From assembly GCA_018882895.1 (NCBI GenBank), contig VERF01000009.1, positions 1 to 56,504 on the forward strand: a DNA stretch of 56,504 nucleotides, in the 5' to 3' direction. This DNA is from Candidatus Kapaibacterium sp. GTDB taxonomy: Bacteria; Bacteroidota; Ignavibacteria; Kapaibacteriales; Kapaibacteriaceae. The position numbers and the translations under genes were made by a program. Shown here piece by piece: positions 1 through 56,504 of this stretch; positions within the stretch are counted from its first letter, which is position 1, and the number at the start of each line of letters is the position of its first letter. A model generated the notes under the pieces. It was not told where the DNA came from. It did no database searches and saw nothing but the letters and a program-made list of their open reading frames with translations.

Positions 1-3000
1 ACCTGTTCCAGCAGGGATGAGCTGACCGAGGATGATGTTCTCCTTCAGTCCCAGCAGCTTGTCCATCTTGGCCGCAGCCGAGGCATCTGCAAGAACACGT
101 GTTGTCTCTTGGAAGGATGCTGCCGAGAGCCACGATTCCGTGGTGAGCGATGCCTGCGTGATACCCAAGAGAAGTGGCTCACCGATGGCTGGTTCGGCAT
201 TGCGGCTCTTAGCCCCTTGCTTGTCACCCTTCTTGAGGTCGGCATTGATCTCGCGCAGAACACGCTTGTCGATGATCTGACCAAACTTGAGCTTCGAGTC
301 GCCCGGATCGGTGACAACCACGCAACCCTTTAGGCGATCGTTCTCATCGCTGAAGCGCATACGGTCAACCTGATCACCCTCGAGGAATGACGCATCACCG
401 GAGTCGGTCACGCGAACCTTTTGGAGCATCTGGCGAACGATCACTTCGATGTGCTTGTCGTTGATCTTCACACCCTGCATGCGGTACACTTCCTGGATTT
501 CATTCACCAGGTAGGCCTGTACCTCGTTGATACCCTTGATGTGCAGAATGTCGTGCGGATTGATCGCGCCTTCCGTCAGACGGTCACCGGCACGCACGAG
601 GTCGCCCTCTTGCACAAGAACGTGACGTCCGATCGGCACTGAGTATTCGCGCTTGAGCTGTCCGTCGAGGGACGTCGTGGCGATCACGCGCGAACCACGC
701 TTCGGCTTTTCGATCGAGATGATACCGTCGATCTCGGTGACGGCTGCAGGGGCCTGAGGCGCACGAGCTTCGAAAAGCTCCGTAACGCGTGGCAGACCGC
801 CCGTAATGTCGCGCAGACGTCCGAGGTCACGTGGCATCTTCACAAGCTTGGAACCGACGGCGACAACTTCTCCGTCGTCGACAACGATCTGTGCACGCGA
901 CGGGATGATGTACGACTGGATCAGCGTGCCTTCATCGTCGACGATTTCGATCGCAGGACTCTTCGTACGGTCACGCGAATCGATAACGATCTTGGTCGTG
1001 TGACCCGTCTGCTCATCGATTGCTTCCTTGAACGTGAGGTTCGGCACAAGGTCACGGTAACGCACGCGACCGGCCTTTTCGGTGATGATCACCGAGTTGT
1101 ACGGATCCCAATCGTAGAGCGTTTCGCCCTTCTTGATTGTCTGTCCGTCCTTGACCTTGAGTTCGGCACCGTACACAACGTCGTACTTGGTGACAACGCG
1201 ATTCGAGCCCGGCTCTACGATGTTGATGACGCCGGCGCGGGAGACCACAACCTCAACGTCTTCCGTTTCACCCGGACAGCTCACCGAACGGATGGCATCG
1301 AACTGGATAAGACCGTCAAACTTGGCAAGCACAAGGCTCTGACTCATCGAGAGCGATGCCGTACCACCGGTGTGGAACGTACGGAGTGTCAGCTGCGTGC
1401 CAGGCTCACCGATCGATTGTGAAGCGATTGTTCCAACGGCTTCACCAGTGTCCACAAGCTGACCTGTGGCCATGTTGCGACCATAGCAGCGGGCGCAGAC
1501 GCCACGTCGTGATTCGCACGTCAGCACGCTGCGGATCATCGCGGCCTCAATGGGGCTGTGTTCGATCGCGTCGGCAATATCCTCGTCGATCGTCTCGCCC
1601 TTCTTGCAGTACACCTTGCCGCTGATTGGATCAACAACGTCGACAAGTGACGTGCGACCAAGAATGCGTTCCTTCAATGGCTCCTTGACGTCTTCACCAT
1701 CTTTCAGGGCGCGCATCTCAACGCCACGGATCGTTCCGCAGTCGTCTTCGGAGATCACCACGTCTTGTGCTACGTCATGCAGACGACGCGTCAGGTAACC
1801 GGCGTCGGCCGTCTTGAGAGCCGTATCGGCAAGACCCTTACGGGCACCGTGAGTCGAGATGAAGTACTCAAGGATTGTCAGACCTTCCTTGAAGTTCGAA
1901 ATGATCGGATTCTCGATCAGTTCGGCTGACGAGGCAGCGGCCGTCTTTTGAGGCTTGGCCATCAGACCGCGCATACCGGCAAGCTGACGGATCTGCTCCT
2001 TCGAGCCCCGTGCCTGCGAGTCGAGCATCATGAAGAACGTGTTGAATCCATCCTTGTTCGAGGCCAGCTCGTTATAGAGCTTGTCAGCAACACGGTTGGT
2101 GGCTGTCGACCACGTATCGATGATCTTGTTGTAGCGCTCGCCTTCGGTGATAACACCGGAGTGATAATAGTCCTCGATCTTGTCGACTTCCTTCTGTGCC
2201 CTATCAATGATCGTGGTCTTTTCAGCAGGTACCACGACGTCTGCGATCGACACGGACAAGCCGCCGCGTGTAGCGGTAAGGAAGCCCGTTTCCTTCAGCT
2301 TGTCGAGGAACTCCACTGTCTTGGCAAGACCGGCCTTACGGAAGCAGTCGGCGATCACCTGACGCAGACGCTTCTTACCGAGCATCTCGTTCATGTAACC
2401 AAGCTCGAACGGAACGATCTTGTTAAAGAGAACACGTCCGGCAGTGGTTTCGACGAGCTTGCCGCCGATGCGGACCTTGATCTTCGCATGCAGCGCGATG
2501 CGACCCGAGTTGTAACCGATCACGACTTCGTCTTCGCTGGAGAAGATCTTGCCTTCGCCCTTGACTCCACCGCGTGCCTTGGTAAGGTAATAGACACCCA
2601 GAACCATGTCCTGCGAAGGAACGGCGATTGGTTCACCGTTCTGCGTGTGCATGATATTGTGTGCCGAGAGGATCAGCAGAAGCGCTTCGAGCTGTGCTTC
2701 GTGACTCAGCGGCACGTGAACGGCCATCTGGTCACCGTCGAAGTCAGCATTGAAAGCCGTCGTCACCAATGGGTGGAGCTGAATAGCCTTGCCCTCAATG
2801 AGCTTCGGCTGGAATGCTTGGATACCCAGACGGTGAAGCGTTGGGGCGCGGTTCAACAGCACCGGATGACCGTCGATCACCGTGTCGAGAATATCCCACA
2901 CCTCGGTGGTCTTCTTTTCGACCTGCTTCTTGGCGCTCTTGACCGTCTTGCAGTGTCCGCGCTCGATGAGCTTACGGATGATAAGGGGCTTGAACAGCTC

Positions 3001-4143
3001 AACGGCCATGTCCTTCGGAAGACCGCACTCGTGCAGCTTCAGCTCGGGACCGACCACGATAACGGAACGACCCGAGTAGTCCACGCGCTTACCGAGCAGA
3101 TTCTGACGGAAGCGGCCTGTCTTACCCTTCAGCGTATCGGCAAGCGACTTGAGCGCGCGCTGCGATTCGCTGCGCACGGCGCGACGTGAGTTGTCGAAGA
3201 GGGCATCGACCGACTCTTGAAGCATACGCTTCTCATTGCGCAAAATCACCTCAGGAGCCTTGATGTCGATCAGGCGCTTGAGACGGTTATTGCGAATGAT
3301 CACCCTGCGATAGAGGTCATTAAGGTCAGAAGTTGCAAACCGGCCACCTTCAAGGGGCACCAGCGGACGCAGATCCGGTGGGATCACCGGAATGATGTCC
3401 AGCACCATCCACTCAGGACGGTTCGGCTCCTTGTGATCGGCCGAGCGGAACGCGTCGAGAATGCGCAGACGCTTGAGAACATCTGCCTTCTTGGCTTGCG
3501 ACATATCATCGCGAGCCGTCTCGCGGAGCTTGAAGTAATCCTCGTCGGCATCAACGCGACGGAGCAGTTCCTTGACGGCTTCACCACCAATGAGGGCGAT
3601 GAACTTGCGTGGGTCCTCGTCGTCCATGTTGCGTTCTTCCGGACGCAGGCTGGCGAGAACTTCCAGGTATTGCTCTTCTGTCAGAAGGTCCTTCTTCTGC
3701 AGGCCGGTCGATCCGGGTTGAACCACCACATATGATTCGTAATACACGATGCGCTCGACGTCCTTGGTCGGCATGCCGATCACGCCAGAGATCTTGCTCG
3801 GCAGTGAACGAAGGAACCAGATGTGGACCACCGGCACGGCCAGCATGATGTGACCCATGCGCTCGCGGCGGACGCTCTTTTGCGTCACTTCGACACCGCA
3901 GCGATCACACACAATGCCCTTGTATCGGATTCGCTTGTACTTACCACATGCGCACTCCCAATCGCGGATTGGGCCGAAGATCTTCTCGCAGAACAGTCCG
4001 TCCTTTTCAGGACGGAATGAGCGGTAGTTGATCGTTTCGGGCTTGGTGACCTCGCCATGCGAACGATTGAGAATGTCATCCGGTGATGAAATGCGGATCG
4101 TAATCGAGCCGTAACCGCGCTTCGGGATGTTTTGGAACTGCAT
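1..4143 (-). CDS. rpoC: RNA polymerase subunit beta' (3' end outside window)
   Basis: Largest catalytic subunit of RNA polymerase. Reading back from ATG at 4143 gives 1381 codons with no stop, so a few dozen C-terminal residues lie beyond position 1. The N-terminus [14 protein letters not shown] is followed by the zinc-ribbon cysteines (CACGKY and CDRCGVEV, roughly residues 66-90). The catalytic Mg-binding motif NADFDGDQM lies near residue 466 (2731-2753). A GGAG sits about 7 nt before the ATG. The gene starts 57 nt after the rpoB stop, the normal rpoBC arrangement, so it should be the distal gene of the ribosomal/RNA polymerase operon. Nothing unusual was seen in the part that is present. 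Confidence 0.98.
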
Positions 4144-4200
4144 CGTGACTCCGAGCTAAAATTCCTTGGTTGACGAATTAATGGACAGTGAACGTCAGGC

Positions 4201-7200
4201 TCAGTCGAGCTTGACATCCAGACACAGACCCTGCAGCTCGCGGATGAGAACGTTGAACGACTCTGGAATTCCAGGCGCCGGCAGGTTCTCGCCCTTGACA
4301 AGGGTCTCGTACATCTTGGCACGACCCTGCACATCGTCTGACTTCAACGTCAGCATCTCCTGCAGAGTATGCGCCGCGCCATAGGCCTCGAGCGCCCACA
4401 CTTCCATCTCCCCGAGACGCTGGCCACCGAATTGGGCCTTACCGCCAAGGGGCTGTTGCGTGATCAGCGAGTATGGTCCGATCGAACGGGCGTGGATCTT
4501 GTCTTCGACAAGGTGAGAAAGCTTCATCATGTAGATGATGCCAACCGTCACCTCATTCTCGAAGGCTTCACCCGAACGGCCGTCATACAGCACGGTCTTG
4601 CCCGTACGTGGAAGTCCGGCCTTCTCGAGATAGTCGCCCACCTGATCCCATGAAGCCCCGTCGAAGATCGGCGTGGCGAAATGGACACCCAATTCACGGC
4701 CGGCCCATCCGAGAGCTGTCTCGTAGAGCTGACCCAGATTCATACGTGAAGGCACGCCGAGCGGATTGAGGACGATATCCACCGGACGTCCGTTCGGAAG
4801 GAACGGCATGTCCTCAGTCGGCACGATCTTCGATACGATACCCTTATTACCGTGGCGACCGGCCATCTTGTCACCAACCTGAAGCTTGCGCTTCTTGGCA
4901 ACATAGACCTTGGCCATCTGCTGGATACCGGGCTGAAGCTCATCACCGGCGGCGATCTTGTTGCGCTCGATGCGGGCATCGAGAATGATCGCGTTACGGC
5001 GTGTTTCGAAGTTCTCCATGAGCTTGCGTACAAGCTTCATGATCTTCTTGTCGGCTACCCAGTCCTGCTCGAGACTGGTGTTCGATGGCAGGAAGGATCC
5101 TGCTTCGAACTTGGCCAGCATGTCCTTTGCCACCAACTTGCTTCCGCTGCGGAAAACGACCGTGTCATTGTTCGAGCGAACCCCGAGTGATGTCTCACCT
5201 TCTACAAGCTGACCGAGACGCTCAATGCAGTCGATATCCAAAGCACGAAGTGCCTGATTTTCCCGACGCGTAATCAGGTCTTGACGCTTCTTTTCTTCAA
5301 GGCGGAACTCGCTGTCACTGGTAAGGACGCGGCGAGCGAAGAGCTTGGTGTTGATGACCGTGCCCTTGAGTCCCGGAGGTGCCTTAAGCGATACGTCCTT
5401 GACGTCACCGGCCTTATCACCGAAGATGGCGCGAAGCAGCTTCTCTTCCGGCGTCGGATCGGTCTCGCCCTTCGGCGTGATCTTTCCGATCAGGATGTCT
5501 CCTTCGCGGATCTTGGCACCGATGCGGACGATTCCGCGCTCGTCGAGATCCTTGGTGGCCTCTTCGCTGACGTTCGGGATTTCGCGTGTGAATTCTTCTT
5601 CGCCGCGCTTGGTGTCGCGAACCTGAAGTGTATACTCTTCGATATGGATCGACGTGAAGACATCTTCAGCCACCATGCGCTCGCTCAGAACGATGGCGTC
5701 TTCGAAGTTGTATCCACGCCATGGCATGAAGGCAACCATCACGTTGCGTCCAAGTGCAAGCTCGCCCTTCTCGGTCGAGGCGCCGTCGATGATCGGCTGA
5801 CCCTTCTTGACGCGCTGTCCGACCGACACGATCGGCTTGTGGTTGATGCTTGTGTCTTGGTTGGTGCGATAGAACTTCTGCAGGTTGTATGTGACCGTGC
5901 GATCGCCATCGAACGAGATCAGCTTCTCATCGGCACTGCGCTTGTCATCATACACGATGCGCACAAAGTCAGCGCATACGTAATCGACCACACCATCATC
6001 CTCGGCCAGCACCAGCGCACGTGAGTCACGCGCTACGCGTGCCTCCATGCCGGTTCCAACGATCGGGGCTTCAGGACGCAGCAAAGGCACGCCCTGACGT
6101 TGCATGTTCGAGCCCATGAGCGCACGGTTGGCGTCATCGTGCTCAAGGAACGGGATCAGCGATGCAGCAGGAGATGTGATCTGGTCCGTGCTGACTTCCA
6201 TGTAGTTGACCTCGGTAGGCGCAACGACCTTGTAGTCGCCGCTGACGCGGGCCTTTACAGTGTCACCGGCGATTCGCCCCTTCTCATCCGTTGCCGTTGA
6301 AGCAGGGATGATGATCAGGCCCTCTTCCTTGTCAGCCGGAAGGAACTCTACATCCTCCGTTACCACGCCGTTGACGACCTTGTGGTACGGTGTCTCGATA
6401 AAGCCGAACTTGTTTACACGGGCATGGATGGCCAGCGAGGAGATCAGACCGATGTTCGGACCTTCCGGCGTTTCGATCGGGCAGAGGCGGCCGTAGTGCG
6501 TGTAATGAACGTCACGAACCTCAAAGCCAGCGCGCTCACGCGTCAGACCACCGGGTCCAAGGGCCGATGTACGGCGCTTGTGAGTGATCTCCGACAGCGG
6601 ATTGGTCTGGTCCATGAACTGCGACAGCTGATTTGTGCCGAAGAACTGGTTGATGACGCTTGTGATGGTGCGAGCATTGACCAGTTCGCTCGGGGTGACG
6701 TTCTCACTGTCACGCACCGAGAGGCGCTCCTTGATCGTGCGCGCCATACGCGTAAGACCAAGGTTAAAGGTCGACTCCAGCTGCTCGCCCACCGTGCGCA
6801 CGCGACGGTTGGCAAGGTGATCGATATCATCGACCGGGACCTTCGCATCACGCACATCGATGAGATACTTTACGATAGCCACGATGTCGTCGACCGTTAG
6901 CGTCGTAACATCGAGCGGCACCGTCATGGCAAGCTTTTCGTTGATGCGATAACGGCCCACGACTCCGAGATCATAGCGCTTCGGATTGAAGAAGAGCTTC
7001 TCGAGCAGGCCCCATGCCGTGTCCAGATCCGGCGGATCTGAAGAGCGGAGCTGACGATAGATGGTCTCAAGAGCGTCTTCGCGAGTGCGTGCCGTGTCCT
7101 TGGCAAGGGTCTTGGCGATGATCGGCTCGTCGTTCGGGTTCTCGTACTTGTAGACACGGATCGAATCGACCGTCGAGGCCTGAAGCGCTGTAAGCAGTGC

Positions 7201-8028
7201 TTCGTCAAGGATAAGGTCACGCTGAGCAATGATCTCGCCCGTGTTCATATCCACCGCATCAGCTGCGATCCGACGGCCAAGGTGCTCGTCGGCGAGCTTC
7301 TTGACCGGGACGTCTGCTGAAAGGTCGAAGAGATTCAACAGGTCTTCGTCGCTTGAGTACCCGAGGGCACGAAGCAGCGTCGTTACAGGGAACTTCTTCT
7401 TGCGATCGATGTAGGCATACATCACATCATGGATGTCGGTCGTGAATTCGACCCACGATCCCTTGAACGGAATGATGCGCGCCGAGAAGATCTTCGTGCC
7501 GTTCGGGTGAATCGCCTCATCAAAGAAGCAACCCGGCGAACGGTGCAGCTGAGCAACGATGACCCGCTCAGCACCGTTGATGATGAACGTGCCGCGAGGG
7601 GTCATGGCAGGGATCTGACCGAGGTATACCTCTTGGTCGATCGCCTCAATGTAGTCTTCCGATGACGGATCGGCCTTCGACGAAAGGCGAAGCTTCGCCT
7701 TCAGCGTCTTGGCGTACGTCAGCTCACGTTCGCGACATTCTTCTTCAGAGTACTTGGGCTTTTCGACGAAGTACTCAAGGAAGCTCAACTCGTACACGCC
7801 TGAGTTGTCCTCGATCGGGAAGTTGCTTTCAAATGCCCGCTGAAGGCCGATGAAGCGGCGATCGGTGATGGCAACGTCCTCTTGGAGAAACTCGTGGAAG
7901 GAATCGATCTGGATCCCGAGTAGATCCGGATATGTCGATTCCGACTCGATCTTTCCGAACGAGACGCGCTCGCGCACCCGTTGTAGCGGGAGCGTGTACA
8001 ATGCTGTTTCTGAGTTCAAACCATTCAT
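4201..8028 (-). CDS. rpoB: RNA polymerase subunit beta
   Basis: Second catalytic subunit of RNA polymerase, 1275 aa, full length for the family. The rifampicin pocket (about residues 463-490) reads FGTNQLSQFMDQTNPLSEI followed by THKRRTSALGPGG. The positions equivalent to E. coli Q513, D516, H526 and S531 keep the sensitive residues. The C-terminal clamp region (GGQRLGEMEVWALEAYGAA) is intact. It lies 176 nt after rplL, and that gap holds two strong hairpins; rpoC follows 57 nt later. The operon order is rplK-rplA-rplJ-rplL-rpoB-rpoC. Confidence 0.99.
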   Translation of the reverse strand: MNGLNSETALYTLPLQRVRERVSFGKIESESTYPDLLGIQIDSFHEFLQEDVAITDRRFIGLQRAFESNFPIEDNSGVYELSFLEYFVEKPKYSEEECRERELTYAKTLKAKLRLSSKADPSSEDYIEAIDQEVYLGQIPAMTPRGTFIINGAERVIVAQLHRSPGCFFDEAIHPNGTKIFSARIIPFKGSWVEFTTDIHDVMYAYIDRKKKFPVTTLLRALGYSSDEDLLNLFDLSADVPVKKLADEHLGRRIAADAVDMNTGEIIAQRDLILDEALLTALQASTVDSIRVYKYENPNDEPIIAKTLAKDTARTREDALETIYRQLRSSDPPDLDTAWGLLEKLFFNPKRYDLGVVGRYRINEKLAMTVPLDVTTLTVDDIVAIVKYLIDVRDAKVPVDDIDHLANRRVRTVGEQLESTFNLGLTRMARTIKERLSVRDSENVTPSELVNARTITSVINQFFGTNQLSQFMDQTNPLSEITHKRRTSALGPGGLTRERAGFEVRDVHYTHYGRLCPIETPEGPNIGLISSLAIHARVNKFGFIETPYHKVVNGVVTEDVEFLPADKEEGLIIIPASTATDEKGRIAGDTVKARVSGDYKVVAPTEVNYMEVSTDQITSPAASLIPFLEHDDANRALMGSNMQRQGVPLLRPEAPIVGTGMEARVARDSRALVLAEDDGVVDYVCADFVRIVYDDKRSADEKLISFDGDRTVTYNLQKFYRTNQDTSINHKPIVSVGQRVKKGQPIIDGASTEKGELALGRNVMVAFMPWRGYNFEDAIVLSERMVAEDVFTSIHIEEYTLQVRDTKRGEEEFTREIPNVSEEATKDLDERGIVRIGAKIREGDILIGKITPKGETDPTPEEKLLRAIFGDKAGDVKDVSLKAPPGLKGTVINTKLFARRVLTSDSEFRLEEKKRQDLITRRENQALRALDIDCIERLGQLVEGETSLGVRSNNDTVVFRSGSKLVAKDMLAKFEAGSFLPSNTSLEQDWVADKKIMKLVRKLMENFETRRNAIILDARIERNKIAAGDELQPGIQQMAKVYVAKKRKLQVGDKMAGRHGNKGIVSKIVPTEDMPFLPNGRPVDIVLNPLGVPSRMNLGQLYETALGWAGRELGVHFATPIFDGASWDQVGDYLEKAGLPRTGKTVLYDGRSGEAFENEVTVGIIYMMKLSHLVEDKIHARSIGPYSLITQQPLGGKAQFGGQRLGEMEVWALEAYGAAHTLQEMLTLKSDDVQGRAKMYETLVKGENLPAPGIPESFNVLIRELQGLCLDVKLD

Positions 8029-8118
8029 GGAGACAGCTCCTGACGGCTAGTAAAAAGTTCTGTTTCGTTCTGATGGTCGAAATGACATCACGCTGACACC
8101 TGTTTCAACCGTCAGAAC

Positions 8119-8136
8119 GCCCCCTTGCAAGGGGCT
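8119..8136. repeat. Inverted pair of the dispersed word AGCCCC(C)TTG
   Basis: GCCCCCTTG is followed at once by CAAGGGGCT, an almost perfect palindrome in the rplL-rpoB gap. Each half is a copy of the short word that recurs across the window (see findings). As RNA it would form a GC-rich stem. Uptake sequences of Neisseria and Pasteurellaceae also occur as inverted pairs in such positions; the parallel is only an inference. Confidence 0.6.
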
Positions 8137-8153
8137 TTCTATTTACGACAACG

Positions 8154-8181
8154 CCCGAGACGGCATTTCTGCCGCCTCGGG
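8154..8181 (-). terminator. Hairpin between rplL and rpoB, possible attenuator
   Basis: CCCGAG-A-CGGCA, loop TTTC, TGCCG-C-CTCGGG: eleven paired bases with one internal A-C mismatch, starting about 24 nt after the rplL stop. No U-tract follows in the direction of transcription, so complete termination is unlikely. In E. coli the same gap carries a partial terminator and RNase III site that set the ratio of L7/L12 to RpoBC. A similar role here is inference. Confidence 0.5.
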
Positions 8182-8204
8182 GCTGTTCAACTGCACTTGT
8201 TCAA

Positions 8205-8585
8205 TTACTTGAGCGTGACCTTGGCGCCGGCTTCCTCAAGCTTCTTCTTGAGGGCATCTGCGTCTGCCTTGGCAACGCCTTCCTTGACGAGCTTTGGTGC
8301 GCCTTCAACCAGGTCCTTAGCTTCCTTGAGACCAAGACCCGTGACTTCACGAACCACCTTGATGACGTTGAGCTTCTGAGCTCCGCCTTCGGTGAGTTCG
8401 ACGTCGAACTCAGTCTTCTCTTCGGCTGCGGCTGCTGGAGCTGCTCCAGGAGCGACACCGGCGACCATCATAGGAGCTGCGGCCGATACACCGAACTTGT
8501 CTTCAAGGGCCTTCTTGAGATCAGCTGCCTCAACGAGGGTGAGGTTTCCGATCTTCTCAACGAGTTCTTCAACGATTGCTGACAT
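8205..8585 (-). CDS. rplL: Ribosomal protein bL12 (L7/L12)
   Basis: Stalk protein that recruits translation GTPases, 126 aa, normal length. The N-terminal dimerisation helices ([20 protein letters not shown]) lead into an Ala/Gly-rich hinge near residues 40-55. The conserved C-terminal domain ends in [14 protein letters not shown]. It follows rplJ by 87 nt, as in most bacteria. Confidence 0.99.
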
Positions 8586-8672
8586 TGGATTTCTCCACGA
8601 ATGAATGATGAATGTTCCGATTGTGATGGATGGTGACGCGCCCCTTCGGAAGCGTCACGCCTTGGCCAACCC

Positions 8673-9197
8673 TTAGGCGGCCTTCTTCTTTGCGACCTCT
8701 TCGATGATCGATGCCACGTCCCGCATGACGGCATTCAGGCTGCCAACGATACCCGTGATCGGGGCGTTGATGCTTCCCATAATGCCGGCAATGAGGTCCT
8801 CGCGCGTCGGAAGTTCCGACACCTGCTTGAGCTGCGTTGGGCCGAAGTACATGCCTTCGACGACAGCGACCTTGAGACGAGGCTTTTCGAGCTTCTCAAA
8901 GTGCTGACGGATCACCTTCGCAGGGGCAACAGGATCGCTCGATCCGAGGATCATCGCCGTCTGACCTGCCAACTTCGTGTCTTCGATCTCGTAGCCACCG
9001 ACCTCAGCCAGAGCACGCACCAAAAGGGTATTCTTGGCTACCCTCATAGTGATTCCCTTTGCACGCAGATCACGGCGAAACGCCTGATCCTGTGCGACTG
9101 TCATGCCGGTGAAATCCACGAAATACAGACCCGAGCCGTTGCGGATCATCTCCGCCAATTCGGCGACGACTGCCTGCTTTTGTTCTTTCGTGATCAT
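8673..9197 (-). CDS. rplJ: Ribosomal protein uL10
   Basis: Base of the L12 stalk, 174 aa. It begins MITKEQKQAVVAELAEMI and has the family signature LYFVDFTGMTV near residues 24-35. The C-terminal helix that binds L12 dimers is present. It is preceded by a structured leader (9226-9263) that could be the L10-L12 autoregulatory site. Confidence 0.98.
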   Translation of the reverse strand: MITKEQKQAVVAELAEMIRNGSGLYFVDFTGMTVAQDQAFRRDLRAKGITMRVAKNTLLVRALAEVGGYEIEDTKLAGQTAMILGSSDPVAPAKVIRQHFEKLEKPRLKVAVVEGMYFGPTQLKQVSELPTREDLIAGIMGSINAPITGIVGSLNAVMRDVASIIEEVAKKKAA

Positions 9198-9225
9198 AAC
9201 CTTGTTGATTGTTAGAGTCGCCGAT

Positions 9226-9263
9226 CCGTCAACCTGTCAAAGACAGTGTTAGAAGCGTGACGG
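9226..9263 (-). promoter_or_regulatory. Structured rplJ leader, candidate L10-L12 binding site
   Basis: In the rplA-rplJ gap, an outer CCGTCA/TGACGG stem encloses an inner CTGTC-TTT-GACAG hairpin. In many bacteria L10(L12)4 represses translation by binding a kinked leader at this location. The location and stem support the call; the consensus was not tested. Confidence 0.45.
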
Positions 9264-9290
9264 TTCGACTGTTGCGTAATAGGTTCGGAA

Positions 9291-9989
9291 TTATTGGTCG
9301 GCACCGACGGACTTCGCATCAACGCGAACGGCCGGGCCCATCGTTGAACTGAACGTGATGCTCTTGACATACTTACCCTTTGAAGAGGCAGGCTTCGAGC
9401 GCACGACTGTGCCAACGAATGTTTGGAGGTTTTCCAGCAGCTTGTCGGTAGAGAAAGAGCACTTGCCAACAGCAGCATGAATGTTACCTGCCTTGTCGAC
9501 GCGGAACTCGATCTTACCTGCCTTGACCTCGGCAACGGCCTTGGCAACGTCAAACGTCACCGTGCCGCTCTTCGGGTTCGGCATCAGGCCGCGAGGACCA
9601 AGCACGCGACCAAGCTTTCCGACCTCGCCCATCACGTCCGGTGTGGCAATGATGATGTCGATGTCTGCCCAGCCCCCTTGCAGCTTCTCAATGTAGTCGG
9701 AGAAGCCGGCGTAATCAGCTCCCGCATCGAGAGCCTCCTTGTCCTTTGGTGCCTTGGCGATGACCAGCACGCGCACCGTCTTTCCCGTGCCGTGTGGTAG
9801 AGCCACCGTGCCGCGAACCAGCTGATCGGCCTTGCGAGGATCGACGCCGAGGTTCATCGCAACGTCGAATGACTCGTCGAACTTTGCCGTGGCGTTCTGC
9901 TTGACCAGCTCAACGGCCTTCTTGATGTCAAAAGACTGAGTGCCGTCAAACGACTTGGCGGCCTTTGTAAAACGCTTCCCTTGTGCCAT
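9291..9989 (-). CDS. rplA: Ribosomal protein uL1
   Basis: L1 protuberance protein, 232 aa. ATG at 9989 ([18 protein letters not shown]) is chosen over the upstream in-frame ATG at 10016. It matches the family N-terminus, and an AAAGGAT purine stretch lies about 10 nt ahead. The signature [12 protein letters not shown] is present near residues 132-143. It sits between rplK and rplJ. Confidence 0.98.
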
Positions 9990-10084
9990 GGAAGGATATC
10001 CTTTCGTGTTGTGCAAGCGGCACCGCAGCGCGGCACCTCCAACAGTGGTTTGAGTTCGTGAAAGTTGTTCGAGAAGGGGGCTTC

Positions 10085-10510
10085 TCAGTCTTGGACCGTG
10101 ATCCCCATCGAGCGGGCCGTACCGGCGATCATGCTGATCGCACTCTCTTCGGTGTGACAGTTCAGATCCTGCATCTTGATCTTGGCGATCTCTGCAAGCT
10201 GAGCACGGTTGACCTTGCCAACCTTGTCACGATGAGGTGCGGCCGATCCCTTGTCGAGTCCGGCAGCCTTGATCAGAAGCACTGGGGCCGGAGGCGACTT
10301 TATCTCGAACGTAAAGCTCTTGTCACTGAAGAACGTGACGAGCACTGGCAGGATCATGCCCGGCTGCTTGGCCGACTTGGCATTGAACTGCTTGACGAAT
10401 TCCATACCTGCAAGACCGCGCTGACCGAATGCCGGTCCTACTGGCGGTGCCATCGTGGCTTCTCCAGCCTTGAGCTGGAGCTTGAAGGTACCCATGACCT
10501 TTTTTGCCAT
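10085..10510 (-). CDS. rplK: Ribosomal protein uL11
   Basis: GTPase-centre protein, 141 aa, normal length. [20 protein letters not shown] and [11 protein letters not shown] are diagnostic. The C-terminal RNA-binding domain ends [11 protein letters not shown] short inverted repeat, GAGAAG-GGGG-CTTCTC (10071-10086), overlaps the stop codon and contains a copy of the dispersed word. Confidence 0.99.
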
Positions 10511-10565
10511 GTCAAATTTCCTTTCGTGGTCTGCGGCAGGTGTTGCCTGCCTCCCACATCATGTG

Positions 10566-11126
10566 TTAATGATTCTCGATCTCTACCTGATGGAAGTCCA
10601 ATTCGATCGGCGTCTTACGCCCAAGAATTCCAACTTCCACCTTCAGCTTTTGCTTCTCTACGTTGACTTCCTTTACCGTGCCGTTGAAGTTGGCGAACGG
10701 TCCGTCGATCACCTTCACCGGGTCGCCCTCACGGAACGACGTCTCGGCAGTAGTGATGTCCTTTCGCTCCTCAACTCGGCCAAGAATACGGTCGACCTCT
10801 TCCTTCTGCAGTGGCTGCGGCCCGGAGGTCGTGCCGGCAAACGAAACGATCGAAGGAAGCGACAGAATGATGTCGCGAACTCGGGTATCAAGAGACACTT
10901 CGATCAGAATGTAACCGGGTAGGAAATTCTTCACTCGCGTGCGACGCTTTCCCGACCTGACCTCGAAGACCGTCTCGGTGGGGATGATCACGCTAAGAAC
11001 GCGGTTCTCAAGACCAAGTCGCGTCATCTCGTTCTCGATGGCAGTCTTCACCCGAGCTTCATGGCCGGTGAAGACCCGCAAGGCGTACCAGCGAGGTTCT
11101 GGAAGTTGTAGTGCGACGTCGGACAT
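10566..11126 (-). CDS. nusG: Transcription termination/antitermination factor NusG
   Basis: Couples RNA polymerase to Rho or the ribosome, 186 aa. ATG at 11126 (MSDVALQLPEPRWYALRVFT) is chosen because it begins just before the NGN domain. The longer reading from 11351 would overlap secE in another frame. The NGN signature RWYALRVFTGHE is followed by a C-terminal KOW motif (GDPVKVIDGPFANFNGTVKE). It starts 14 nt after the secE stop. Confidence 0.97.
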   Translation of the reverse strand: MSDVALQLPEPRWYALRVFTGHEARVKTAIENEMTRLGLENRVLSVIIPTETVFEVRSGKRRTRVKNFLPGYILIEVSLDTRVRDIILSLPSIVSFAGTTSGPQPLQKEEVDRILGRVEERKDITTAETSFREGDPVKVIDGPFANFNGTVKEVNVEKQKLKVEVGILGRKTPIELDFHQVEIENH

Positions 11127-11140
11127 CGTGGCTATCCCAA

Positions 11141-11323
11141 TCAATAAATGAACTCGAGCAGGAAGACCACTCCGCGGTCGATCGCAAACACCAGTGCTGC
11201 AAAGACCAGACACGTGGCTACGACCACCATGGTGCTCTCTCTGAGCTGCTCCTGCGTCGGCCAGGAGACCTTCTTCATCTCCTTGCTGACGTCCGAGAAA
11301 AATCCCCGAATCGAATCGATCAT
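11141..11323 (-). CDS. secE: Preprotein translocase subunit SecE
   Basis: Small stabilising subunit of the SecYEG channel, 60 aa with a single transmembrane helix. The amphipathic helix contains FFSDVSKEMKKVSWPTQEQL with the family motif KKVSWPT. The membrane segment VVVATCLVFAALVFAI follows. The secE-nusG pair is the usual arrangement. Confidence 0.97.
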   Translation of the reverse strand: MIDSIRGFFSDVSKEMKKVSWPTQEQLRESTMVVVATCLVFAALVFAIDRGVVFLLEFIY

Positions 11324-11364
11324 CGCTCGTCCTCCGATCTGCGTCTGTCATTCATAAAACTTTG

Positions 11365-11437
11365 CACGGGCGGCAGGATTCGAACCCGCGGCCTGCGGTT
11401 TTGGAGACCGCTGCTCTACCAGCTGAGCTACACCCGT
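11365..11437 (-). tRNA. tRNA-Trp (CCA)
   Basis: 73 nt. The acceptor ACGGGTG pairs with CGCCCGT. The anticodon loop CTCCAAA gives CCA, and the T loop GGTTCGAATCC is canonical. It lies 41 nt upstream of secE and only 19 nt after tRNA-Thr, where tuf is usually found. Confidence 0.97.
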
Positions 11438-11456
11438 ACGTGATTGTCAAAGCAAG

Positions 11457-11529
11457 AGCTGATGACCGGGATTGAACCGGTGACCTCCACCTTACCAAGG
11501 TGGTGCTCTACCAACTGAGCTACATCAGC
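11457..11529 (-). tRNA. tRNA-Thr (GGT)
   Basis: 73 nt. The acceptor GCTGATG pairs with CATCAGC. The anticodon loop TTGGTAA gives GGT. The T loop is GGTTCAATCC. Confidence 0.97.
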
Positions 11530-11607
11530 GACATGGTCTGTCACAGACACCACAGCCCTTCAGCGCACAGGCCAATGGCCCGACGCCTCAGGGACAGTTG
11601 AAGTCTG

Positions 11608-11680
11608 AGCGGGAGACGAGACTCGAACTCGCGACCAACAGCTTGGAAGGCTGTGACTCTACCAACTGAGTTACTCCCGC
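11608..11680 (-). tRNA. tRNA-Gly (TCC)
   Basis: 73 nt. The acceptor GCGGGAG pairs with CTCCCGC. The anticodon loop CTTCCAA gives TCC. The T loop is AGTTCGAGTCT. Confidence 0.97.
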
Positions 11681-11715
11681 TTGAACAACCATTCTGCTTT
11701 CGCAGATGGTAGCTG

Positions 11716-11798
<83 letters not shown>

Positions 11799-11813
11799 CA
11801 ACAACAGAGCCGG

Positions 11814-11845
11814 CAAAGTTAGGGGTCGGGGGAAAACTATGCAAA
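11814..11845 (-). promoter_or_regulatory. Bacteroidota-type promoter of the tRNA/rpo operon
   Basis: On the minus strand TTTG (11842-11845), 20 nt, then TAACTTTG (11814-11821), an exact TAnnTTTG -7 box. Start of transcription would fall about 9 nt before the tRNA-Tyr 5' end. The -33 TTTG / -7 TAnnTTTG pair is the known primary sigma consensus of Bacteroides and Flavobacterium. Confidence 0.65.
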
Positions 11846-11847
11846 TG

Positions 11848-11867
11848 CGGGGGGCGAATTTCCCCCG
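11848..11867 (-). terminator. Hairpin after carA
   Basis: On the minus strand CGGGGGAAATTCGCCCCCCG, a six-bp G/C stem beginning about 20 nt after the carA stop. It overlaps the start of the tRNA-operon promoter region, so it probably insulates carA from the tRNA transcript. Only a weak T-run follows. Confidence 0.5.
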
Positions 11868-11887
11868 AGGTTGCCTGCAAAGCCCCT

Positions 11888-13015
11888 TTACCGCATCATG
11901 GCCAAAAACTGATCGAAGAGGTAGTCAGAGTCGTGCGGCCCCGGGCTGGCCTCGGGGTGGTACTGCACAGCAAAGGCGGGCACGTCCCGGAGGGCGACGC
12001 CGGCACAGGTGTCGTCGTTGAGGTTCACATGGGTCATTTCGGCGCTCGCCGGCAATGTGGCAGGGTCGACCGCAAATCCATGGTTCTGCGAGGTGATCTC
12101 AATGGCACCGGTGCGCAGATTCTTGACCGGGTGATTGGCACCGCGGTGCCCGAACTTCAGCTTGTACGTAGAAGCACCGACGGCCAGAGAAAGGATTTGA
12201 TGACCTAGGCAGATGCCAAAGATCGGCTTCCTGCCGAGTAGACCCTTGACGCAGTGGATCGCCGATGTTACCGCGGCAGGATCTCCGGGGCCGTTGCTGA
12301 GAAACACTCCGTCGGGATTCATCGCCAGGATGTCTTCAGACGACGTCGTTGCCGGAACGACCGTGACGTTGAAGCCGAAATGATGCAGGCGACGCAGGAT
12401 GTTCCGCTTGATGCCGAAGTCGAGGGCGACAACGTGCTTGCGCTCGCCGTCAATGCGAACTTCCGGCCGGTAGTCCCACTCCCCCGCTGTTGAACCTTCG
12501 TACAGGTAGGGGGCTTTCGTGGTCACCAGCGGCGTAAGATCAAGACCGTTCATGGACGGAACGTTGCGCGCTCGCTCAACAAGCTCGCGACCGTCGAGGT
12601 TCTCCCCGTGGGCGATCACGCAGCGCATCGCCCCCTCCGAGCGGAGGATACGAACGATCATGCGGGTGTCAACGCCTTCAATGCCGGCAATCCCCTCGGA
12701 TTCGAGATAGGACTGCAGTGAACCCGTAGCCCGATAGTTCGATACGACCGGTGAGAGCTCGTGCACCACAAGACCCGAGGCCTGAATGCGGTCGGACTCG
12801 ACGTCGTCGGGGTTGACCCCGTAGTTGCCGATGTGCGGATAGGTGAAGGTGACGATCTGCCCCTTGTAGGACGGGTCAGTGAGAATCTCCTGATACCCCG
12901 ACATCGAGGTGTTGAAGACCAGCTCCCCGGTGCATTCAGCCCCGATCGCCCCAATGGCCGTACCCTCGACAATGACGCCGTTTTCAAGGGCAAGTATGGC
13001 CGTGGGACGGGGCAT
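11888..13015 (-). CDS. carA: Carbamoyl-phosphate synthase small subunit
   Basis: Glutaminase subunit that feeds ammonia to CarB for arginine and pyrimidine synthesis, 375 aa, normal length. The N-terminal CarA domain begins [13 protein letters not shown]. The class I amidotransferase domain carries the nucleophile in [14 protein letters not shown] (Cys near residue 268) and the His/Glu pair in [12 protein letters not shown] near the C-terminus. No carB is adjacent. A TATTTTCG -7 box lies 36 nt upstream. Confidence 0.97.
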
Positions 13016-13047
13016 GCTTTATCTCCGATTACCTGTGCGAAAAGTGC

Positions 13048-13668
13048 GTGCGAAAATACCCTTCCGAGTCCTATTTTCACCAAAGGAGATTCGCCTTCAG
13101 TACCCATAGAGTCCACATTGCAGAACACGCTTCCGGTCGATCCACGACCGGTGAGGTTTCTTCGCTCAATGGAAAGGTTCTGATCCTGAATCAGTCGTAT
13201 GAACCGATTAGTATATGCAGCGCCAAAAAGGCCCTGACACTGATCTTTCTGACCAAGGCCGAACTGGTTGAGCAAGACTCAGAACGCAGCATTCGGACCG
13301 TCCGCACACACTATCCCTTCCCCTCGGTCATTCGACTTTGCGCCTACCTTCGAGTGCCCTTCCGCAAGATCGAGCTCTCTCGCAAGAACATCATGCGTCG
13401 AGATGGCATGCGATGCACCTATTGTGGTTCCGGCCAGCCGCCGCTGACGATGGATCATATCATCCCCCGCTCTCGCGGTGGCACGGATTCGTGGGAGAAC
13501 CTCACCACGGCCTGCATCAAGTGCAATAACAAAAAGGGAAACCGCACCCCCGACGAAGCAGGGATGCGGCTGTTGTCTGTGCCGAAGCGACCTCATCATG
13601 TGCTGTTTCTCAAGCATTCCATGGGCCATATCGATGATACGTGGCGGCCCTACCTGTTCATGGATTGA
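13048..13668 (+). CDS. HNH endonuclease family protein
   Basis: 206 aa if read from GTG 13048. The conserved part begins near residue 40 (LNGKVLILNQSYEPISICSA), the usual N-terminus of a common Bacteroidota HNH family. The zinc-bound HNH fold follows: CTYCGSGQPPLTMDHIIPRS, then CIKCNNKKGNRTPDEA, with both CxxC pairs and the metal-binding His present. No ATG, GTG or TTG occurs in frame between 13048 and the domain, and an AAAGGAG at 13082-13088 has no standard start after it. The true start is therefore unclear. The cellular role of the family is unknown; it stands alone, divergent from carA. Confidence 0.85.
   Translation: MRKYPSESYFHQRRFAFSTHRVHIAEHASGRSTTGEVSSLNGKVLILNQSYEPISICSAKKALTLIFLTKAELVEQDSERSIRTVRTHYPFPSVIRLCAYLRVPFRKIELSRKNIMRRDGMRCTYCGSGQPPLTMDHIIPRSRGGTDSWENLTTACIKCNNKKGNRTPDEAGMRLLSVPKRPHHVLFLKHSMGHIDDTWRPYLFMD
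13051..13084 (-). promoter_or_regulatory. Probable carA promoter
   Basis: On the minus strand TTTG (13081-13084), 22 nt, then TATTTTCG (13051-13058). The -7 box is identical to the one ahead of groES; the spacer is two bases longer than in the best matches here. It overlaps the only standard start codon of the divergent HNH gene. Confidence 0.45.
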
Positions 13669-13716
13669 GCCGAAAAGACGCACGCAGAAACGAGGTCACG
13701 AAGGCTCCAACGATGG

Positions 13717-16671
13717 TTATCGGATCAGAACCGACGCCGTCTGGCTCTCTCCGGTAGAGTATCGAACCACAAGCCGGTATAGACCCGAGGCAAGATGGCC
13801 AACATCCATGGAGGTAGTTCCGACGCGATCCATACCGGTGACGACGGAAGCACCTCGTGAGTCTATGAGTCCGATAAAGGCCGCAGGCTTGGCCAGAGTA
13901 AACACCAGCGGCTCGTCATCAAGATCGCTATCGTGCACCGTCAGCCATGAGGACGGTTCATCGCCGGCTACGGAGGTAGTGCGGCGACTAAACTCAAGAC
14001 GATACCATGGAGTGCGATGCTCGAACGTCGACAGCAACGTTGTGAACTTTCCGCCGGTACGTTTCGCAACACCAATTGGTGTCCCCGAAGGCCGACCATC
14101 AGCGCCCAGAGGACGGATCGTGAGCGAATCGAATGTTGGCGCCGTTAGCGTGATGCGCATCGAAACACCTTCCATTTGCACAGGCCCCTTGCCCCATACC
14201 CGGAGGTTGTCATTTGATGCATTGAAGATCGCACCTTGATTCAAAACCCTAGTGCTGATCGTCAGCAGCGACCGCTCTGACTCCGCAATAGGCATACCTG
14301 ATTGAGACGCTACCGCCACGAGCGCGTGCGGTGCTGGGGTGGTCTGCTCAACCGACATCGTTGAGGTGGAAACAATCTTGCCACCAAGTGGCCCCATGAT
14401 CGCCGCATGCGTTGGGGCATCAATGCGCATGACACCCGAGGTGGCATCACGGAAGATCTGTTCGTTCTCGGCGTCCAAAGCCGCAAGATCGACCTCGCCG
14501 GATAGCGCCGAAACCTCGAGGTGCGGAAGGAATGATGCCTGCTGCTTCAGTTCCTGATTGACACTTACACGCCGGAAAAGTGGAATGCGCGGATCAGTGC
14601 CGGCGATGAGGCCAAATGCTGACTGAATGTTGAGCCGAGGAAGTTGAACTGACTCCGCAGTATGATCGATGACGACTTCCTTCTGTGAGGGGGCGATGGC
14701 GCCGCTTCGCATCATGCTCGACGTCCACGGCAGCAGTGAGAGAAGGTTCGGCTTGTTTCGGAGCATCCAATAGTCGTTCGAATCGATAACAGCCGAGCCA
14801 ATGCGACCATTGTCGCTAAAGACGCTGAAGAACACTCCATCCCAATCCTGCAGGCCTGCATACGCCGGATGGACTGCCATCAGCTCCGAGCCGTATGCGT
14901 GCGGGTGCTGTACCGACACGTGTGACATCACAAAGGCCTTGCCCTTGGGACGTACCTGGGCCGGTCCATTGAATCCGGCACCATAGGCATCAAGAAGAGG
15001 TGATCGGGCGTCAGACCGCCAATCGACCGATGAGAAGACCTCGTACTCCCGGGCTGCATCCAGCTCGAAGAAGCTTGTCAGCCGCACAGATGGACACATC
15101 AGAACGGAGCTCTTGAGTGTGTCCCGGACAAGCCGGCGCGCATCACCGAGGAACCGGCGAAGATTCTCATAAACAAATCGAGCATTGTCCTTCGAGCGCC
15201 CAATAGTGATTACCTCGTCAAGCATCGGCGACATGCGAATGTTACGCTTCGTTATGCTCTCACCGCTGCGAAGGCCGCTGCGACTGACTTCCCGGAATTG
15301 CACGTCATCAATGAAGACATCGCCGCTGTCAGCACCCACAAAGAAACCCAACGCAGCCGTCGTCGAATCGGTAACGGTTGCCGCGAAGGTGTAGGTGTAC
15401 TTTGCCCACTGAGACGTGATCTGCTGAGTGGTTGCAAGCCCATAGGTGTTGTAGGGGGCTGTCCCATTGAAAACATACAGGAATACGCTGCGACTACCTC
15501 TCTGCGGCGTCGTCTTGGCCCAGAATGTCAGCTCGTAGGTCTGAAGGTGGCGCATCAATGGCAAGCGCTGGACAAGCTGGATCATGTACGAGGATTTCGA
15601 CGGGTCGAGCTTGTTGACCCGCACGCGGCCGCACGACGTCCCTTGCTGCTTATCGGCATCGCTGAACTGGAAGAGCGCCTGAGCGCCGGTTGTTGAATTG
15701 ATATTGAACTGCCAGATGCTGTTAAACGGGTCTTCGAAGTCACCATTCACAACAAGGTTCTGCGTCGACTTAGCAGTTGCGGCCCATGCTGCGCCAAGTG
15801 CAGCGTCGGTCGAATACGTCGATGCCAACCAGGCATTCCAAAGTGAGTCGATGTGCGCCACGTGTTGCGCCCCGGTGGAACTTGATGAACCACTAGGGTT
15901 GGGTCTGATCACATCATTAGTGTACAGCCAAAACGCCACAGCCGAAGCATCCTCAGCCGCAATGACGTATGCCAGTGCCGGATCATCCTTGTAGGCTGTA
16001 CCCGAGAACTGGTTCACATGCGAAAGCAAGGCGCGCATCACATCACGTCCGATCTGCTGGATCCTGCGATTGAAGATCACAGGCACACGCGCACCAAAAC
16101 CGGTGGAGTCCGGCTGAAGAACCCCATCGTTCGCACGTGGCGTCCACACGGACTGGAAGGTGAACACATAATAGATGCCATGCAGTCGAAGCTGATGCAT
16201 GAACCAGTCAAACTTCTTCATTTGTTCGGGATCGAGTCCATCCTTTACCGTTGTGGGAGATGTCGGAAGGAAGATGCTCACAGGAGGCCACAGCGAAATG
16301 TCGAACGTATTCAGGCGAACACAGTTGATCCCGAGTGCTCGCAGCCGCCGGGCTTGCACGATAGCTCCCGCACTGTCAGGAAACACCGAGAACCATTGCA
16401 GCGTGGTTCCGGAAAGCCGCAGTCGCTCCCCATTCGAAAACCCAAGGTGTCCGTCCGAGGTGAGCACCACACGCCCCTTTGCACCGGCAACTTCCGAGGG
16501 AAGTCCAAGCAGTGCCGAGTCAAGGTCAACATCGTGGTCGATCGCAAACGCATAGGGGCTTGCAAGGGGCTGGGCATGTGCCGAATGATGGCATGGGGCC
16601 GACAGAAGCACTGCCAGAAAGGCCAGGGCAACATGGGCGGAGAGTCGAAGCGGTATCATAGGCGATCTCAT
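13717..16671 (-). CDS. Secreted glycosidase-like protein with CBM and T9SS sorting domain
   Basis: 984 aa. ATG at 16671 overlaps the preceding stop as ATGA and begins a signal peptide (MRSPMIPLRLSAHVALAFLA, cleavage after AHA). A TIM-barrel-like part follows (ALGINCVRLNTFDISLWPP; YYVFTFQSVW), resembling GH5/GH42-type hydrolases. Next comes a carbohydrate-binding-like jelly roll (NLVVNGDFEDPFNSIWQF to FIDDVQFREV). The C-terminus (GHLASGLYRLVVRYSTGE, ending SVLIR) is a type A T9SS sorting domain. The usual NE before the acid/base is AED (VIAAEDAS), and the expected nucleophile Glu strand reads FVMSHVSVQHP, so catalysis is doubtful. The signal and sorting domain are clear; the enzyme class is inferred. 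Confidence 0.75.
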   Translation of the reverse strand: MRSPMIPLRLSAHVALAFLAVLLSAPCHHSAHAQPLASPYAFAIDHDVDLDSALLGLPSEVAGAKGRVVLTSDGHLGFSNGERLRLSGTTLQWFSVFPDSAGAIVQARRLRALGINCVRLNTFDISLWPPVSIFLPTSPTTVKDGLDPEQMKKFDWFMHQLRLHGIYYVFTFQSVWTPRANDGVLQPDSTGFGARVPVIFNRRIQQIGRDVMRALLSHVNQFSGTAYKDDPALAYVIAAEDASAVAFWLYTNDVIRPNPSGSSSSTGAQHVAHIDSLWNAWLASTYSTDAALGAAWAATAKSTQNLVVNGDFEDPFNSIWQFNINSTTGAQALFQFSDADKQQGTSCGRVRVNKLDPSKSSYMIQLVQRLPLMRHLQTYELTFWAKTTPQRGSRSVFLYVFNGTAPYNTYGLATTQQITSQWAKYTYTFAATVTDSTTAALGFFVGADSGDVFIDDVQFREVSRSGLRSGESITKRNIRMSPMLDEVITIGRSKDNARFVYENLRRFLGDARRLVRDTLKSSVLMCPSVRLTSFFELDAAREYEVFSSVDWRSDARSPLLDAYGAGFNGPAQVRPKGKAFVMSHVSVQHPHAYGSELMAVHPAYAGLQDWDGVFFSVFSDNGRIGSAVIDSNDYWMLRNKPNLLSLLPWTSSMMRSGAIAPSQKEVVIDHTAESVQLPRLNIQSAFGLIAGTDPRIPLFRRVSVNQELKQQASFLPHLEVSALSGEVDLAALDAENEQIFRDATSGVMRIDAPTHAAIMGPLGGKIVSTSTMSVEQTTPAPHALVAVASQSGMPIAESERSLLTISTRVLNQGAIFNASNDNLRVWGKGPVQMEGVSMRITLTAPTFDSLTIRPLGADGRPSGTPIGVAKRTGGKFTTLLSTFEHRTPWYRLEFSRRTTSVAGDEPSSWLTVHDSDLDDEPLVFTLAKPAAFIGLIDSRGASVVTGMDRVGTTSMDVGHLASGLYRLVVRYSTGESQTASVLIR

Positions 16672-18290
16672 CGTGCGATCTGAATCGTTGTGTGAGTGAC
16701 GCTGCGTCCGGAATGAAGCGTCACGATATATGTTCCCGAGGCAAGGCCCGACAGGTCGAGACGGCCCACGCCGGTCCACGTTTCGACCGATGCCGTGCGG
16801 TGCTGCGTTCCGCGCACATCCGAGAGCGTAAGCCACGCATCGGCGTTGGCATCGACGTTTGCCTGGACAACGAGGAAGTCAGTTGCCGGATTCGGACCGA
16901 CTCGCACAAATGTCCGCTCGGCCGCAGCATCGTCCACCGATGTGGTCGCCTTCTTGAACAGCGCAGGAGCCCCCTTACTGAAGTCTCTCACCAGCAGCTG
17001 CTGAGCAGCCGTGGTGGTAACGCCAAACCACTGAAGCAGCACACTGGCATAGACATCGCGATAATCATGCTGCATGAGCAGGTCGCCGATCGGGTCGAGA
17101 TTCACCAGGTCAGGATTCGCCCCGTGAACACTGCCTCCCAGGACCTGCTTGCCGAAGACGAACAGAGGGGCAGCCGTACCGTGATCGGTGCCCACACTGC
17201 CATTCTCATAGACGCGGCGACCAAACTCAGAGAAGGTCATCCCCGCAACTCGGTCGGCATGTCCGCGTGCCTTCATCTCCTGCATGAACGACGTCACGGC
17301 ATCGCTAAGCTCACGCAGAAGGTTGGCGTGCACACCCAGCGTTGCGTCGTCGGTGGACGTTTGGCTGGCATGTGTATCGAAGTTGTTATTGGCCCATGAG
17401 ATCAGGTAGATGCGCGAGCGCAGTCCACCGGAGATCAGTTGCGACACTACCTTCAGCTTGGCACCAATGTCTGTTGTGGGAAACGGGACACTTGTGGTAC
17501 CCGACTTGTCGTTGGCTTGCTTGACGACGTTTGCATAGACATCTGCACTGCGAGCGATGTTGCGCATGAAGGATATCTCGCGGCCCGCCGGCGTGTCCGA
17601 CTCCGGACTACCGGGCACCTGGCCGGTTCCACCTCCACCATTGACCAACCGATAGAACTCGTCCGGATCCCGGAAGCTGATGCCCATGGGGCCTCCGGTT
17701 CCGAGCAGGGCCAGTGAGGTGGCATTGCCGATCTGCACCGCAAGCGGATGCTCCGGCAGCTCTGCCGGATAGGAGGGGGCGAGCGTGTGCAGGTAGCGTC
17801 CCACCCAACCGGTTGATCCGAACACATCTGCATCGGTTGCCGTCAGCCAGATGTCCGTGCCGCGGAAGTGCGATCGGTCGGGATTGGGATAGGTAACCCC
17901 CTGAACGATGGCAAGCTGACCTTCATCGTAGAGCGAGCGAAAGCCCGTCATCGCAGGGTGCCAGCCCAAGGTATCATTGATGCGCAGGGTTTTATTCTTC
18001 GCGATGGCGATGGTTGGACGGCGCTCATAGTACAGCGGGTCCGAATGAGGGATGACGGTGTTGAGACCGTCGTTGCCCCCTGCCATCTGCACGAGAACAA
18101 GCACCCTGTCCTGCTCTTCCAAGAGCTGGTGCAGGCGTGGGTCGCCCCCTGCAAGAGCTTGCACGGCAAACGAGTCAACAAGTGTCGGCAACGTTGCCAC
18201 GGCAAGGCCACCACCGGCGGCCGCGCGCAGGAATGAGCGCCGCGGAATGCGAGGCGTGGATGTATCCGAGGTCGATGGTGTCTTTTTCAT
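16668..18290 (-). CDS. DUF1501 protein with Tat signal and T9SS sorting domain
   Basis: 540 aa from ATG 18290, preferred because GCGGAG precedes it; ATG 18308, overlapping the previous stop, is possible. The N-terminus has a twin-arginine signal (RRSFLRAAAGGGLAVATLP). The DUF1501 body contains LVLVQMAGGNDGLNTVIPHS and SHFRGTDIWLTATD, the sulfatase-like fold of unknown reaction. The last ~75 residues (VGPNPATDFLVVQANVD to GTYIVTLHSG, ending TIQIAR) are a type A T9SS sorting domain. Tat export to the periplasm followed by T9SS export across the outer membrane is inferred. It forms the usual DUF1800-DUF1501 pair with the gene upstream. Confidence 0.88.
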   Translation of the reverse strand: MKKTPSTSDTSTPRIPRRSFLRAAAGGGLAVATLPTLVDSFAVQALAGGDPRLHQLLEEQDRVLVLVQMAGGNDGLNTVIPHSDPLYYERRPTIAIAKNKTLRINDTLGWHPAMTGFRSLYDEGQLAIVQGVTYPNPDRSHFRGTDIWLTATDADVFGSTGWVGRYLHTLAPSYPAELPEHPLAVQIGNATSLALLGTGGPMGISFRDPDEFYRLVNGGGGTGQVPGSPESDTPAGREISFMRNIARSADVYANVVKQANDKSGTTSVPFPTTDIGAKLKVVSQLISGGLRSRIYLISWANNNFDTHASQTSTDDATLGVHANLLRELSDAVTSFMQEMKARGHADRVAGMTFSEFGRRVYENGSVGTDHGTAAPLFVFGKQVLGGSVHGANPDLVNLDPIGDLLMQHDYRDVYASVLLQWFGVTTTAAQQLLVRDFSKGAPALFKKATTSVDDAAAERTFVRVGPNPATDFLVVQANVDANADAWLTLSDVRGTQHRTASVETWTGVGRLDLSGLASGTYIVTLHSGRSVTHTTIQIAR

Positions 18291-18307
18291 AGCTGGCTCC
18301 GCAGTCA

Positions 18308-19699
18308 TCACATCAGTTGAAACTCAGGCATCCTGACGATGGCCTGGATAAGGAACCGCGCCCGCTGGACGGCGGCCTGTGAGTTGATGTCCCACTCGTA
18401 TCTCTGAGCACCGGCGAGCATGATCTCCAGCAGAGCTGCATGCTGCTCGGTGGTGATGGGGACGGCCAAGAGTGCACCGGCGACGTTGGTGACGATCTTA
18501 TCGGCGTCATTTGCGTCGGGGAACTGCTTGAGAAATGCGATCACATCCGGAACAAGATTCTTTCCGGCATCATCGACGAGTTTACTTGAGCTGCCAACCT
18601 GACGTCCATCGATAAAACTCTCTCCGAAGCGCTGGCGCTGCGGGTAGGTAGAACTCGTGATCCATGCGTGATGCCCCTTCCAGCCTTCGACCGTTGGCGG
18701 ATAGAATGGTTCCTGCGTCAGACGCGTCATAACCTGCGCGACGTATTGCCGCTGGATGGAGGTGACGTTCAGAGCAGAGGCAAGGCCGACCACCAGTTCG
18801 AGCGGACTCTTGATGAGTGCTCCTCTGAGGGTTGGATCAAAGAAGTACTCGGATGTAAGCAGCGTCTGCAGAACCGGGCGGATCTTGTACTGATTGGCTC
18901 TCAGCAGCGCCGCCACGGCCTCGATGGACTCGATCGAGGGGTCGTGCTCGACGTACGATCGAAGCAGCTTGCGTGCGATAAATCGCGCGCATGCCGGCTG
19001 TTCGAGTGTGATACGGATCACGTCCTGCCACTCCCACGGCCCGGTCTGCCCGAGTATGGTCTTTTGCCCAAGATCTGCCAGCTGACGGTTATACGTGCCT
19101 GTCAGACCGCTGATACGCCACCCGGTGAAGGCCCGGGCTGCCTCGAGCACATCAGGCTCGGTATAGTTGCCGACGCCGAGGGAGAAGAGTTCGAACCACT
19201 CTCGGGCGAAGTTCTCATTTGCACGCCCCTTGATGCTCTGATCCCCATTGAGATACCGCAGCATGGCGGCATCGCCGACGATGCGGCGCGACATTTCACT
19301 GTAGTCGTATGCATGCGTACGAAGCATCTGGTGTTGTCCAACTATCCAGTGCGAAACATACACGTTCAGGTAGTCGCTCGTGAACGTGTTATGCCAGAGC
19401 ATGATCAGACGCTCTCGCGGCGAGGCCGACGTCAGCACACGCCCCAGCCACCAGTTCTGAAGCTCTACAAACAGTCTGTACGCCTCGTTGAAGTCAGGAA
19501 TGTTCGGCGTCTTGGTAGCCCAATCCGGAGAGGGGTTAGGGGGCTCGGGAGCATCCAGAAGAGCGGTGACGGCAGCCGCAGGGGTAAGCCCCACAAGGGC
19601 CTTGGCCCGGGCATATGTTGGGTGAAGCGTTGTGCGACGCAGCAGGTGGAACGACTCTTCGAGGGTGAGCAGGCCGCTTCGTTCTCGCAGATCAGCCAT
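18308..19699 (-). CDS. DUF1800 domain protein
   Basis: 463 aa. Family features include FHLLRRTTLHPTYARAK at the N-terminus, MLWHNTFTSDYLNVYVS near residue 100 and NFAREWFELFSLGVGNYTE near 165, with the C-terminal half intact. The reaction is unknown. DUF1800 genes are widely found next to DUF1501 genes, as here. No signal peptide is visible, whereas the partner carries a Tat signal; export as a complex with the partner is possible but unproven. Translation is coupled to the next gene (stop and ATG share 18308). Confidence 0.9.
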   Translation of the reverse strand: MADLRERSGLLTLEESFHLLRRTTLHPTYARAKALVGLTPAAAVTALLDAPEPPNPSPDWATKTPNIPDFNEAYRLFVELQNWWLGRVLTSASPRERLIMLWHNTFTSDYLNVYVSHWIVGQHQMLRTHAYDYSEMSRRIVGDAAMLRYLNGDQSIKGRANENFAREWFELFSLGVGNYTEPDVLEAARAFTGWRISGLTGTYNRQLADLGQKTILGQTGPWEWQDVIRITLEQPACARFIARKLLRSYVEHDPSIESIEAVAALLRANQYKIRPVLQTLLTSEYFFDPTLRGALIKSPLELVVGLASALNVTSIQRQYVAQVMTRLTQEPFYPPTVEGWKGHHAWITSSTYPQRQRFGESFIDGRQVGSSSKLVDDAGKNLVPDVIAFLKQFPDANDADKIVTNVAGALLAVPITTEQHAALLEIMLAGAQRYEWDINSQAAVQRARFLIQAIVRMPEFQLM

Positions 19700-19740
19700 A
19701 TGGACTCTCCGGGCACTAATGGTACTGGCAATGGATCGTC

Positions 19741-19790
19741 CGAAAGTACGACCAACACGTGCTAACCGGAATCCATCCTACGTACTTTTG
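19741..19790. promoter_or_regulatory. Divergent -7 boxes between DUF1800 and yfhO-like genes
   Basis: TACTTTTG at 19783-19790 faces the plus-strand gene at 19822, and TACTTTCG (minus strand, 19741-19748) faces DUF1800 at 19699. Both fit TAnnTTYG, but neither has a TTG 20 nt upstream. Confidence 0.4.
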
Positions 19791-19821
19791 TTTCCCAAAA
19801 TCATTTCCCCTTGGAGCTGCA

Positions 19822-22350
19822 ATGGCTGATTCCCGATCGACCAAACGAACGCAACCTACTGGGCTTACTCCCATGCAGAGATACGCCCCCTATCTGGCAT
19901 ACGGGTCCATCTTCCTGGTCGTGATCGCCTTCTTTGCCGATGCATTGTTTGGTGGCAAGAACTTCATGAGCGGTGGCGACAATGTTGCCTTCTACTCGTT
20001 CGTGCCCTATCTCGATGCAGCCAAACAGTCGGGTGAGTTTCCACTCTGGATGCCCTATATCTTCGGTGGCATGCCATCACTGGCATCCTTCCTTGCCGCA
20101 GGGGACAGAACATGGGACTTCGTTGGTCAGGCCCTGTTTGCCATTCCGCGCGGGCTTGGTGAGGCAACCAGCAACGACACCACGCGACTTGTGCTGTGGT
20201 ACATCATCTACGCATGGGGCGTCTACACACTATGCCGCGTCAAGGGGCTGGACCGGTCGATCGGCGTCTTCTCGGCCATCGGCGCCGTCCTCAGCACGTT
20301 CGTCATCGTATGGATCATGATCGGTCACAGCACAAAGCCGGTTTCGATGGCCACGCTACCGTGGATCCTGCTGGCTCTGGAGCGCCTTCGTGAGCGCTTC
20401 ACGCTGGCGAATCTGTTCCTTTTGATCCTGCCGCTGATCGTCCTCGTGTCGGCCACGCACCCACAAATGATGTTCTACATCGGCTGCGCTACGGCACTGT
20501 ATATGGTCGTCGAACTCGCCACGCGCATCATCACGCGCTCGGGCTGGGTTGACGTGCTGAAGGCAGGGGGCGGCCTGGCCATAGCCGGGATAATCGCGCT
20601 TGGTACACATGCCGATATGTTCCTGGCAACCCGTCAGTACACGGCCGAGTCCACGCGTGGTTCGGCCCCCTTGGTGCAATCCGCACAGAACAGCCAGGAT
20701 CAGTCCGGAGGAAACGACTACGAGTACGCTACGAACTGGTCGTTTTCGCCCGGTGAGATGTACACCTTCATCGTGCCGAGCTATTTCGGCTTTGGAAACA
20801 CCACGATCAAGACCAGTCGCAGTGCCCCGCCTCAGCGAGCTATGCTTTATTGGGGTCAGATGCCCTTTACCGATGCGGCCAATTACATGGGCATCGCCGT
20901 GCTCGTGCTGGGGCTCGTTGGGATGTTGCGGTATCGGCGCGATCCGTTCGTGATCTTCCTGACCGTGCTGTCAGTCTTCGCTCTACTGCTGTCAATGGGC
21001 AAGAACTTTCCGGTCCTTTACGACATCTTCTTCAACACTGTGCCTGCCTTCAACAAGTTCAGAGCCCCCTCCATGGCTCTCTGCCTGTTGCAGTTTGCGC
21101 TTCCGGTTCTGGCCGGCTACGGACTGACCGGAGTTCTCTCATGGGCAAAGGAGCAGAGCGTTGAGAATCGGCGTGCCGGATTGTGGGTCTTCATCGCAAC
21201 GGCCGTCGTTGCCGTGATGGTGTTCCTCGTTGCATCGGATGAGTCCGACTACAAGCGCGAGGTCGACGCTTCGTTCAGCGTCAAGCAGGGACAAAGTGCG
21301 CCGGCAGAGTACCTCGACATCGTTTACAACGAAATGCACGCCGACTCTCTTGCGGCGATGTTCTACCTACTGGTCGTTGGTGGTTTGGTGGTTCTTACGG
21401 CAAGGGGCGTTGTAAAGCCAACGCTAACGGTGTTGCTCTTCATCGGCCTCTTGACGGTTGATCTCTGGCGGGTAGACCGCCGGCCCTATGAGCCGAAGAA
21501 GGGATCGCCGGAGCAGAACGTGTTTGCCGCGACTGATATGATCGGATTTCTTAAGACCGACAAGTCGATCTATCGCATTTGCGATCTGAGGGAAGGCGTT
21601 CCCGCCAACTGGTGGGCATATCACTTCATCGAAAGCGTCGGCGGATACTCGTCGGCCAAGATGCGGGTGTATCAGGATATGCTTGACGTAGCAGCACCGG
21701 GTCCGGGACGTGAACCGGTTCCGGGCAACTCGCTCATCCTGAACCCGTTCTTGTGGAACCTTCTGAACGTCAAGTACATCGTCAGCTACCGTCCGCTCTA
21801 TCCCGGTGTCACCCCAACGTTTCAGTCGCAGGAGACCGGTGCACTTGTCTATGAGAACACGGACGTTCTGCCGCGTGCATGGTTCGTCGATACGGTCCGC
21901 GTTGAATCGAATCGTCGCAAGCTTCTCGAGCTTCTCCGTGACGGCACGTTTGATGCGCGGCGCACAGCATATGTTGAGCAGGCATTCGACGGTATGGGGT
22001 CTGTGGTCGCTGACACTTCCGCCACTGCCCGAGTAACTGAGAAGTCGAATCATCGGCTTGCTATTTCGACAACATCGCAGACGCAGCAGCTGCTCGTTGT
22101 CAGCGAGATGTTCTACAGCGAATGGAAGGCCTACGTCGATGGGCAACCGGTTGAGACCATCAAGACCAACTTCCTTCTTCGCGGCATCGCAGTGCCGGCC
22201 GGAACCCATTCGGTCGAGTTCCGTTTCGAGAGCCCTGCCTTTGAAAATGGTCGCACCATCAGTCTGGCTGCCAACGGCATAACTCTACTTATCGGACTCG
22301 GTGGCCTGCTGATGTGGTCACGCGAACGCAGAAAGCCGAACCAAGCATGA
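19822..22350 (+). CDS. YfhO-like polytopic membrane protein
   Basis: 842 aa from ATG 19822 (MADSRSTKRT), with GGAG 8 nt ahead; the in-frame ATG at 19759 lies upstream of the probable promoter. Many hydrophobic helices, beginning LAYGSIFLVVIAFFADALFG, alternate with large extracytoplasmic loops. A soluble C-terminal domain (about residues 560-810) precedes a last helix. This is the layout of YfhO/GT-C-type proteins, which in Gram-positives act in lipid-linked glycan transfer. The substrate here is unknown. It overlaps the next gene by ATGA. Confidence 0.8.
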   Translation: MADSRSTKRTQPTGLTPMQRYAPYLAYGSIFLVVIAFFADALFGGKNFMSGGDNVAFYSFVPYLDAAKQSGEFPLWMPYIFGGMPSLASFLAAGDRTWDFVGQALFAIPRGLGEATSNDTTRLVLWYIIYAWGVYTLCRVKGLDRSIGVFSAIGAVLSTFVIVWIMIGHSTKPVSMATLPWILLALERLRERFTLANLFLLILPLIVLVSATHPQMMFYIGCATALYMVVELATRIITRSGWVDVLKAGGGLAIAGIIALGTHADMFLATRQYTAESTRGSAPLVQSAQNSQDQSGGNDYEYATNWSFSPGEMYTFIVPSYFGFGNTTIKTSRSAPPQRAMLYWGQMPFTDAANYMGIAVLVLGLVGMLRYRRDPFVIFLTVLSVFALLLSMGKNFPVLYDIFFNTVPAFNKFRAPSMALCLLQFALPVLAGYGLTGVLSWAKEQSVENRRAGLWVFIATAVVAVMVFLVASDESDYKREVDASFSVKQGQSAPAEYLDIVYNEMHADSLAAMFYLLVVGGLVVLTARGVVKPTLTVLLFIGLLTVDLWRVDRRPYEPKKGSPEQNVFAATDMIGFLKTDKSIYRICDLREGVPANWWAYHFIESVGGYSSAKMRVYQDMLDVAAPGPGREPVPGNSLILNPFLWNLLNVKYIVSYRPLYPGVTPTFQSQETGALVYENTDVLPRAWFVDTVRVESNRRKLLELLRDGTFDARRTAYVEQAFDGMGSVVADTSATARVTEKSNHRLAISTTSQTQQLLVVSEMFYSEWKAYVDGQPVETIKTNFLLRGIAVPAGTHSVEFRFESPAFENGRTISLAANGITLLIGLGGLLMWSRERRKPNQA

Positions 22351-22946
22351 CGCAAGCACTTCATGAACTATGTCAGACGTCAGTGTCCGCCAACGGATGG
22401 GTGGAGCTGACAGCTGAGGAGATCGCCCGGCTGACGCCGCAGGATGCCGAAGATATCTTCGCCGAGTTCGGATCCCGAGCACTGTTTCGCCTTCCAAGTC
22501 ATGAGATCGATTTCTTCGAGTGGCTGCGAACGAATGACCCGCCGGTGTGGAACGATCTATGGGCCGACGATGTGAATGCCCCTTATCTGATCTGCCTCTC
22601 ATACTTGAAGGACTTCACAGGCGGCGTTGGCAAGGGGGCTTTTCTGATCCGTGATCTGCAGAAGGAAGACAACTATTTCTTCACGCCTGACATGTTGCTA
22701 GAGAAGGAATCCACCGATTTCGTAGGTGCCGTTCGTGAGCGTTTCATCTCCGGAGAACGCATAACCGTTGAGCAAGCTCTTACGGTGGAGATCTCGGCAG
22801 GACCCGTTGATATCTGGCATTTTGCATACCTCAGAGGTGTAGACCTGCAGCGGGCAAAGAAGGCTGTGGATTCGTTGGTGGAGGATCGCATCATCGTTCA
22901 CGTTCGATCGGCTGAACACCTTTCGACATACTTCGACGTGGAGTAA
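22347..22946 (+). CDS. Conserved-looking protein of unknown function
   Basis: 199 aa from ATG 22347 (MTQALHELCQTSVSANGW), which overlaps the upstream stop as ATGA. It is acidic and soluble, with no signal peptide or membrane segment. Visible features are ELTAEEIARLTPQDAEDIF near the start and a C-terminal segment (VDLQRAKKAVDSLVEDRI) that could be a small winged-helix-like fold. I do not recognise the family. Tight coupling to both neighbours suggests co-expression with the YfhO-like protein and aspartate kinase. Confidence 0.85.
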   Translation: MTQALHELCQTSVSANGWVELTAEEIARLTPQDAEDIFAEFGSRALFRLPSHEIDFFEWLRTNDPPVWNDLWADDVNAPYLICLSYLKDFTGGVGKGAFLIRDLQKEDNYFFTPDMLLEKESTDFVGAVRERFISGERITVEQALTVEISAGPVDIWHFAYLRGVDLQRAKKAVDSLVEDRIIVHVRSAEHLSTYFDVE

Positions 22947-22951
22947 GATCC

Positions 22952-24274
22952 ATGATCGTTGCGAAGTTTGGAGGCACATCGGTCGCCGACGCCTCAGCCC
23001 TGCGGCAGGTGGATTCGGTCGTGGAATCACTTCTTCGTGAGCATAATCCCGAAGGACTGGTTGTGGTTCTTTCGGCCACGTCAGGCACCACAAGCCAGCT
23101 TCTGGACATCGCCCGCAATGCTGGTAGTGGTAGGCCGTATCGTGACGAGCTTGATGCGCTTGTCACACGGCATCGGAACATTGCAACAGAACTCGTCGGC
23201 TCGCCGGATTGTGTCGCAGCTCTCGTTACGTCGTGCCGCGAGTTTGCCGACGCCGTAGCCGTTCTTGGTGAATGGAACGACGCCACACTTGACGCATTTA
23301 GTGCCTACGGCGAACTTCTCAGCACGGCGATCTTCCACTCGTTTCGACAAGCGTCTGGCCATGCAAGTATGCTCGTTGATGCGCGTGCGCTCATCGTGAC
23401 CGATGACCGGCATCAGCAGGCCAACGTGGATGATGTGGCCACTGCTGCAGCGTGCCGCACCGTGTTGGCATCGCACACCAAGGTCGGTTCCGTTGTGATC
23501 ACCCAGGGCTTCATCGCTGCAAGCCATAGTGGAGCCACGACCACATTGGGACGTGGTGGCTCTGACTATTCGGCTGCCATCATAGGATCTTGTCTGGATG
23601 CTCAGCAGATTCTTATCTACACGGACGTCAGTGGTGTGTACTCATGCGATCCGCGGCTGGTTGCTGAGGCAAGCCCCCTGCCCGTTCTGAGCTTTGACGA
23701 AATGCGCGACATGGCCTCGTACGGTGCCAAGGTGCTTCATCCGGCCACAATCGCGCCGGCAGTGCGAGCGCGCGTGCCGGTCCATGTGTTGAACACGTTC
23801 CGGCCCGCTGAGAGCGGTACGATCATCAACGCCTCGGTGCCTGCGGAGTCGAGGATGCACGCAGTGTCCATTCTGCGCAACGTCAGGACGTTCAGCGTGC
23901 CCCGTGACGTTGGTTCACTGCTGACTGGGAATGAGTCCATTGGCCCCGACATCGTGCTCGCGATAACGGCAGCCAACCGACACACGATATGTCTTCACAA
24001 CGTCAGCCCGCAAATGTCGGCACTGCTTGATGCAATGACCACAGGGCACGACGTTCCCATGCGGCAGACATGCATCATTGCCGTTACCGGTCAGGGCATG
24101 ACCTGCCCCGACATCACCCGACGAATAGCAGAACGCATCGATGCGGCAGCGCGCAGTGCTCAGACCGCAGTCATCTCCGATACGTGCATTGTGTGCGTTG
24201 TAGATGAGACCGATGCAGAGAACTGCGCACGTGCCCTGCATGGTCTGGTCACTCGTCGACCAGACCCAGCTTGA
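22952..24274 (+). CDS. lysC: Aspartate kinase, monofunctional
   Basis: Phosphorylates aspartate, the first step toward lysine, threonine and methionine. 440 aa. KFGGTSVAD (residues 5-13) and GRGGSDYSAAIIG (about 200) are the kinase signatures, followed by YTDVSGVYSCDPR. The C-terminal region from about 310 fits paired ACT regulatory domains, with no homoserine dehydrogenase domain. It starts 5 nt after the upstream gene. Its 3' end overlaps plsY on the other strand by 26 nt. The symbol is by function; the allosteric class cannot be read. Confidence 0.95.
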   Translation: MIVAKFGGTSVADASALRQVDSVVESLLREHNPEGLVVVLSATSGTTSQLLDIARNAGSGRPYRDELDALVTRHRNIATELVGSPDCVAALVTSCREFADAVAVLGEWNDATLDAFSAYGELLSTAIFHSFRQASGHASMLVDARALIVTDDRHQQANVDDVATAAACRTVLASHTKVGSVVITQGFIAASHSGATTTLGRGGSDYSAAIIGSCLDAQQILIYTDVSGVYSCDPRLVAEASPLPVLSFDEMRDMASYGAKVLHPATIAPAVRARVPVHVLNTFRPAESGTIINASVPAESRMHAVSILRNVRTFSVPRDVGSLLTGNESIGPDIVLAITAANRHTICLHNVSPQMSALLDAMTTGHDVPMRQTCIIAVTGQGMTCPDITRRIAERIDAAARSAQTAVISDTCIVCVVDETDAENCARALHGLVTRRPDPA

Positions 24275-24881
24275 TGGCCTCGCGCACGGCTCCGATGTGA
24301 CGCAGGAATAGCACGAACGAGACACCCGTGACGGCAAGTCTGAATTCCGTGACATCGTCACACGGCACGAACATCGTTGGACGCAGCGCACTGTTCGGAA
24401 TACTCCATACCAGAATGGCTGTGGCCAGAATACCCGACATTGAGGCAATGTGGACCTGTTTGCGGATGGCATAATTGCCCGTCAAGTATCCGAGGATCCA
24501 GAAGACAAGCGGCAGAGGGCTCATGGCCGTCAGGCAGCCGGTTGCCGTGGCCAGTCCACGACCACCATCGAACTTTAGGAAGATCGAGTAGTTGTGTCCA
24601 AGAACCACACCGACGGCGGCCCACGCCGTGGCAGCGAAGTACGTGCCATGAAAGTGCTGGGCAAGCAGGACCACGATGGCACCCTTTGCCATGTCGGCCA
24701 GCATGACCCCAATGCCGGCGGCCTTGCTCTGGCTCACATCATAGAGATTGCGAGCGCCGACGTTGCCAGTGCCCTCGGTTCGAATGTCGGTACCGGCCAT
24801 GATTCGGCGAACGATCCAAGCCGTTGGAATGGAGCCGATGACATATGCCACAGCTGCGATTGAGAGTAACCCCAGATTCAT
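24249..24881 (-). CDS. plsY: Acyl-phosphate:glycerol-3-phosphate acyltransferase
   Basis: Makes lysophosphatidic acid from acyl-phosphate in the inner membrane. 210 aa with several membrane helices. The three PlsY motifs are present: GSIPTAWIV (16-24), GTGNVGARN (37-45) and GHNYSIFLKFDGGRGLAT (about 95-112). It is the last gene of the minus-strand operon; its ATG overlaps the permease stop as ATGA. PlsX is not nearby. Confidence 0.96.
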   Translation of the reverse strand: MNLGLLSIAAVAYVIGSIPTAWIVRRIMAGTDIRTEGTGNVGARNLYDVSQSKAAGIGVMLADMAKGAIVVLLAQHFHGTYFAATAWAAVGVVLGHNYSIFLKFDGGRGLATATGCLTAMSPLPLVFWILGYLTGNYAIRKQVHIASMSGILATAILVWSIPNSALRPTMFVPCDDVTEFRLAVTGVSFVLFLRHIGAVREAIKLGLVDE

Positions 24882-25747
24882 GCTCTCCCCTTGAGAATGC
24901 GAAGTTGAAGAAGTGAAATTGCCATCAGAATGATGAAGACGAGGTATGCGATGGCACTGGCGTACCCCATCGAGTCGGACTGTTCGAATGCTTGGTGATA
25001 GACCTCATAGACCAGCGTCGACGTGGCTCCCAAGGGGCCACCCTTGGTCATGATGTAGACCTCGACAAAGATCTGGAAGCTCTTGATGCTGTTGATGACG
25101 ATCACAAACAAAAGCGTTGGGCGAAGCATCGGCAATGTGATCCGGTAGAACTGTTGCCAGCGTGATGCACCAGCAAGTTCGGCCGATTCATAAATGTCCT
25201 TCGGAATCGATTCCATTCCGGCAAGGAACAAAACCATGTAGTAGCCGGCTGAAATCCAGACGTCCATTGCCATGATCGATGCCAAAGCCGTTGACGGATT
25301 TAGAAGCCACCCATCGGCCGGGTAGGATATGCCCATCATTGAGCAGATCACATTTACGTAACCATCGCGGGCATAGAGATTCGTGAACACCAAAGCGATG
25401 ACCACCAGCGACGTCACCGAGGGCAGAAAGAAGGATGCTCGGAAGAATGCCGCAAGACGAGGCGTACTCTGACGAACGGCCAAGGCCAGAGCAATGGCCA
25501 GCGCGGTCGTCACCGGAACTGTTCCAAAGGTGAACACAACCGTATTGGTGAGAGCATTCCAAAAGTCCTTGTCATCGAACGCGCGCCGATAATTGTCCAA
25601 TCCGATGAATGTCATCTGATTGGTCAGCGTCTGATAGTCACTCATGCTCAATACCAGCGCATACAGCAGCGGATAGAGCCAGAAGACGGCAAAGGTGATC
25701 AGCCACGGGGCCAGCAGCGTCCACGTATGGATGCTCTGCTTACGCAT
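24878..25747 (-). CDS. ABC transporter permease, carbohydrate type (MalF/UgpA-like)
   Basis: 289 aa from ATG 25747 (MRKQSIHTWTLLAPWLITFA), with GAGGAG ahead and an 8-nt overlap with maf. Six hydrophobic segments are visible. The EAA loop, YESAELAGASRWQQFYRITLP near residues 195-215, docks the ATPase. It belongs to the MalF/UgpA group of sugar or glycerol-phosphate importers. No ATPase, second permease or binding protein is adjacent, so partners must lie elsewhere. Position just ahead of plsY makes a glycerol-3-phosphate substrate imaginable, but this is speculation. Confidence 0.9.
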   Translation of the reverse strand: MRKQSIHTWTLLAPWLITFAVFWLYPLLYALVLSMSDYQTLTNQMTFIGLDNYRRAFDDKDFWNALTNTVVFTFGTVPVTTALAIALALAVRQSTPRLAAFFRASFFLPSVTSLVVIALVFTNLYARDGYVNVICSMMGISYPADGWLLNPSTALASIMAMDVWISAGYYMVLFLAGMESIPKDIYESAELAGASRWQQFYRITLPMLRPTLLFVIVINSIKSFQIFVEVYIMTKGGPLGATSTLVYEVYHQAFEQSDSMGYASAIAYLVFIILMAISLLQLRILKGRA

Positions 25748-26363
25748 GATCTGACTCCTCGACCAGACAGCGAAGCTCCGTATAGAGCAGTTCGAGCGGA
25801 AGTCCAACGATCGTGTAGTAACACCCTTCGACGTGCGAGACGAAAACGGCTCCGAAGTCATCCTGAATCCCGTAGGCACCTGCTTTGTCAAGGGGCGAAC
25901 CGGATGCCACATAGGCGGCTATCTCTTCATCGGACAGCTCGCGGAACGTCACCTTTGTGGCACGCGACGCCACGCGTCTGCCAAGCCCCTTGCCCCTGCC
26001 TACCAGAGCCAGGCCTGTGTGTACGACGTGCGTGCGACCACTCAGGCGGCGCAGCATCCGCGCTGCATCATCGGCATCGGCAGGCTTGTTCAGGACCTCG
26101 TCATCAAGCACCACCGTCGTATCGGAACCGATGACGATGGCATCAACCTGCGTCATCTCGCACCCGCGAATAGCCTTACGAAATGCCAGTTCACGCACGT
26201 ATTCGTGAGGTGGCAATGATGTGTCAACGGCATCTTCGTCGATGCTGGGCACGATGCTGGTGAACTGAAAGCCCACGTGACGCATCAATGCCTGACGGCG
26301 GGGTGATTGAGAGGCAAGAACCAGCGGCACCGGAAGGTGCAGCAGGTCGTTCAGGACGATCAT
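25740..26363 (-). CDS. maf: Maf family nucleotide pyrophosphatase
   Basis: House-cleaning enzyme that hydrolyses dTTP, UTP or modified nucleotides to monophosphates. 207 aa. The loop LASQSPRRQALM (16-27) is the Maf signature, and VIGSDTTVVLDDEVLNKP (about 77-94) holds the catalytic Asp. DKAGAYGIQDDFGAVFV follows near the C-terminus, the YhdE/dTTP-type sequence. It lies 48 nt after the peroxidase and overlaps the permease. Confidence 0.95.
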   Translation of the reverse strand: MIVLNDLLHLPVPLVLASQSPRRQALMRHVGFQFTSIVPSIDEDAVDTSLPPHEYVRELAFRKAIRGCEMTQVDAIVIGSDTTVVLDDEVLNKPADADDAARMLRRLSGRTHVVHTGLALVGRGKGLGRRVASRATKVTFRELSDEEIAAYVASGSPLDKAGAYGIQDDFGAVFVSHVEGCYYTIVGLPLELLYTELRCLVEESDHA

Positions 26364-26411
26364 GTTGTTGCGAACATACCCACGAGCGGCGGATATGTGG
26401 GCGGTAAAATC

Positions 26412-26945
26412 TCATTGATGCAGAGCCGCTTCGATGGCCGAGGTCACTTCGCGTGATGCAGGGTCGACACGACTACCAAAACGTGCAATGAGGCGTCCGT
26501 CCTTACCAACGAGAAACTTCTCGAAGTTCCAATCGATCTCTCCGGCAAGCTGCGGATTTCCGCCACCCGACGTTAGGAAGGTGAAAAGGGGCGCCTTGTC
26601 ACCACCCTTGACGCTGACCTTGGAGAACATGGGGAACGTGACGTCGTACTTGGTAGAGCAGAACGTCTTGATCTCATCGTTCGTACCTGGTTCCTGAGAA
26701 CCGAAGTCGTTGGCGGGGAATCCCATGACTACCAGCCCCCGGTCCCTATACGCGCGATAAAGCTCTTCAAGCGGTGTGTACTGCTTGGTGTATCCACAGA
26801 ATGAGGCCACGTTGACGATCAGGGCGACCTTGCCCTTGTATGAAGAAAGTTCAACGTCCGCCCCATCAATGGAACGCACCTTAAAGTCATGAATCGAAGA
26901 TGTCATGGAAGTCATTATTGCAAGTGAGAGAATGAGGGTCTTCAT
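26412..26945 (-). CDS. Glutathione peroxidase family thiol peroxidase
   Basis: 177 aa. The catalytic Cys is in NVASFCGYTKQYTPLEELY (about residues 45-63), followed by GFPANDFGSQEPGTNDEIK, with the catalytic Gln-containing segment and WNFEKFLV intact. Cysteine replaces selenocysteine. A second cysteine in FCSTKYDVTFPMF may be resolving, which would make it thioredoxin-dependent, as usual for bacterial members. The hydrophobic N-terminus (MKTLILSLAIMTSMTSS) may be a signal peptide. The ATG overlaps the upstream stop (ATGA). Confidence 0.93.
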   Translation of the reverse strand: MKTLILSLAIMTSMTSSIHDFKVRSIDGADVELSSYKGKVALIVNVASFCGYTKQYTPLEELYRAYRDRGLVVMGFPANDFGSQEPGTNDEIKTFCSTKYDVTFPMFSKVSVKGGDKAPLFTFLTSGGGNPQLAGEIDWNFEKFLVGKDGRLIARFGSRVDPASREVTSAIEAALHQ

Positions 26946-27532
26946 TGTAGATCTCCTGAGTCAGATGCCCGGTAAACCACAAACACAACCGGAGGATTCC
27001 CATTTTGGTTAACAAACCGCAATTCAATGCACGTATAACTCTCCTGAGAGAGGTCCGGCAGGATGTCCTCAATCGATCGGAGCTCAGACAGGCCCTCTTG
27101 GTGGGAATAGCAGACAATGGTGAGAATCCCGCCCGGCATCAGAATATCCAGCGCCTGCCTGATGGCATCAATCGTTGTCGCAGCCATCGTTGTGACGGAT
27201 TTTTCACCGCCCGGCAAGTAGCCAAGGTTGAACGTAACGGCACGAACACGTCCATGATGATGGGGCTCAACGTGCATGGTCATCGTCTCATGTCCGGCCA
27301 GCATCAAACGCACATCTGCGCCGTCGGGCGCCAGACGAGTACGAGCCACATCAAGGGCGATCTGCTGGACATCAAAGCCATACACGATGCCGTCCCTACC
27401 AACGCAATCGGCCAGGACGCGTGTGTCCCAACCATTGCCGACGGTCGCATCAATGGCAACGTCTCCCTGACTCAGCTGACTGCGCAGGAGCCGGTGTACC
27501 ATCGACACGGCATTCTCTGTTGACCTTTTCAT
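26942..27532 (-). CDS. mnmM: MnmM/YtqB-like tRNA methyltransferase
   Basis: 196 aa from ATG 27532, which overlaps the previous stop as ATGA. A Rossmann-fold SAM methyltransferase: AIDATVGNGWDTRVLAD is motif I near residue 30. FNLGYLPGGEKSVTT near 105 is the YtqB-family signature. In Bacillus, YtqB (MnmM) methylates nm5s2U34 to mnm5s2U34 in tRNA. The gene directly upstream is an FAD oxidoreductase of the MnmC2/MnmL kind that makes the nm5 substrate, which strongly supports the assignment. Confidence 0.82.
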   Translation of the reverse strand: MKRSTENAVSMVHRLLRSQLSQGDVAIDATVGNGWDTRVLADCVGRDGIVYGFDVQQIALDVARTRLAPDGADVRLMLAGHETMTMHVEPHHHGRVRAVTFNLGYLPGGEKSVTTMAATTIDAIRQALDILMPGGILTIVCYSHQEGLSELRSIEDILPDLSQESYTCIELRFVNQNGNPPVVFVVYRASDSGDLQ

Positions 27533-28509
27533 TTCCACCACCGTTGAATGTTAATCTCTGCGTCCGGATCGACTCCATCCAGCACGCAGGCCACTAGTTG
27601 CGCGGCGGCATATGGTCCCTGCAAAGCCCCCTTCGTACCAAGTCCATTGAGCACGAAGTGCGATGAATGATGCGGATGACAACCCACGAGAGGACGCTTG
27701 AACTTTGTTGATGGGCGCAGTGCAGAGCGATGATCTACCACGGCGATGTCGTGCTGAACCATCGATTGGGCTGCGGCCAGAAGTTCAGCCCGTGCAGCGG
27801 CAGTCGGATGTGGGTCGTGGTCATCCCAATCATGGGTTGCTCCGATCCTATAGCGGTCGCCATCGACGGGCAAGATCCAGGTACCGTTGGTCAGCACATG
27901 GCGCAGATCGAGTCCGGGGATGACCACATCCAGGATCTCGCCCTTCGACGGCTCAAGTGGCAGCCACGACCAGAGTGGATCGGAAAGAGCGCGGAATCCG
28001 GTACAATGAATGATGATGGATCCGGGATTCGGTTGGTCTGACCACGCGACGCGCGATCGCACCACCGCCATCAGTTGTGGAATGTCGATCGTCAGGACAT
28101 TGCCATGTTCCATTCCTCCGAACCGATAGACCACGCCGTCGAGCTCACCGGGCGTGATCTCGCGTACTCCAAAGACATCGAATTCGCCGGATTCAGAGCG
28201 ACGACGAAACCACTCTTGCATGTCGGCATTGCGAAACACTCTTCGAAGCTCGTACTCGCGGCGCAGCACTACATCACACTGTTGCTCGATCTCGCCGTAC
28301 GTCTCGCGGGCCCGAGCCAGCAGCTCCGGTCCGCGCCATGTAGGCTTCAGACGTTGGCCTGTGATCGGTGTGATCATTCCGGCAGCAACCAATGATGACG
28401 TGTCACCGGAAGAGTCATCCCAAGCGGTCACGCGGACTCCGCGCTTGAGAAACTCCCATGCCGCCAGCGAACCGGCCAGGCCCATTCCGACGATATGCAC
28501 CGACGTCAT
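27529..28509 (-). CDS. FAD-dependent oxidoreductase, MnmC C-domain/MnmL-like
   Basis: 326 aa DAO-family flavoprotein. The N-terminal dinucleotide fold is VHIVGMGLAGSLAAWEFLKR, followed by SSLVAAGMITPITGQR. The C-terminal part has HRSALRPSTKFKRPLVGCHP and LNGLGTKGALQGPYAA, which resemble the end of MnmC, where RPxTxDxxPxxG and GLGSRG-type motifs occur. MnmC2 and MnmL cut carboxymethyl from cmnm5U34 of tRNA. Coupling to the MnmM-like gene (ATGA) and to tcdA favours a tRNA role. An amino-acid oxidase such as a ThiO or DadA relative is the alternative. Confidence 0.75.
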   Translation of the reverse strand: MTSVHIVGMGLAGSLAAWEFLKRGVRVTAWDDSSGDTSSLVAAGMITPITGQRLKPTWRGPELLARARETYGEIEQQCDVVLRREYELRRVFRNADMQEWFRRRSESGEFDVFGVREITPGELDGVVYRFGGMEHGNVLTIDIPQLMAVVRSRVAWSDQPNPGSIIIHCTGFRALSDPLWSWLPLEPSKGEILDVVIPGLDLRHVLTNGTWILPVDGDRYRIGATHDWDDHDPHPTAAARAELLAAAQSMVQHDIAVVDHRSALRPSTKFKRPLVGCHPHHSSHFVLNGLGTKGALQGPYAAAQLVACVLDGVDPDAEINIQRWWK

Positions 28510-29234
28510 ACGGTGCGTCCGGCCAAACCTCGGATCACAACGCTGGCACAGGCGGCACCAAATGCTGCAGGCAGGTAGGGGGCGGTACCGAAGGCCGACC
28601 GTTTGAAGTTCGTACCATCGGTGTACATGAGGGATTCGTCATCGGTCTCTTCGAGCGAGTACACGGCCGTGATTCCGGTGCGGATACCGACGCGGTGGAG
28701 ACGCTTTCGAACGAAGCGCGCCAGTCGACATTTCTGAGATTCGGCAATGTCGGCAATGCGGATCATCGACGGATCCACCTTGCCCCCTGCCCCCATGGAA
28801 CTCACAATGCGGAAGCCCTTTCGGTGGGCGTGTTCGAGGAGGGACACCTTTGGGGCGAGTGAATCGATGGCATCGACGATGTAGTCGTACGAGGCAGATA
28901 GAAGGCGATCGATGCGGGCCGGTGTGACAAACTCCTGCATCGGCACGACGGACAGCTCGGGGTTGATGTCACGCAGCCGTTGGCGCATCACCTCGATCTT
29001 CAAGTGCCCTTCCGTGGAGGTCAGAGCCGGCAGCTGTCTATTCCTGTTCGACGGGTCGACCACGTCTCCGTCAACGATCGTCATGCGACCAACGCCGGCG
29101 CGAGCGATGAATTCGGCGGCAAATGATCCGACTCCGCCGAGACCAACGACAAGGACGTGCGACCGAGCGAACCGATCGACGGCCTCGTCACCTAAAAGTA
29201 ATCGTGTGCGGGATGTCCATCCCGCTCCGGTCAT
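28506..29234 (-). CDS. tcdA: tRNA threonylcarbamoyladenosine dehydratase
   Basis: E1-like enzyme that cyclises t6A37 to ct6A in ANN-decoding tRNAs using ATP. 242 aa from ATG 29234, chosen because it overlaps the tatD stop as ATGA and is followed directly by WTSRTRLLLGDEAVDRF. The nucleotide-binding GLGGVGSFAAEFIARAGVG, then DGDVVDPSNRNRQLPA, DAIDSLAPKVSLLEHA and a C-terminal FGTAPYLPAAFGAACAS are family hallmarks. Confidence 0.93.
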   Translation of the reverse strand: MTGAGWTSRTRLLLGDEAVDRFARSHVLVVGLGGVGSFAAEFIARAGVGRMTIVDGDVVDPSNRNRQLPALTSTEGHLKIEVMRQRLRDINPELSVVPMQEFVTPARIDRLLSASYDYIVDAIDSLAPKVSLLEHAHRKGFRIVSSMGAGGKVDPSMIRIADIAESQKCRLARFVRKRLHRVGIRTGITAVYSLEETDDESLMYTDGTNFKRSAFGTAPYLPAAFGAACASVVIRGLAGRTV

Positions 29235-29887
29235 CGCTTGAAGACGGTTTCGAAAGTCTGCTGCTGGATCGCGCATAACTCCTCGATGCTCACGCCCCGG
29301 ACGGCGGCAGCGGCAGAATAGACGTCAGTAATAGGGGTTTCCTCGTTGTCGGTCTCGAGGAGAAATCGATCGGCCGGACACAGCCGCAGGGCTTCGATCA
29401 GTGCCGGCGACTCACGCAGGATGGTAGGTCCAAACGACAGATACATTCCTGCATCCAGACACTGTTTGGCAAGGTCAGCCCCCTTGACAAAACCATGCAG
29501 TACCCACGGCTGTGAAGGTTTGATAAACTTCTGGATACGGAGAAGCTCGTCGTGCGCCTTGACGCAGTGAATGATAAGGGGGCGGGAAGTGCGCTCGGCC
29601 AGCTCGCTGATGTACTCGAATGCATCGACCTGGTGCGTCCATGGTGATCCGCTTGCACGGTCGAGTCCACACTCACCGATCCCGACGACGAGTTCTTCCT
29701 CAAGCAGGTCCTCCAGCATATCAACCACATCGCGCCAATCAGCGTTCACGTCCCACGGATGAAGCCCGACCGTGCAGATGCCATCGGTCTCGAAGACCTC
29801 CGTTTCGGAGTTGATACGGATGCTGACGACGGACGTTACGTCCGGGTCTGACGCTCGACGGTGCGAATGGGCGTCAATGTATTTCAT
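29231..29887 (-). CDS. TatD family metal-dependent hydrolase
   Basis: 218 aa, shorter than E. coli TatD (about 260) but like other short Bacteroidota members. Metal ligands are visible in YIDAHSHRR (HxH), VGIGECGLDR, PLIIHCVKAHDELL and LLETDNEETPI. HPWD near residue 44 is also typical. Family members act as 3'-exonucleases or D-aminoacyl-tRNA/DNA deacylases; the exact substrate cannot be read. It is first in the minus-strand operon. Confidence 0.9.
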   Translation of the reverse strand: MKYIDAHSHRRASDPDVTSVVSIRINSETEVFETDGICTVGLHPWDVNADWRDVVDMLEDLLEEELVVGIGECGLDRASGSPWTHQVDAFEYISELAERTSRPLIIHCVKAHDELLRIQKFIKPSQPWVLHGFVKGADLAKQCLDAGMYLSFGPTILRESPALIEALRLCPADRFLLETDNEETPITDVYSAAAAVRGVSIEELCAIQQQTFETVFKR

Positions 29888-29954
29888 GTCGGATGAACAG
29901 GTTCACCGCTAAGGCGGAACGGACAATGTGGTTGATGGAGAATGTTGAGACTGG

Positions 29955-29986
29955 TAAATCTAGAAAAGTGCTTGCACTTCCTCAAA
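29955..29986 (-). promoter_or_regulatory. Promoter of the tatD-plsY operon with spacer palindrome
   Basis: On the minus strand TTTG (29983-29986), 20 nt, then TAGATTTA (29955-29962), one base off TAnnTTTG. The spacer carries the inverted repeat AAGTGC-AA-GCACTT (29966-29979), well placed for a repressor. Transcription would start about 60 nt before the tatD ATG. Confidence 0.5.
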
Positions 29987-30392
29987 GATCGGGTGCTCCT
30001 GTGTCAGAAACGCCGCGTTCGGAGGCCAGGCGGGCGGCCTTGGCTAGGGCCTCGTAACGGTGGCGGAGTTCATCAAGACTCTTCTCTTCCATTTCCTCGA
30101 GGTCGAGCATCCGGTTATGGGCCCCTTCGGTGACCCGGATCAGCTCGTCGAGCTTCAGATGCAGAGCCTCGGTATCACGATTCTGCGTGTTCTGGATCAA
30201 GAACACCATGAGGAACGTGATGATCGTGGTTGCTGTGTTGATGACAAGTTGCCAGGTGTCACTGAACCCAAACAGAGGGCCAGAGGCAAGCCACAGAACG
30301 ATAACCAGCATCGCCCATGCGAAGGTCACCGGACGTCCGGCAAAACGTGAAACGGCCTTGGCGAATCTGCCGTAGATCGTTGGTCTGCTCAT
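29982..30392 (-). CDS. Low-affinity iron permease family membrane protein
   Basis: 136 aa from ATG 30392, overlapping the upstream stop as ATGA. It has two membrane helices (VTFAWAMLVIVLWLASGPLF and VINTATTIITFLMVFLIQNT), then the conserved QNTQNRDTEALHLKLDELIR and a charged C-terminal coiled stretch. This matches the family named after fungal Fet4. In bacteria, iron transport by these short members is unproven; the conserved tail suggests a regulatory or small-channel role. Confidence 0.85.
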   Translation of the reverse strand: MSRPTIYGRFAKAVSRFAGRPVTFAWAMLVIVLWLASGPLFGFSDTWQLVINTATTIITFLMVFLIQNTQNRDTEALHLKLDELIRVTEGAHNRMLDLEEMEEKSLDELRHRYEALAKAARLASERGVSDTGAPDL

Positions 30393-30799
30393 GTCGCTTT
30401 CTTTGGTTGGCGCGGAATTGCCAGCCACGAGGCCACGGGAATCAGCACGATGGCGCTGACCATGAGCCAGGTTGGATGCGGAAATTGAAAGAAATTCATC
30501 ACGGTCGCTGCAAGAACAAAGGCACCTATAAGCAGAGAAATCATCTTTTCAGCCCCTCCTGCGATTCGAATGCCCACGTAACTGCCGACAAATGATCCGG
30601 CACTCCACGCCACGAGAAGGGACACCAACTGTTCAAAGGAAAGGCTCTTGGCGTCGAGCAAGACCTCATGATTCTCATCAGGTATGAGACTGCCGCCGGA
30701 AAGGACGGCATGTCCAGCAAACTCAACGGCCATAATGACCAGGCTACTGGCGACTACACCGGTGACCACAGCCAAAACACGTCGCAGAATCGGATTCAT
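30389..30799 (-). CDS. Small membrane protein of unknown function
   Basis: 136 aa with four predicted membrane helices (VLAVVTGVVASSLVIMAVEF, LVSLLVAWSAGSFVGSYVGI, LLIGAFVLAATVMNFFQF and LMVSAIVLIPVASWLAI). The N-terminus MNPILRRVLAVV is basic, which fits an inward N-terminus. I do not recognise a characterised family. It is coupled by ATGA to the iron-permease-like gene. Confidence 0.8.
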   Translation of the reverse strand: MNPILRRVLAVVTGVVASSLVIMAVEFAGHAVLSGGSLIPDENHEVLLDAKSLSFEQLVSLLVAWSAGSFVGSYVGIRIAGGAEKMISLLIGAFVLAATVMNFFQFPHPTWLMVSAIVLIPVASWLAIPRQPKKAT

Positions 30800-30869
30800 G
30801 GATTGGGTCCCTCAGAAAGCACAACTGGAGATTTATTCTCAGAAAGATACGGTCAACTTCGTTTCACGC

Positions 30870-30918
30870 TGGAATGGCAAACGCCCGACCCCACACGGTG
30901 GGATCGGGCGCTGCGTGA
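30870..30918 (-). repeat. 49-bp direct repeat, copy A, with terminator hairpin
   Basis: Identical in all 49 bases to 33008-33056. On the minus strand it contains GCCCGATCCCACCGTG then TGGGGTCGGGC, a strong stem followed by GTTTGCC, placed 18 nt after the stop of the T9SS gene at 30937. It therefore serves as that gene's terminator and forms the left border of the module. Confidence 0.9.
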
Positions 30919-30936
30919 AAACTTAACAGAGAAGAT

Positions 30937-32334
30937 TTATCGCACAAGCACAGCAATGGTCGAAATCTCAGAACCATCAGACAACAAACATCTAACAAAC
31001 ACACTTCCTCGAACCGAGCTCGGCAGTGGTATCTGCACATCAGCGAAGGGTGCTGGGGGACATGTGCCGCGGAAAACCTCTGCCCCAGCAACATCATAGA
31101 TCACAATACGGTTGCGCTGACTCTTGGAACCGCTCAGTGTGAGTAGGAGATTCCCATCGACTGACCGTGCTAGCAGACTATTTGCGTACTTCGTGGATGC
31201 GGCGAGATCCTGTCTTTGCTTCTCCAGTGGTTCAGGTAAGAGTGTAGAGAGAATCCAGTTTGTGTCTGCCTTAGCGCGATCAAAACAACGCTGCGTGTAC
31301 TTCATCAGCCCTATCGATGGCATCAGCCGATCGATCTCATCTGCACGCCCTATCGGAAGCATCACATTAGCAAACACAGCGGGAAGGCAGGAGTCGCCCC
31401 CTAGCTCGGAATAGTGCATTCGGAGATATTCATCTACATACGATGCCTGCATCGTGTCCCATGCAGTTCTGCCAGTCGGATACCAATCATTATGAGCAAA
31501 CCAGCGAGGCATATTCATCAGTGGGGTCGTATGTTCATCGTAGAGCAAATGAGCGACATTCCACTCTGATTGAAGCTTACTATGCTGCAGACCATACGGA
31601 GTAGATCCATACCGATACGGCAATGGTCGGATGTAAACCCTTCGATTTGCGAACTGGTCCGGCAGGGCCAGTCTGTGCACGCATACATCTGGGTTCGTCC
31701 CCTTACGGTTCAGGATAATGCAATCGGGTGTCGCATACAGTTGCACCGAATCGAGCAGCAGCAACCGCTCGCGCGTACTCGCGTCAACGAGTTCGAGCGC
31801 GACCTCGACAGTGTCTCTGACATCACTTGGCAGTATGACATTGTTGACATCCCGCCAGTTAGTCATGTTGCAGACCGAGCCCTCTCTGGTCAGCCTTACC
31901 CTGTTAGTGAATAGAGGTATCGTAGAAATCTGTCGGACGAACGTTAAGGAGGATCCCTCACGGTAGCTAAACACTTGTGTTCGAGCAGCCTCCCCAAGAT
32001 TCCTATCAGGCCCGGGCGTTGGGATCCCACGTAACTTGCAGCAGTCTCCTCGTGAAAAGAACTCCTCGCGAGTCATTTCTAAGAAGACAAACTGCGTATC
32101 GCTTGGGTAGTCAATGCGAACTTCTCCGTATGACCATTCGACGACTGTCGAATCAAAGTCGTCCTTAATGTATGCCAACCAGTTGTGTCTCGCGTACTCC
32201 TTCTTAAAGGAGCAGCGAAGCGCTTCCTGATGCTGCTGTGCAGAAGCGAGAATCGCAAACGCCATGTGTGTTAGAACGACCAACGTCACGAAAATGATCC
32301 TGACGATATGCGAGAAGTTGAATATCCTATTCAC
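30937..32334 (-). CDS. Secreted protein of unknown function with T9SS sorting domain
   Basis: 465 aa from GTG 32334, chosen because GGAGGTTCGTT stands directly before it and the codon overlaps the upstream stop. In-frame ATG 32352 would bury that site. The signal peptide (VNRIFNFSHIVRIIFVTLVV to LASAQ) is followed by about 350 residues with no motif I recognise. The last ~80 residues (LLLTLSGSKSQRNRIVIYDV to SEISTIAVLVR) look like a T9SS sorting domain. GC content is near half by eye, lower than the flanks. It lies downstream of the cysteine-rich gene and is probably co-exported or partnered with it (inference). Confidence 0.8.
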   Translation of the reverse strand: MNRIFNFSHIVRIIFVTLVVLTHMAFAILASAQQHQEALRCSFKKEYARHNWLAYIKDDFDSTVVEWSYGEVRIDYPSDTQFVFLEMTREEFFSRGDCCKLRGIPTPGPDRNLGEAARTQVFSYREGSSLTFVRQISTIPLFTNRVRLTREGSVCNMTNWRDVNNVILPSDVRDTVEVALELVDASTRERLLLLDSVQLYATPDCIILNRKGTNPDVCVHRLALPDQFANRRVYIRPLPYRYGSTPYGLQHSKLQSEWNVAHLLYDEHTTPLMNMPRWFAHNDWYPTGRTAWDTMQASYVDEYLRMHYSELGGDSCLPAVFANVMLPIGRADEIDRLMPSIGLMKYTQRCFDRAKADTNWILSTLLPEPLEKQRQDLAASTKYANSLLARSVDGNLLLTLSGSKSQRNRIVIYDVAGAEVFRGTCPPAPFADVQIPLPSSVRGSVFVRCLLSDGSEISTIAVLVR

Positions 32335-32815
32335 AACGAACCTCCGTACCATCAGTATCAGCGCACGGTGAGTTAAATCTATCCCGAAGACAAGCTTGAC
32401 GTGAGGCCTCTACCTGTGGGCATTCGGCCCCCCATTGCCGCCTGCATGGCGCGAAGTTCGGCGATGCGCATCCACTTGTGGGCTTGACATAGTGATTATA
32501 GTTGCATTGCATAGGGGTCAGACACTGTATGGAATTCGCACAGACTATGCGTTGCGCAGACATGCCAAGACTAGCCTGACTATAGCAGTAGATATAACAA
32601 TTCACTGGACACTTTGCTTGTGATACATAGCAGTGACTCAAAGGGTACCAGTAGTCACCCACCTTCACCTCGAATGGGGTTCCACACATGAGCTGCACAT
32701 CCTGTCCATCTGTTTTTGGGTTTGCTGTGGCTGCAGTTGCCTGGGGTGAGCCAATGGAGACGTCGAAAACGAGCGAGCCGACGACCATTACGAGCATGAG
32801 AAGCAATCGTTTCAT
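32327..32815 (-). CDS. Small secreted cysteine-rich protein
   Basis: 162 aa. MKRLLLMLVMVVGSLVFDVS is a clear signal peptide, with likely cleavage near ATA-ATA at 28-30. The mature part of about 130 residues holds 14 cysteines (for example CPVNCYIYCYSQ, CANSIQCLTPMQC and CASPNFAPC), an even number suggesting disulfides. There is no T9SS domain and no family I recognise. GAAGGAG precedes the ATG, which overlaps the stop of a 17-codon ORF (ATGA). Its stop overlaps the next gene's start by 8 nt. Base composition is AT-richer than the neighbours. Confidence 0.8.
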   Translation of the reverse strand: MKRLLLMLVMVVGSLVFDVSIGSPQATAATANPKTDGQDVQLMCGTPFEVKVGDYWYPLSHCYVSQAKCPVNCYIYCYSQASLGMSAQRIVCANSIQCLTPMQCNYNHYVKPTSGCASPNFAPCRRQWGAECPQVEASRQACLRDRFNSPCADTDGTEVRCE

Positions 32816-32865
32816 TTGTGCACTCCTTCATGGACAGTTAGCGAAACATCTTCATGGCAAAGCAT
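32812..32865 (-). CDS. 17-residue leader ORF (MLCHEDVSLTVHEGVHK)
   Basis: ATG at 32865 stands 6 nt after a perfect AAGGAGG, a strong ribosome site. After 17 codons the stop overlaps the ATG of the cysteine-rich gene (ATGA). The peptide has no signal or membrane segment. It may be a translational leader that couples the module's expression, or a short peptide in its own right. The stretch GGAGGTTCGTT-ATG recurs as GGAGGTTCGTT-GTG at the T9SS gene start. Confidence 0.6.
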   Translation of the reverse strand: MLCHEDVSLTVHEGVHK

Positions 32866-32927
32866 AACGAACCTCCTTGGAAAAGACTAAAATCTGGGAC
32901 GTACTCTGCGACCCCGTATCTGCAAAT

Positions 32928-32935
32928 CAAAGCTA
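32928..32935 (-). promoter_or_regulatory. -7 box for the secreted module
   Basis: TAGCTTTG on the minus strand is an exact TAnnTTTG, 63 nt before the leader ATG. No TTG is found 20 nt upstream, so the -33 element is missing or weak. Confidence 0.4.
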
Positions 32936-33007
32936 TAATGGAATGTGTCACGGTTATGTCATAATTCAGCTTCGCGTCCTTGCGCGCCCTGCTGCGGGCA
33001 CATGTTG

Positions 33008-33056
33008 TGGAATGGCAAACGCCCGACCCCACACGGTGGGATCGGGCGCTGCGTGA
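33008..33056 (-). repeat. 49-bp direct repeat, copy B, groEL terminator
   Basis: Same 49 bases as 30870-30918. Lying 25 nt after the groEL stop, its hairpin (GCCCGATCCCAC/GTGGGGTCGGGC) is the natural groEL terminator. The duplicate 2.1 kb away encloses the leader, cysteine-rich and T9SS genes. Confidence 0.9.
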
Positions 33057-33081
33057 TTTGGGAGGCAACTGATCGCTTGGA

Positions 33082-34764
<1,683 letters not shown>

Positions 34765-35052
34765 TTACTTGATGATCCCGAAGACGTCGGCTTCGCGCAT
34801 GATCAGGTAATCCTCGCCATCGATGCTGATTTCCGTACCGGCATACTTGCCGTACAACACCGTGTCGCCGACCGAAACGGCCATCGGGGTGACTTTGCCA
34901 TCTTCCGACTGCTTGCCGGCGCCAACCGCGATGATGGTGCCCTGCATCGGCTTTTCCTTTGCAGTGTCGGGAATGATGATGCCACCTTTGGTGACTTCTT
35001 CTGCTTGAGCGGGCTTTACCAGCACGCGGTCATGAAGGGGGGTTAGACCCAT
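34765..35052 (-). CDS. groES: Co-chaperonin GroES
   Basis: Heptameric lid of GroEL, 95 aa from ATG 35052 ([20 protein letters not shown]), with GGAGGA ahead. The mobile loop [15 protein letters not shown] and the C-terminal [13 protein letters not shown] are standard. Confidence 0.98.
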
Positions 35053-35120
35053 GACTGATCCTCCAAAATGATGTGATACAATTGCGTTCGTTTTGCGCGG
35101 GAACCGCCGATGACGAAACG

Positions 35121-35147
35121 TTAGCACTCATCGTGTGAGAGTGCTAA
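35121..35147. promoter_or_regulatory. CIRCE operator for HrcA
   Basis: TTAGCACTC, nine bases, GAGTGCTAA: a perfect match to the CIRCE inverted repeat bound by the heat-shock repressor HrcA. It lies about 10 nt downstream of the expected transcription start and 68 nt before groES. No similar site is seen ahead of hsp20 or dnaK. Confidence 0.97.
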
Positions 35148-35165
35148 CAAACCCGTCGAGGGACG

Positions 35166-35196
35166 CGAAAATAGAGGGTCAGGGGGCAGGCAGCAA
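35166..35196 (-). promoter_or_regulatory. groESL promoter
   Basis: On the minus strand TTG (35194-35196), exactly 20 nt, then TATTTTCG (35166-35173). The start of transcription would fall near 35158, just before CIRCE, the standard arrangement for HrcA repression. Confidence 0.65.
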
Positions 35197-35202
35197 GTGA
35201 AA

Positions 35203-35259
35203 AGATGGCAGTACACTACGCCATCTCTGACAAAATGACGCCAAGACTGTCATTTTGTC
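35203..35259. terminator. Two hairpins after mlaE
   Basis: GACAAAATGAC, nine bases, GTCATTTTGTC (35229-35259) is a perfect 11-bp stem 19 nt after the mlaE stop. AGATGGC, ten bases, GCCATCT (35203-35226) is a second stem. Together they separate mlaE from the groESL promoter. The first has T-rich arms and should terminate in either direction. Confidence 0.6.
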
Positions 35260-35278
35260 GATAAATAACGAGACACTA

Positions 35279-36058
35279 TCAGAACACTACGCCAAAGATG
35301 GCATCGATGACCAGGATGCTAGCTGCGGAAATCGTAAATGCCCGCACGGTTGAGTGGCCCACCCCTTCGGCACCACCACTGGTTCGGAAGCCGACATGGC
35401 ATCCGATCAGCGCGGTGAAGCCTCCGAAGAAAAAGGACTTAATGATCCCGCGACTGATCTCTTCGATGCTGAAGAACTGCTGGATCGATGCGAAAAATGT
35501 CGCGGCGCTGAAATCGAACTTGATGCTGGTAAGGATAAATGCTCCAACCAAGGCAACAACATTTGAGAACACGGCCAACACGGGCATCATGGTCACTGCT
35601 GCCAAAGCGCGCGGCATCCCGAGGTACCTGTTCTTGTCGATCGCCATCATATCGAGTGCATCTATCTGCTCAGAAACCTGCATTGTGCCGATCTGAGCGG
35701 CAATGGCGCCACCGACTCGACCGGCGATAACGAGGGCCGTCAGCACGGGTGTAAGCTCCGTGAACACCACGGTGGCAATGGATCCACCGATGAAGGGGCG
35801 AGCAATCCCGATGAGATTGAACTTGGCAAAGAGGTTCGTAGCCTGCAATGCAGCGATTGCTCCCGTGAACGACCCGACGAGTACCACCAGAGGCAGAGAA
35901 TCGGAACCGACAATCTTCATCTGATCAAGGACAAGTCGACGGTCCTTGAAGGCACGTGGGAAGTACCGTATGATGCCGATGAGCAAAAGGGCGACCTGAC
36001 CGACTTCGGCGAAGATCGACATCATGATTCGCCCAAATCCTGCGAAAAACTGCGTCAT
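35279..36058 (-). CDS. MlaE family ABC permease
   Basis: 259 aa from ATG 36058 (MTQFFAGFGRIMMSIF). Membrane permease of Mla-type phospholipid transporters at the inner membrane. Five to six hydrophobic segments are seen with the family motifs PLVVLVGSFTGAIAALQ, FTELTPVLTALVIAGRVGGA and GCHVGFRTSGGAEGVG. The usual ATPase (MlaF) and MCE protein (MlaD) are not adjacent. A TTG at 36067 would extend it by three residues. Confidence 0.93.
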   Translation of the reverse strand: MTQFFAGFGRIMMSIFAEVGQVALLLIGIIRYFPRAFKDRRLVLDQMKIVGSDSLPLVVLVGSFTGAIAALQATNLFAKFNLIGIARPFIGGSIATVVFTELTPVLTALVIAGRVGGAIAAQIGTMQVSEQIDALDMMAIDKNRYLGMPRALAAVTMMPVLAVFSNVVALVGAFILTSIKFDFSAATFFASIQQFFSIEEISRGIIKSFFFGGFTALIGCHVGFRTSGGAEGVGHSTVRAFTISAASILVIDAIFGVVF

Positions 36059-36138
36059 AAGCTGCAATCTACGACGATGCCCATCGCTGCGCGAGCAACG
36101 ATGGGCATCTGTTATTGATCGTGGGAATTTGTCGGGTA

Positions 36139-36912
36139 TCAGCCGCGTCCGCCTGGCTTCACGGTATCGCCGCTACCGCCATCGCGTGGTCCGCGTCCAC
36201 CGTCGCCAGTTCCGCCGTCACCGCGTCCGCCTGGCCCCTTACCTCCGGTGCTGTCGTTGCCGCCACCACGTGGTCCGCCGCCCGAGCGGGCGTCACGGTT
36301 CGCGATGAACTGATCAAGCAGGGTGATCTGTGTCTCGGTCAGGATTCCGCGAAGAGCTGTCAGGAAGCGATCGTCACAAGCCTTCAGGGCCGTGCGAGCT
36401 GCTTCGCGCTCAGGGAGATTCTTGATGGCCTCACGTGTGGCCTTGTTGATCTCGCCCATCTTCTTGCGTGCTTCTTCACGCGTCATGGTGCCGGCTTCAA
36501 CAGCTGCCTTCGCCTCTTCGCGAGCGGCCTTTGCACGATCCAGGATTGCGCGTTCAGCGGAACGAAGAGCTTCGAGAGCTGCCGTAGCGCAGTCCTTGTG
36601 AGCAGCCAGAAGTGTTTCAACCTGAGATGCTTGGTCTGGCGTGAGCTTGAGGGCTGCAAGCAGACGGTCAAATGGGCTGCGAGGACCCTTCTGACCTGGG
36701 TTTGGACGCTCCTTGACCGCCATCGGCATCTCAAGAGTCGCATCGGTGAAGTCGACCGGCTGACCGTTCAGGTCGAACGTCGTTTCGACATTGGCAAACA
36801 TTGCCATTGGCTCTGCTGGGTTTGAACCCAGTTCGGAGCAAGCTACCAGACCGAGTGCCATGACGGAAAAGGCAACCATGGCAAGCGTCTTGAAGACATT
36901 CTGCGTTTTCAT
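36139..36912 (-). CDS. Lipoprotein with CpxP/Spy-like helical region and glycine-rich tail
   Basis: 257 aa from ATG 36912. The signal ends in the lipobox LVAC (about residues 22-25). A helical middle (LKLTPDQASQVETLLAAHKD, then MTREEARKKMGEINKATREA and ILTETQITLLDQFI) resembles LTxxQ-type Spy/CpxP periplasmic chaperones, with two copies of the LT-x-x-Q pattern. The last ~50 residues are a Gly/Asp/Arg-rich low-complexity tail (RGDGGTGDGGRGPRDGGSGD). Role unknown; a periplasmic or surface stress protein is the best guess. Confidence 0.8.
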   Translation of the reverse strand: MKTQNVFKTLAMVAFSVMALGLVACSELGSNPAEPMAMFANVETTFDLNGQPVDFTDATLEMPMAVKERPNPGQKGPRSPFDRLLAALKLTPDQASQVETLLAAHKDCATAALEALRSAERAILDRAKAAREEAKAAVEAGTMTREEARKKMGEINKATREAIKNLPEREAARTALKACDDRFLTALRGILTETQITLLDQFIANRDARSGGGPRGGGNDSTGGKGPGGRGDGGTGDGGRGPRDGGSGDTVKPGGRG

Positions 36913-37165
36913 GATCGTATTCCTAAAAGTGTTGGTGAGAGAATTTTTCGTGCGTTGTGAAGAGCGCTCATCGTGGCGCACAGTGGAAGATGCCGGGAGT
37001 CGAAAAATGGTTACAGCCACTTTTGACTTTTTTTCGTCTTGGCAAACGCACCTCCCGGGATTGTCCGGCGGCAACGGGAACGGATAACAAACGTACGGGG
37101 AAAACGTCGTAGTTTTTCGGTTCTCTGCCACCGAAACTCTGACTCACCCAAACGGAATTCGCGCC

Positions 37166-40100
37166 ATGCGCCTTGTCCAAGCACTCTTCGCACTTGTGTT
37201 CTTCATCGCAACCGCCCAGGCCGGACTACTTCCGGGACGCGATGCGTACCTAATCCGGCAGGAAGCCCAAACATTGCCGAACGGAACGTTTCGACAAGGC
37301 CGGAACATGATCATGGAACGCCCCGCAGCAGGAACCTACGTGCCGGGAGTGATCCTGGTAAAGACGAAGCAGCCACGCGGGATCTTCCGTGATCGTTCTG
37401 CGATTGAGGCAAGCCCCTTGAACGCGGACTTGGTAGCGCTCCAGGTTGCGGACGTTTCTTCGGCATACATGAACCTTCAGGATGGGCGCGTCGCCCAGGC
37501 CGTAGGGCTTGACCGAATCTACCGCATCCGTTACAGTGAGCCCCTTGACCCATTTGATGCATGTGCGAAGCTGATGGATAACCCCGACGTCGAGTATGCC
37601 GTCCCTGAGCGGATCCACAAACCTTTCCTGGTCCCGAACGATGCGCGGTATTCATCGCAGCCGTGGATGCAGCAAATGAAACTTCCTGCGGCCTGGGACA
37701 TTAGCAAGGGGGCAAGCACGGTGATCATCGCTATTATTGATTCAGGTACGGACTGGTCTCACGAGGACCTGTCAGGCAATATCTGGACCAACACCAAAGA
37801 GACCCCGAACAATGGGCGTGACGATGACAACAACGGCTACATCGATGATGTTCGAGGCTGGGATTTCGTTGGCAACATCACCACAACTGATGCGAATGCC
37901 GGAAGGTTGAAACCTGACAATGACCCGAAGGTCTCCGGCAGCATCAACGATCAAAACGGGCACGGCACGGTCGTCGCAGGTTGTGCCGGAGCAACGACAA
38001 ACAACACCCTGGGCGTGGCCAGCACCGGATTCAGCTGCCGTATCATCCCTATCAAGGTCGGCTCCGATAACCCATCGGTTCGGGGACTTCTACGCGGATA
38101 TGATGCCATCGCCTATGCGGCCGATCTTGGCGCTCATATTATCAATTGCTCCTGGGGAGGCGCCGGTATTGACCCAGGTGCTCAGTCGGTGATTGATTAT
38201 GCTCTCTCGAAGGGGTCACTCGTTATAGCCGCCTCGGGGAATGATGGCCAAAACAATGACAGCTATCTTCAATCACCGGCGAGTCTCGATGGCGTGCTTA
38301 GTGTAGGTTCATGCAATGGTTCAGACCGCGTCTCGGGCTTTTCCAACTACGGAATGAACGTTGACATTTACGCACCGGGTGAGAACATTCTCAGCACCTA
38401 TGCGCCCAATACCTACAGGGGGCTCTCAGGCACATCGTTTTCATCGCCGCTGGTGTCCGGAATTGCCGGCCTTATCAAGGCAGCTCGTCCGACGTGGACG
38501 CCGGAAATGATCGCAGCACAGCTTCGTGGCACAGTCGACCAGCTGCAAGGGGTCACAGCCGATAACCGCCGTCTTTATTGGGGACGCGTTAACGCGGAAC
38601 GCGCGTTGACGACGAATGCATCATTTACTTCCGGCAACCGTGCACCTGGGCTGATGCTATCGGACCTAACCATCAATGGCAGTCAGGACGGTAAGATCAC
38701 CGGATTCGATAAGACGTCCGTGAAGTTCACGTTGAAGAACGTCCTCGCCGATGCGTCTGACGTGCGCGTGACGCTGACGGTGCTTGACGGATTCGTCAAA
38801 CTGCATACCGGTACAACGCTCGCCCTTGGCAACATCACGCGAAACTCTCAGGCAAGCGGAACGATCGACCTTGAGCTTGAAGACAACTTCCCCTGGTACA
38901 ACTCAAACGTTCGTATCAGTCTGACAATTGCCAGCGGGACATACGTCAACCACGAAGTGCTCTTCGTTCCGGTTGAACTTTCAACGCAGAACTCTTTCTC
39001 CATGGTCTACCAGTCTGGCTCGGCCAATTGGGACCGAGTGGACATGACCGACGACGGAACCATCTATTCCACCGGCACGATCTTTGGTCAGCGTGCCATG
39101 CTTCGTGCGTCCGGCGGAAGCGGCGGCTTTTTGTCTACCCCATTTGCGGCGACAGTTCTTCGAGGGATTTCCTCAACAAACGTCATGATCGGCGGACTGA
39201 ATTCCGGTAAGGCAACGGTAGCACGTTCATTCAACGGTGGACAGTCCTGGAGTAATGTGGACGTCAGCACGTTGCTTTCATCGGTGGCCGGAATCAACCT
39301 TTTCGATGCCCAGACGGCGGTCGCTGTCGGCAATCCTGTTGGCGGCAAGCTGGGACTTGCCCGATCCACGAACGGCGGGACAGCGTGGGCTGCCATCGCC
39401 GGAACTCCGGTGGCTTTGGCCGGCGAGTCGGTTACTCCGGGTTGCGTTGCCTCTCATGGCGATGCGATGTGGTTCGGCACCTCGAGCGGACGCGTCTTCT
39501 ATTCCTTGAACAAGGGTGTAAGCTGGAGTCAAGCTTCTACGGGCCTCGGAAACGTGACCATCGTTTCGCTTGCGTTCCGCGATAGTTCCAACGGTATCAT
39601 TCTCTACCGCCCGACAGCAAACGGCGTCTTCCGTCTCGCCTCGACCAGTAATGGAGGGCTGAACTGGAAGGCCGGAACGGCCGATATCAATACGACGATG
39701 AAGGTGACGCCTGTTTCGGTGCTGGCCAATGCCGGACACCATGTGATGGTGTGTTCGAATGGCGAGGTGTATGCTTCGGACAACAATGGCGTCAACTGGC
39801 AGACAGTTCTCTCTCGCCCTGTAGCCGGTCCGGTTGCGGCATCAGCCAACGTGGTCGGACGTCCGACAATTGTAATGTCAGGTGAGGAGATCGGCGTGCT
39901 TCAGTACCGCTATGCCGGACCAAACGGATCGAAACTTCCGTCATTCTCGGCCAACGAGATAAATTTCGGTGCAATGGAGAGCGGCCAGACACGGAATCGC
40001 ACCGCTACCCTGCGGAACAACGGTACGTCAGACATGAACGTCAGCAAGTACGAGATCGTGCCACAGGGCTCGACCCCGACGTCGGCCTTTTCAATCCCAA

Positions 40101-40513
40101 CGCCACCGCGCACTACTGTTAGCGCAGCAGGCTCAATAACGATCCCTGTGCGCTGCACTGGGGCAGATACGGGCACGTACCGGGCGGTCCTGCGGGTCAC
40201 TTCCGATGGCACACCGTCATCAATTGACCTTCCGCTGGTGGCTACCGTTCAACTCGCAACGTCGGTGTCTGAGGACCTCGCGGCCATGGGAACCGTCAAT
40301 GTGTGGCCAAACCCAACATCGACGTCGTTCTCTCTGCAGACGCTTGCCCCCTGCAAGGCCACGCTGGTCAACTCGGTCGGCGCAATGATCTCCTCATGGG
40401 CCGTCGAACCGGGAACATCGAATGTCGATGTGGCTGGGCTGCCTAAGGGTGCTTACAGGCTTGTCCTTACGCACGGTCTGGGAGTTCGCACCTTGAGCGT
40501 GATCGTCGAGTAA
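37166..40513 (+). CDS. Secreted subtilisin-like serine protease (S8), T9SS cargo
   Basis: 1115 aa. A signal peptide (MRLVQALFALVFFIATAQAG) and a propeptide lead to the S8 catalytic domain. The triad is Asp192 in AIIDSGTDWSHEDL, His266 in NGHGTVVAG and Ser424 in SGTSFSSPLVSG, with oxyanion Asn359 in AASGND. After about residue 500 come a CARDB/Ig-like segment, then repeats with SFNGGQSWSNV, STNGGTAWAAI and LNKGVSWSQAS, the BNR/YCF48-type beta-propeller pattern. The C-terminus (VNVWPNPTSTSFSLQ to GAYRLVLTHG, ending LSVIVE) is a type A T9SS sorting domain. An extracellular or surface protease is inferred. It is monocistronic. Confidence 0.95.
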   Translation: MRLVQALFALVFFIATAQAGLLPGRDAYLIRQEAQTLPNGTFRQGRNMIMERPAAGTYVPGVILVKTKQPRGIFRDRSAIEASPLNADLVALQVADVSSAYMNLQDGRVAQAVGLDRIYRIRYSEPLDPFDACAKLMDNPDVEYAVPERIHKPFLVPNDARYSSQPWMQQMKLPAAWDISKGASTVIIAIIDSGTDWSHEDLSGNIWTNTKETPNNGRDDDNNGYIDDVRGWDFVGNITTTDANAGRLKPDNDPKVSGSINDQNGHGTVVAGCAGATTNNTLGVASTGFSCRIIPIKVGSDNPSVRGLLRGYDAIAYAADLGAHIINCSWGGAGIDPGAQSVIDYALSKGSLVIAASGNDGQNNDSYLQSPASLDGVLSVGSCNGSDRVSGFSNYGMNVDIYAPGENILSTYAPNTYRGLSGTSFSSPLVSGIAGLIKAARPTWTPEMIAAQLRGTVDQLQGVTADNRRLYWGRVNAERALTTNASFTSGNRAPGLMLSDLTINGSQDGKITGFDKTSVKFTLKNVLADASDVRVTLTVLDGFVKLHTGTTLALGNITRNSQASGTIDLELEDNFPWYNSNVRISLTIASGTYVNHEVLFVPVELSTQNSFSMVYQSGSANWDRVDMTDDGTIYSTGTIFGQRAMLRASGGSGGFLSTPFAATVLRGISSTNVMIGGLNSGKATVARSFNGGQSWSNVDVSTLLSSVAGINLFDAQTAVAVGNPVGGKLGLARSTNGGTAWAAIAGTPVALAGESVTPGCVASHGDAMWFGTSSGRVFYSLNKGVSWSQASTGLGNVTIVSLAFRDSSNGIILYRPTANGVFRLASTSNGGLNWKAGTADINTTMKVTPVSVLANAGHHVMVCSNGEVYASDNNGVNWQTVLSRPVAGPVAASANVVGRPTIVMSGEEIGVLQYRYAGPNGSKLPSFSANEINFGAMESGQTRNRTATLRNNGTSDMNVSKYEIVPQGSTPTSAFSIPTPPRTTVSAAGSITIPVRCTGADTGTYRAVLRVTSDGTPSSIDLPLVATVQLATSVSEDLAAMGTVNVWPNPTSTSFSLQTLAPCKATLVNSVGAMISSWAVEPGTSNVDVAGLPKGAYRLVLTHGLGVRTLSVIVE

Positions 40514-40522
40514 GTCGACCGA

Positions 40523-41248
40523 TCAATAGAAGCTGCTCTTAGAGTCCGTGTCATCCGTGGGCTCGCGGTCCCACGATGTCGCACCAGCGCCGGCGTACGC
40601 TCCGCTCATGCGACGACGTCGATTGCGGAGCCACGTGTACAGGATAAAGGCAATACCTCCGATGACAAGCAACGTGATGATCAGCGTTCCCCACTGAAAC
40701 GTCGGCGGATACACGCCAACCGATCCGTCCGGATTGGAGTGCGTGTACGGACGTGAAAAGTAGAACGCAGGGTGGAATGGCATCGACCAGTACCACGGGA
40801 TGCTACCTAGCATGTACCCCATCATGAAACCGTCACCCATGCCGCCATATCGGTTCACGACATAGTTGGTCTGCCTTCCCGACGGATCGCGGAAGCTCCT
40901 CTTCTCGGTGGCACGCGGCACGCCATATCGTCCGGTGTAATCGCCCTGACGATTCATGCGTGACCCGCCAAAGGAGTTCCGGGTAGATGGCGCCGAATTG
41001 AATCGGCCCGACGGCGATGTCGATCCCGGAGAGGTCCGCGAAGGGGGCGGGGCCTGCCGGGTGCGTGATCCGCCAAACGACCGGCCGCTGCTGGGGGAGC
41101 GATAACTACGACCGAAACTCCGACCAGACCCACCGCGGCTTCCGCCAAAAGATCCACCGCCGCGCCTCTGCGCAAGCGCATCAGTCGGGATGACCCATGC
41201 CATGACGGCCAGTACGAGGGTGGCTATGACAAATACTCGTTTCATCAT
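40523..41248 (-). CDS. Exported Ser/Gly/Arg-rich protein with one membrane helix
   Basis: 241 aa. A signal peptide (MMKRVFVIATLVLAVMAWVI, cleavage after ALA) precedes about 80 residues rich in Gly, Ser and Arg (GGSFGGSRGGSGRSFGRSYR). A hydrophobic aromatic patch follows (YMLGSIPWYWSMPFHPAFYF), then a membrane helix (WGTLIITLLVIGGIAFILYT) with a basic stop-transfer RNRRRR. I do not recognise the family. The GGAG before the ATG lies inside the upstream gene; stop and start overlap as TAATG. Confidence 0.8.
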   Translation of the reverse strand: MMKRVFVIATLVLAVMAWVIPTDALAQRRGGGSFGGSRGGSGRSFGRSYRSPSSGRSFGGSRTRQAPPPSRTSPGSTSPSGRFNSAPSTRNSFGGSRMNRQGDYTGRYGVPRATEKRSFRDPSGRQTNYVVNRYGGMGDGFMMGYMLGSIPWYWSMPFHPAFYFSRPYTHSNPDGSVGVYPPTFQWGTLIITLLVIGGIAFILYTWLRNRRRRMSGAYAGAGATSWDREPTDDTDSKSSFY

Positions 41249-41730
41249 TAGAAGACTCCTTCGGTCGTTAGCGACCCGTCAAATTCGCGGTATGTGATCT
41301 CTGCGGCAAACTCGGCACGCTCGGGGATGTTCTTCTTTCCGCCGAACCATGACCGCAAGCCCCTTCCCTCTTCGACGGAGGGGGCCTTGATGTGGATGTA
41401 CAGGCGGACAACTCCTTCTTGCTCTTCGTTGTTCCGGACCAGCAAGGTCGACTCGAGCGTTCCGTCACAATCGATCGTCAGCAATTGGAGCGTCTCGGCC
41501 TCCTCCTGGGTGAAACCAGCTGGCTCGGTCTGCACATTGTCGAGGTAGTCGGTGAAGATATTCTTCGTGTACTGTTGGCCATCGGAGCCAACGTACATGA
41601 TAAGGGCATCAAAGTCTCCATCCTCACTGATGTGTACGAAGACCTCGCGGACCTTGTCGAGCTGCTGTCCATTGTAGTAAATGGCCGTCCGCTCGATGCG
41701 ACCATTCCCTTCGATACTGAGTTGCGGCAT
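41248..41730 (-). CDS. Cytoplasmic protein of unknown function
   Basis: 160 aa, acidic, with no signal. MPQLSIEGNGRIERTAIYYN begins a beta-rich stretch (REVFVHISEDGDFDALIMYV). A segment near the C-terminus (GRGLRSWFGGKKNIPERAEF) is basic. I do not recognise it. It is translationally coupled to the exported Gly-rich protein. A possible box, TATACTTG (41735-41742, minus), stands 4 nt before the ATG, so its message may be leaderless. Confidence 0.7.
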   Translation of the reverse strand: MPQLSIEGNGRIERTAIYYNGQQLDKVREVFVHISEDGDFDALIMYVGSDGQQYTKNIFTDYLDNVQTEPAGFTQEEAETLQLLTIDCDGTLESTLLVRNNEEQEGVVRLYIHIKAPSVEEGRGLRSWFGGKKNIPERAEFAAEITYREFDGSLTTEGVF

Positions 41731-41764
41731 AAGGCAAGTATACGACGAAGCATTTGGCGATTCG

Positions 41765-41795
41765 TTGCAGTCGGCTCTCGCCCTGCCTATCTTCG
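41765..41795 (+). promoter_or_regulatory. Promoter of the ybdK-like gene
   Basis: TTG (41765-41767), exactly 20 nt, then TATCTTCG (41788-41795). The start of transcription would be near 41803, giving a leader of about 18 nt. Confidence 0.6.
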
Positions 41796-41820
41796 ACCCA
41801 TTACATTAAGGATGTGTTTC

Positions 41821-42975
41821 ATGGCAGCCGAAGATGTCGGTATCTGGTTCGATCCAGCCAACCCGTATGAACGCCCAAGCTTTACGCTTGGCATCGAAGA
41901 AGAGTACATGGTGCTCGATCCTTCGACCTTTAACCTGAAGTCGCACATACAGTTCGACCTCCTTGGTCAGGGCGAAAAGGTCCTGCACGAACACATCAAA
42001 CCCGAGATGCATGGCTCGATGCTTGAGATCGGAACTGGGATCTGCAAGAACACCACGGAGGCGTTCAACGAAGTGCGAAAGATCCGTGGTATCGTCTCAA
42101 ACCTCGCTGCACAGAACGGGCTTTGCATCGGTGCTTCCTCATCACACCCATTCGCACGGTGGGAGGATCAGGAGATCTACCCCGACGAGCGCTACCGCAT
42201 CCTTGTGGAAGACATGCAGCTGCTGGCCAGGTCCCTGCTGATCTTCGGAATGCACGTCCATATCGGCATTGAGAACCGCGAAACACAGATACAGCTGATG
42301 AATGAGATGCGCTACTTCATGCCGCACATTCTTGCCATCAGCACAAACTCTCCATTCTGGGAGGGCATTGACACGGGGCTGAAATCATATCGTTCGAAGA
42401 TCTTCGAACGCTTCCCGCGCACGGCCCTTCCGGATGCGTTCTCAAGCTGGGGCGAGTATCAGAATTACGTGAACCTGCTGATCAAGACAGGTTCCATTGA
42501 CAACGCCAAGAAGATCTGGTGGGATATACGTCCACACCCATTCTTCCCCACCCTTGAAGTGCGCATCTGTGATCTGCCGATGCGTGTCGAAGAAACAATT
42601 GCCATCGCAGCCATCTGTCAGGCCGTTGCCGCAAAACTCTTCTCACTCTACGAGAAGAACCTGTCGTTCCGGACCTATCGTCGCTCTTTGCTGATGGAGA
42701 ATAAGTGGCGCGCCGTTCGGTACGGACTTGATGGCAACCTCATTGACTGGGGGCGCCAGCGGGAGATGCCTGCGCGTGATCTGATCCGGGAACTGCTTGA
42801 GTTTGTCGATGATGTTGTCGACGATCTCGGGTCGCGGCAGCATATCGAATACATTCACACGATCCTTGAGAACGGTTCGGGTGCTGATCGCCAACTGCGA
42901 GTCTTCCGCGAAACAGGCAGCATGACGGAAGTCGCCAAGTACATTCACCAGGAAACAACTCGGAATCTTGCATGA
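41821..42975 (+). CDS. Carboxylate-amine ligase, YbdK family (GCS2)
   Basis: 384 aa from ATG 41821 (MAAEDVGIWFDPANPYERPS), with AAGG 9 nt ahead; ATG 41812 is an alternative. The ATP-grasp-like glutamate-cysteine ligase fold is recognisable from FTLGIEEEYMVLDPSTFNL, GTGICKNTTEAFNEVRKIR, GMHVHIGIENRETQI and PFFPTLEVRICDLPMRVEET. YbdK of E. coli has weak glutamate-cysteine ligase activity, so the natural substrate is open. It is coupled by ATGA to the carboxypeptidase. Confidence 0.92.
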   Translation: MAAEDVGIWFDPANPYERPSFTLGIEEEYMVLDPSTFNLKSHIQFDLLGQGEKVLHEHIKPEMHGSMLEIGTGICKNTTEAFNEVRKIRGIVSNLAAQNGLCIGASSSHPFARWEDQEIYPDERYRILVEDMQLLARSLLIFGMHVHIGIENRETQIQLMNEMRYFMPHILAISTNSPFWEGIDTGLKSYRSKIFERFPRTALPDAFSSWGEYQNYVNLLIKTGSIDNAKKIWWDIRPHPFFPTLEVRICDLPMRVEETIAIAAICQAVAAKLFSLYEKNLSFRTYRRSLLMENKWRAVRYGLDGNLIDWGRQREMPARDLIRELLEFVDDVVDDLGSRQHIEYIHTILENGSGADRQLRVFRETGSMTEVAKYIHQETTRNLA

Positions 42976-44477
42976 AGTCCACCACCTTCGCACTGATCTT
43001 CTTCGCTCTCTTCGTTCTTTGTTTTCCGGCACACACCGCGGCTGCAGACTCAGCCAAGGCAGAGATCGCCATCTTCCAGAAGCCTGTTGTGACCAAGCAT
43101 AGCGTCACGATCGATGGAAAAAAGATCGATTACGAAGCCACGGCCGGACACCTGACGCTGGTCAAAGAGGATGGCACACCACGTGCAAAGGTTTTCTACA
43201 TCGCCTATACCAAGACGGGTGTTACCGATCCGGCACAGCGCCCGCTGACATTTTCCTTCAACGGCGGACCCGGCTCGTCGAGCGTCTGGCTGCACCTCGG
43301 CGTGCTCGGACCTCGCCGCGTGCTGATGAATGATGACGGAAGCACACTGCCCCCTCCCTATAAGCTCGTCGACAACGACCAGTCATGGCTTGATATGACG
43401 GACCTGGTGTTCATCGATCCCGTCAGCACGGGCTTTTCTCGGGCAAGCGACGAGAAGGATGCCAAGCAGTTTCACGGCTACAACCAGGATGTGGAGTCGG
43501 TCGGTGAGTTCATTCGACGCTGGACATCGGACAACAAGCGTTGGGCATCTGCCAAGTACATCATTGGCGAATCCTACGGCACCACGCGCGCCAGCGCCAT
43601 GTCAGAGCACCTGCAGAACCGCTACGGAATGTATCTCAACGGTGTCATCCTCGTCAGTACGGTGCTGAACTTTCAGAGCATTGACTTTGCCGAAGGCAAC
43701 GATCTTCCGTTCGCGACGTTCCTTCCAACATATGCCGCCTCGGCGTGGTATCACAAGAAGTTGTCACCCGAGTTGCAGTCCCTGAAGCTGGAAGAGCTGG
43801 TGGCGAAGGCACGAGAGTTTGCCATGGGCGACTACACGCTTGCCCTGATGAAGGGTGGTTCCATGAGTGAGGCTGACCGGAGCACCATCATCGAGAAGAT
43901 ATCGCGCTTCACCGGACTGTCCCGCGAGTATGTCGACAAGGCAGACCTGCGTCCGGTGATCTTCCGCTTCTGCCAGGAGCTGTTGCGTGACAAGGGGCTT
44001 GTCATTGGCCGATTTGACAGTCGATACACCGGCACGATCGCCGACCGACTCGGAGAGTCTATGGAGCGTGATCCGAGTCATCATCCAACGATCGCCGGTT
44101 GCTTTTCGACGTGCATCAACGACTACCTTGCCCGCGAACTGAACGTCACCACCTCGCTACCGTACGAAGTACTGACGGGTCGGGTGTGGCCCTGGGACTA
44201 CTCGAACGTTCAGAACGAGTACCTCAACGTTGCGCCTCGTCTGCGCAATGCCATGCAGATGAATCCGGCACTGCGCGTGTGGGTCCTCAACGGATACTAC
44301 GATCTAGCTACGCCGTTCTATGGTGCCGAGTATACCTTCGATCATCTCGGCCTGCCGTCGCCGCTGCGGTCAAACGTCAGCATGACGTACTACCCTGCCG
44401 GGCACATGATGTATCTGCTCAAGAACTCTCTTGTGCAGATGAAGTCGGATGCTCGTCGGTGGTACGAGTCGAAGTAG
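42972..44477 (+). CDS. Secreted serine carboxypeptidase (S10)
   Basis: 501 aa. Signal peptide MKSTTFALIFFALFVLCFPA. The family motif LTFSFNGGPGSSSVWLHLG spans 92-110. The nucleophile Ser201 is in IIGESYGTTRA. Near the C-terminus, the Asp in VWVLNGYYDLATPFYGAEYTF is split here as VWVLNGYYDLATP and FYGAEYTF, and the His is in YYPAGHMMYL. It removes C-terminal residues from peptides in the periplasm or outside. There is no T9SS domain. The 3' end overlaps the convergent methyltransferase gene by 59 nt. Confidence 0.94.
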   Translation: MKSTTFALIFFALFVLCFPAHTAAADSAKAEIAIFQKPVVTKHSVTIDGKKIDYEATAGHLTLVKEDGTPRAKVFYIAYTKTGVTDPAQRPLTFSFNGGPGSSSVWLHLGVLGPRRVLMNDDGSTLPPPYKLVDNDQSWLDMTDLVFIDPVSTGFSRASDEKDAKQFHGYNQDVESVGEFIRRWTSDNKRWASAKYIIGESYGTTRASAMSEHLQNRYGMYLNGVILVSTVLNFQSIDFAEGNDLPFATFLPTYAASAWYHKKLSPELQSLKLEELVAKAREFAMGDYTLALMKGGSMSEADRSTIIEKISRFTGLSREYVDKADLRPVIFRFCQELLRDKGLVIGRFDSRYTGTIADRLGESMERDPSHHPTIAGCFSTCINDYLARELNVTTSLPYEVLTGRVWPWDYSNVQNEYLNVAPRLRNAMQMNPALRVWVLNGYYDLATPFYGAEYTFDHLGLPSPLRSNVSMTYYPAGHMMYLLKNSLVQMKSDARRWYESK

Positions 44478-45642
44478 TCTGACCGTAGGCCTTGCGCGTT
44501 CCGGCATAGAGCTCAAACTCCAGCAGCCGGCATTCAAGGTCGGCACTCCAGAACGTCATGCGCCGCGACGAGCGCAATCCGATCTCTTTGGCAAGAGCCA
44601 TGTTACCTGTGAACACGTACCCTGTGTATCCGCCGAAGCGCTGCTTGAACAGATCACCAATGTCGCGGTAGACACCTCGAAGCGTGTGCTCATCTCCAAG
44701 TCGCAGTCCATATTCCGGGTTGAAGATGATCACCGGACCTACCCCGTCGGAGGAAGCAGCCGAGTCGACCCTTTGAACATCTCGAAAGTCAGATGTAGCA
44801 ACGTCGATCGAGACGCCCGCAGCACGGGCATTCTCACGGGCCTGACGCACGACGCGTGGATCGATGTCGGAACAACGGATCTCTGTGCGCTCGTCTCTGC
44901 GCGCCTGGCGAGCCTCTGACCTCATGGTCTGCCAACCCTTCGGCTCAAATGGGAGCAAATGGAACAACCCCATGTTTTGGCGGATCGACCCCGGAGCAAT
45001 GTTAGCAGCGATCATTGCCGCCTCGATTCCAAGTGTACCGCTGCCGCACATCGGATTGACAAACGGAAAGCCTGCAGACCAGCGCATCGAGAGGATCACG
45101 GCCGCCGCCAGCGACTCACGCATGGGCGCCTTGGCCGGATGCATCCGGTAGCCTCTGTCGGAAAGGGGCTGACCCGACGTGTCAACGTACACCATGAGAG
45201 AGTCATCATGCCAGTAGAGAAACACAACGCTCTGCGACGTGTCTGGGCCGCTGCTGGGCCGAATTCCCTTGCGCTCTCGTATCTGGTCCACGATCGCGTC
45301 CTTACACCGCATGTTGGCGTACATCGTATTGTCGATCTCCGGCGTATCAATGGAGCTGACAACGCTTAGATATCCATCGGCCGGTATCCACTCGTGCCAT
45401 GCAAGCCCCTTGACAGCCTCATACATTTCATCGGCCGTGGTTACGGACCAAGCGCCAAGCCGCAACAGAACTCTGTGCGCCGTGCGCAGCCAAAGGTTCA
45501 GACGCATGCAGTCTTCGAGCGTACCTGAGGTCTCGACGGCAGCCGGCAGAATGTTGCTAACTGTCAGTCCAAGTGCTTCGACCTCGCGAGCCAGGATCTG
45601 AGGGATTTCACGCGGACAGGTTATCAGGATGGGATGGGTCAT
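44419..45642 (-). CDS. THUMP-domain RNA methyltransferase (RlmL/TrmN-like)
   Basis: 407 aa from ATG 45642 (MTHPILITCPREIPQILARE), overlapping the ykgJ stop as ATGA. An N-terminal THUMP region covers about residues 1-150. The UPF0020 methyltransferase follows: FVNPMCGSGTLGIEAAMIAA is the SAM motif, and CSDIDPRVVRQARENARAAG comes next. The catalytic loop reads FNPEYG instead of the usual NPPYG of RlmL. It probably makes m2G in 23S rRNA or tRNA; which one cannot be read. It is the last gene of the polA run. Confidence 0.88.
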   Translation of the reverse strand: MTHPILITCPREIPQILAREVEALGLTVSNILPAAVETSGTLEDCMRLNLWLRTAHRVLLRLGAWSVTTADEMYEAVKGLAWHEWIPADGYLSVVSSIDTPEIDNTMYANMRCKDAIVDQIRERKGIRPSSGPDTSQSVVFLYWHDDSLMVYVDTSGQPLSDRGYRMHPAKAPMRESLAAAVILSMRWSAGFPFVNPMCGSGTLGIEAAMIAANIAPGSIRQNMGLFHLLPFEPKGWQTMRSEARQARRDERTEIRCSDIDPRVVRQARENARAAGVSIDVATSDFRDVQRVDSAASSDGVGPVIIFNPEYGLRLGDEHTLRGVYRDIGDLFKQRFGGYTGYVFTGNMALAKEIGLRSSRRMTFWSADLECRLLEFELYAGTRKAYGQTTSTRTTDEHPTSSAQESS

Positions 45643-45908
45643 GCATTCGGCCGCTCGGGCCGCGTTTCGATTTCGAGATGGGTTAAGATGTCCATGGCTT
45701 GGTCCCGAGAACTGCCACACATCTGTTCATTTGGTTGAAGTGTTCCACAGAAGACGGGCCGCAACGGGGATCCGAACAGCTGGCATTTCATATCATCGGT
45801 CAGCTGCACACATCGCACGCCTGCCGGCTTACCATTCGGCATGCCAGGTATGGGTGATGTTATGGAGGGGGCAATGCAGCACGCCCCACATGCCTGACGG
45901 CAGATCAT
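45639..45908 (-). CDS. YkgJ family cysteine-cluster protein
   Basis: 89 aa. The N-terminal CRQACGACC and later VRCVQL, MKCQLF and VFCGTL form the conserved cysteine cluster of the zinc/iron-chelating YkgJ family, whose role is unknown. ATG at 45908 overlaps the argD stop (ATGA). Confidence 0.88.
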   Translation of the reverse strand: MICRQACGACCIAPSITSPIPGMPNGKPAGVRCVQLTDDMKCQLFGSPLRPVFCGTLQPNEQMCGSSRDQAMDILTHLEIETRPERPNA

Positions 45909-47101
45909 CCGGCCGTGAAGACCATCATAAGTGCCGAATGCAACTCGTCAACATCGGAGTGCGTGATCACAAACGGAGGGACGAGTCGAATCACATTCCC
46001 CGCCGTAGCATTTGCGATAACACCATGCTCAAGAAGTTTAGGAATGAACGGTGCCGCGTCCTGATTCAACACAAGGCCCTGCATGCACCCACGGCCGCGA
46101 ACTTCACGAATGAGAGTTGGGAAGCTGTCGTGTATCTCGCGTAGTCTGCCATGGAGATACTCGCCTACTTCGCGCACGTGATGCATCAAACCGCTGGTCA
46201 CCTCATCAACAACAACACTGCCGGCCACACAGGCCACCGGGTTGCCGCCATAGGTCGTGCCGTGCATTCCCTTCTCAAGCAGAGCAGCCGCTTCATCCGT
46301 GGCCAGGATACCACCCAGCGGGAGTCCGCCACCCATGGCCTTGGCAATGGTCACCACGTCGGGGCGCACGCCGTAGCGCTCGAATGCAAAGAAATCACCC
46401 GTACGTCCGATGCCCGATTGGACTTCGTCGGCAATGACAAGGAAGCCATACTGCCGTTTGAGTCTCCAGATCGCATCGACAAACTCTTGCGTAGCCTCTG
46501 CAATGCCCCCTTCACCTTGGAGGAACTCGAGCATCACCGCTGCCGTATTCTCATCAACGCGCGCTTCCAGAGCGTCCACGTCGTTAAACGGCAGTACGAG
46601 TGTATTGGGCAGGAATGGCCCCATGCCCTCTTTGTAAAGGGGCTTATCCATCACAGAAAGAGCTCCATAGGTGCGGCCATGAAAGCCCCCTGAGAAGCCA
46701 ATGATGTCATAACGTCCGGTGGCACTGCCGAAGCGTCGTGCGATCTTCATCGCGCCGTCAGTTGACTCGGCCCCGGAATTGCTGAAGAACACTCGCGGAT
46801 AGCCCGAGGCCTTGACGAGTTGCTCGGCCAAGATCACCTGTGGTTCCTGGTAGAACACGTTCGAAACGTGCATGTAGCGACGTATCTGATGCTCGATGGC
46901 CTCGATGATGCGAGGGTGGCCATGGCCAAGAGCGTTGACGGCGATGCCACCCAACATGTCCAGATACGCCCTACCGTCGACGTCATAGATGCGCATTCCC
47001 TCGGCCCTGTCGATAGCCACATTGATGCGGCGATAGGTCTGGAACACGACGGCATGTTCGCGCTCAATGATGTCGACGGCGGCGTGGGTTGTGGTTGACA
47101 T
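45905..47101 (-). CDS. argD: Acetylornithine/ornithine-type class III aminotransferase
   Basis: 398 aa PLP enzyme. DMLGGIAVNALGHGHP, FFSNSGAESTDGAMKIARR and VIADEVQSGIGRTGDFFAFE are class III signatures. The Schiff-base Lys is in VTIAKAMGGGLPLGG, and GTTYGGNPVACVAG follows. The closest functional class is ArgD (arginine, possibly also lysine synthesis); ornithine or 4-aminobutyrate transaminase cannot be excluded. The ompA stop and this ATG overlap as TAATG. Other arginine genes are not adjacent, except carA 33 kb away. Confidence 0.85.
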   Translation of the reverse strand: MSTTTHAAVDIIEREHAVVFQTYRRINVAIDRAEGMRIYDVDGRAYLDMLGGIAVNALGHGHPRIIEAIEHQIRRYMHVSNVFYQEPQVILAEQLVKASGYPRVFFSNSGAESTDGAMKIARRFGSATGRYDIIGFSGGFHGRTYGALSVMDKPLYKEGMGPFLPNTLVLPFNDVDALEARVDENTAAVMLEFLQGEGGIAEATQEFVDAIWRLKRQYGFLVIADEVQSGIGRTGDFFAFERYGVRPDVVTIAKAMGGGLPLGGILATDEAAALLEKGMHGTTYGGNPVACVAGSVVVDEVTSGLMHHVREVGEYLHGRLREIHDSFPTLIREVRGRGCMQGLVLNQDAAPFIPKLLEHGVIANATAGNVIRLVPPFVITHSDVDELHSALMMVFTAG

Positions 47102-48639
47102 TATTTTTCCAGGATCGTGAATTCAACGCGACGATTCTTGGCGCGCCCTTCGTCGGTGTCGTTGCTGGCCACCGGACGTGTTTCGCCATAGCCACGGGCG
47201 CTGATTCGCAGCGGACTGACGCCGCCCACCGTCACGACATAATCCTTCACAGCACTTGCACGGTCTTCTGACAACTGCTGATTATCCGAGTCTTTCCCCA
47301 TGGCGTCGGTGTGACCGCTTACTTCGATCTTGATCGTAGGGTTGTCTCGCATCAGACTCACCAGCTGCTGCAGTTCCGTGGTCGATTCAGGGCGAAGCGT
47401 GGCGAGCTTCCGATCGAAGAATATGTTCTTCAGTTCAATCACGACACCCTTCTCAAGAGGCAACAGTTCAAGATCACGCTGACGCTCGGCATATTCGGTG
47501 TACGAGGTCAGGTCGATGTTCTCACTGACGGCCACAAAGTCCCTGGCCTCGGCCCTGAGTCCATACGAAACGCCTGCCGGTAGCGTAATGGTATACTCAC
47601 CAGTGCCGTCGGCTGATCGAGCACGGCCAACCTCAGAACCGGTCGCAAGATTCACATAGACGATGTCGGCTGCCACCGGCCCTTTGGACTTCATGTTCAA
47701 CACCCGACCTGAGAGAAGCACGACCGGACGCGGTCGAACCTTCTCCGGAAGGCGCACGCGGAAGATGTCGCCACTGAGCGTGTCGACATACGAAACAAAG
47801 TAGGCGAACTTGCCATCGGCCGGGATCGTGTACGAAAGATCCCAATCCTCGGAATTGATGGTTGGCCCAAGATTCTCCGGTTCGGACCAGTTGGTCCAGG
47901 TTGAATCCAGACGGCGCGAGACGAAGACATCGAATGCACCGTACCCTGGGCGCCCGTCAGTAGCGAAATACAATGATGCGTCATCCGAAGCCAGAAAAGG
48001 TGTGGCCTCCTGACCGGACGAGTTGATGACCGAACCCAGATTCAGCGGGGAAGCATACGTTCCGTCCTTCTTGCGGAGACTCACGTAGAGATCTCTACTA
48101 CCCCGAGAATCCGATCTCTGGATGGCCATGATGAGCGCTTCTCCGTCATTCGACAGGCAGAACTCAGAATACTTGCTGTCGTTTGAATAATCGGCAATAT
48201 CCACCGGCCTCGGAACCGACCATCCAGAACTTGCCCGTTGGGAGATTGCCACGCTTCGCAGCCGTGCTGAGGGGTCGGAGTATGCGTCAAGAAGCAGCAT
48301 TGTCTTTCCATCCGGAGAGATCGAACAAACGCTGTTGTTGCCGCGGTTGTTGAGAACTCCGCCGATGTTCACGGCCGGACCCCATGTACCGTCTTCTCTG
48401 AGTTCACTTACCCATATGTCTTCGCCCCCTCCACCGATGTTATCCGGGGAGCCCTTACGACACAGGTACAAGGTGCGGCCGTCCGGCGAGATGACTGGTT
48501 TAAGATCATCATACGCGCTATTGACGAGCGCACCAAGTGACTCGGGCTTGAAGGTGCTATCAGCAGCTGCCGATACCAGCGTGTGGCACGTCAGCGCGAG
48601 CGCAAGCACGCAGTTCAAGAGACGACAAGTGTTGACCAT
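47101..48639 (-). CDS. OmpA family protein with PD40 propeller (PorE-like)
   Basis: 512 aa. A signal peptide (MVNTCRLLNCVLALALTCHT) is followed by PD40/WD40-like blades (LKPVISPDGRTLYLCRKG, NSVCSISPDGKTMLLLDAYS and ATPFLASDDASLYFATDGRP). A carboxypeptidase-regulatory-like beta domain lies near 300-385. The OmpA peptidoglycan-binding domain is IFFDRKLATLRPES, then VSGHTDAMGKDSDNQQLSED and ending RRVEFTILEK. The propeller, CRD and OmpA order matches PorE of the T9SS, which tethers the secretion machine to the cell wall; PorE also has TPRs, not seen here. A T9SS role is plausible given four T9SS cargos in the window. Confidence 0.85.
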   Translation of the reverse strand: MVNTCRLLNCVLALALTCHTLVSAAADSTFKPESLGALVNSAYDDLKPVISPDGRTLYLCRKGSPDNIGGGGEDIWVSELREDGTWGPAVNIGGVLNNRGNNSVCSISPDGKTMLLLDAYSDPSARLRSVAISQRASSGWSVPRPVDIADYSNDSKYSEFCLSNDGEALIMAIQRSDSRGSRDLYVSLRKKDGTYASPLNLGSVINSSGQEATPFLASDDASLYFATDGRPGYGAFDVFVSRRLDSTWTNWSEPENLGPTINSEDWDLSYTIPADGKFAYFVSYVDTLSGDIFRVRLPEKVRPRPVVLLSGRVLNMKSKGPVAADIVYVNLATGSEVGRARSADGTGEYTITLPAGVSYGLRAEARDFVAVSENIDLTSYTEYAERQRDLELLPLEKGVVIELKNIFFDRKLATLRPESTTELQQLVSLMRDNPTIKIEVSGHTDAMGKDSDNQQLSEDRASAVKDYVVTVGGVSPLRISARGYGETRPVASNDTDEGRAKNRRVEFTILEK

Positions 48640-48658
48640 TCACGGGGCCGGATGAATC

Positions 48659-49249
48659 TCACTTGTTCTTTGTGATCTTCATTGAGATCTTCTCGAGTGG
48701 ATTGTTGGCTGCATCCTGCGGTGCTGCCACGATCGCATCGGCGACCTCCATGCCGCTGACCACTTCACCGAACACGGTGTACTGTCCGTTGAGCCATGGC
48801 GAAGGGGCTACACAAACGAAGAACTGGCCGCTGAAGCTGTTCGGGTCGTTCGTGCGAGCAGCCGAAATAACACCACGATCGTGAGAGATGTCCGAGAATT
48901 CAGCTGGCACCTTTTCCTTGTAACCACCGCTTCCCCATGATGCACGAGGGCCGCTCTTGCTGTTCGGGTCGCCCCCTTGGATCATGAAGTTCGCAATGCA
49001 ACGGTGAAATGCCGTTCCGTCGTAGAAACCTTCGGCAACACGTGCTTCAAAGAAGGCGCAGTGCTTCGGTGCGATGGTTGGGAAGAGGCGCAGAACGATC
49101 TTTCCGAGGTTCGTATTGCCTTGTGTTACTTCGATCGTGTACATCGGTCCATCTCCTGGTTTAGCGGGTCCGTTTGATTGTGCGTCCATTGAGCAGCTCA
49201 TGACAAGAAGTGAGCAAAGGAATGAGGCGATCAACGAAGTGATACGCAT
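48659..49249 (-). CDS. Lipoprotein peptidyl-prolyl isomerase (cyclophilin)
   Basis: 196 aa. The signal MRITSLIASFLCSLLVMSC ends in a lipobox (VMSC). The cyclophilin domain has GTAFHRCIANFMIQGGDPNS and GQFFVCVAPSPWLNGQYTVF, with the catalytic Arg (FHR) and hydrophobic pocket intact. It probably folds periplasmic proteins. It lies next to a second, fused cyclophilin, probably its paralogue. Confidence 0.93.
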   Translation of the reverse strand: MRITSLIASFLCSLLVMSCSMDAQSNGPAKPGDGPMYTIEVTQGNTNLGKIVLRLFPTIAPKHCAFFEARVAEGFYDGTAFHRCIANFMIQGGDPNSKSGPRASWGSGGYKEKVPAEFSDISHDRGVISAARTNDPNSFSGQFFVCVAPSPWLNGQYTVFGEVVSGMEVADAIVAAPQDAANNPLEKISMKITKNK

Positions 49250-49298
49250 GGTTTTCTCTCCAAAATGAAGTGTTGAATTCAGATCTGATTTGCGTCCA

Positions 49299-50759
49299 TC
49301 ATCGGGTCCGGATGCTCTTCACAACGATCGCAGACTTCGGGATACCGTCGGTATCGCCAAGTGGGCCCGGCTCAACGTCCACCCCGCCGATCTTCGTGAC
49401 TGTTTCCATTCCTTCGATGACGCTGCCAAAAATCGTGTATTGGTACGGAAGTGCCGAGGCCTTTTCCAGACAAATGAAAAATTGGCTGGTTCCGGAGTTC
49501 GGGGTCGACTTACGCGCCATGGCCACGATGCCCGGTCGATACCCCCTTCGTGCCGATGGTAATGCCTCGTCCAACTCGTCGGAAAGGGGCTCTCCGGTTG
49601 CCGTCTGGCCCCCTCGACCCCATTCACTGCGTGCCTTCCGGTCGCGCGTGGTTGGGTCGCCCATTTGGATGACGAAGTCGCGGGCAACCCTGTGGATCAG
49701 GGTTCCATCGTAGAATTTCTTCTCCACCAGGCCAACAAAGTTCGCAACGGTCTTCGGCGCGTCGTTGCCATAGAGCTCGATCTGTATCGGCCCCTTGGAG
49801 GTCATGATCTCCACCGTGTCCGTGGCAATGGCACCACCGAGCGAATCAATCGGTGGTACGCTAAGCTTCTCGGCAGGTGGGGCGATCTGGCGAACTGTCT
49901 CGGCCGGGGTTTCATTCTTTGGCTCACATCCGGCCAGCAGGATGACCAGTCCCAGGGCAACGCGATAGATGACGAACACTGCCATTGTTCGGGTGCGCAG
50001 ATACTTGAGCAAAGCATCAATGCTCCAGTATCCGCTGACGAACGCTGCGAGTGTGGCCGCACCGAGCTGCAGACCGCCGTCGCTCATGGAGATGTGCTTA
50101 AGCTCATGAGAAAACTCAAGAAGTCCAGCGGCGAGAATGGCGGGTATGGACATCAGGAACGAGAACCGAGCCGCATGCTCGCGCGTCATCCCGCGGAATA
50201 GTGCCGCCATCATCGTCGATCCACTTCTCGACGAACCCGGAATCAGTGCCAAACACTGCGCAAGCCCGATGACAACGGCATCGACAACGCCAAGGTCACT
50301 TGTCGACCTGGTGAAGGAAGCCCGCCGTTCGGCCAGCCACAACAGCAGCCCCATGCCGATGAGTGCCGCGGCGATCACCGTGAGCTCCTTTGTGACGGCC
50401 CCCTCAATGACGTCCTTGAAAGCCAGTCCGACCACCACAATGGGTACTGTTCCTATGATCACCAGCCATCCCAGGCGACTGTCAGCCCCCTGATCAGCAA
50501 AGCTCCTTCTCTTGGCGGTCAGATTCTCCGATGTCCACGCGTGAACCGCACGAAGGATATCGGAGCGAAAGTAGATCAGCACTGCCGCCAGCGTTCCGAG
50601 CTGAATGGTTGCCATGAACGAGGTCCACCGCTCCGGATGTGCCCGATCGATGACGCCGAACATCGAGCCCGCAAGGGTCAGGTGCGCCGTACTGGAGATG
50701 GGCAGGAACTCGCTGAGTCCCTGAATGATGCCGAGGATGACCGCGGTGAGAAGTGGCAT
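49299..50759 (-). CDS. uppP: Undecaprenyl-diphosphatase fused to a cyclophilin domain
   Basis: 486 aa from ATG 50759 (MPLLTAVILGIIQGLSEFLP), 19 nt after polA. Residues 1-275 are a complete UppP/BacA: ILGIIQGLSEFLPISSTAHL (Glu17, His26) and ALIPGSSRSGSTMMAALFRG (Arg178). UppP recycles the C55 lipid carrier. The frame continues without a stop into a cyclophilin (about 315-486; GTLIHRVARDFVIQMGDPTT and TSQFFICLEKASALPYQYTI). The last UppP helix, Met259 to Cys278, reads MAVFVIYRVALGLVILLAGC, which is also a good lipoprotein signal with lipobox LAGC. A separate lipoprotein starting at ATG 49985 is therefore possible. Fusion, internal start or both cannot be decided from sequence alone. Confidence 0.85.
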   Translation of the reverse strand: MPLLTAVILGIIQGLSEFLPISSTAHLTLAGSMFGVIDRAHPERWTSFMATIQLGTLAAVLIYFRSDILRAVHAWTSENLTAKRRSFADQGADSRLGWLVIIGTVPIVVVGLAFKDVIEGAVTKELTVIAAALIGMGLLLWLAERRASFTRSTSDLGVVDAVVIGLAQCLALIPGSSRSGSTMMAALFRGMTREHAARFSFLMSIPAILAAGLLEFSHELKHISMSDGGLQLGAATLAAFVSGYWSIDALLKYLRTRTMAVFVIYRVALGLVILLAGCEPKNETPAETVRQIAPPAEKLSVPPIDSLGGAIATDTVEIMTSKGPIQIELYGNDAPKTVANFVGLVEKKFYDGTLIHRVARDFVIQMGDPTTRDRKARSEWGRGGQTATGEPLSDELDEALPSARRGYRPGIVAMARKSTPNSGTSQFFICLEKASALPYQYTIFGSVIEGMETVTKIGGVDVEPGPLGDTDGIPKSAIVVKSIRTR

Positions 50760-50778
50760 GGACACAAAAATAGTCTGC

Positions 50779-53595
50779 TCAATGCGCATCGTACCATGAC
50801 GGGCCGAAGCCGGTCTCGACAACGACGGGTACCCCCTCCAGAGGCAGTGCGCGCTCCATCTCCTCCTTGACCATCGCAAGAAGCCAGTCGACCTCTTGAG
50901 AGGGGGCTTCAAAGACAAGCTCGTCGTGCACCTGCAGCAGCATAAGCGAAGAAACTCCTTCGCTCTGCATACGATTGTGAACACCGATCATCGCCAGTTT
51001 CATCATGTCGGCAGCCGTCCCCTGAATGGGCATATTGATAGCGGCACGCTCAGCAGCCGTTCGAAGACCTCTATTGGCAGCATTGATCAAAGGGAAGTAC
51101 CGCCTGCGCCCAAGAATGGTAGCAGCATAGCCTCTTTCGCGGGTTGACTCAATGGTATCGTCCATGTAGCGCTTGATACCGGGATACTTCTCAAAGTAGC
51201 TCTCAATGATCTTCTGTCCCTCCGTGCGCGGAATGCCAAGTCGCTGTGCTAGCCCGAACGCGCCCAGACCGTACATGATTCCGAAGTTGACGGTCTTTGC
51301 CACCCGTCTCTGTTCGGCTGTCACGTCAGCAATGGCCACATCATGCAGGATCGCGGCCGTGGCCGAATGTATGTCGGCCCCGCTGGAAAACGCCGAGCGG
51401 AGGTTCTCGTCTTTGGAGATCGCCGCCATGATCCGTAGCTCGATCTGCGAATAATCGGCCGATGCAATCACCCAGTCCTTCTTCTGAGGCACAAAGGCCT
51501 TGCGTATGCGCAGGCCGAGCTCGGTGCGAATTGGGATGTTCTGCAGGTTCGGATCAGTCGACGAAAGACGACCGGTCGCGGCAACGGTCTGATTGAACGT
51601 CGTATGAACGCGCTGCGTGTCGGGGTTGATGAGTCTGGGAAGCGACTCCACGTAGGTTGAGCGGAGTTTCTCTACTTGACGATAATCGAGGATCATCTGC
51701 GCTATCGGATACGAATCCGCAAGCTCTGTCAACACCGATGAATCGGTTGAATAACCTGTCTTTGTCTTCTTCGATGCCGGAAGCATGAGCTTCTCGAATA
51801 GCACTTCAGCAAGCTGCTTCGGTGAGGCGATCGTGAACTCCTCACCGGCCTCCTTCCATATCTCCTGCTCAAGACGCCGTGCCTCGGTGCGCATGAAGTC
51901 GCCCAGATCGCCGAGCGACGCCGTGTTAATGCAGACGCCGTTGCGCTCCATTGTGACCAGTACGGGCACAGCAGCAAACTCGACACGCCGGGCAAGATCG
52001 GCCAGGTCATTCTTCCCGAGCTCCGGCTCAAGAACGTGACGGAGCTTCAGGGCCACATCGGCATCTTCGCACGCGTACTCCGATACTCGAGCGGCATCGA
52101 CCTCGCGCATGGAGATCTGCTGTCCACGCTTCTCGCCAATGAGCGTCGTGATGGATATCGGCGCATAGGTAAGCCAACGCTCGGAGAGCGCATCAAGATT
52201 ATGTGGGCGATCGGGATCAAGCACATAGCTGGCAAGCATGCTGTCAAAGGCCAAGGGGCGAACGTTGACGCCGTACCTGCTTAAGATCAGCATATCGAAC
52301 TTCGCATTCTGGCCCACCTTGCCGATATCATCACTCTCAAGAAGCGGTTTTACGGCTGCCAGCACATCATCCACCGGCAGTCCGTGCCCGTCGCCATGAC
52401 CACCAAAGAGTGAGCCCCCTGCATCAGGATCGGGATCGTCAACATCCACATAGTAGGCCTTGCCTTGGGTGGCACACAGAGCAATGCCAACGATGCGACA
52501 TCGCATCGCATCTAGTCCCGTTGTCTCAAGATCAAATGACAGCTCGCTCGCCCCTTTCAAGTCCTCAATCATGGCCGTGAGTGAACCCGGCGTGTCGATC
52601 AGCGTATAGTCGTGTGGGATGTCCGACAGGATCTTCAGGTGGTGAACCTGCGTGTGCAAGGGGGCTTCCTCAGCTGCATGACCAGAGGCGTGCGAAGGAC
52701 GTTCCGACGCACCTTCGGGGGCCTGGGCATACTTGGCGAACTTTCGCCGTAGCGTGTGAAAGCCGAGGTCCTCACAGAAGGTATCGATGGCACTGCCGTC
52801 CATCGGCTTGCGCACCAGGGCAACACGTTTGGCATCGATGGGAACGTCGGTATGTATCGTGACGAGGGTCTTGGAAAGGAACGCCATTTCGCGGCAGTCG
52901 ATCAGCTTCTTTTTCACCGACTCGCGTTCCACTTCGTCGATACGTTCGTAGAGTGCCTCAAGAGAGCCAAAGTGCTCTATGAGTGGGATCGCCGTCTTCT
53001 CGCCCACGCCCTTGACGCCGGGAACGTTATCGGAGGAGTCGCCGATGAGCGCCAATACGTCGATCACATGCTCCGGGCCAACACCGAACTTGTCCTTGAC
53101 CTTGCCGGCGTCCATCACGTCGTACTCGCCAACATCTTTGCCTGGACGCAGGATCTTGACCTTGTCGCTTACCAGCTGGAAATAGTCCTTGTCCGAGGTC
53201 ACACACAGAATGTCGTGCCCATCGTGACTTTCCCGCTCACAGATCGTGCCGATGACATCATCGGCCTCGAACCCGGGCATCTCAACCATCTCCAGCCCCA
53301 TGAGCCCGATGAGCTGCTTGATGCGAGCTAGCTGCGGGACAAGGTCTTCCGGGAAGGCATCCCTATGCGCCTTGTACTGATCGTACAGCTTATGCCGGAA
53401 CGTCGGCTCAGGTGTGTCGAACACAACGGCGATCGCATCGGGACTATGCTTATCAAGAAGCGAGGTAAGGATGTTGGCAAAGGCAAAGACGGCAAACGTC
53501 GGCTCGCCGGAGGGGGATTGCATCCCCGTTCGCTGCAGGGCATGGTAGGCTCGGAACACGAGCGACATGCCATCGATGAGAATCAGTGGGCCCAT
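50779..53595 (-). CDS. polA: DNA polymerase I
   Basis: 938 aa, full length. The 5'-nuclease domain is residues 1-290 (LILIDGMSLVFRAYHAL; GFEADDVIGT; GDSSDNVPGVKGVGEKTA). The 3'-5' exonuclease keeps its DxE (FDLETTG, 354-360) and GQNAKFDML, so proofreading should be active, unlike many Gram-positive enzymes. Polymerase motifs A (ASADYSQIELRIMAA), B (RRVAKTVNFGIMYGLGAFG) and C (QVHDELVFE) are intact. It heads the seven-gene minus-strand run and is divergent from the TerC gene (32-nt gap). Confidence 0.99.
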   Translation of the reverse strand: MGPLILIDGMSLVFRAYHALQRTGMQSPSGEPTFAVFAFANILTSLLDKHSPDAIAVVFDTPEPTFRHKLYDQYKAHRDAFPEDLVPQLARIKQLIGLMGLEMVEMPGFEADDVIGTICERESHDGHDILCVTSDKDYFQLVSDKVKILRPGKDVGEYDVMDAGKVKDKFGVGPEHVIDVLALIGDSSDNVPGVKGVGEKTAIPLIEHFGSLEALYERIDEVERESVKKKLIDCREMAFLSKTLVTIHTDVPIDAKRVALVRKPMDGSAIDTFCEDLGFHTLRRKFAKYAQAPEGASERPSHASGHAAEEAPLHTQVHHLKILSDIPHDYTLIDTPGSLTAMIEDLKGASELSFDLETTGLDAMRCRIVGIALCATQGKAYYVDVDDPDPDAGGSLFGGHGDGHGLPVDDVLAAVKPLLESDDIGKVGQNAKFDMLILSRYGVNVRPLAFDSMLASYVLDPDRPHNLDALSERWLTYAPISITTLIGEKRGQQISMREVDAARVSEYACEDADVALKLRHVLEPELGKNDLADLARRVEFAAVPVLVTMERNGVCINTASLGDLGDFMRTEARRLEQEIWKEAGEEFTIASPKQLAEVLFEKLMLPASKKTKTGYSTDSSVLTELADSYPIAQMILDYRQVEKLRSTYVESLPRLINPDTQRVHTTFNQTVAATGRLSSTDPNLQNIPIRTELGLRIRKAFVPQKKDWVIASADYSQIELRIMAAISKDENLRSAFSSGADIHSATAAILHDVAIADVTAEQRRVAKTVNFGIMYGLGAFGLAQRLGIPRTEGQKIIESYFEKYPGIKRYMDDTIESTRERGYAATILGRRRYFPLINAANRGLRTAAERAAINMPIQGTAADMMKLAMIGVHNRMQSEGVSSLMLLQVHDELVFEAPSQEVDWLLAMVKEEMERALPLEGVPVVVETGFGPSWYDAH

Positions 53596-53613
53596 TTGTA
53601 CAATCTACGGTCG

Positions 53614-53621
53614 TAGTTTCG
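53614..53621 (+). promoter_or_regulatory. -7 box directly ahead of the TerC gene
   Basis: TAGTTTCG fits TAnnTTYG and ends 6 nt before the ATG at 53628. The start of transcription would fall at or next to the start codon, so the message may be leaderless. No TTG lies 20 nt upstream. Confidence 0.4.
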
Positions 53622-53627
53622 CAAAAC

Positions 53628-54560
53628 ATGATGCTCCCAATCATACCCGAGCCGATCCTTTACACCGGCTTCATCATCCTCGTATTGCTTCTTCTGGCGC
53701 TCGACCTTGGAGTGTTCAACAAGACGCCGCACGTGGTCAAGGTAAGCGAGGCCGTAGGCTGGACGGTCTTCTGGATATGCCTTGCCCTGCTCTTCAACCT
53801 GTTTGTATACTTCGAGAAGGGGCCTTTGGCAGCACAGGAGTTCTTTGCCGGCTACCTTCTTGAACAGTCGCTCTCGGTTGACAACATCTTCGTGATCATC
53901 CTGATCCTGAAGTACTTCAAGGTCGCCCCGCAATACCACCATAAGGTACTCTTCTGGGGCATCATCGGAGCACTTGTGATGCGCGGCATGATGATCGCCA
54001 TCGGCGCTGCCCTGATCGCCACCTTCAGCTGGATCTTCTACGTCTTTGGCGCATTCCTACTGTTCACGGGCATCAGAATGGCCTTCAGCGACGAGGAGGC
54101 CGAAGAGCTTGAAGCCAACAAAGTGGTGAAGCTTGCCCGGAAGTATTTGCGTATCACCAATGAGTACCATCAGGATCGGTTCACCATCATGAAGGATGGC
54201 GTGCGCTGGTTCACACCGCTGTTTCTCGTGCTCATGGTGGTGGAGTTCACTGATCTGATCTTCGCCGTTGACTCCATTCCCGCGATTTTCGCCGTTACCA
54301 AAGACCCGTTCATCGTCTTCACCTCGAACGTCTTTGCCATCATGGGCCTACGGTCACTCTTCTTCGCCGTCGCCGGCGTCATGGGCATCTTCCATTACCT
54401 CAAGTACGGCCTCAGCGTTGTTCTGTCGTTCATCGGCGTGAAGATGCTCATTCATGACCTCTACGTCATGCCTATAGAAATAGCCTTGGGCGTGATCGCC
54501 GTAGTGCTAACGGTGAGCATTCTGGCCTCCATCCTGATGCCTCAGCGGAAGGATGCGTAA
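53628..54560 (+). CDS. TerC family membrane protein
   Basis: 310 aa from ATG 53628 (MMLPIIPEPILYTGFIILVL). Nine or so hydrophobic helices. The TerC/Alx signatures include LEQSLSVDNIFVIILILKYF near residue 85 and VVEFTDLIFAVDSIPAIFAV near 205, each with the acidic residues of the metal site. Family members export manganese or help metalation of secreted proteins; tellurite resistance itself is not implied. It overlaps the NlpC gene by 8 nt. Confidence 0.94.
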   Translation: MMLPIIPEPILYTGFIILVLLLLALDLGVFNKTPHVVKVSEAVGWTVFWICLALLFNLFVYFEKGPLAAQEFFAGYLLEQSLSVDNIFVIILILKYFKVAPQYHHKVLFWGIIGALVMRGMMIAIGAALIATFSWIFYVFGAFLLFTGIRMAFSDEEAEELEANKVVKLARKYLRITNEYHQDRFTIMKDGVRWFTPLFLVLMVVEFTDLIFAVDSIPAIFAVTKDPFIVFTSNVFAIMGLRSLFFAVAGVMGIFHYLKYGLSVVLSFIGVKMLIHDLYVMPIEIALGVIAVVLTVSILASILMPQRKDA

Positions 54561-55017
54561 AGGGGCTGTCTTCCTCGCGGCACTCGCCGTCCTCTTATCC
54601 CTCGGCTGCAGCTCAGCCAAACGTATTCGCGTTGATGCGCCCCCTTCCGTCAGCTCGATCATTGATCGGGCGCAAGATCTCATTGGTACGCCGTACTGCA
54701 CGGCCGGCGTGACTCCGGACTGCTTCGACTGCTCGGGCTTTGTTGGCTACTGCTTCGTCCCCACCGGCGTTCCCCTGCCTCGCACCTCTCGCGAGCTCTT
54801 TAACGTGGGGCAAAACGTCAGCCGATCTGACCTCGCCGCCGGCGACCTCGTCTTCTTCTCAACCTCCAACAGCATCATCAACCACGTCGGCATCTTCCTC
54901 GCCGATACAAGGTTCATCCACAGCTCCACCTCCAACGGCGTCATGATCTCCTCCCTTGAGGAGCCGTATTGGAAGCAACGGTATAAAGGCGCGAGGCGTG
55001 TGACGAGTGACAAGTGA
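54553..55017 (+). CDS. NlpC/P60 lipoprotein endopeptidase
   Basis: 154 aa. The signal MRKGAVFLAALAVLLSLGC ends in a lipobox (SLGC). The C40 peptidase domain has the nucleophile Cys in FDCSGFVGYCF (about residue 60), and NHVGIFLADTRFIHSST supplies the His residues. It cuts peptidoglycan stem peptides. The final codons (VTSDK and the TGA) are formed from the first heptads of the repeat array, so its 3' end has been overwritten or extended by the repeat. Confidence 0.92.
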   Translation: MRKGAVFLAALAVLLSLGCSSAKRIRVDAPPSVSSIIDRAQDLIGTPYCTAGVTPDCFDCSGFVGYCFVPTGVPLPRTSRELFNVGQNVSRSDLAAGDLVFFSTSNSIINHVGIFLADTRFIHSSTSNGVMISSLEEPYWKQRYKGARRVTSDK

Positions 55018-55060
55018 CAAGTGACAAGTGACGAGAGACAAGTGACAAGTGACGAGTGAC
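55000..55060. repeat. Degenerate heptad array, left arm
   Basis: Eight complete 7-bp units plus a part unit: GTGACGA, GTGACAA x3, GTGACGA, GAGACAA, GTGACAA, GTGACGA, GTGAC. Only two positions vary. On the opposite strand the unit is TCWCTYG, the same as in the right arm, so the two arms form a long imperfect inverted repeat. Confidence 0.92.
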
Positions 55061-55072
55061 GGGCATAATGGC

Positions 55073-55138
55073 CCCGCGGCCTTGGCCGTGGGTGCGCATA
55101 ATCGTCATCGCGCAATGGATTCCCGCCTTCGCGGGAAT
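55073..55138. repeat. Two hairpins between the heptad arms
   Basis: CCCGCGGCC-TT-GGCCGTGGG (55073-55092, nine pairs with one G-T) and ATTCCCGC-CTTC-GCGGGAAT (55119-55138, eight perfect pairs). The second looks like the widespread ATTCCCGC...GCGGGAAT palindromes dispersed in many bacterial genomes (REP/MITE-like). Downstream of nlpC they could also stop transcription. In the remainder of the 389-base gap up to hsp20, only a weak promoter candidate is seen. Confidence 0.7.
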
Positions 55139-55147
55139 AACGATCGG

Positions 55148-55223
55148 TCTCTTGTCTCTCGTCTCTCGTCTCTCGTCTCTCGTCACTCGTCACTTGTCTC
55201 TCGTCTCTTGTCTCTCGTCACTG
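55148..55223. repeat. Degenerate heptad array, right arm
   Basis: Ten complete TCWCTYG units and a part unit: TCTCTTG, TCTCTCG x4, TCACTCG, TCACTTG, TCTCTCG, TCTCTTG, TCTCTCG, TCACTG. It is inverted relative to 55000-55060 and ends about 180 nt before hsp20. Confidence 0.92.
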
Positions 55224-55406
55224 CCACTCTGTCAGCCCCCTTTGCCGCACAACTGTCGTATTGACATCGACTTACGCTGGCGTTATGTCATTACGGCAGA
55301 TTTTCAGGTTTGGCACGATTTTCCAAGATGTTCGTCATCACCGCAGTTCCACCAATGGCCATTGGGAGCACAAATGTCATTCCTCATCACCACTAGGAGA
55401 CCGACA

Positions 55407-55847
55407 ATGTCCCTGATCAAAGTTGATCCGTTTCGCGGAGTCGATACGGTATTTCGTCGCATGAACGAATTGTTTGATGGCTTCAACGACGGAGGCCTGC
55501 AGTTCGAGATCGGCGAATTCTCACCTCGCGTTGATATCTGCGATGAAGCAGAAGGAGTGTCTTTCCACGCCGAGCTTCCGGGCTTGGACAAGAAGGACGT
55601 CAAGATCACCGTCACCGATGATCGTGTGCTGACAATTCGCGGCGAGAAGAAGCGCGAGGAGAAGCAGCAGAACAAGAACTACACGCGTATCGAGCGCAAC
55701 TACGGTTCGTTTTCGCGGTCGTTCACGCTGCCAAACGATTTGAAGCTGGACTCGGTGAAGGCAACATTCGACAAAGGAGTTCTGACGGTGTGGGTGGCCA
55801 AGAAGGAGCCGGCCATGCATAAGGAACAAGAGATCAAGATCGCGTAA
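55407..55847 (+). CDS. Small heat-shock protein (Hsp20/alpha-crystallin)
   Basis: 146 aa from ATG 55407, with AGGAG 9 nt ahead. An upstream in-frame reading would cross the repeat array and is rejected. The alpha-crystallin domain runs from FSPRVDICDEAEGVSFHAEL to the conserved A-x-x-x-n-G-V-L segment (VKATFDKGVLTVWVAKKEPA). It holds unfolded proteins for the DnaK and GroEL systems. It stands 40 nt ahead of dnaK. TTGACA (55261) with TATGTC 17 nt on is a weak promoter candidate. No CIRCE is seen. Confidence 0.97.
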   Translation: MSLIKVDPFRGVDTVFRRMNELFDGFNDGGLQFEIGEFSPRVDICDEAEGVSFHAELPGLDKKDVKITVTDDRVLTIRGEKKREEKQQNKNYTRIERNYGSFSRSFTLPNDLKLDSVKATFDKGVLTVWVAKKEPAMHKEQEIKIA

Positions 55848-55872
55848 GCAATTCACATTCACACACGTTTAG

Positions 55873-56504
<632 letters not shown>

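Follow-up and report, generated by a model that had tools for sequence, protein, structure and literature searches.

A gene pair between identical repeats behind groEL

The window (the whole stretch of DNA analysed, 56,504 nucleotides) comes from the 2.57 Mb genome of an uncultured Kapabacteria bacterium, here G000, and carries behind groEL a 49-bp repeat, a leader ORF with two genes and a second copy of the repeat, followed by a membrane-protein gene (Table 1). The leader ORF, the Cys-rich gene and the T9SS-type gene are coupled through overlapping starts and stops. The GC content of the Cys-rich and T9SS genes is 0.511, compared with 0.572±0.027 for 183 ORFs of G000 (3rd percentile), and their codon score falls within the lowest 1% of G000 ORFs; the pair is foreign-looking by composition. 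When the ORFs of the insert were read and scanned, no transposase, integrase or other recombinase was found. An earlier note on this DNA had described identical repeats at these two positions, with a coupled, AT-rich block of leader ORF, 14-cysteine secreted protein and T9SS cargo between them and neither transposase nor integrase in the block. The repeats proved exact in both position and sequence, and the gene content, the composition and the lack of mobility genes were likewise confirmed.

Table 1. Features of the window and loci at which genes lie between direct repeats in G000 and related genomes
Locus	Feature	Coordinates	Strand	Remarks
Window	Membrane-protein gene	30389..30799	(-)	Directly 3′ of groEL in congeners without the insert
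Window	Direct repeat, copy 2	30870..30918	(-)	18 bp past the stop codon of the T9SS cargo, before the membrane-protein gene
Window	Insert	30919..33007	(-)	2,089 bp, GC 0.506; absent behind groEL in G002, G003, G004, G007 and G010
Window	T9SS-type cargo, 471 aa	30937..32352	(-)	Family at full length only within the Kapabacteria order
Window	C-terminal beta-sandwich of the cargo, residues 391-471	30940..31182	(-)	Probable T9SS sorting domain
Window	Secreted Cys-rich protein, 162 aa, 14 Cys	32327..32815	(-)	Divergent family, conserved Cys positions
Window	Leader ORF, 17 codons, MLCHEDVSLTVHEGVHK	32813..32866	(-)	Overlaps the start of the Cys-rich gene (ATGA)
Window	Direct repeat, copy 1; hairpin just downstream of groEL	33008..33056	(-)	49/49 identical to copy 2
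Window	groEL	33082..34710	(-)	Its 3′ flank is the putative target
Window	Empty carA 3′-end site	11785..11945	(-)	Single diverged copy of the 34 bp of G009
L060 (G001:C62)	Antisense gene (967 aa) behind groEL, flanked by two related hairpins	7358-10222		Unrelated to the G000 insert
L087 (G015:C26)	miaB, Cys-rich gene, T9SS gene, 162-bp copy of the miaB 3′ end, HAD gene	6913-9577		
L188 (G000:C7)	366-aa gene flanked by 158-bp copies of the selD 5′ end (start)	378-1782		
L192 (G000:C11)	Septu PtuA/PtuB flanked by identical 37-bp copies of a glycosyltransferase 3′ end	2267-4544		Just before asnB
L197 (G000:C16)	1,016-aa T9SS gene between identical methyltransferase-end copies of at least 127 bp	1-3964		Contig begins within the repeat
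L218 (G009:C106, 20001-40000)	T9SS-type 633-aa and 214-aa genes between 34-bp copies spanning the carA stop	9615-12337		

The 49-bp repeat folds as a strong hairpin (-30.7 kcal/mol), with G-U in the stem and no more than TTTGCC behind it. From its position behind groEL we infer that it is a terminator; a terminator consensus scan of the window did not list it, and an Rfam search gave no match. The hairpin core, for which 0 chance matches are expected, has no further match in the window. Recurrence of the 49-mer elsewhere in the genome, which the earlier note had raised, was not seen: with up to 3 mismatches allowed, the 49-mer and the hairpin core occur in G000 at these two places only, ruling out a genome-wide hairpin family. 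An assembly artefact is unlikely, as the independent assembly of G009 carries its own hairpin pair.

The groEL 3′ flank in related genomes

Ten congeners were compared at groEL; the 3′ flank of G005, whose contigs are interrupted both at the hairpin and farther downstream, lies outside the comparison. The membrane-protein gene lies within ~100 bp of groEL in three of the ten (G002, G004 and G007), groEL is followed by tatD in G003 and G010, and an iron-permease gene comes after it in G006. The earlier note had presumed relatives lacking the genes at this flank, and such gene-less sites do exist. Their hairpins are unlike those of G000, with G003 carrying one copy of the G001-type hairpin. The two related hairpins of G001 itself have no other copy in that genome, while G008 has one hairpin followed by a 995-aa PKD/T9SS gene and a 658-aa OmpA gene. 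Because the contents of the groEL 3′ flank differ across congeners, or are missing altogether, it is an insertion hot spot.

G009 (Candidatus Kapaibacterium, groEL locus on VEQR01000009) carries a cargo gene 69% identical to that of G000, without the Cys-rich gene, between a hairpin pair of its own. The hairpins are identical over the core within each genome and differ in loop and end points between the two, so that either one old insertion was followed by gene conversion or there were two insertions. Under the first of these, an old insertion or tandem gain, gene conversion or selection for termination would have prevented the two hairpins from diverging, and the 49-bp identity would not stem from insertion at all. 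This explanation draws on the observations that the G000 and G009 cargo genes are mutual closest relatives, at an identity falling in the range of the neighbouring genes, that the spacing from cargo stop codon to hairpin is nearly equal in the two genomes, and that the copies are identical only within each genome. It leaves unexplained, however, the same architecture without hairpins at carA, miaB, Septu and other sites (below), and we regard it as possible but rather unlikely.

The cargo family

The family of the 471-aa protein was found at full length in 28 of 123 genomes, in this order only, with a patchy distribution and 1-5 copies. A Cys-rich partner often precedes the T9SS gene, in several genera, and its conserved cysteines align at 13-24% identity. 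PF18962 (Por_Secre_tail) matches 6 of 19 aligned family members (best 2.6e-8), the window protein staying below threshold and having no Pfam match; its C-terminal strands appear in a low-confidence model and its signal peptide was judged by eye. AlphaFold models of the Cys-rich and T9SS proteins are poor (pLDDT 36-38). The cargo family resembles proteins with a T9SS C-terminal sorting domain (PF18962) in having a related C-terminal domain, but differs from them in its N-terminal 350 residues, which no family in Pfam, NCBIfam or PDB covers. The Cys-rich and T9SS pair is a predicted, undescribed two-gene surface module, patchily distributed and confined to this order, and is best explained as accessory cargo rather than as the mover.

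Similar brackets at other sites

A family-guided search for direct repeats scoring at least 60 bits was performed across 45 family genes and 164 control ORFs. Brackets were found around 8/45 family genes and 2/164 control ORFs (Fisher 8.6e-5, with the cut-off picked after the family values had been seen). Three of the eight family brackets (L064, L131 and L132) do not represent copied target but repeated promoter or start regions belonging to tandem paralogues, and the statistic is therefore weakened. The clearest case among the family-guided brackets is miaB in G015, where the copies are identical at 159 of 162 positions; at the near-empty site in G016, the miaB and HAD genes converge with 6 bp between them.

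A second scan, independent of the cargo family, yielded further brackets. Their contents are diverse (Table 1) and include a Septu defence system identified by PADLOC as an adjacent PtuA ATPase (1.8e-160) and PtuB HNH (3.6e-84). A Cys-rich gene and an 826-aa T9SS gene lie between 43-bp hairpins in G010, and G012 has a 347-bp copy of a gene end 3 kb away. Since the contig of the methyltransferase case starts inside the repeat, repeats of this kind may cause assembly breaks and an undercount.

The empty counterpart of one bracket lies in the window itself. At carA, 35 bp in the window correspond to 2,721 bp in the collinear G009 contig, where 2,655 bp lie between the copies, and the order in G009 is carA, 34 bp, insert, 34 bp and native downstream sequence. 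The empty and filled carA sites form a clean pair and are a textbook target duplication. In G001 the carA 3′ end is followed by another gene, of 396 aa, and no repeat is present there.

The repeats differ in sequence and length between sites (34-162 bp), with no common att core. Hairpins as a dedicated recombination site were looked for in the glycosyltransferase, carA, selD and methyltransferase brackets, giving none, in a weak test that covered one strand and missed the window's own stem. The scan also gave matches in two other orders, in one other genus of the family and in E. coli, and these were repeats within genes or between paralogues, or enclosed no gene. About 5 family-independent cases came from ~0.9 Mb and 0 from the 0.25 Mb of control sequence; these figures are compatible with equal rates, the control being too small for a statement on enrichment. 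Other gene-sized indels in syntenic stretches have no repeat, and bracketing therefore marks only a part of the gains. The earlier note had read the locus as the gain or swap of a gene block at a terminator. Gain with target duplication is borne out by the empty flanks, the composition and the carA and miaB sites; a special role of the terminator is not, most other brackets lying at coding ends without a hairpin.

How the insertion may have arisen

Our best reading of the locus is insertion with long target duplication, to which we assign a probability of roughly 0.64; for its mechanism we infer the copying or joining of captured DNA. At a break or stalled fork immediately beyond a gene end, a captured fragment would be joined on or copied in, and synthesis would restart 34-162 bp back on the original template, creating a second target copy. 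The copied piece would usually span the gene 3′ end or a hairpin, leaving the target gene intact and providing the new transcription unit with its own end; this probably explains the survival of such events.

Comparison of 10 inserts revealed neither terminal inverted repeats nor a common end motif, the best agreement being 8-9 of 14 in the terminal 40 bases. Ku protein was found in 0 genomes of the genus and in 1 of 60 relatives, and its absence from the genus speaks against Ku-dependent NHEJ capture. Taken together, the lack of shared inverted ends, the varied repeats, the lack of an internal recombinase and the lack of Ku argue against transposons, a single integrase and Ku-type joining. 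A dedicated Kapabacteria pathway, which would capture fragments of one or two genes where conserved genes end and copy 34-162 bp of target, serving many cargo types (surface modules, defence systems) with no element-encoded recombinase or end signal, is a speculative proposal that we hold to be unlikely.

The main rival to insertion with target duplication is circle integration, the model put forward for transposed genes in Arabidopsis, in which a cassette leaves as a circle through recombination of the repeats on its two sides and enters another cell's genome by homologous recombination at a matching gene end, the brackets being scars of a single crossover. Direct repeats of gene ends around gene-sized inserts would be expected from such events, as in PMC2869330, and circle integration would also account for the 159/162 identity of the miaB copies and for the identity of copies within a genome. 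It can account for the pattern, though not for how the pattern began, as it needs a donor already bearing the same target end and leaves the first bracket unexplained; moreover, the 49-mer and its core hairpin are absent from the rest of G000. We consider it improbable.

Minimal mobile elements, described in Neisseria, hold variable genes between conserved genes and contain no mobility genes. The stretch that separates groEL from the gene after it resembles them in holding different genes between the same conserved neighbours: a Cys-rich and T9SS pair in G000, T9SS in G009, PKD/T9SS and OmpA in G008, the 967-aa gene in G001 and nothing in G002, G004 and G007. It could thus be a swap site whose contents are exchanged by homologous recombination in the flanking genes. 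Such exchange predicts seamless joints, however, and duplicated pieces of target are not expected of a minimal mobile element, making this explanation quite unlikely.

IS1634 is known to make target duplications that are long and variable, and gene 3′ ends are frequent targets of tyrosine recombinases. A transposase or integrase acting in trans, moving small non-autonomous cassettes and making the target copies, would suit the preference for gene 3′ ends, the 1.2-3.8 kb units and the 34-51 bp repeats of several cases, but is very doubtful given insert ends with no common motif or inverted repeat and repeats whose sequences bear no relation from site to site and whose lengths span 34 to 162 bp, unlike the att site of one integrase.

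Relation to known systems

Insertion with long target duplication has been described in Helicobacter pylori (Nobusato et al. 2000, Gene 259:99), according to the passages on it in PMC1643837, PMC4978471 and PMC3031569. In these accounts, a gene-sized insert lies between long, variable direct copies of the target that are duplicated only in the insert-bearing strain, and the insertions, linked mainly to restriction-modification genes, are thought to be independent of an element-encoded transposase. The Kapabacteria cases share the long, variable target copies and the lack of a transposase or integrase in the insert; they differ in cargo (T9SS/Cys-rich modules, Septu and others), in phylum and in often lying at gene 3′ ends. 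The earlier note had called the locus a candidate for an undescribed system, with genes of no recognised family. This holds for the cargo family, which has no named relative, but not for the insertion, for which H. pylori offers a precedent (PMC1643837, PMC3031569).

Other likenesses are less close. Transposed genes in Arabidopsis are flanked by genic direct repeats of 30-290 bp, whose sequence is present at the orthologous empty site (PMC2869330). These resemble the present brackets in having genic repeats around moved genes, but they are eukaryotic and often have a parent copy in the same genome (PMC2869330), unlike the window cargo, which has none. In Haloquadratum, strain-specific blocks occupy exact positions by an unexplained mechanism, and some indels are flanked by direct repeats; these repeats, however, are 4-20 bp long and were read as deletions, and in the main class DNA is replaced, not duplicated (PMC3119063). 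Unlike IS elements and transposons, the inserts have no terminal inverted repeats or conserved ends, and unlike integrative elements at gene 3′ ends they have no encoded recombinase and no common att core.

A little-understood kind of insertion, known mainly from Helicobacter, thus appears to be at work in this Kapabacteria lineage. By what route bacterial chromosomes gain single genes when no mobile element is in sight is still an open question, for which the H. pylori report, as relayed in the accounts cited above, gave no mechanism. A second, unrelated lineage with several cases, filled and empty pairs and varied cargo, including a defence system, provides junctions on which mechanisms can be tested from sequence only, and identical repeats flanking accessory genes can mark recent gains in uncultured genomes.

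Repeats of a different kind also occur in the window, at 54986-55236, where arrays of 7-bp units (GTGACAA, GTGACGA and similar) stand in inverted arrangement; similar short intergenic arrays are present in G001 and G009.
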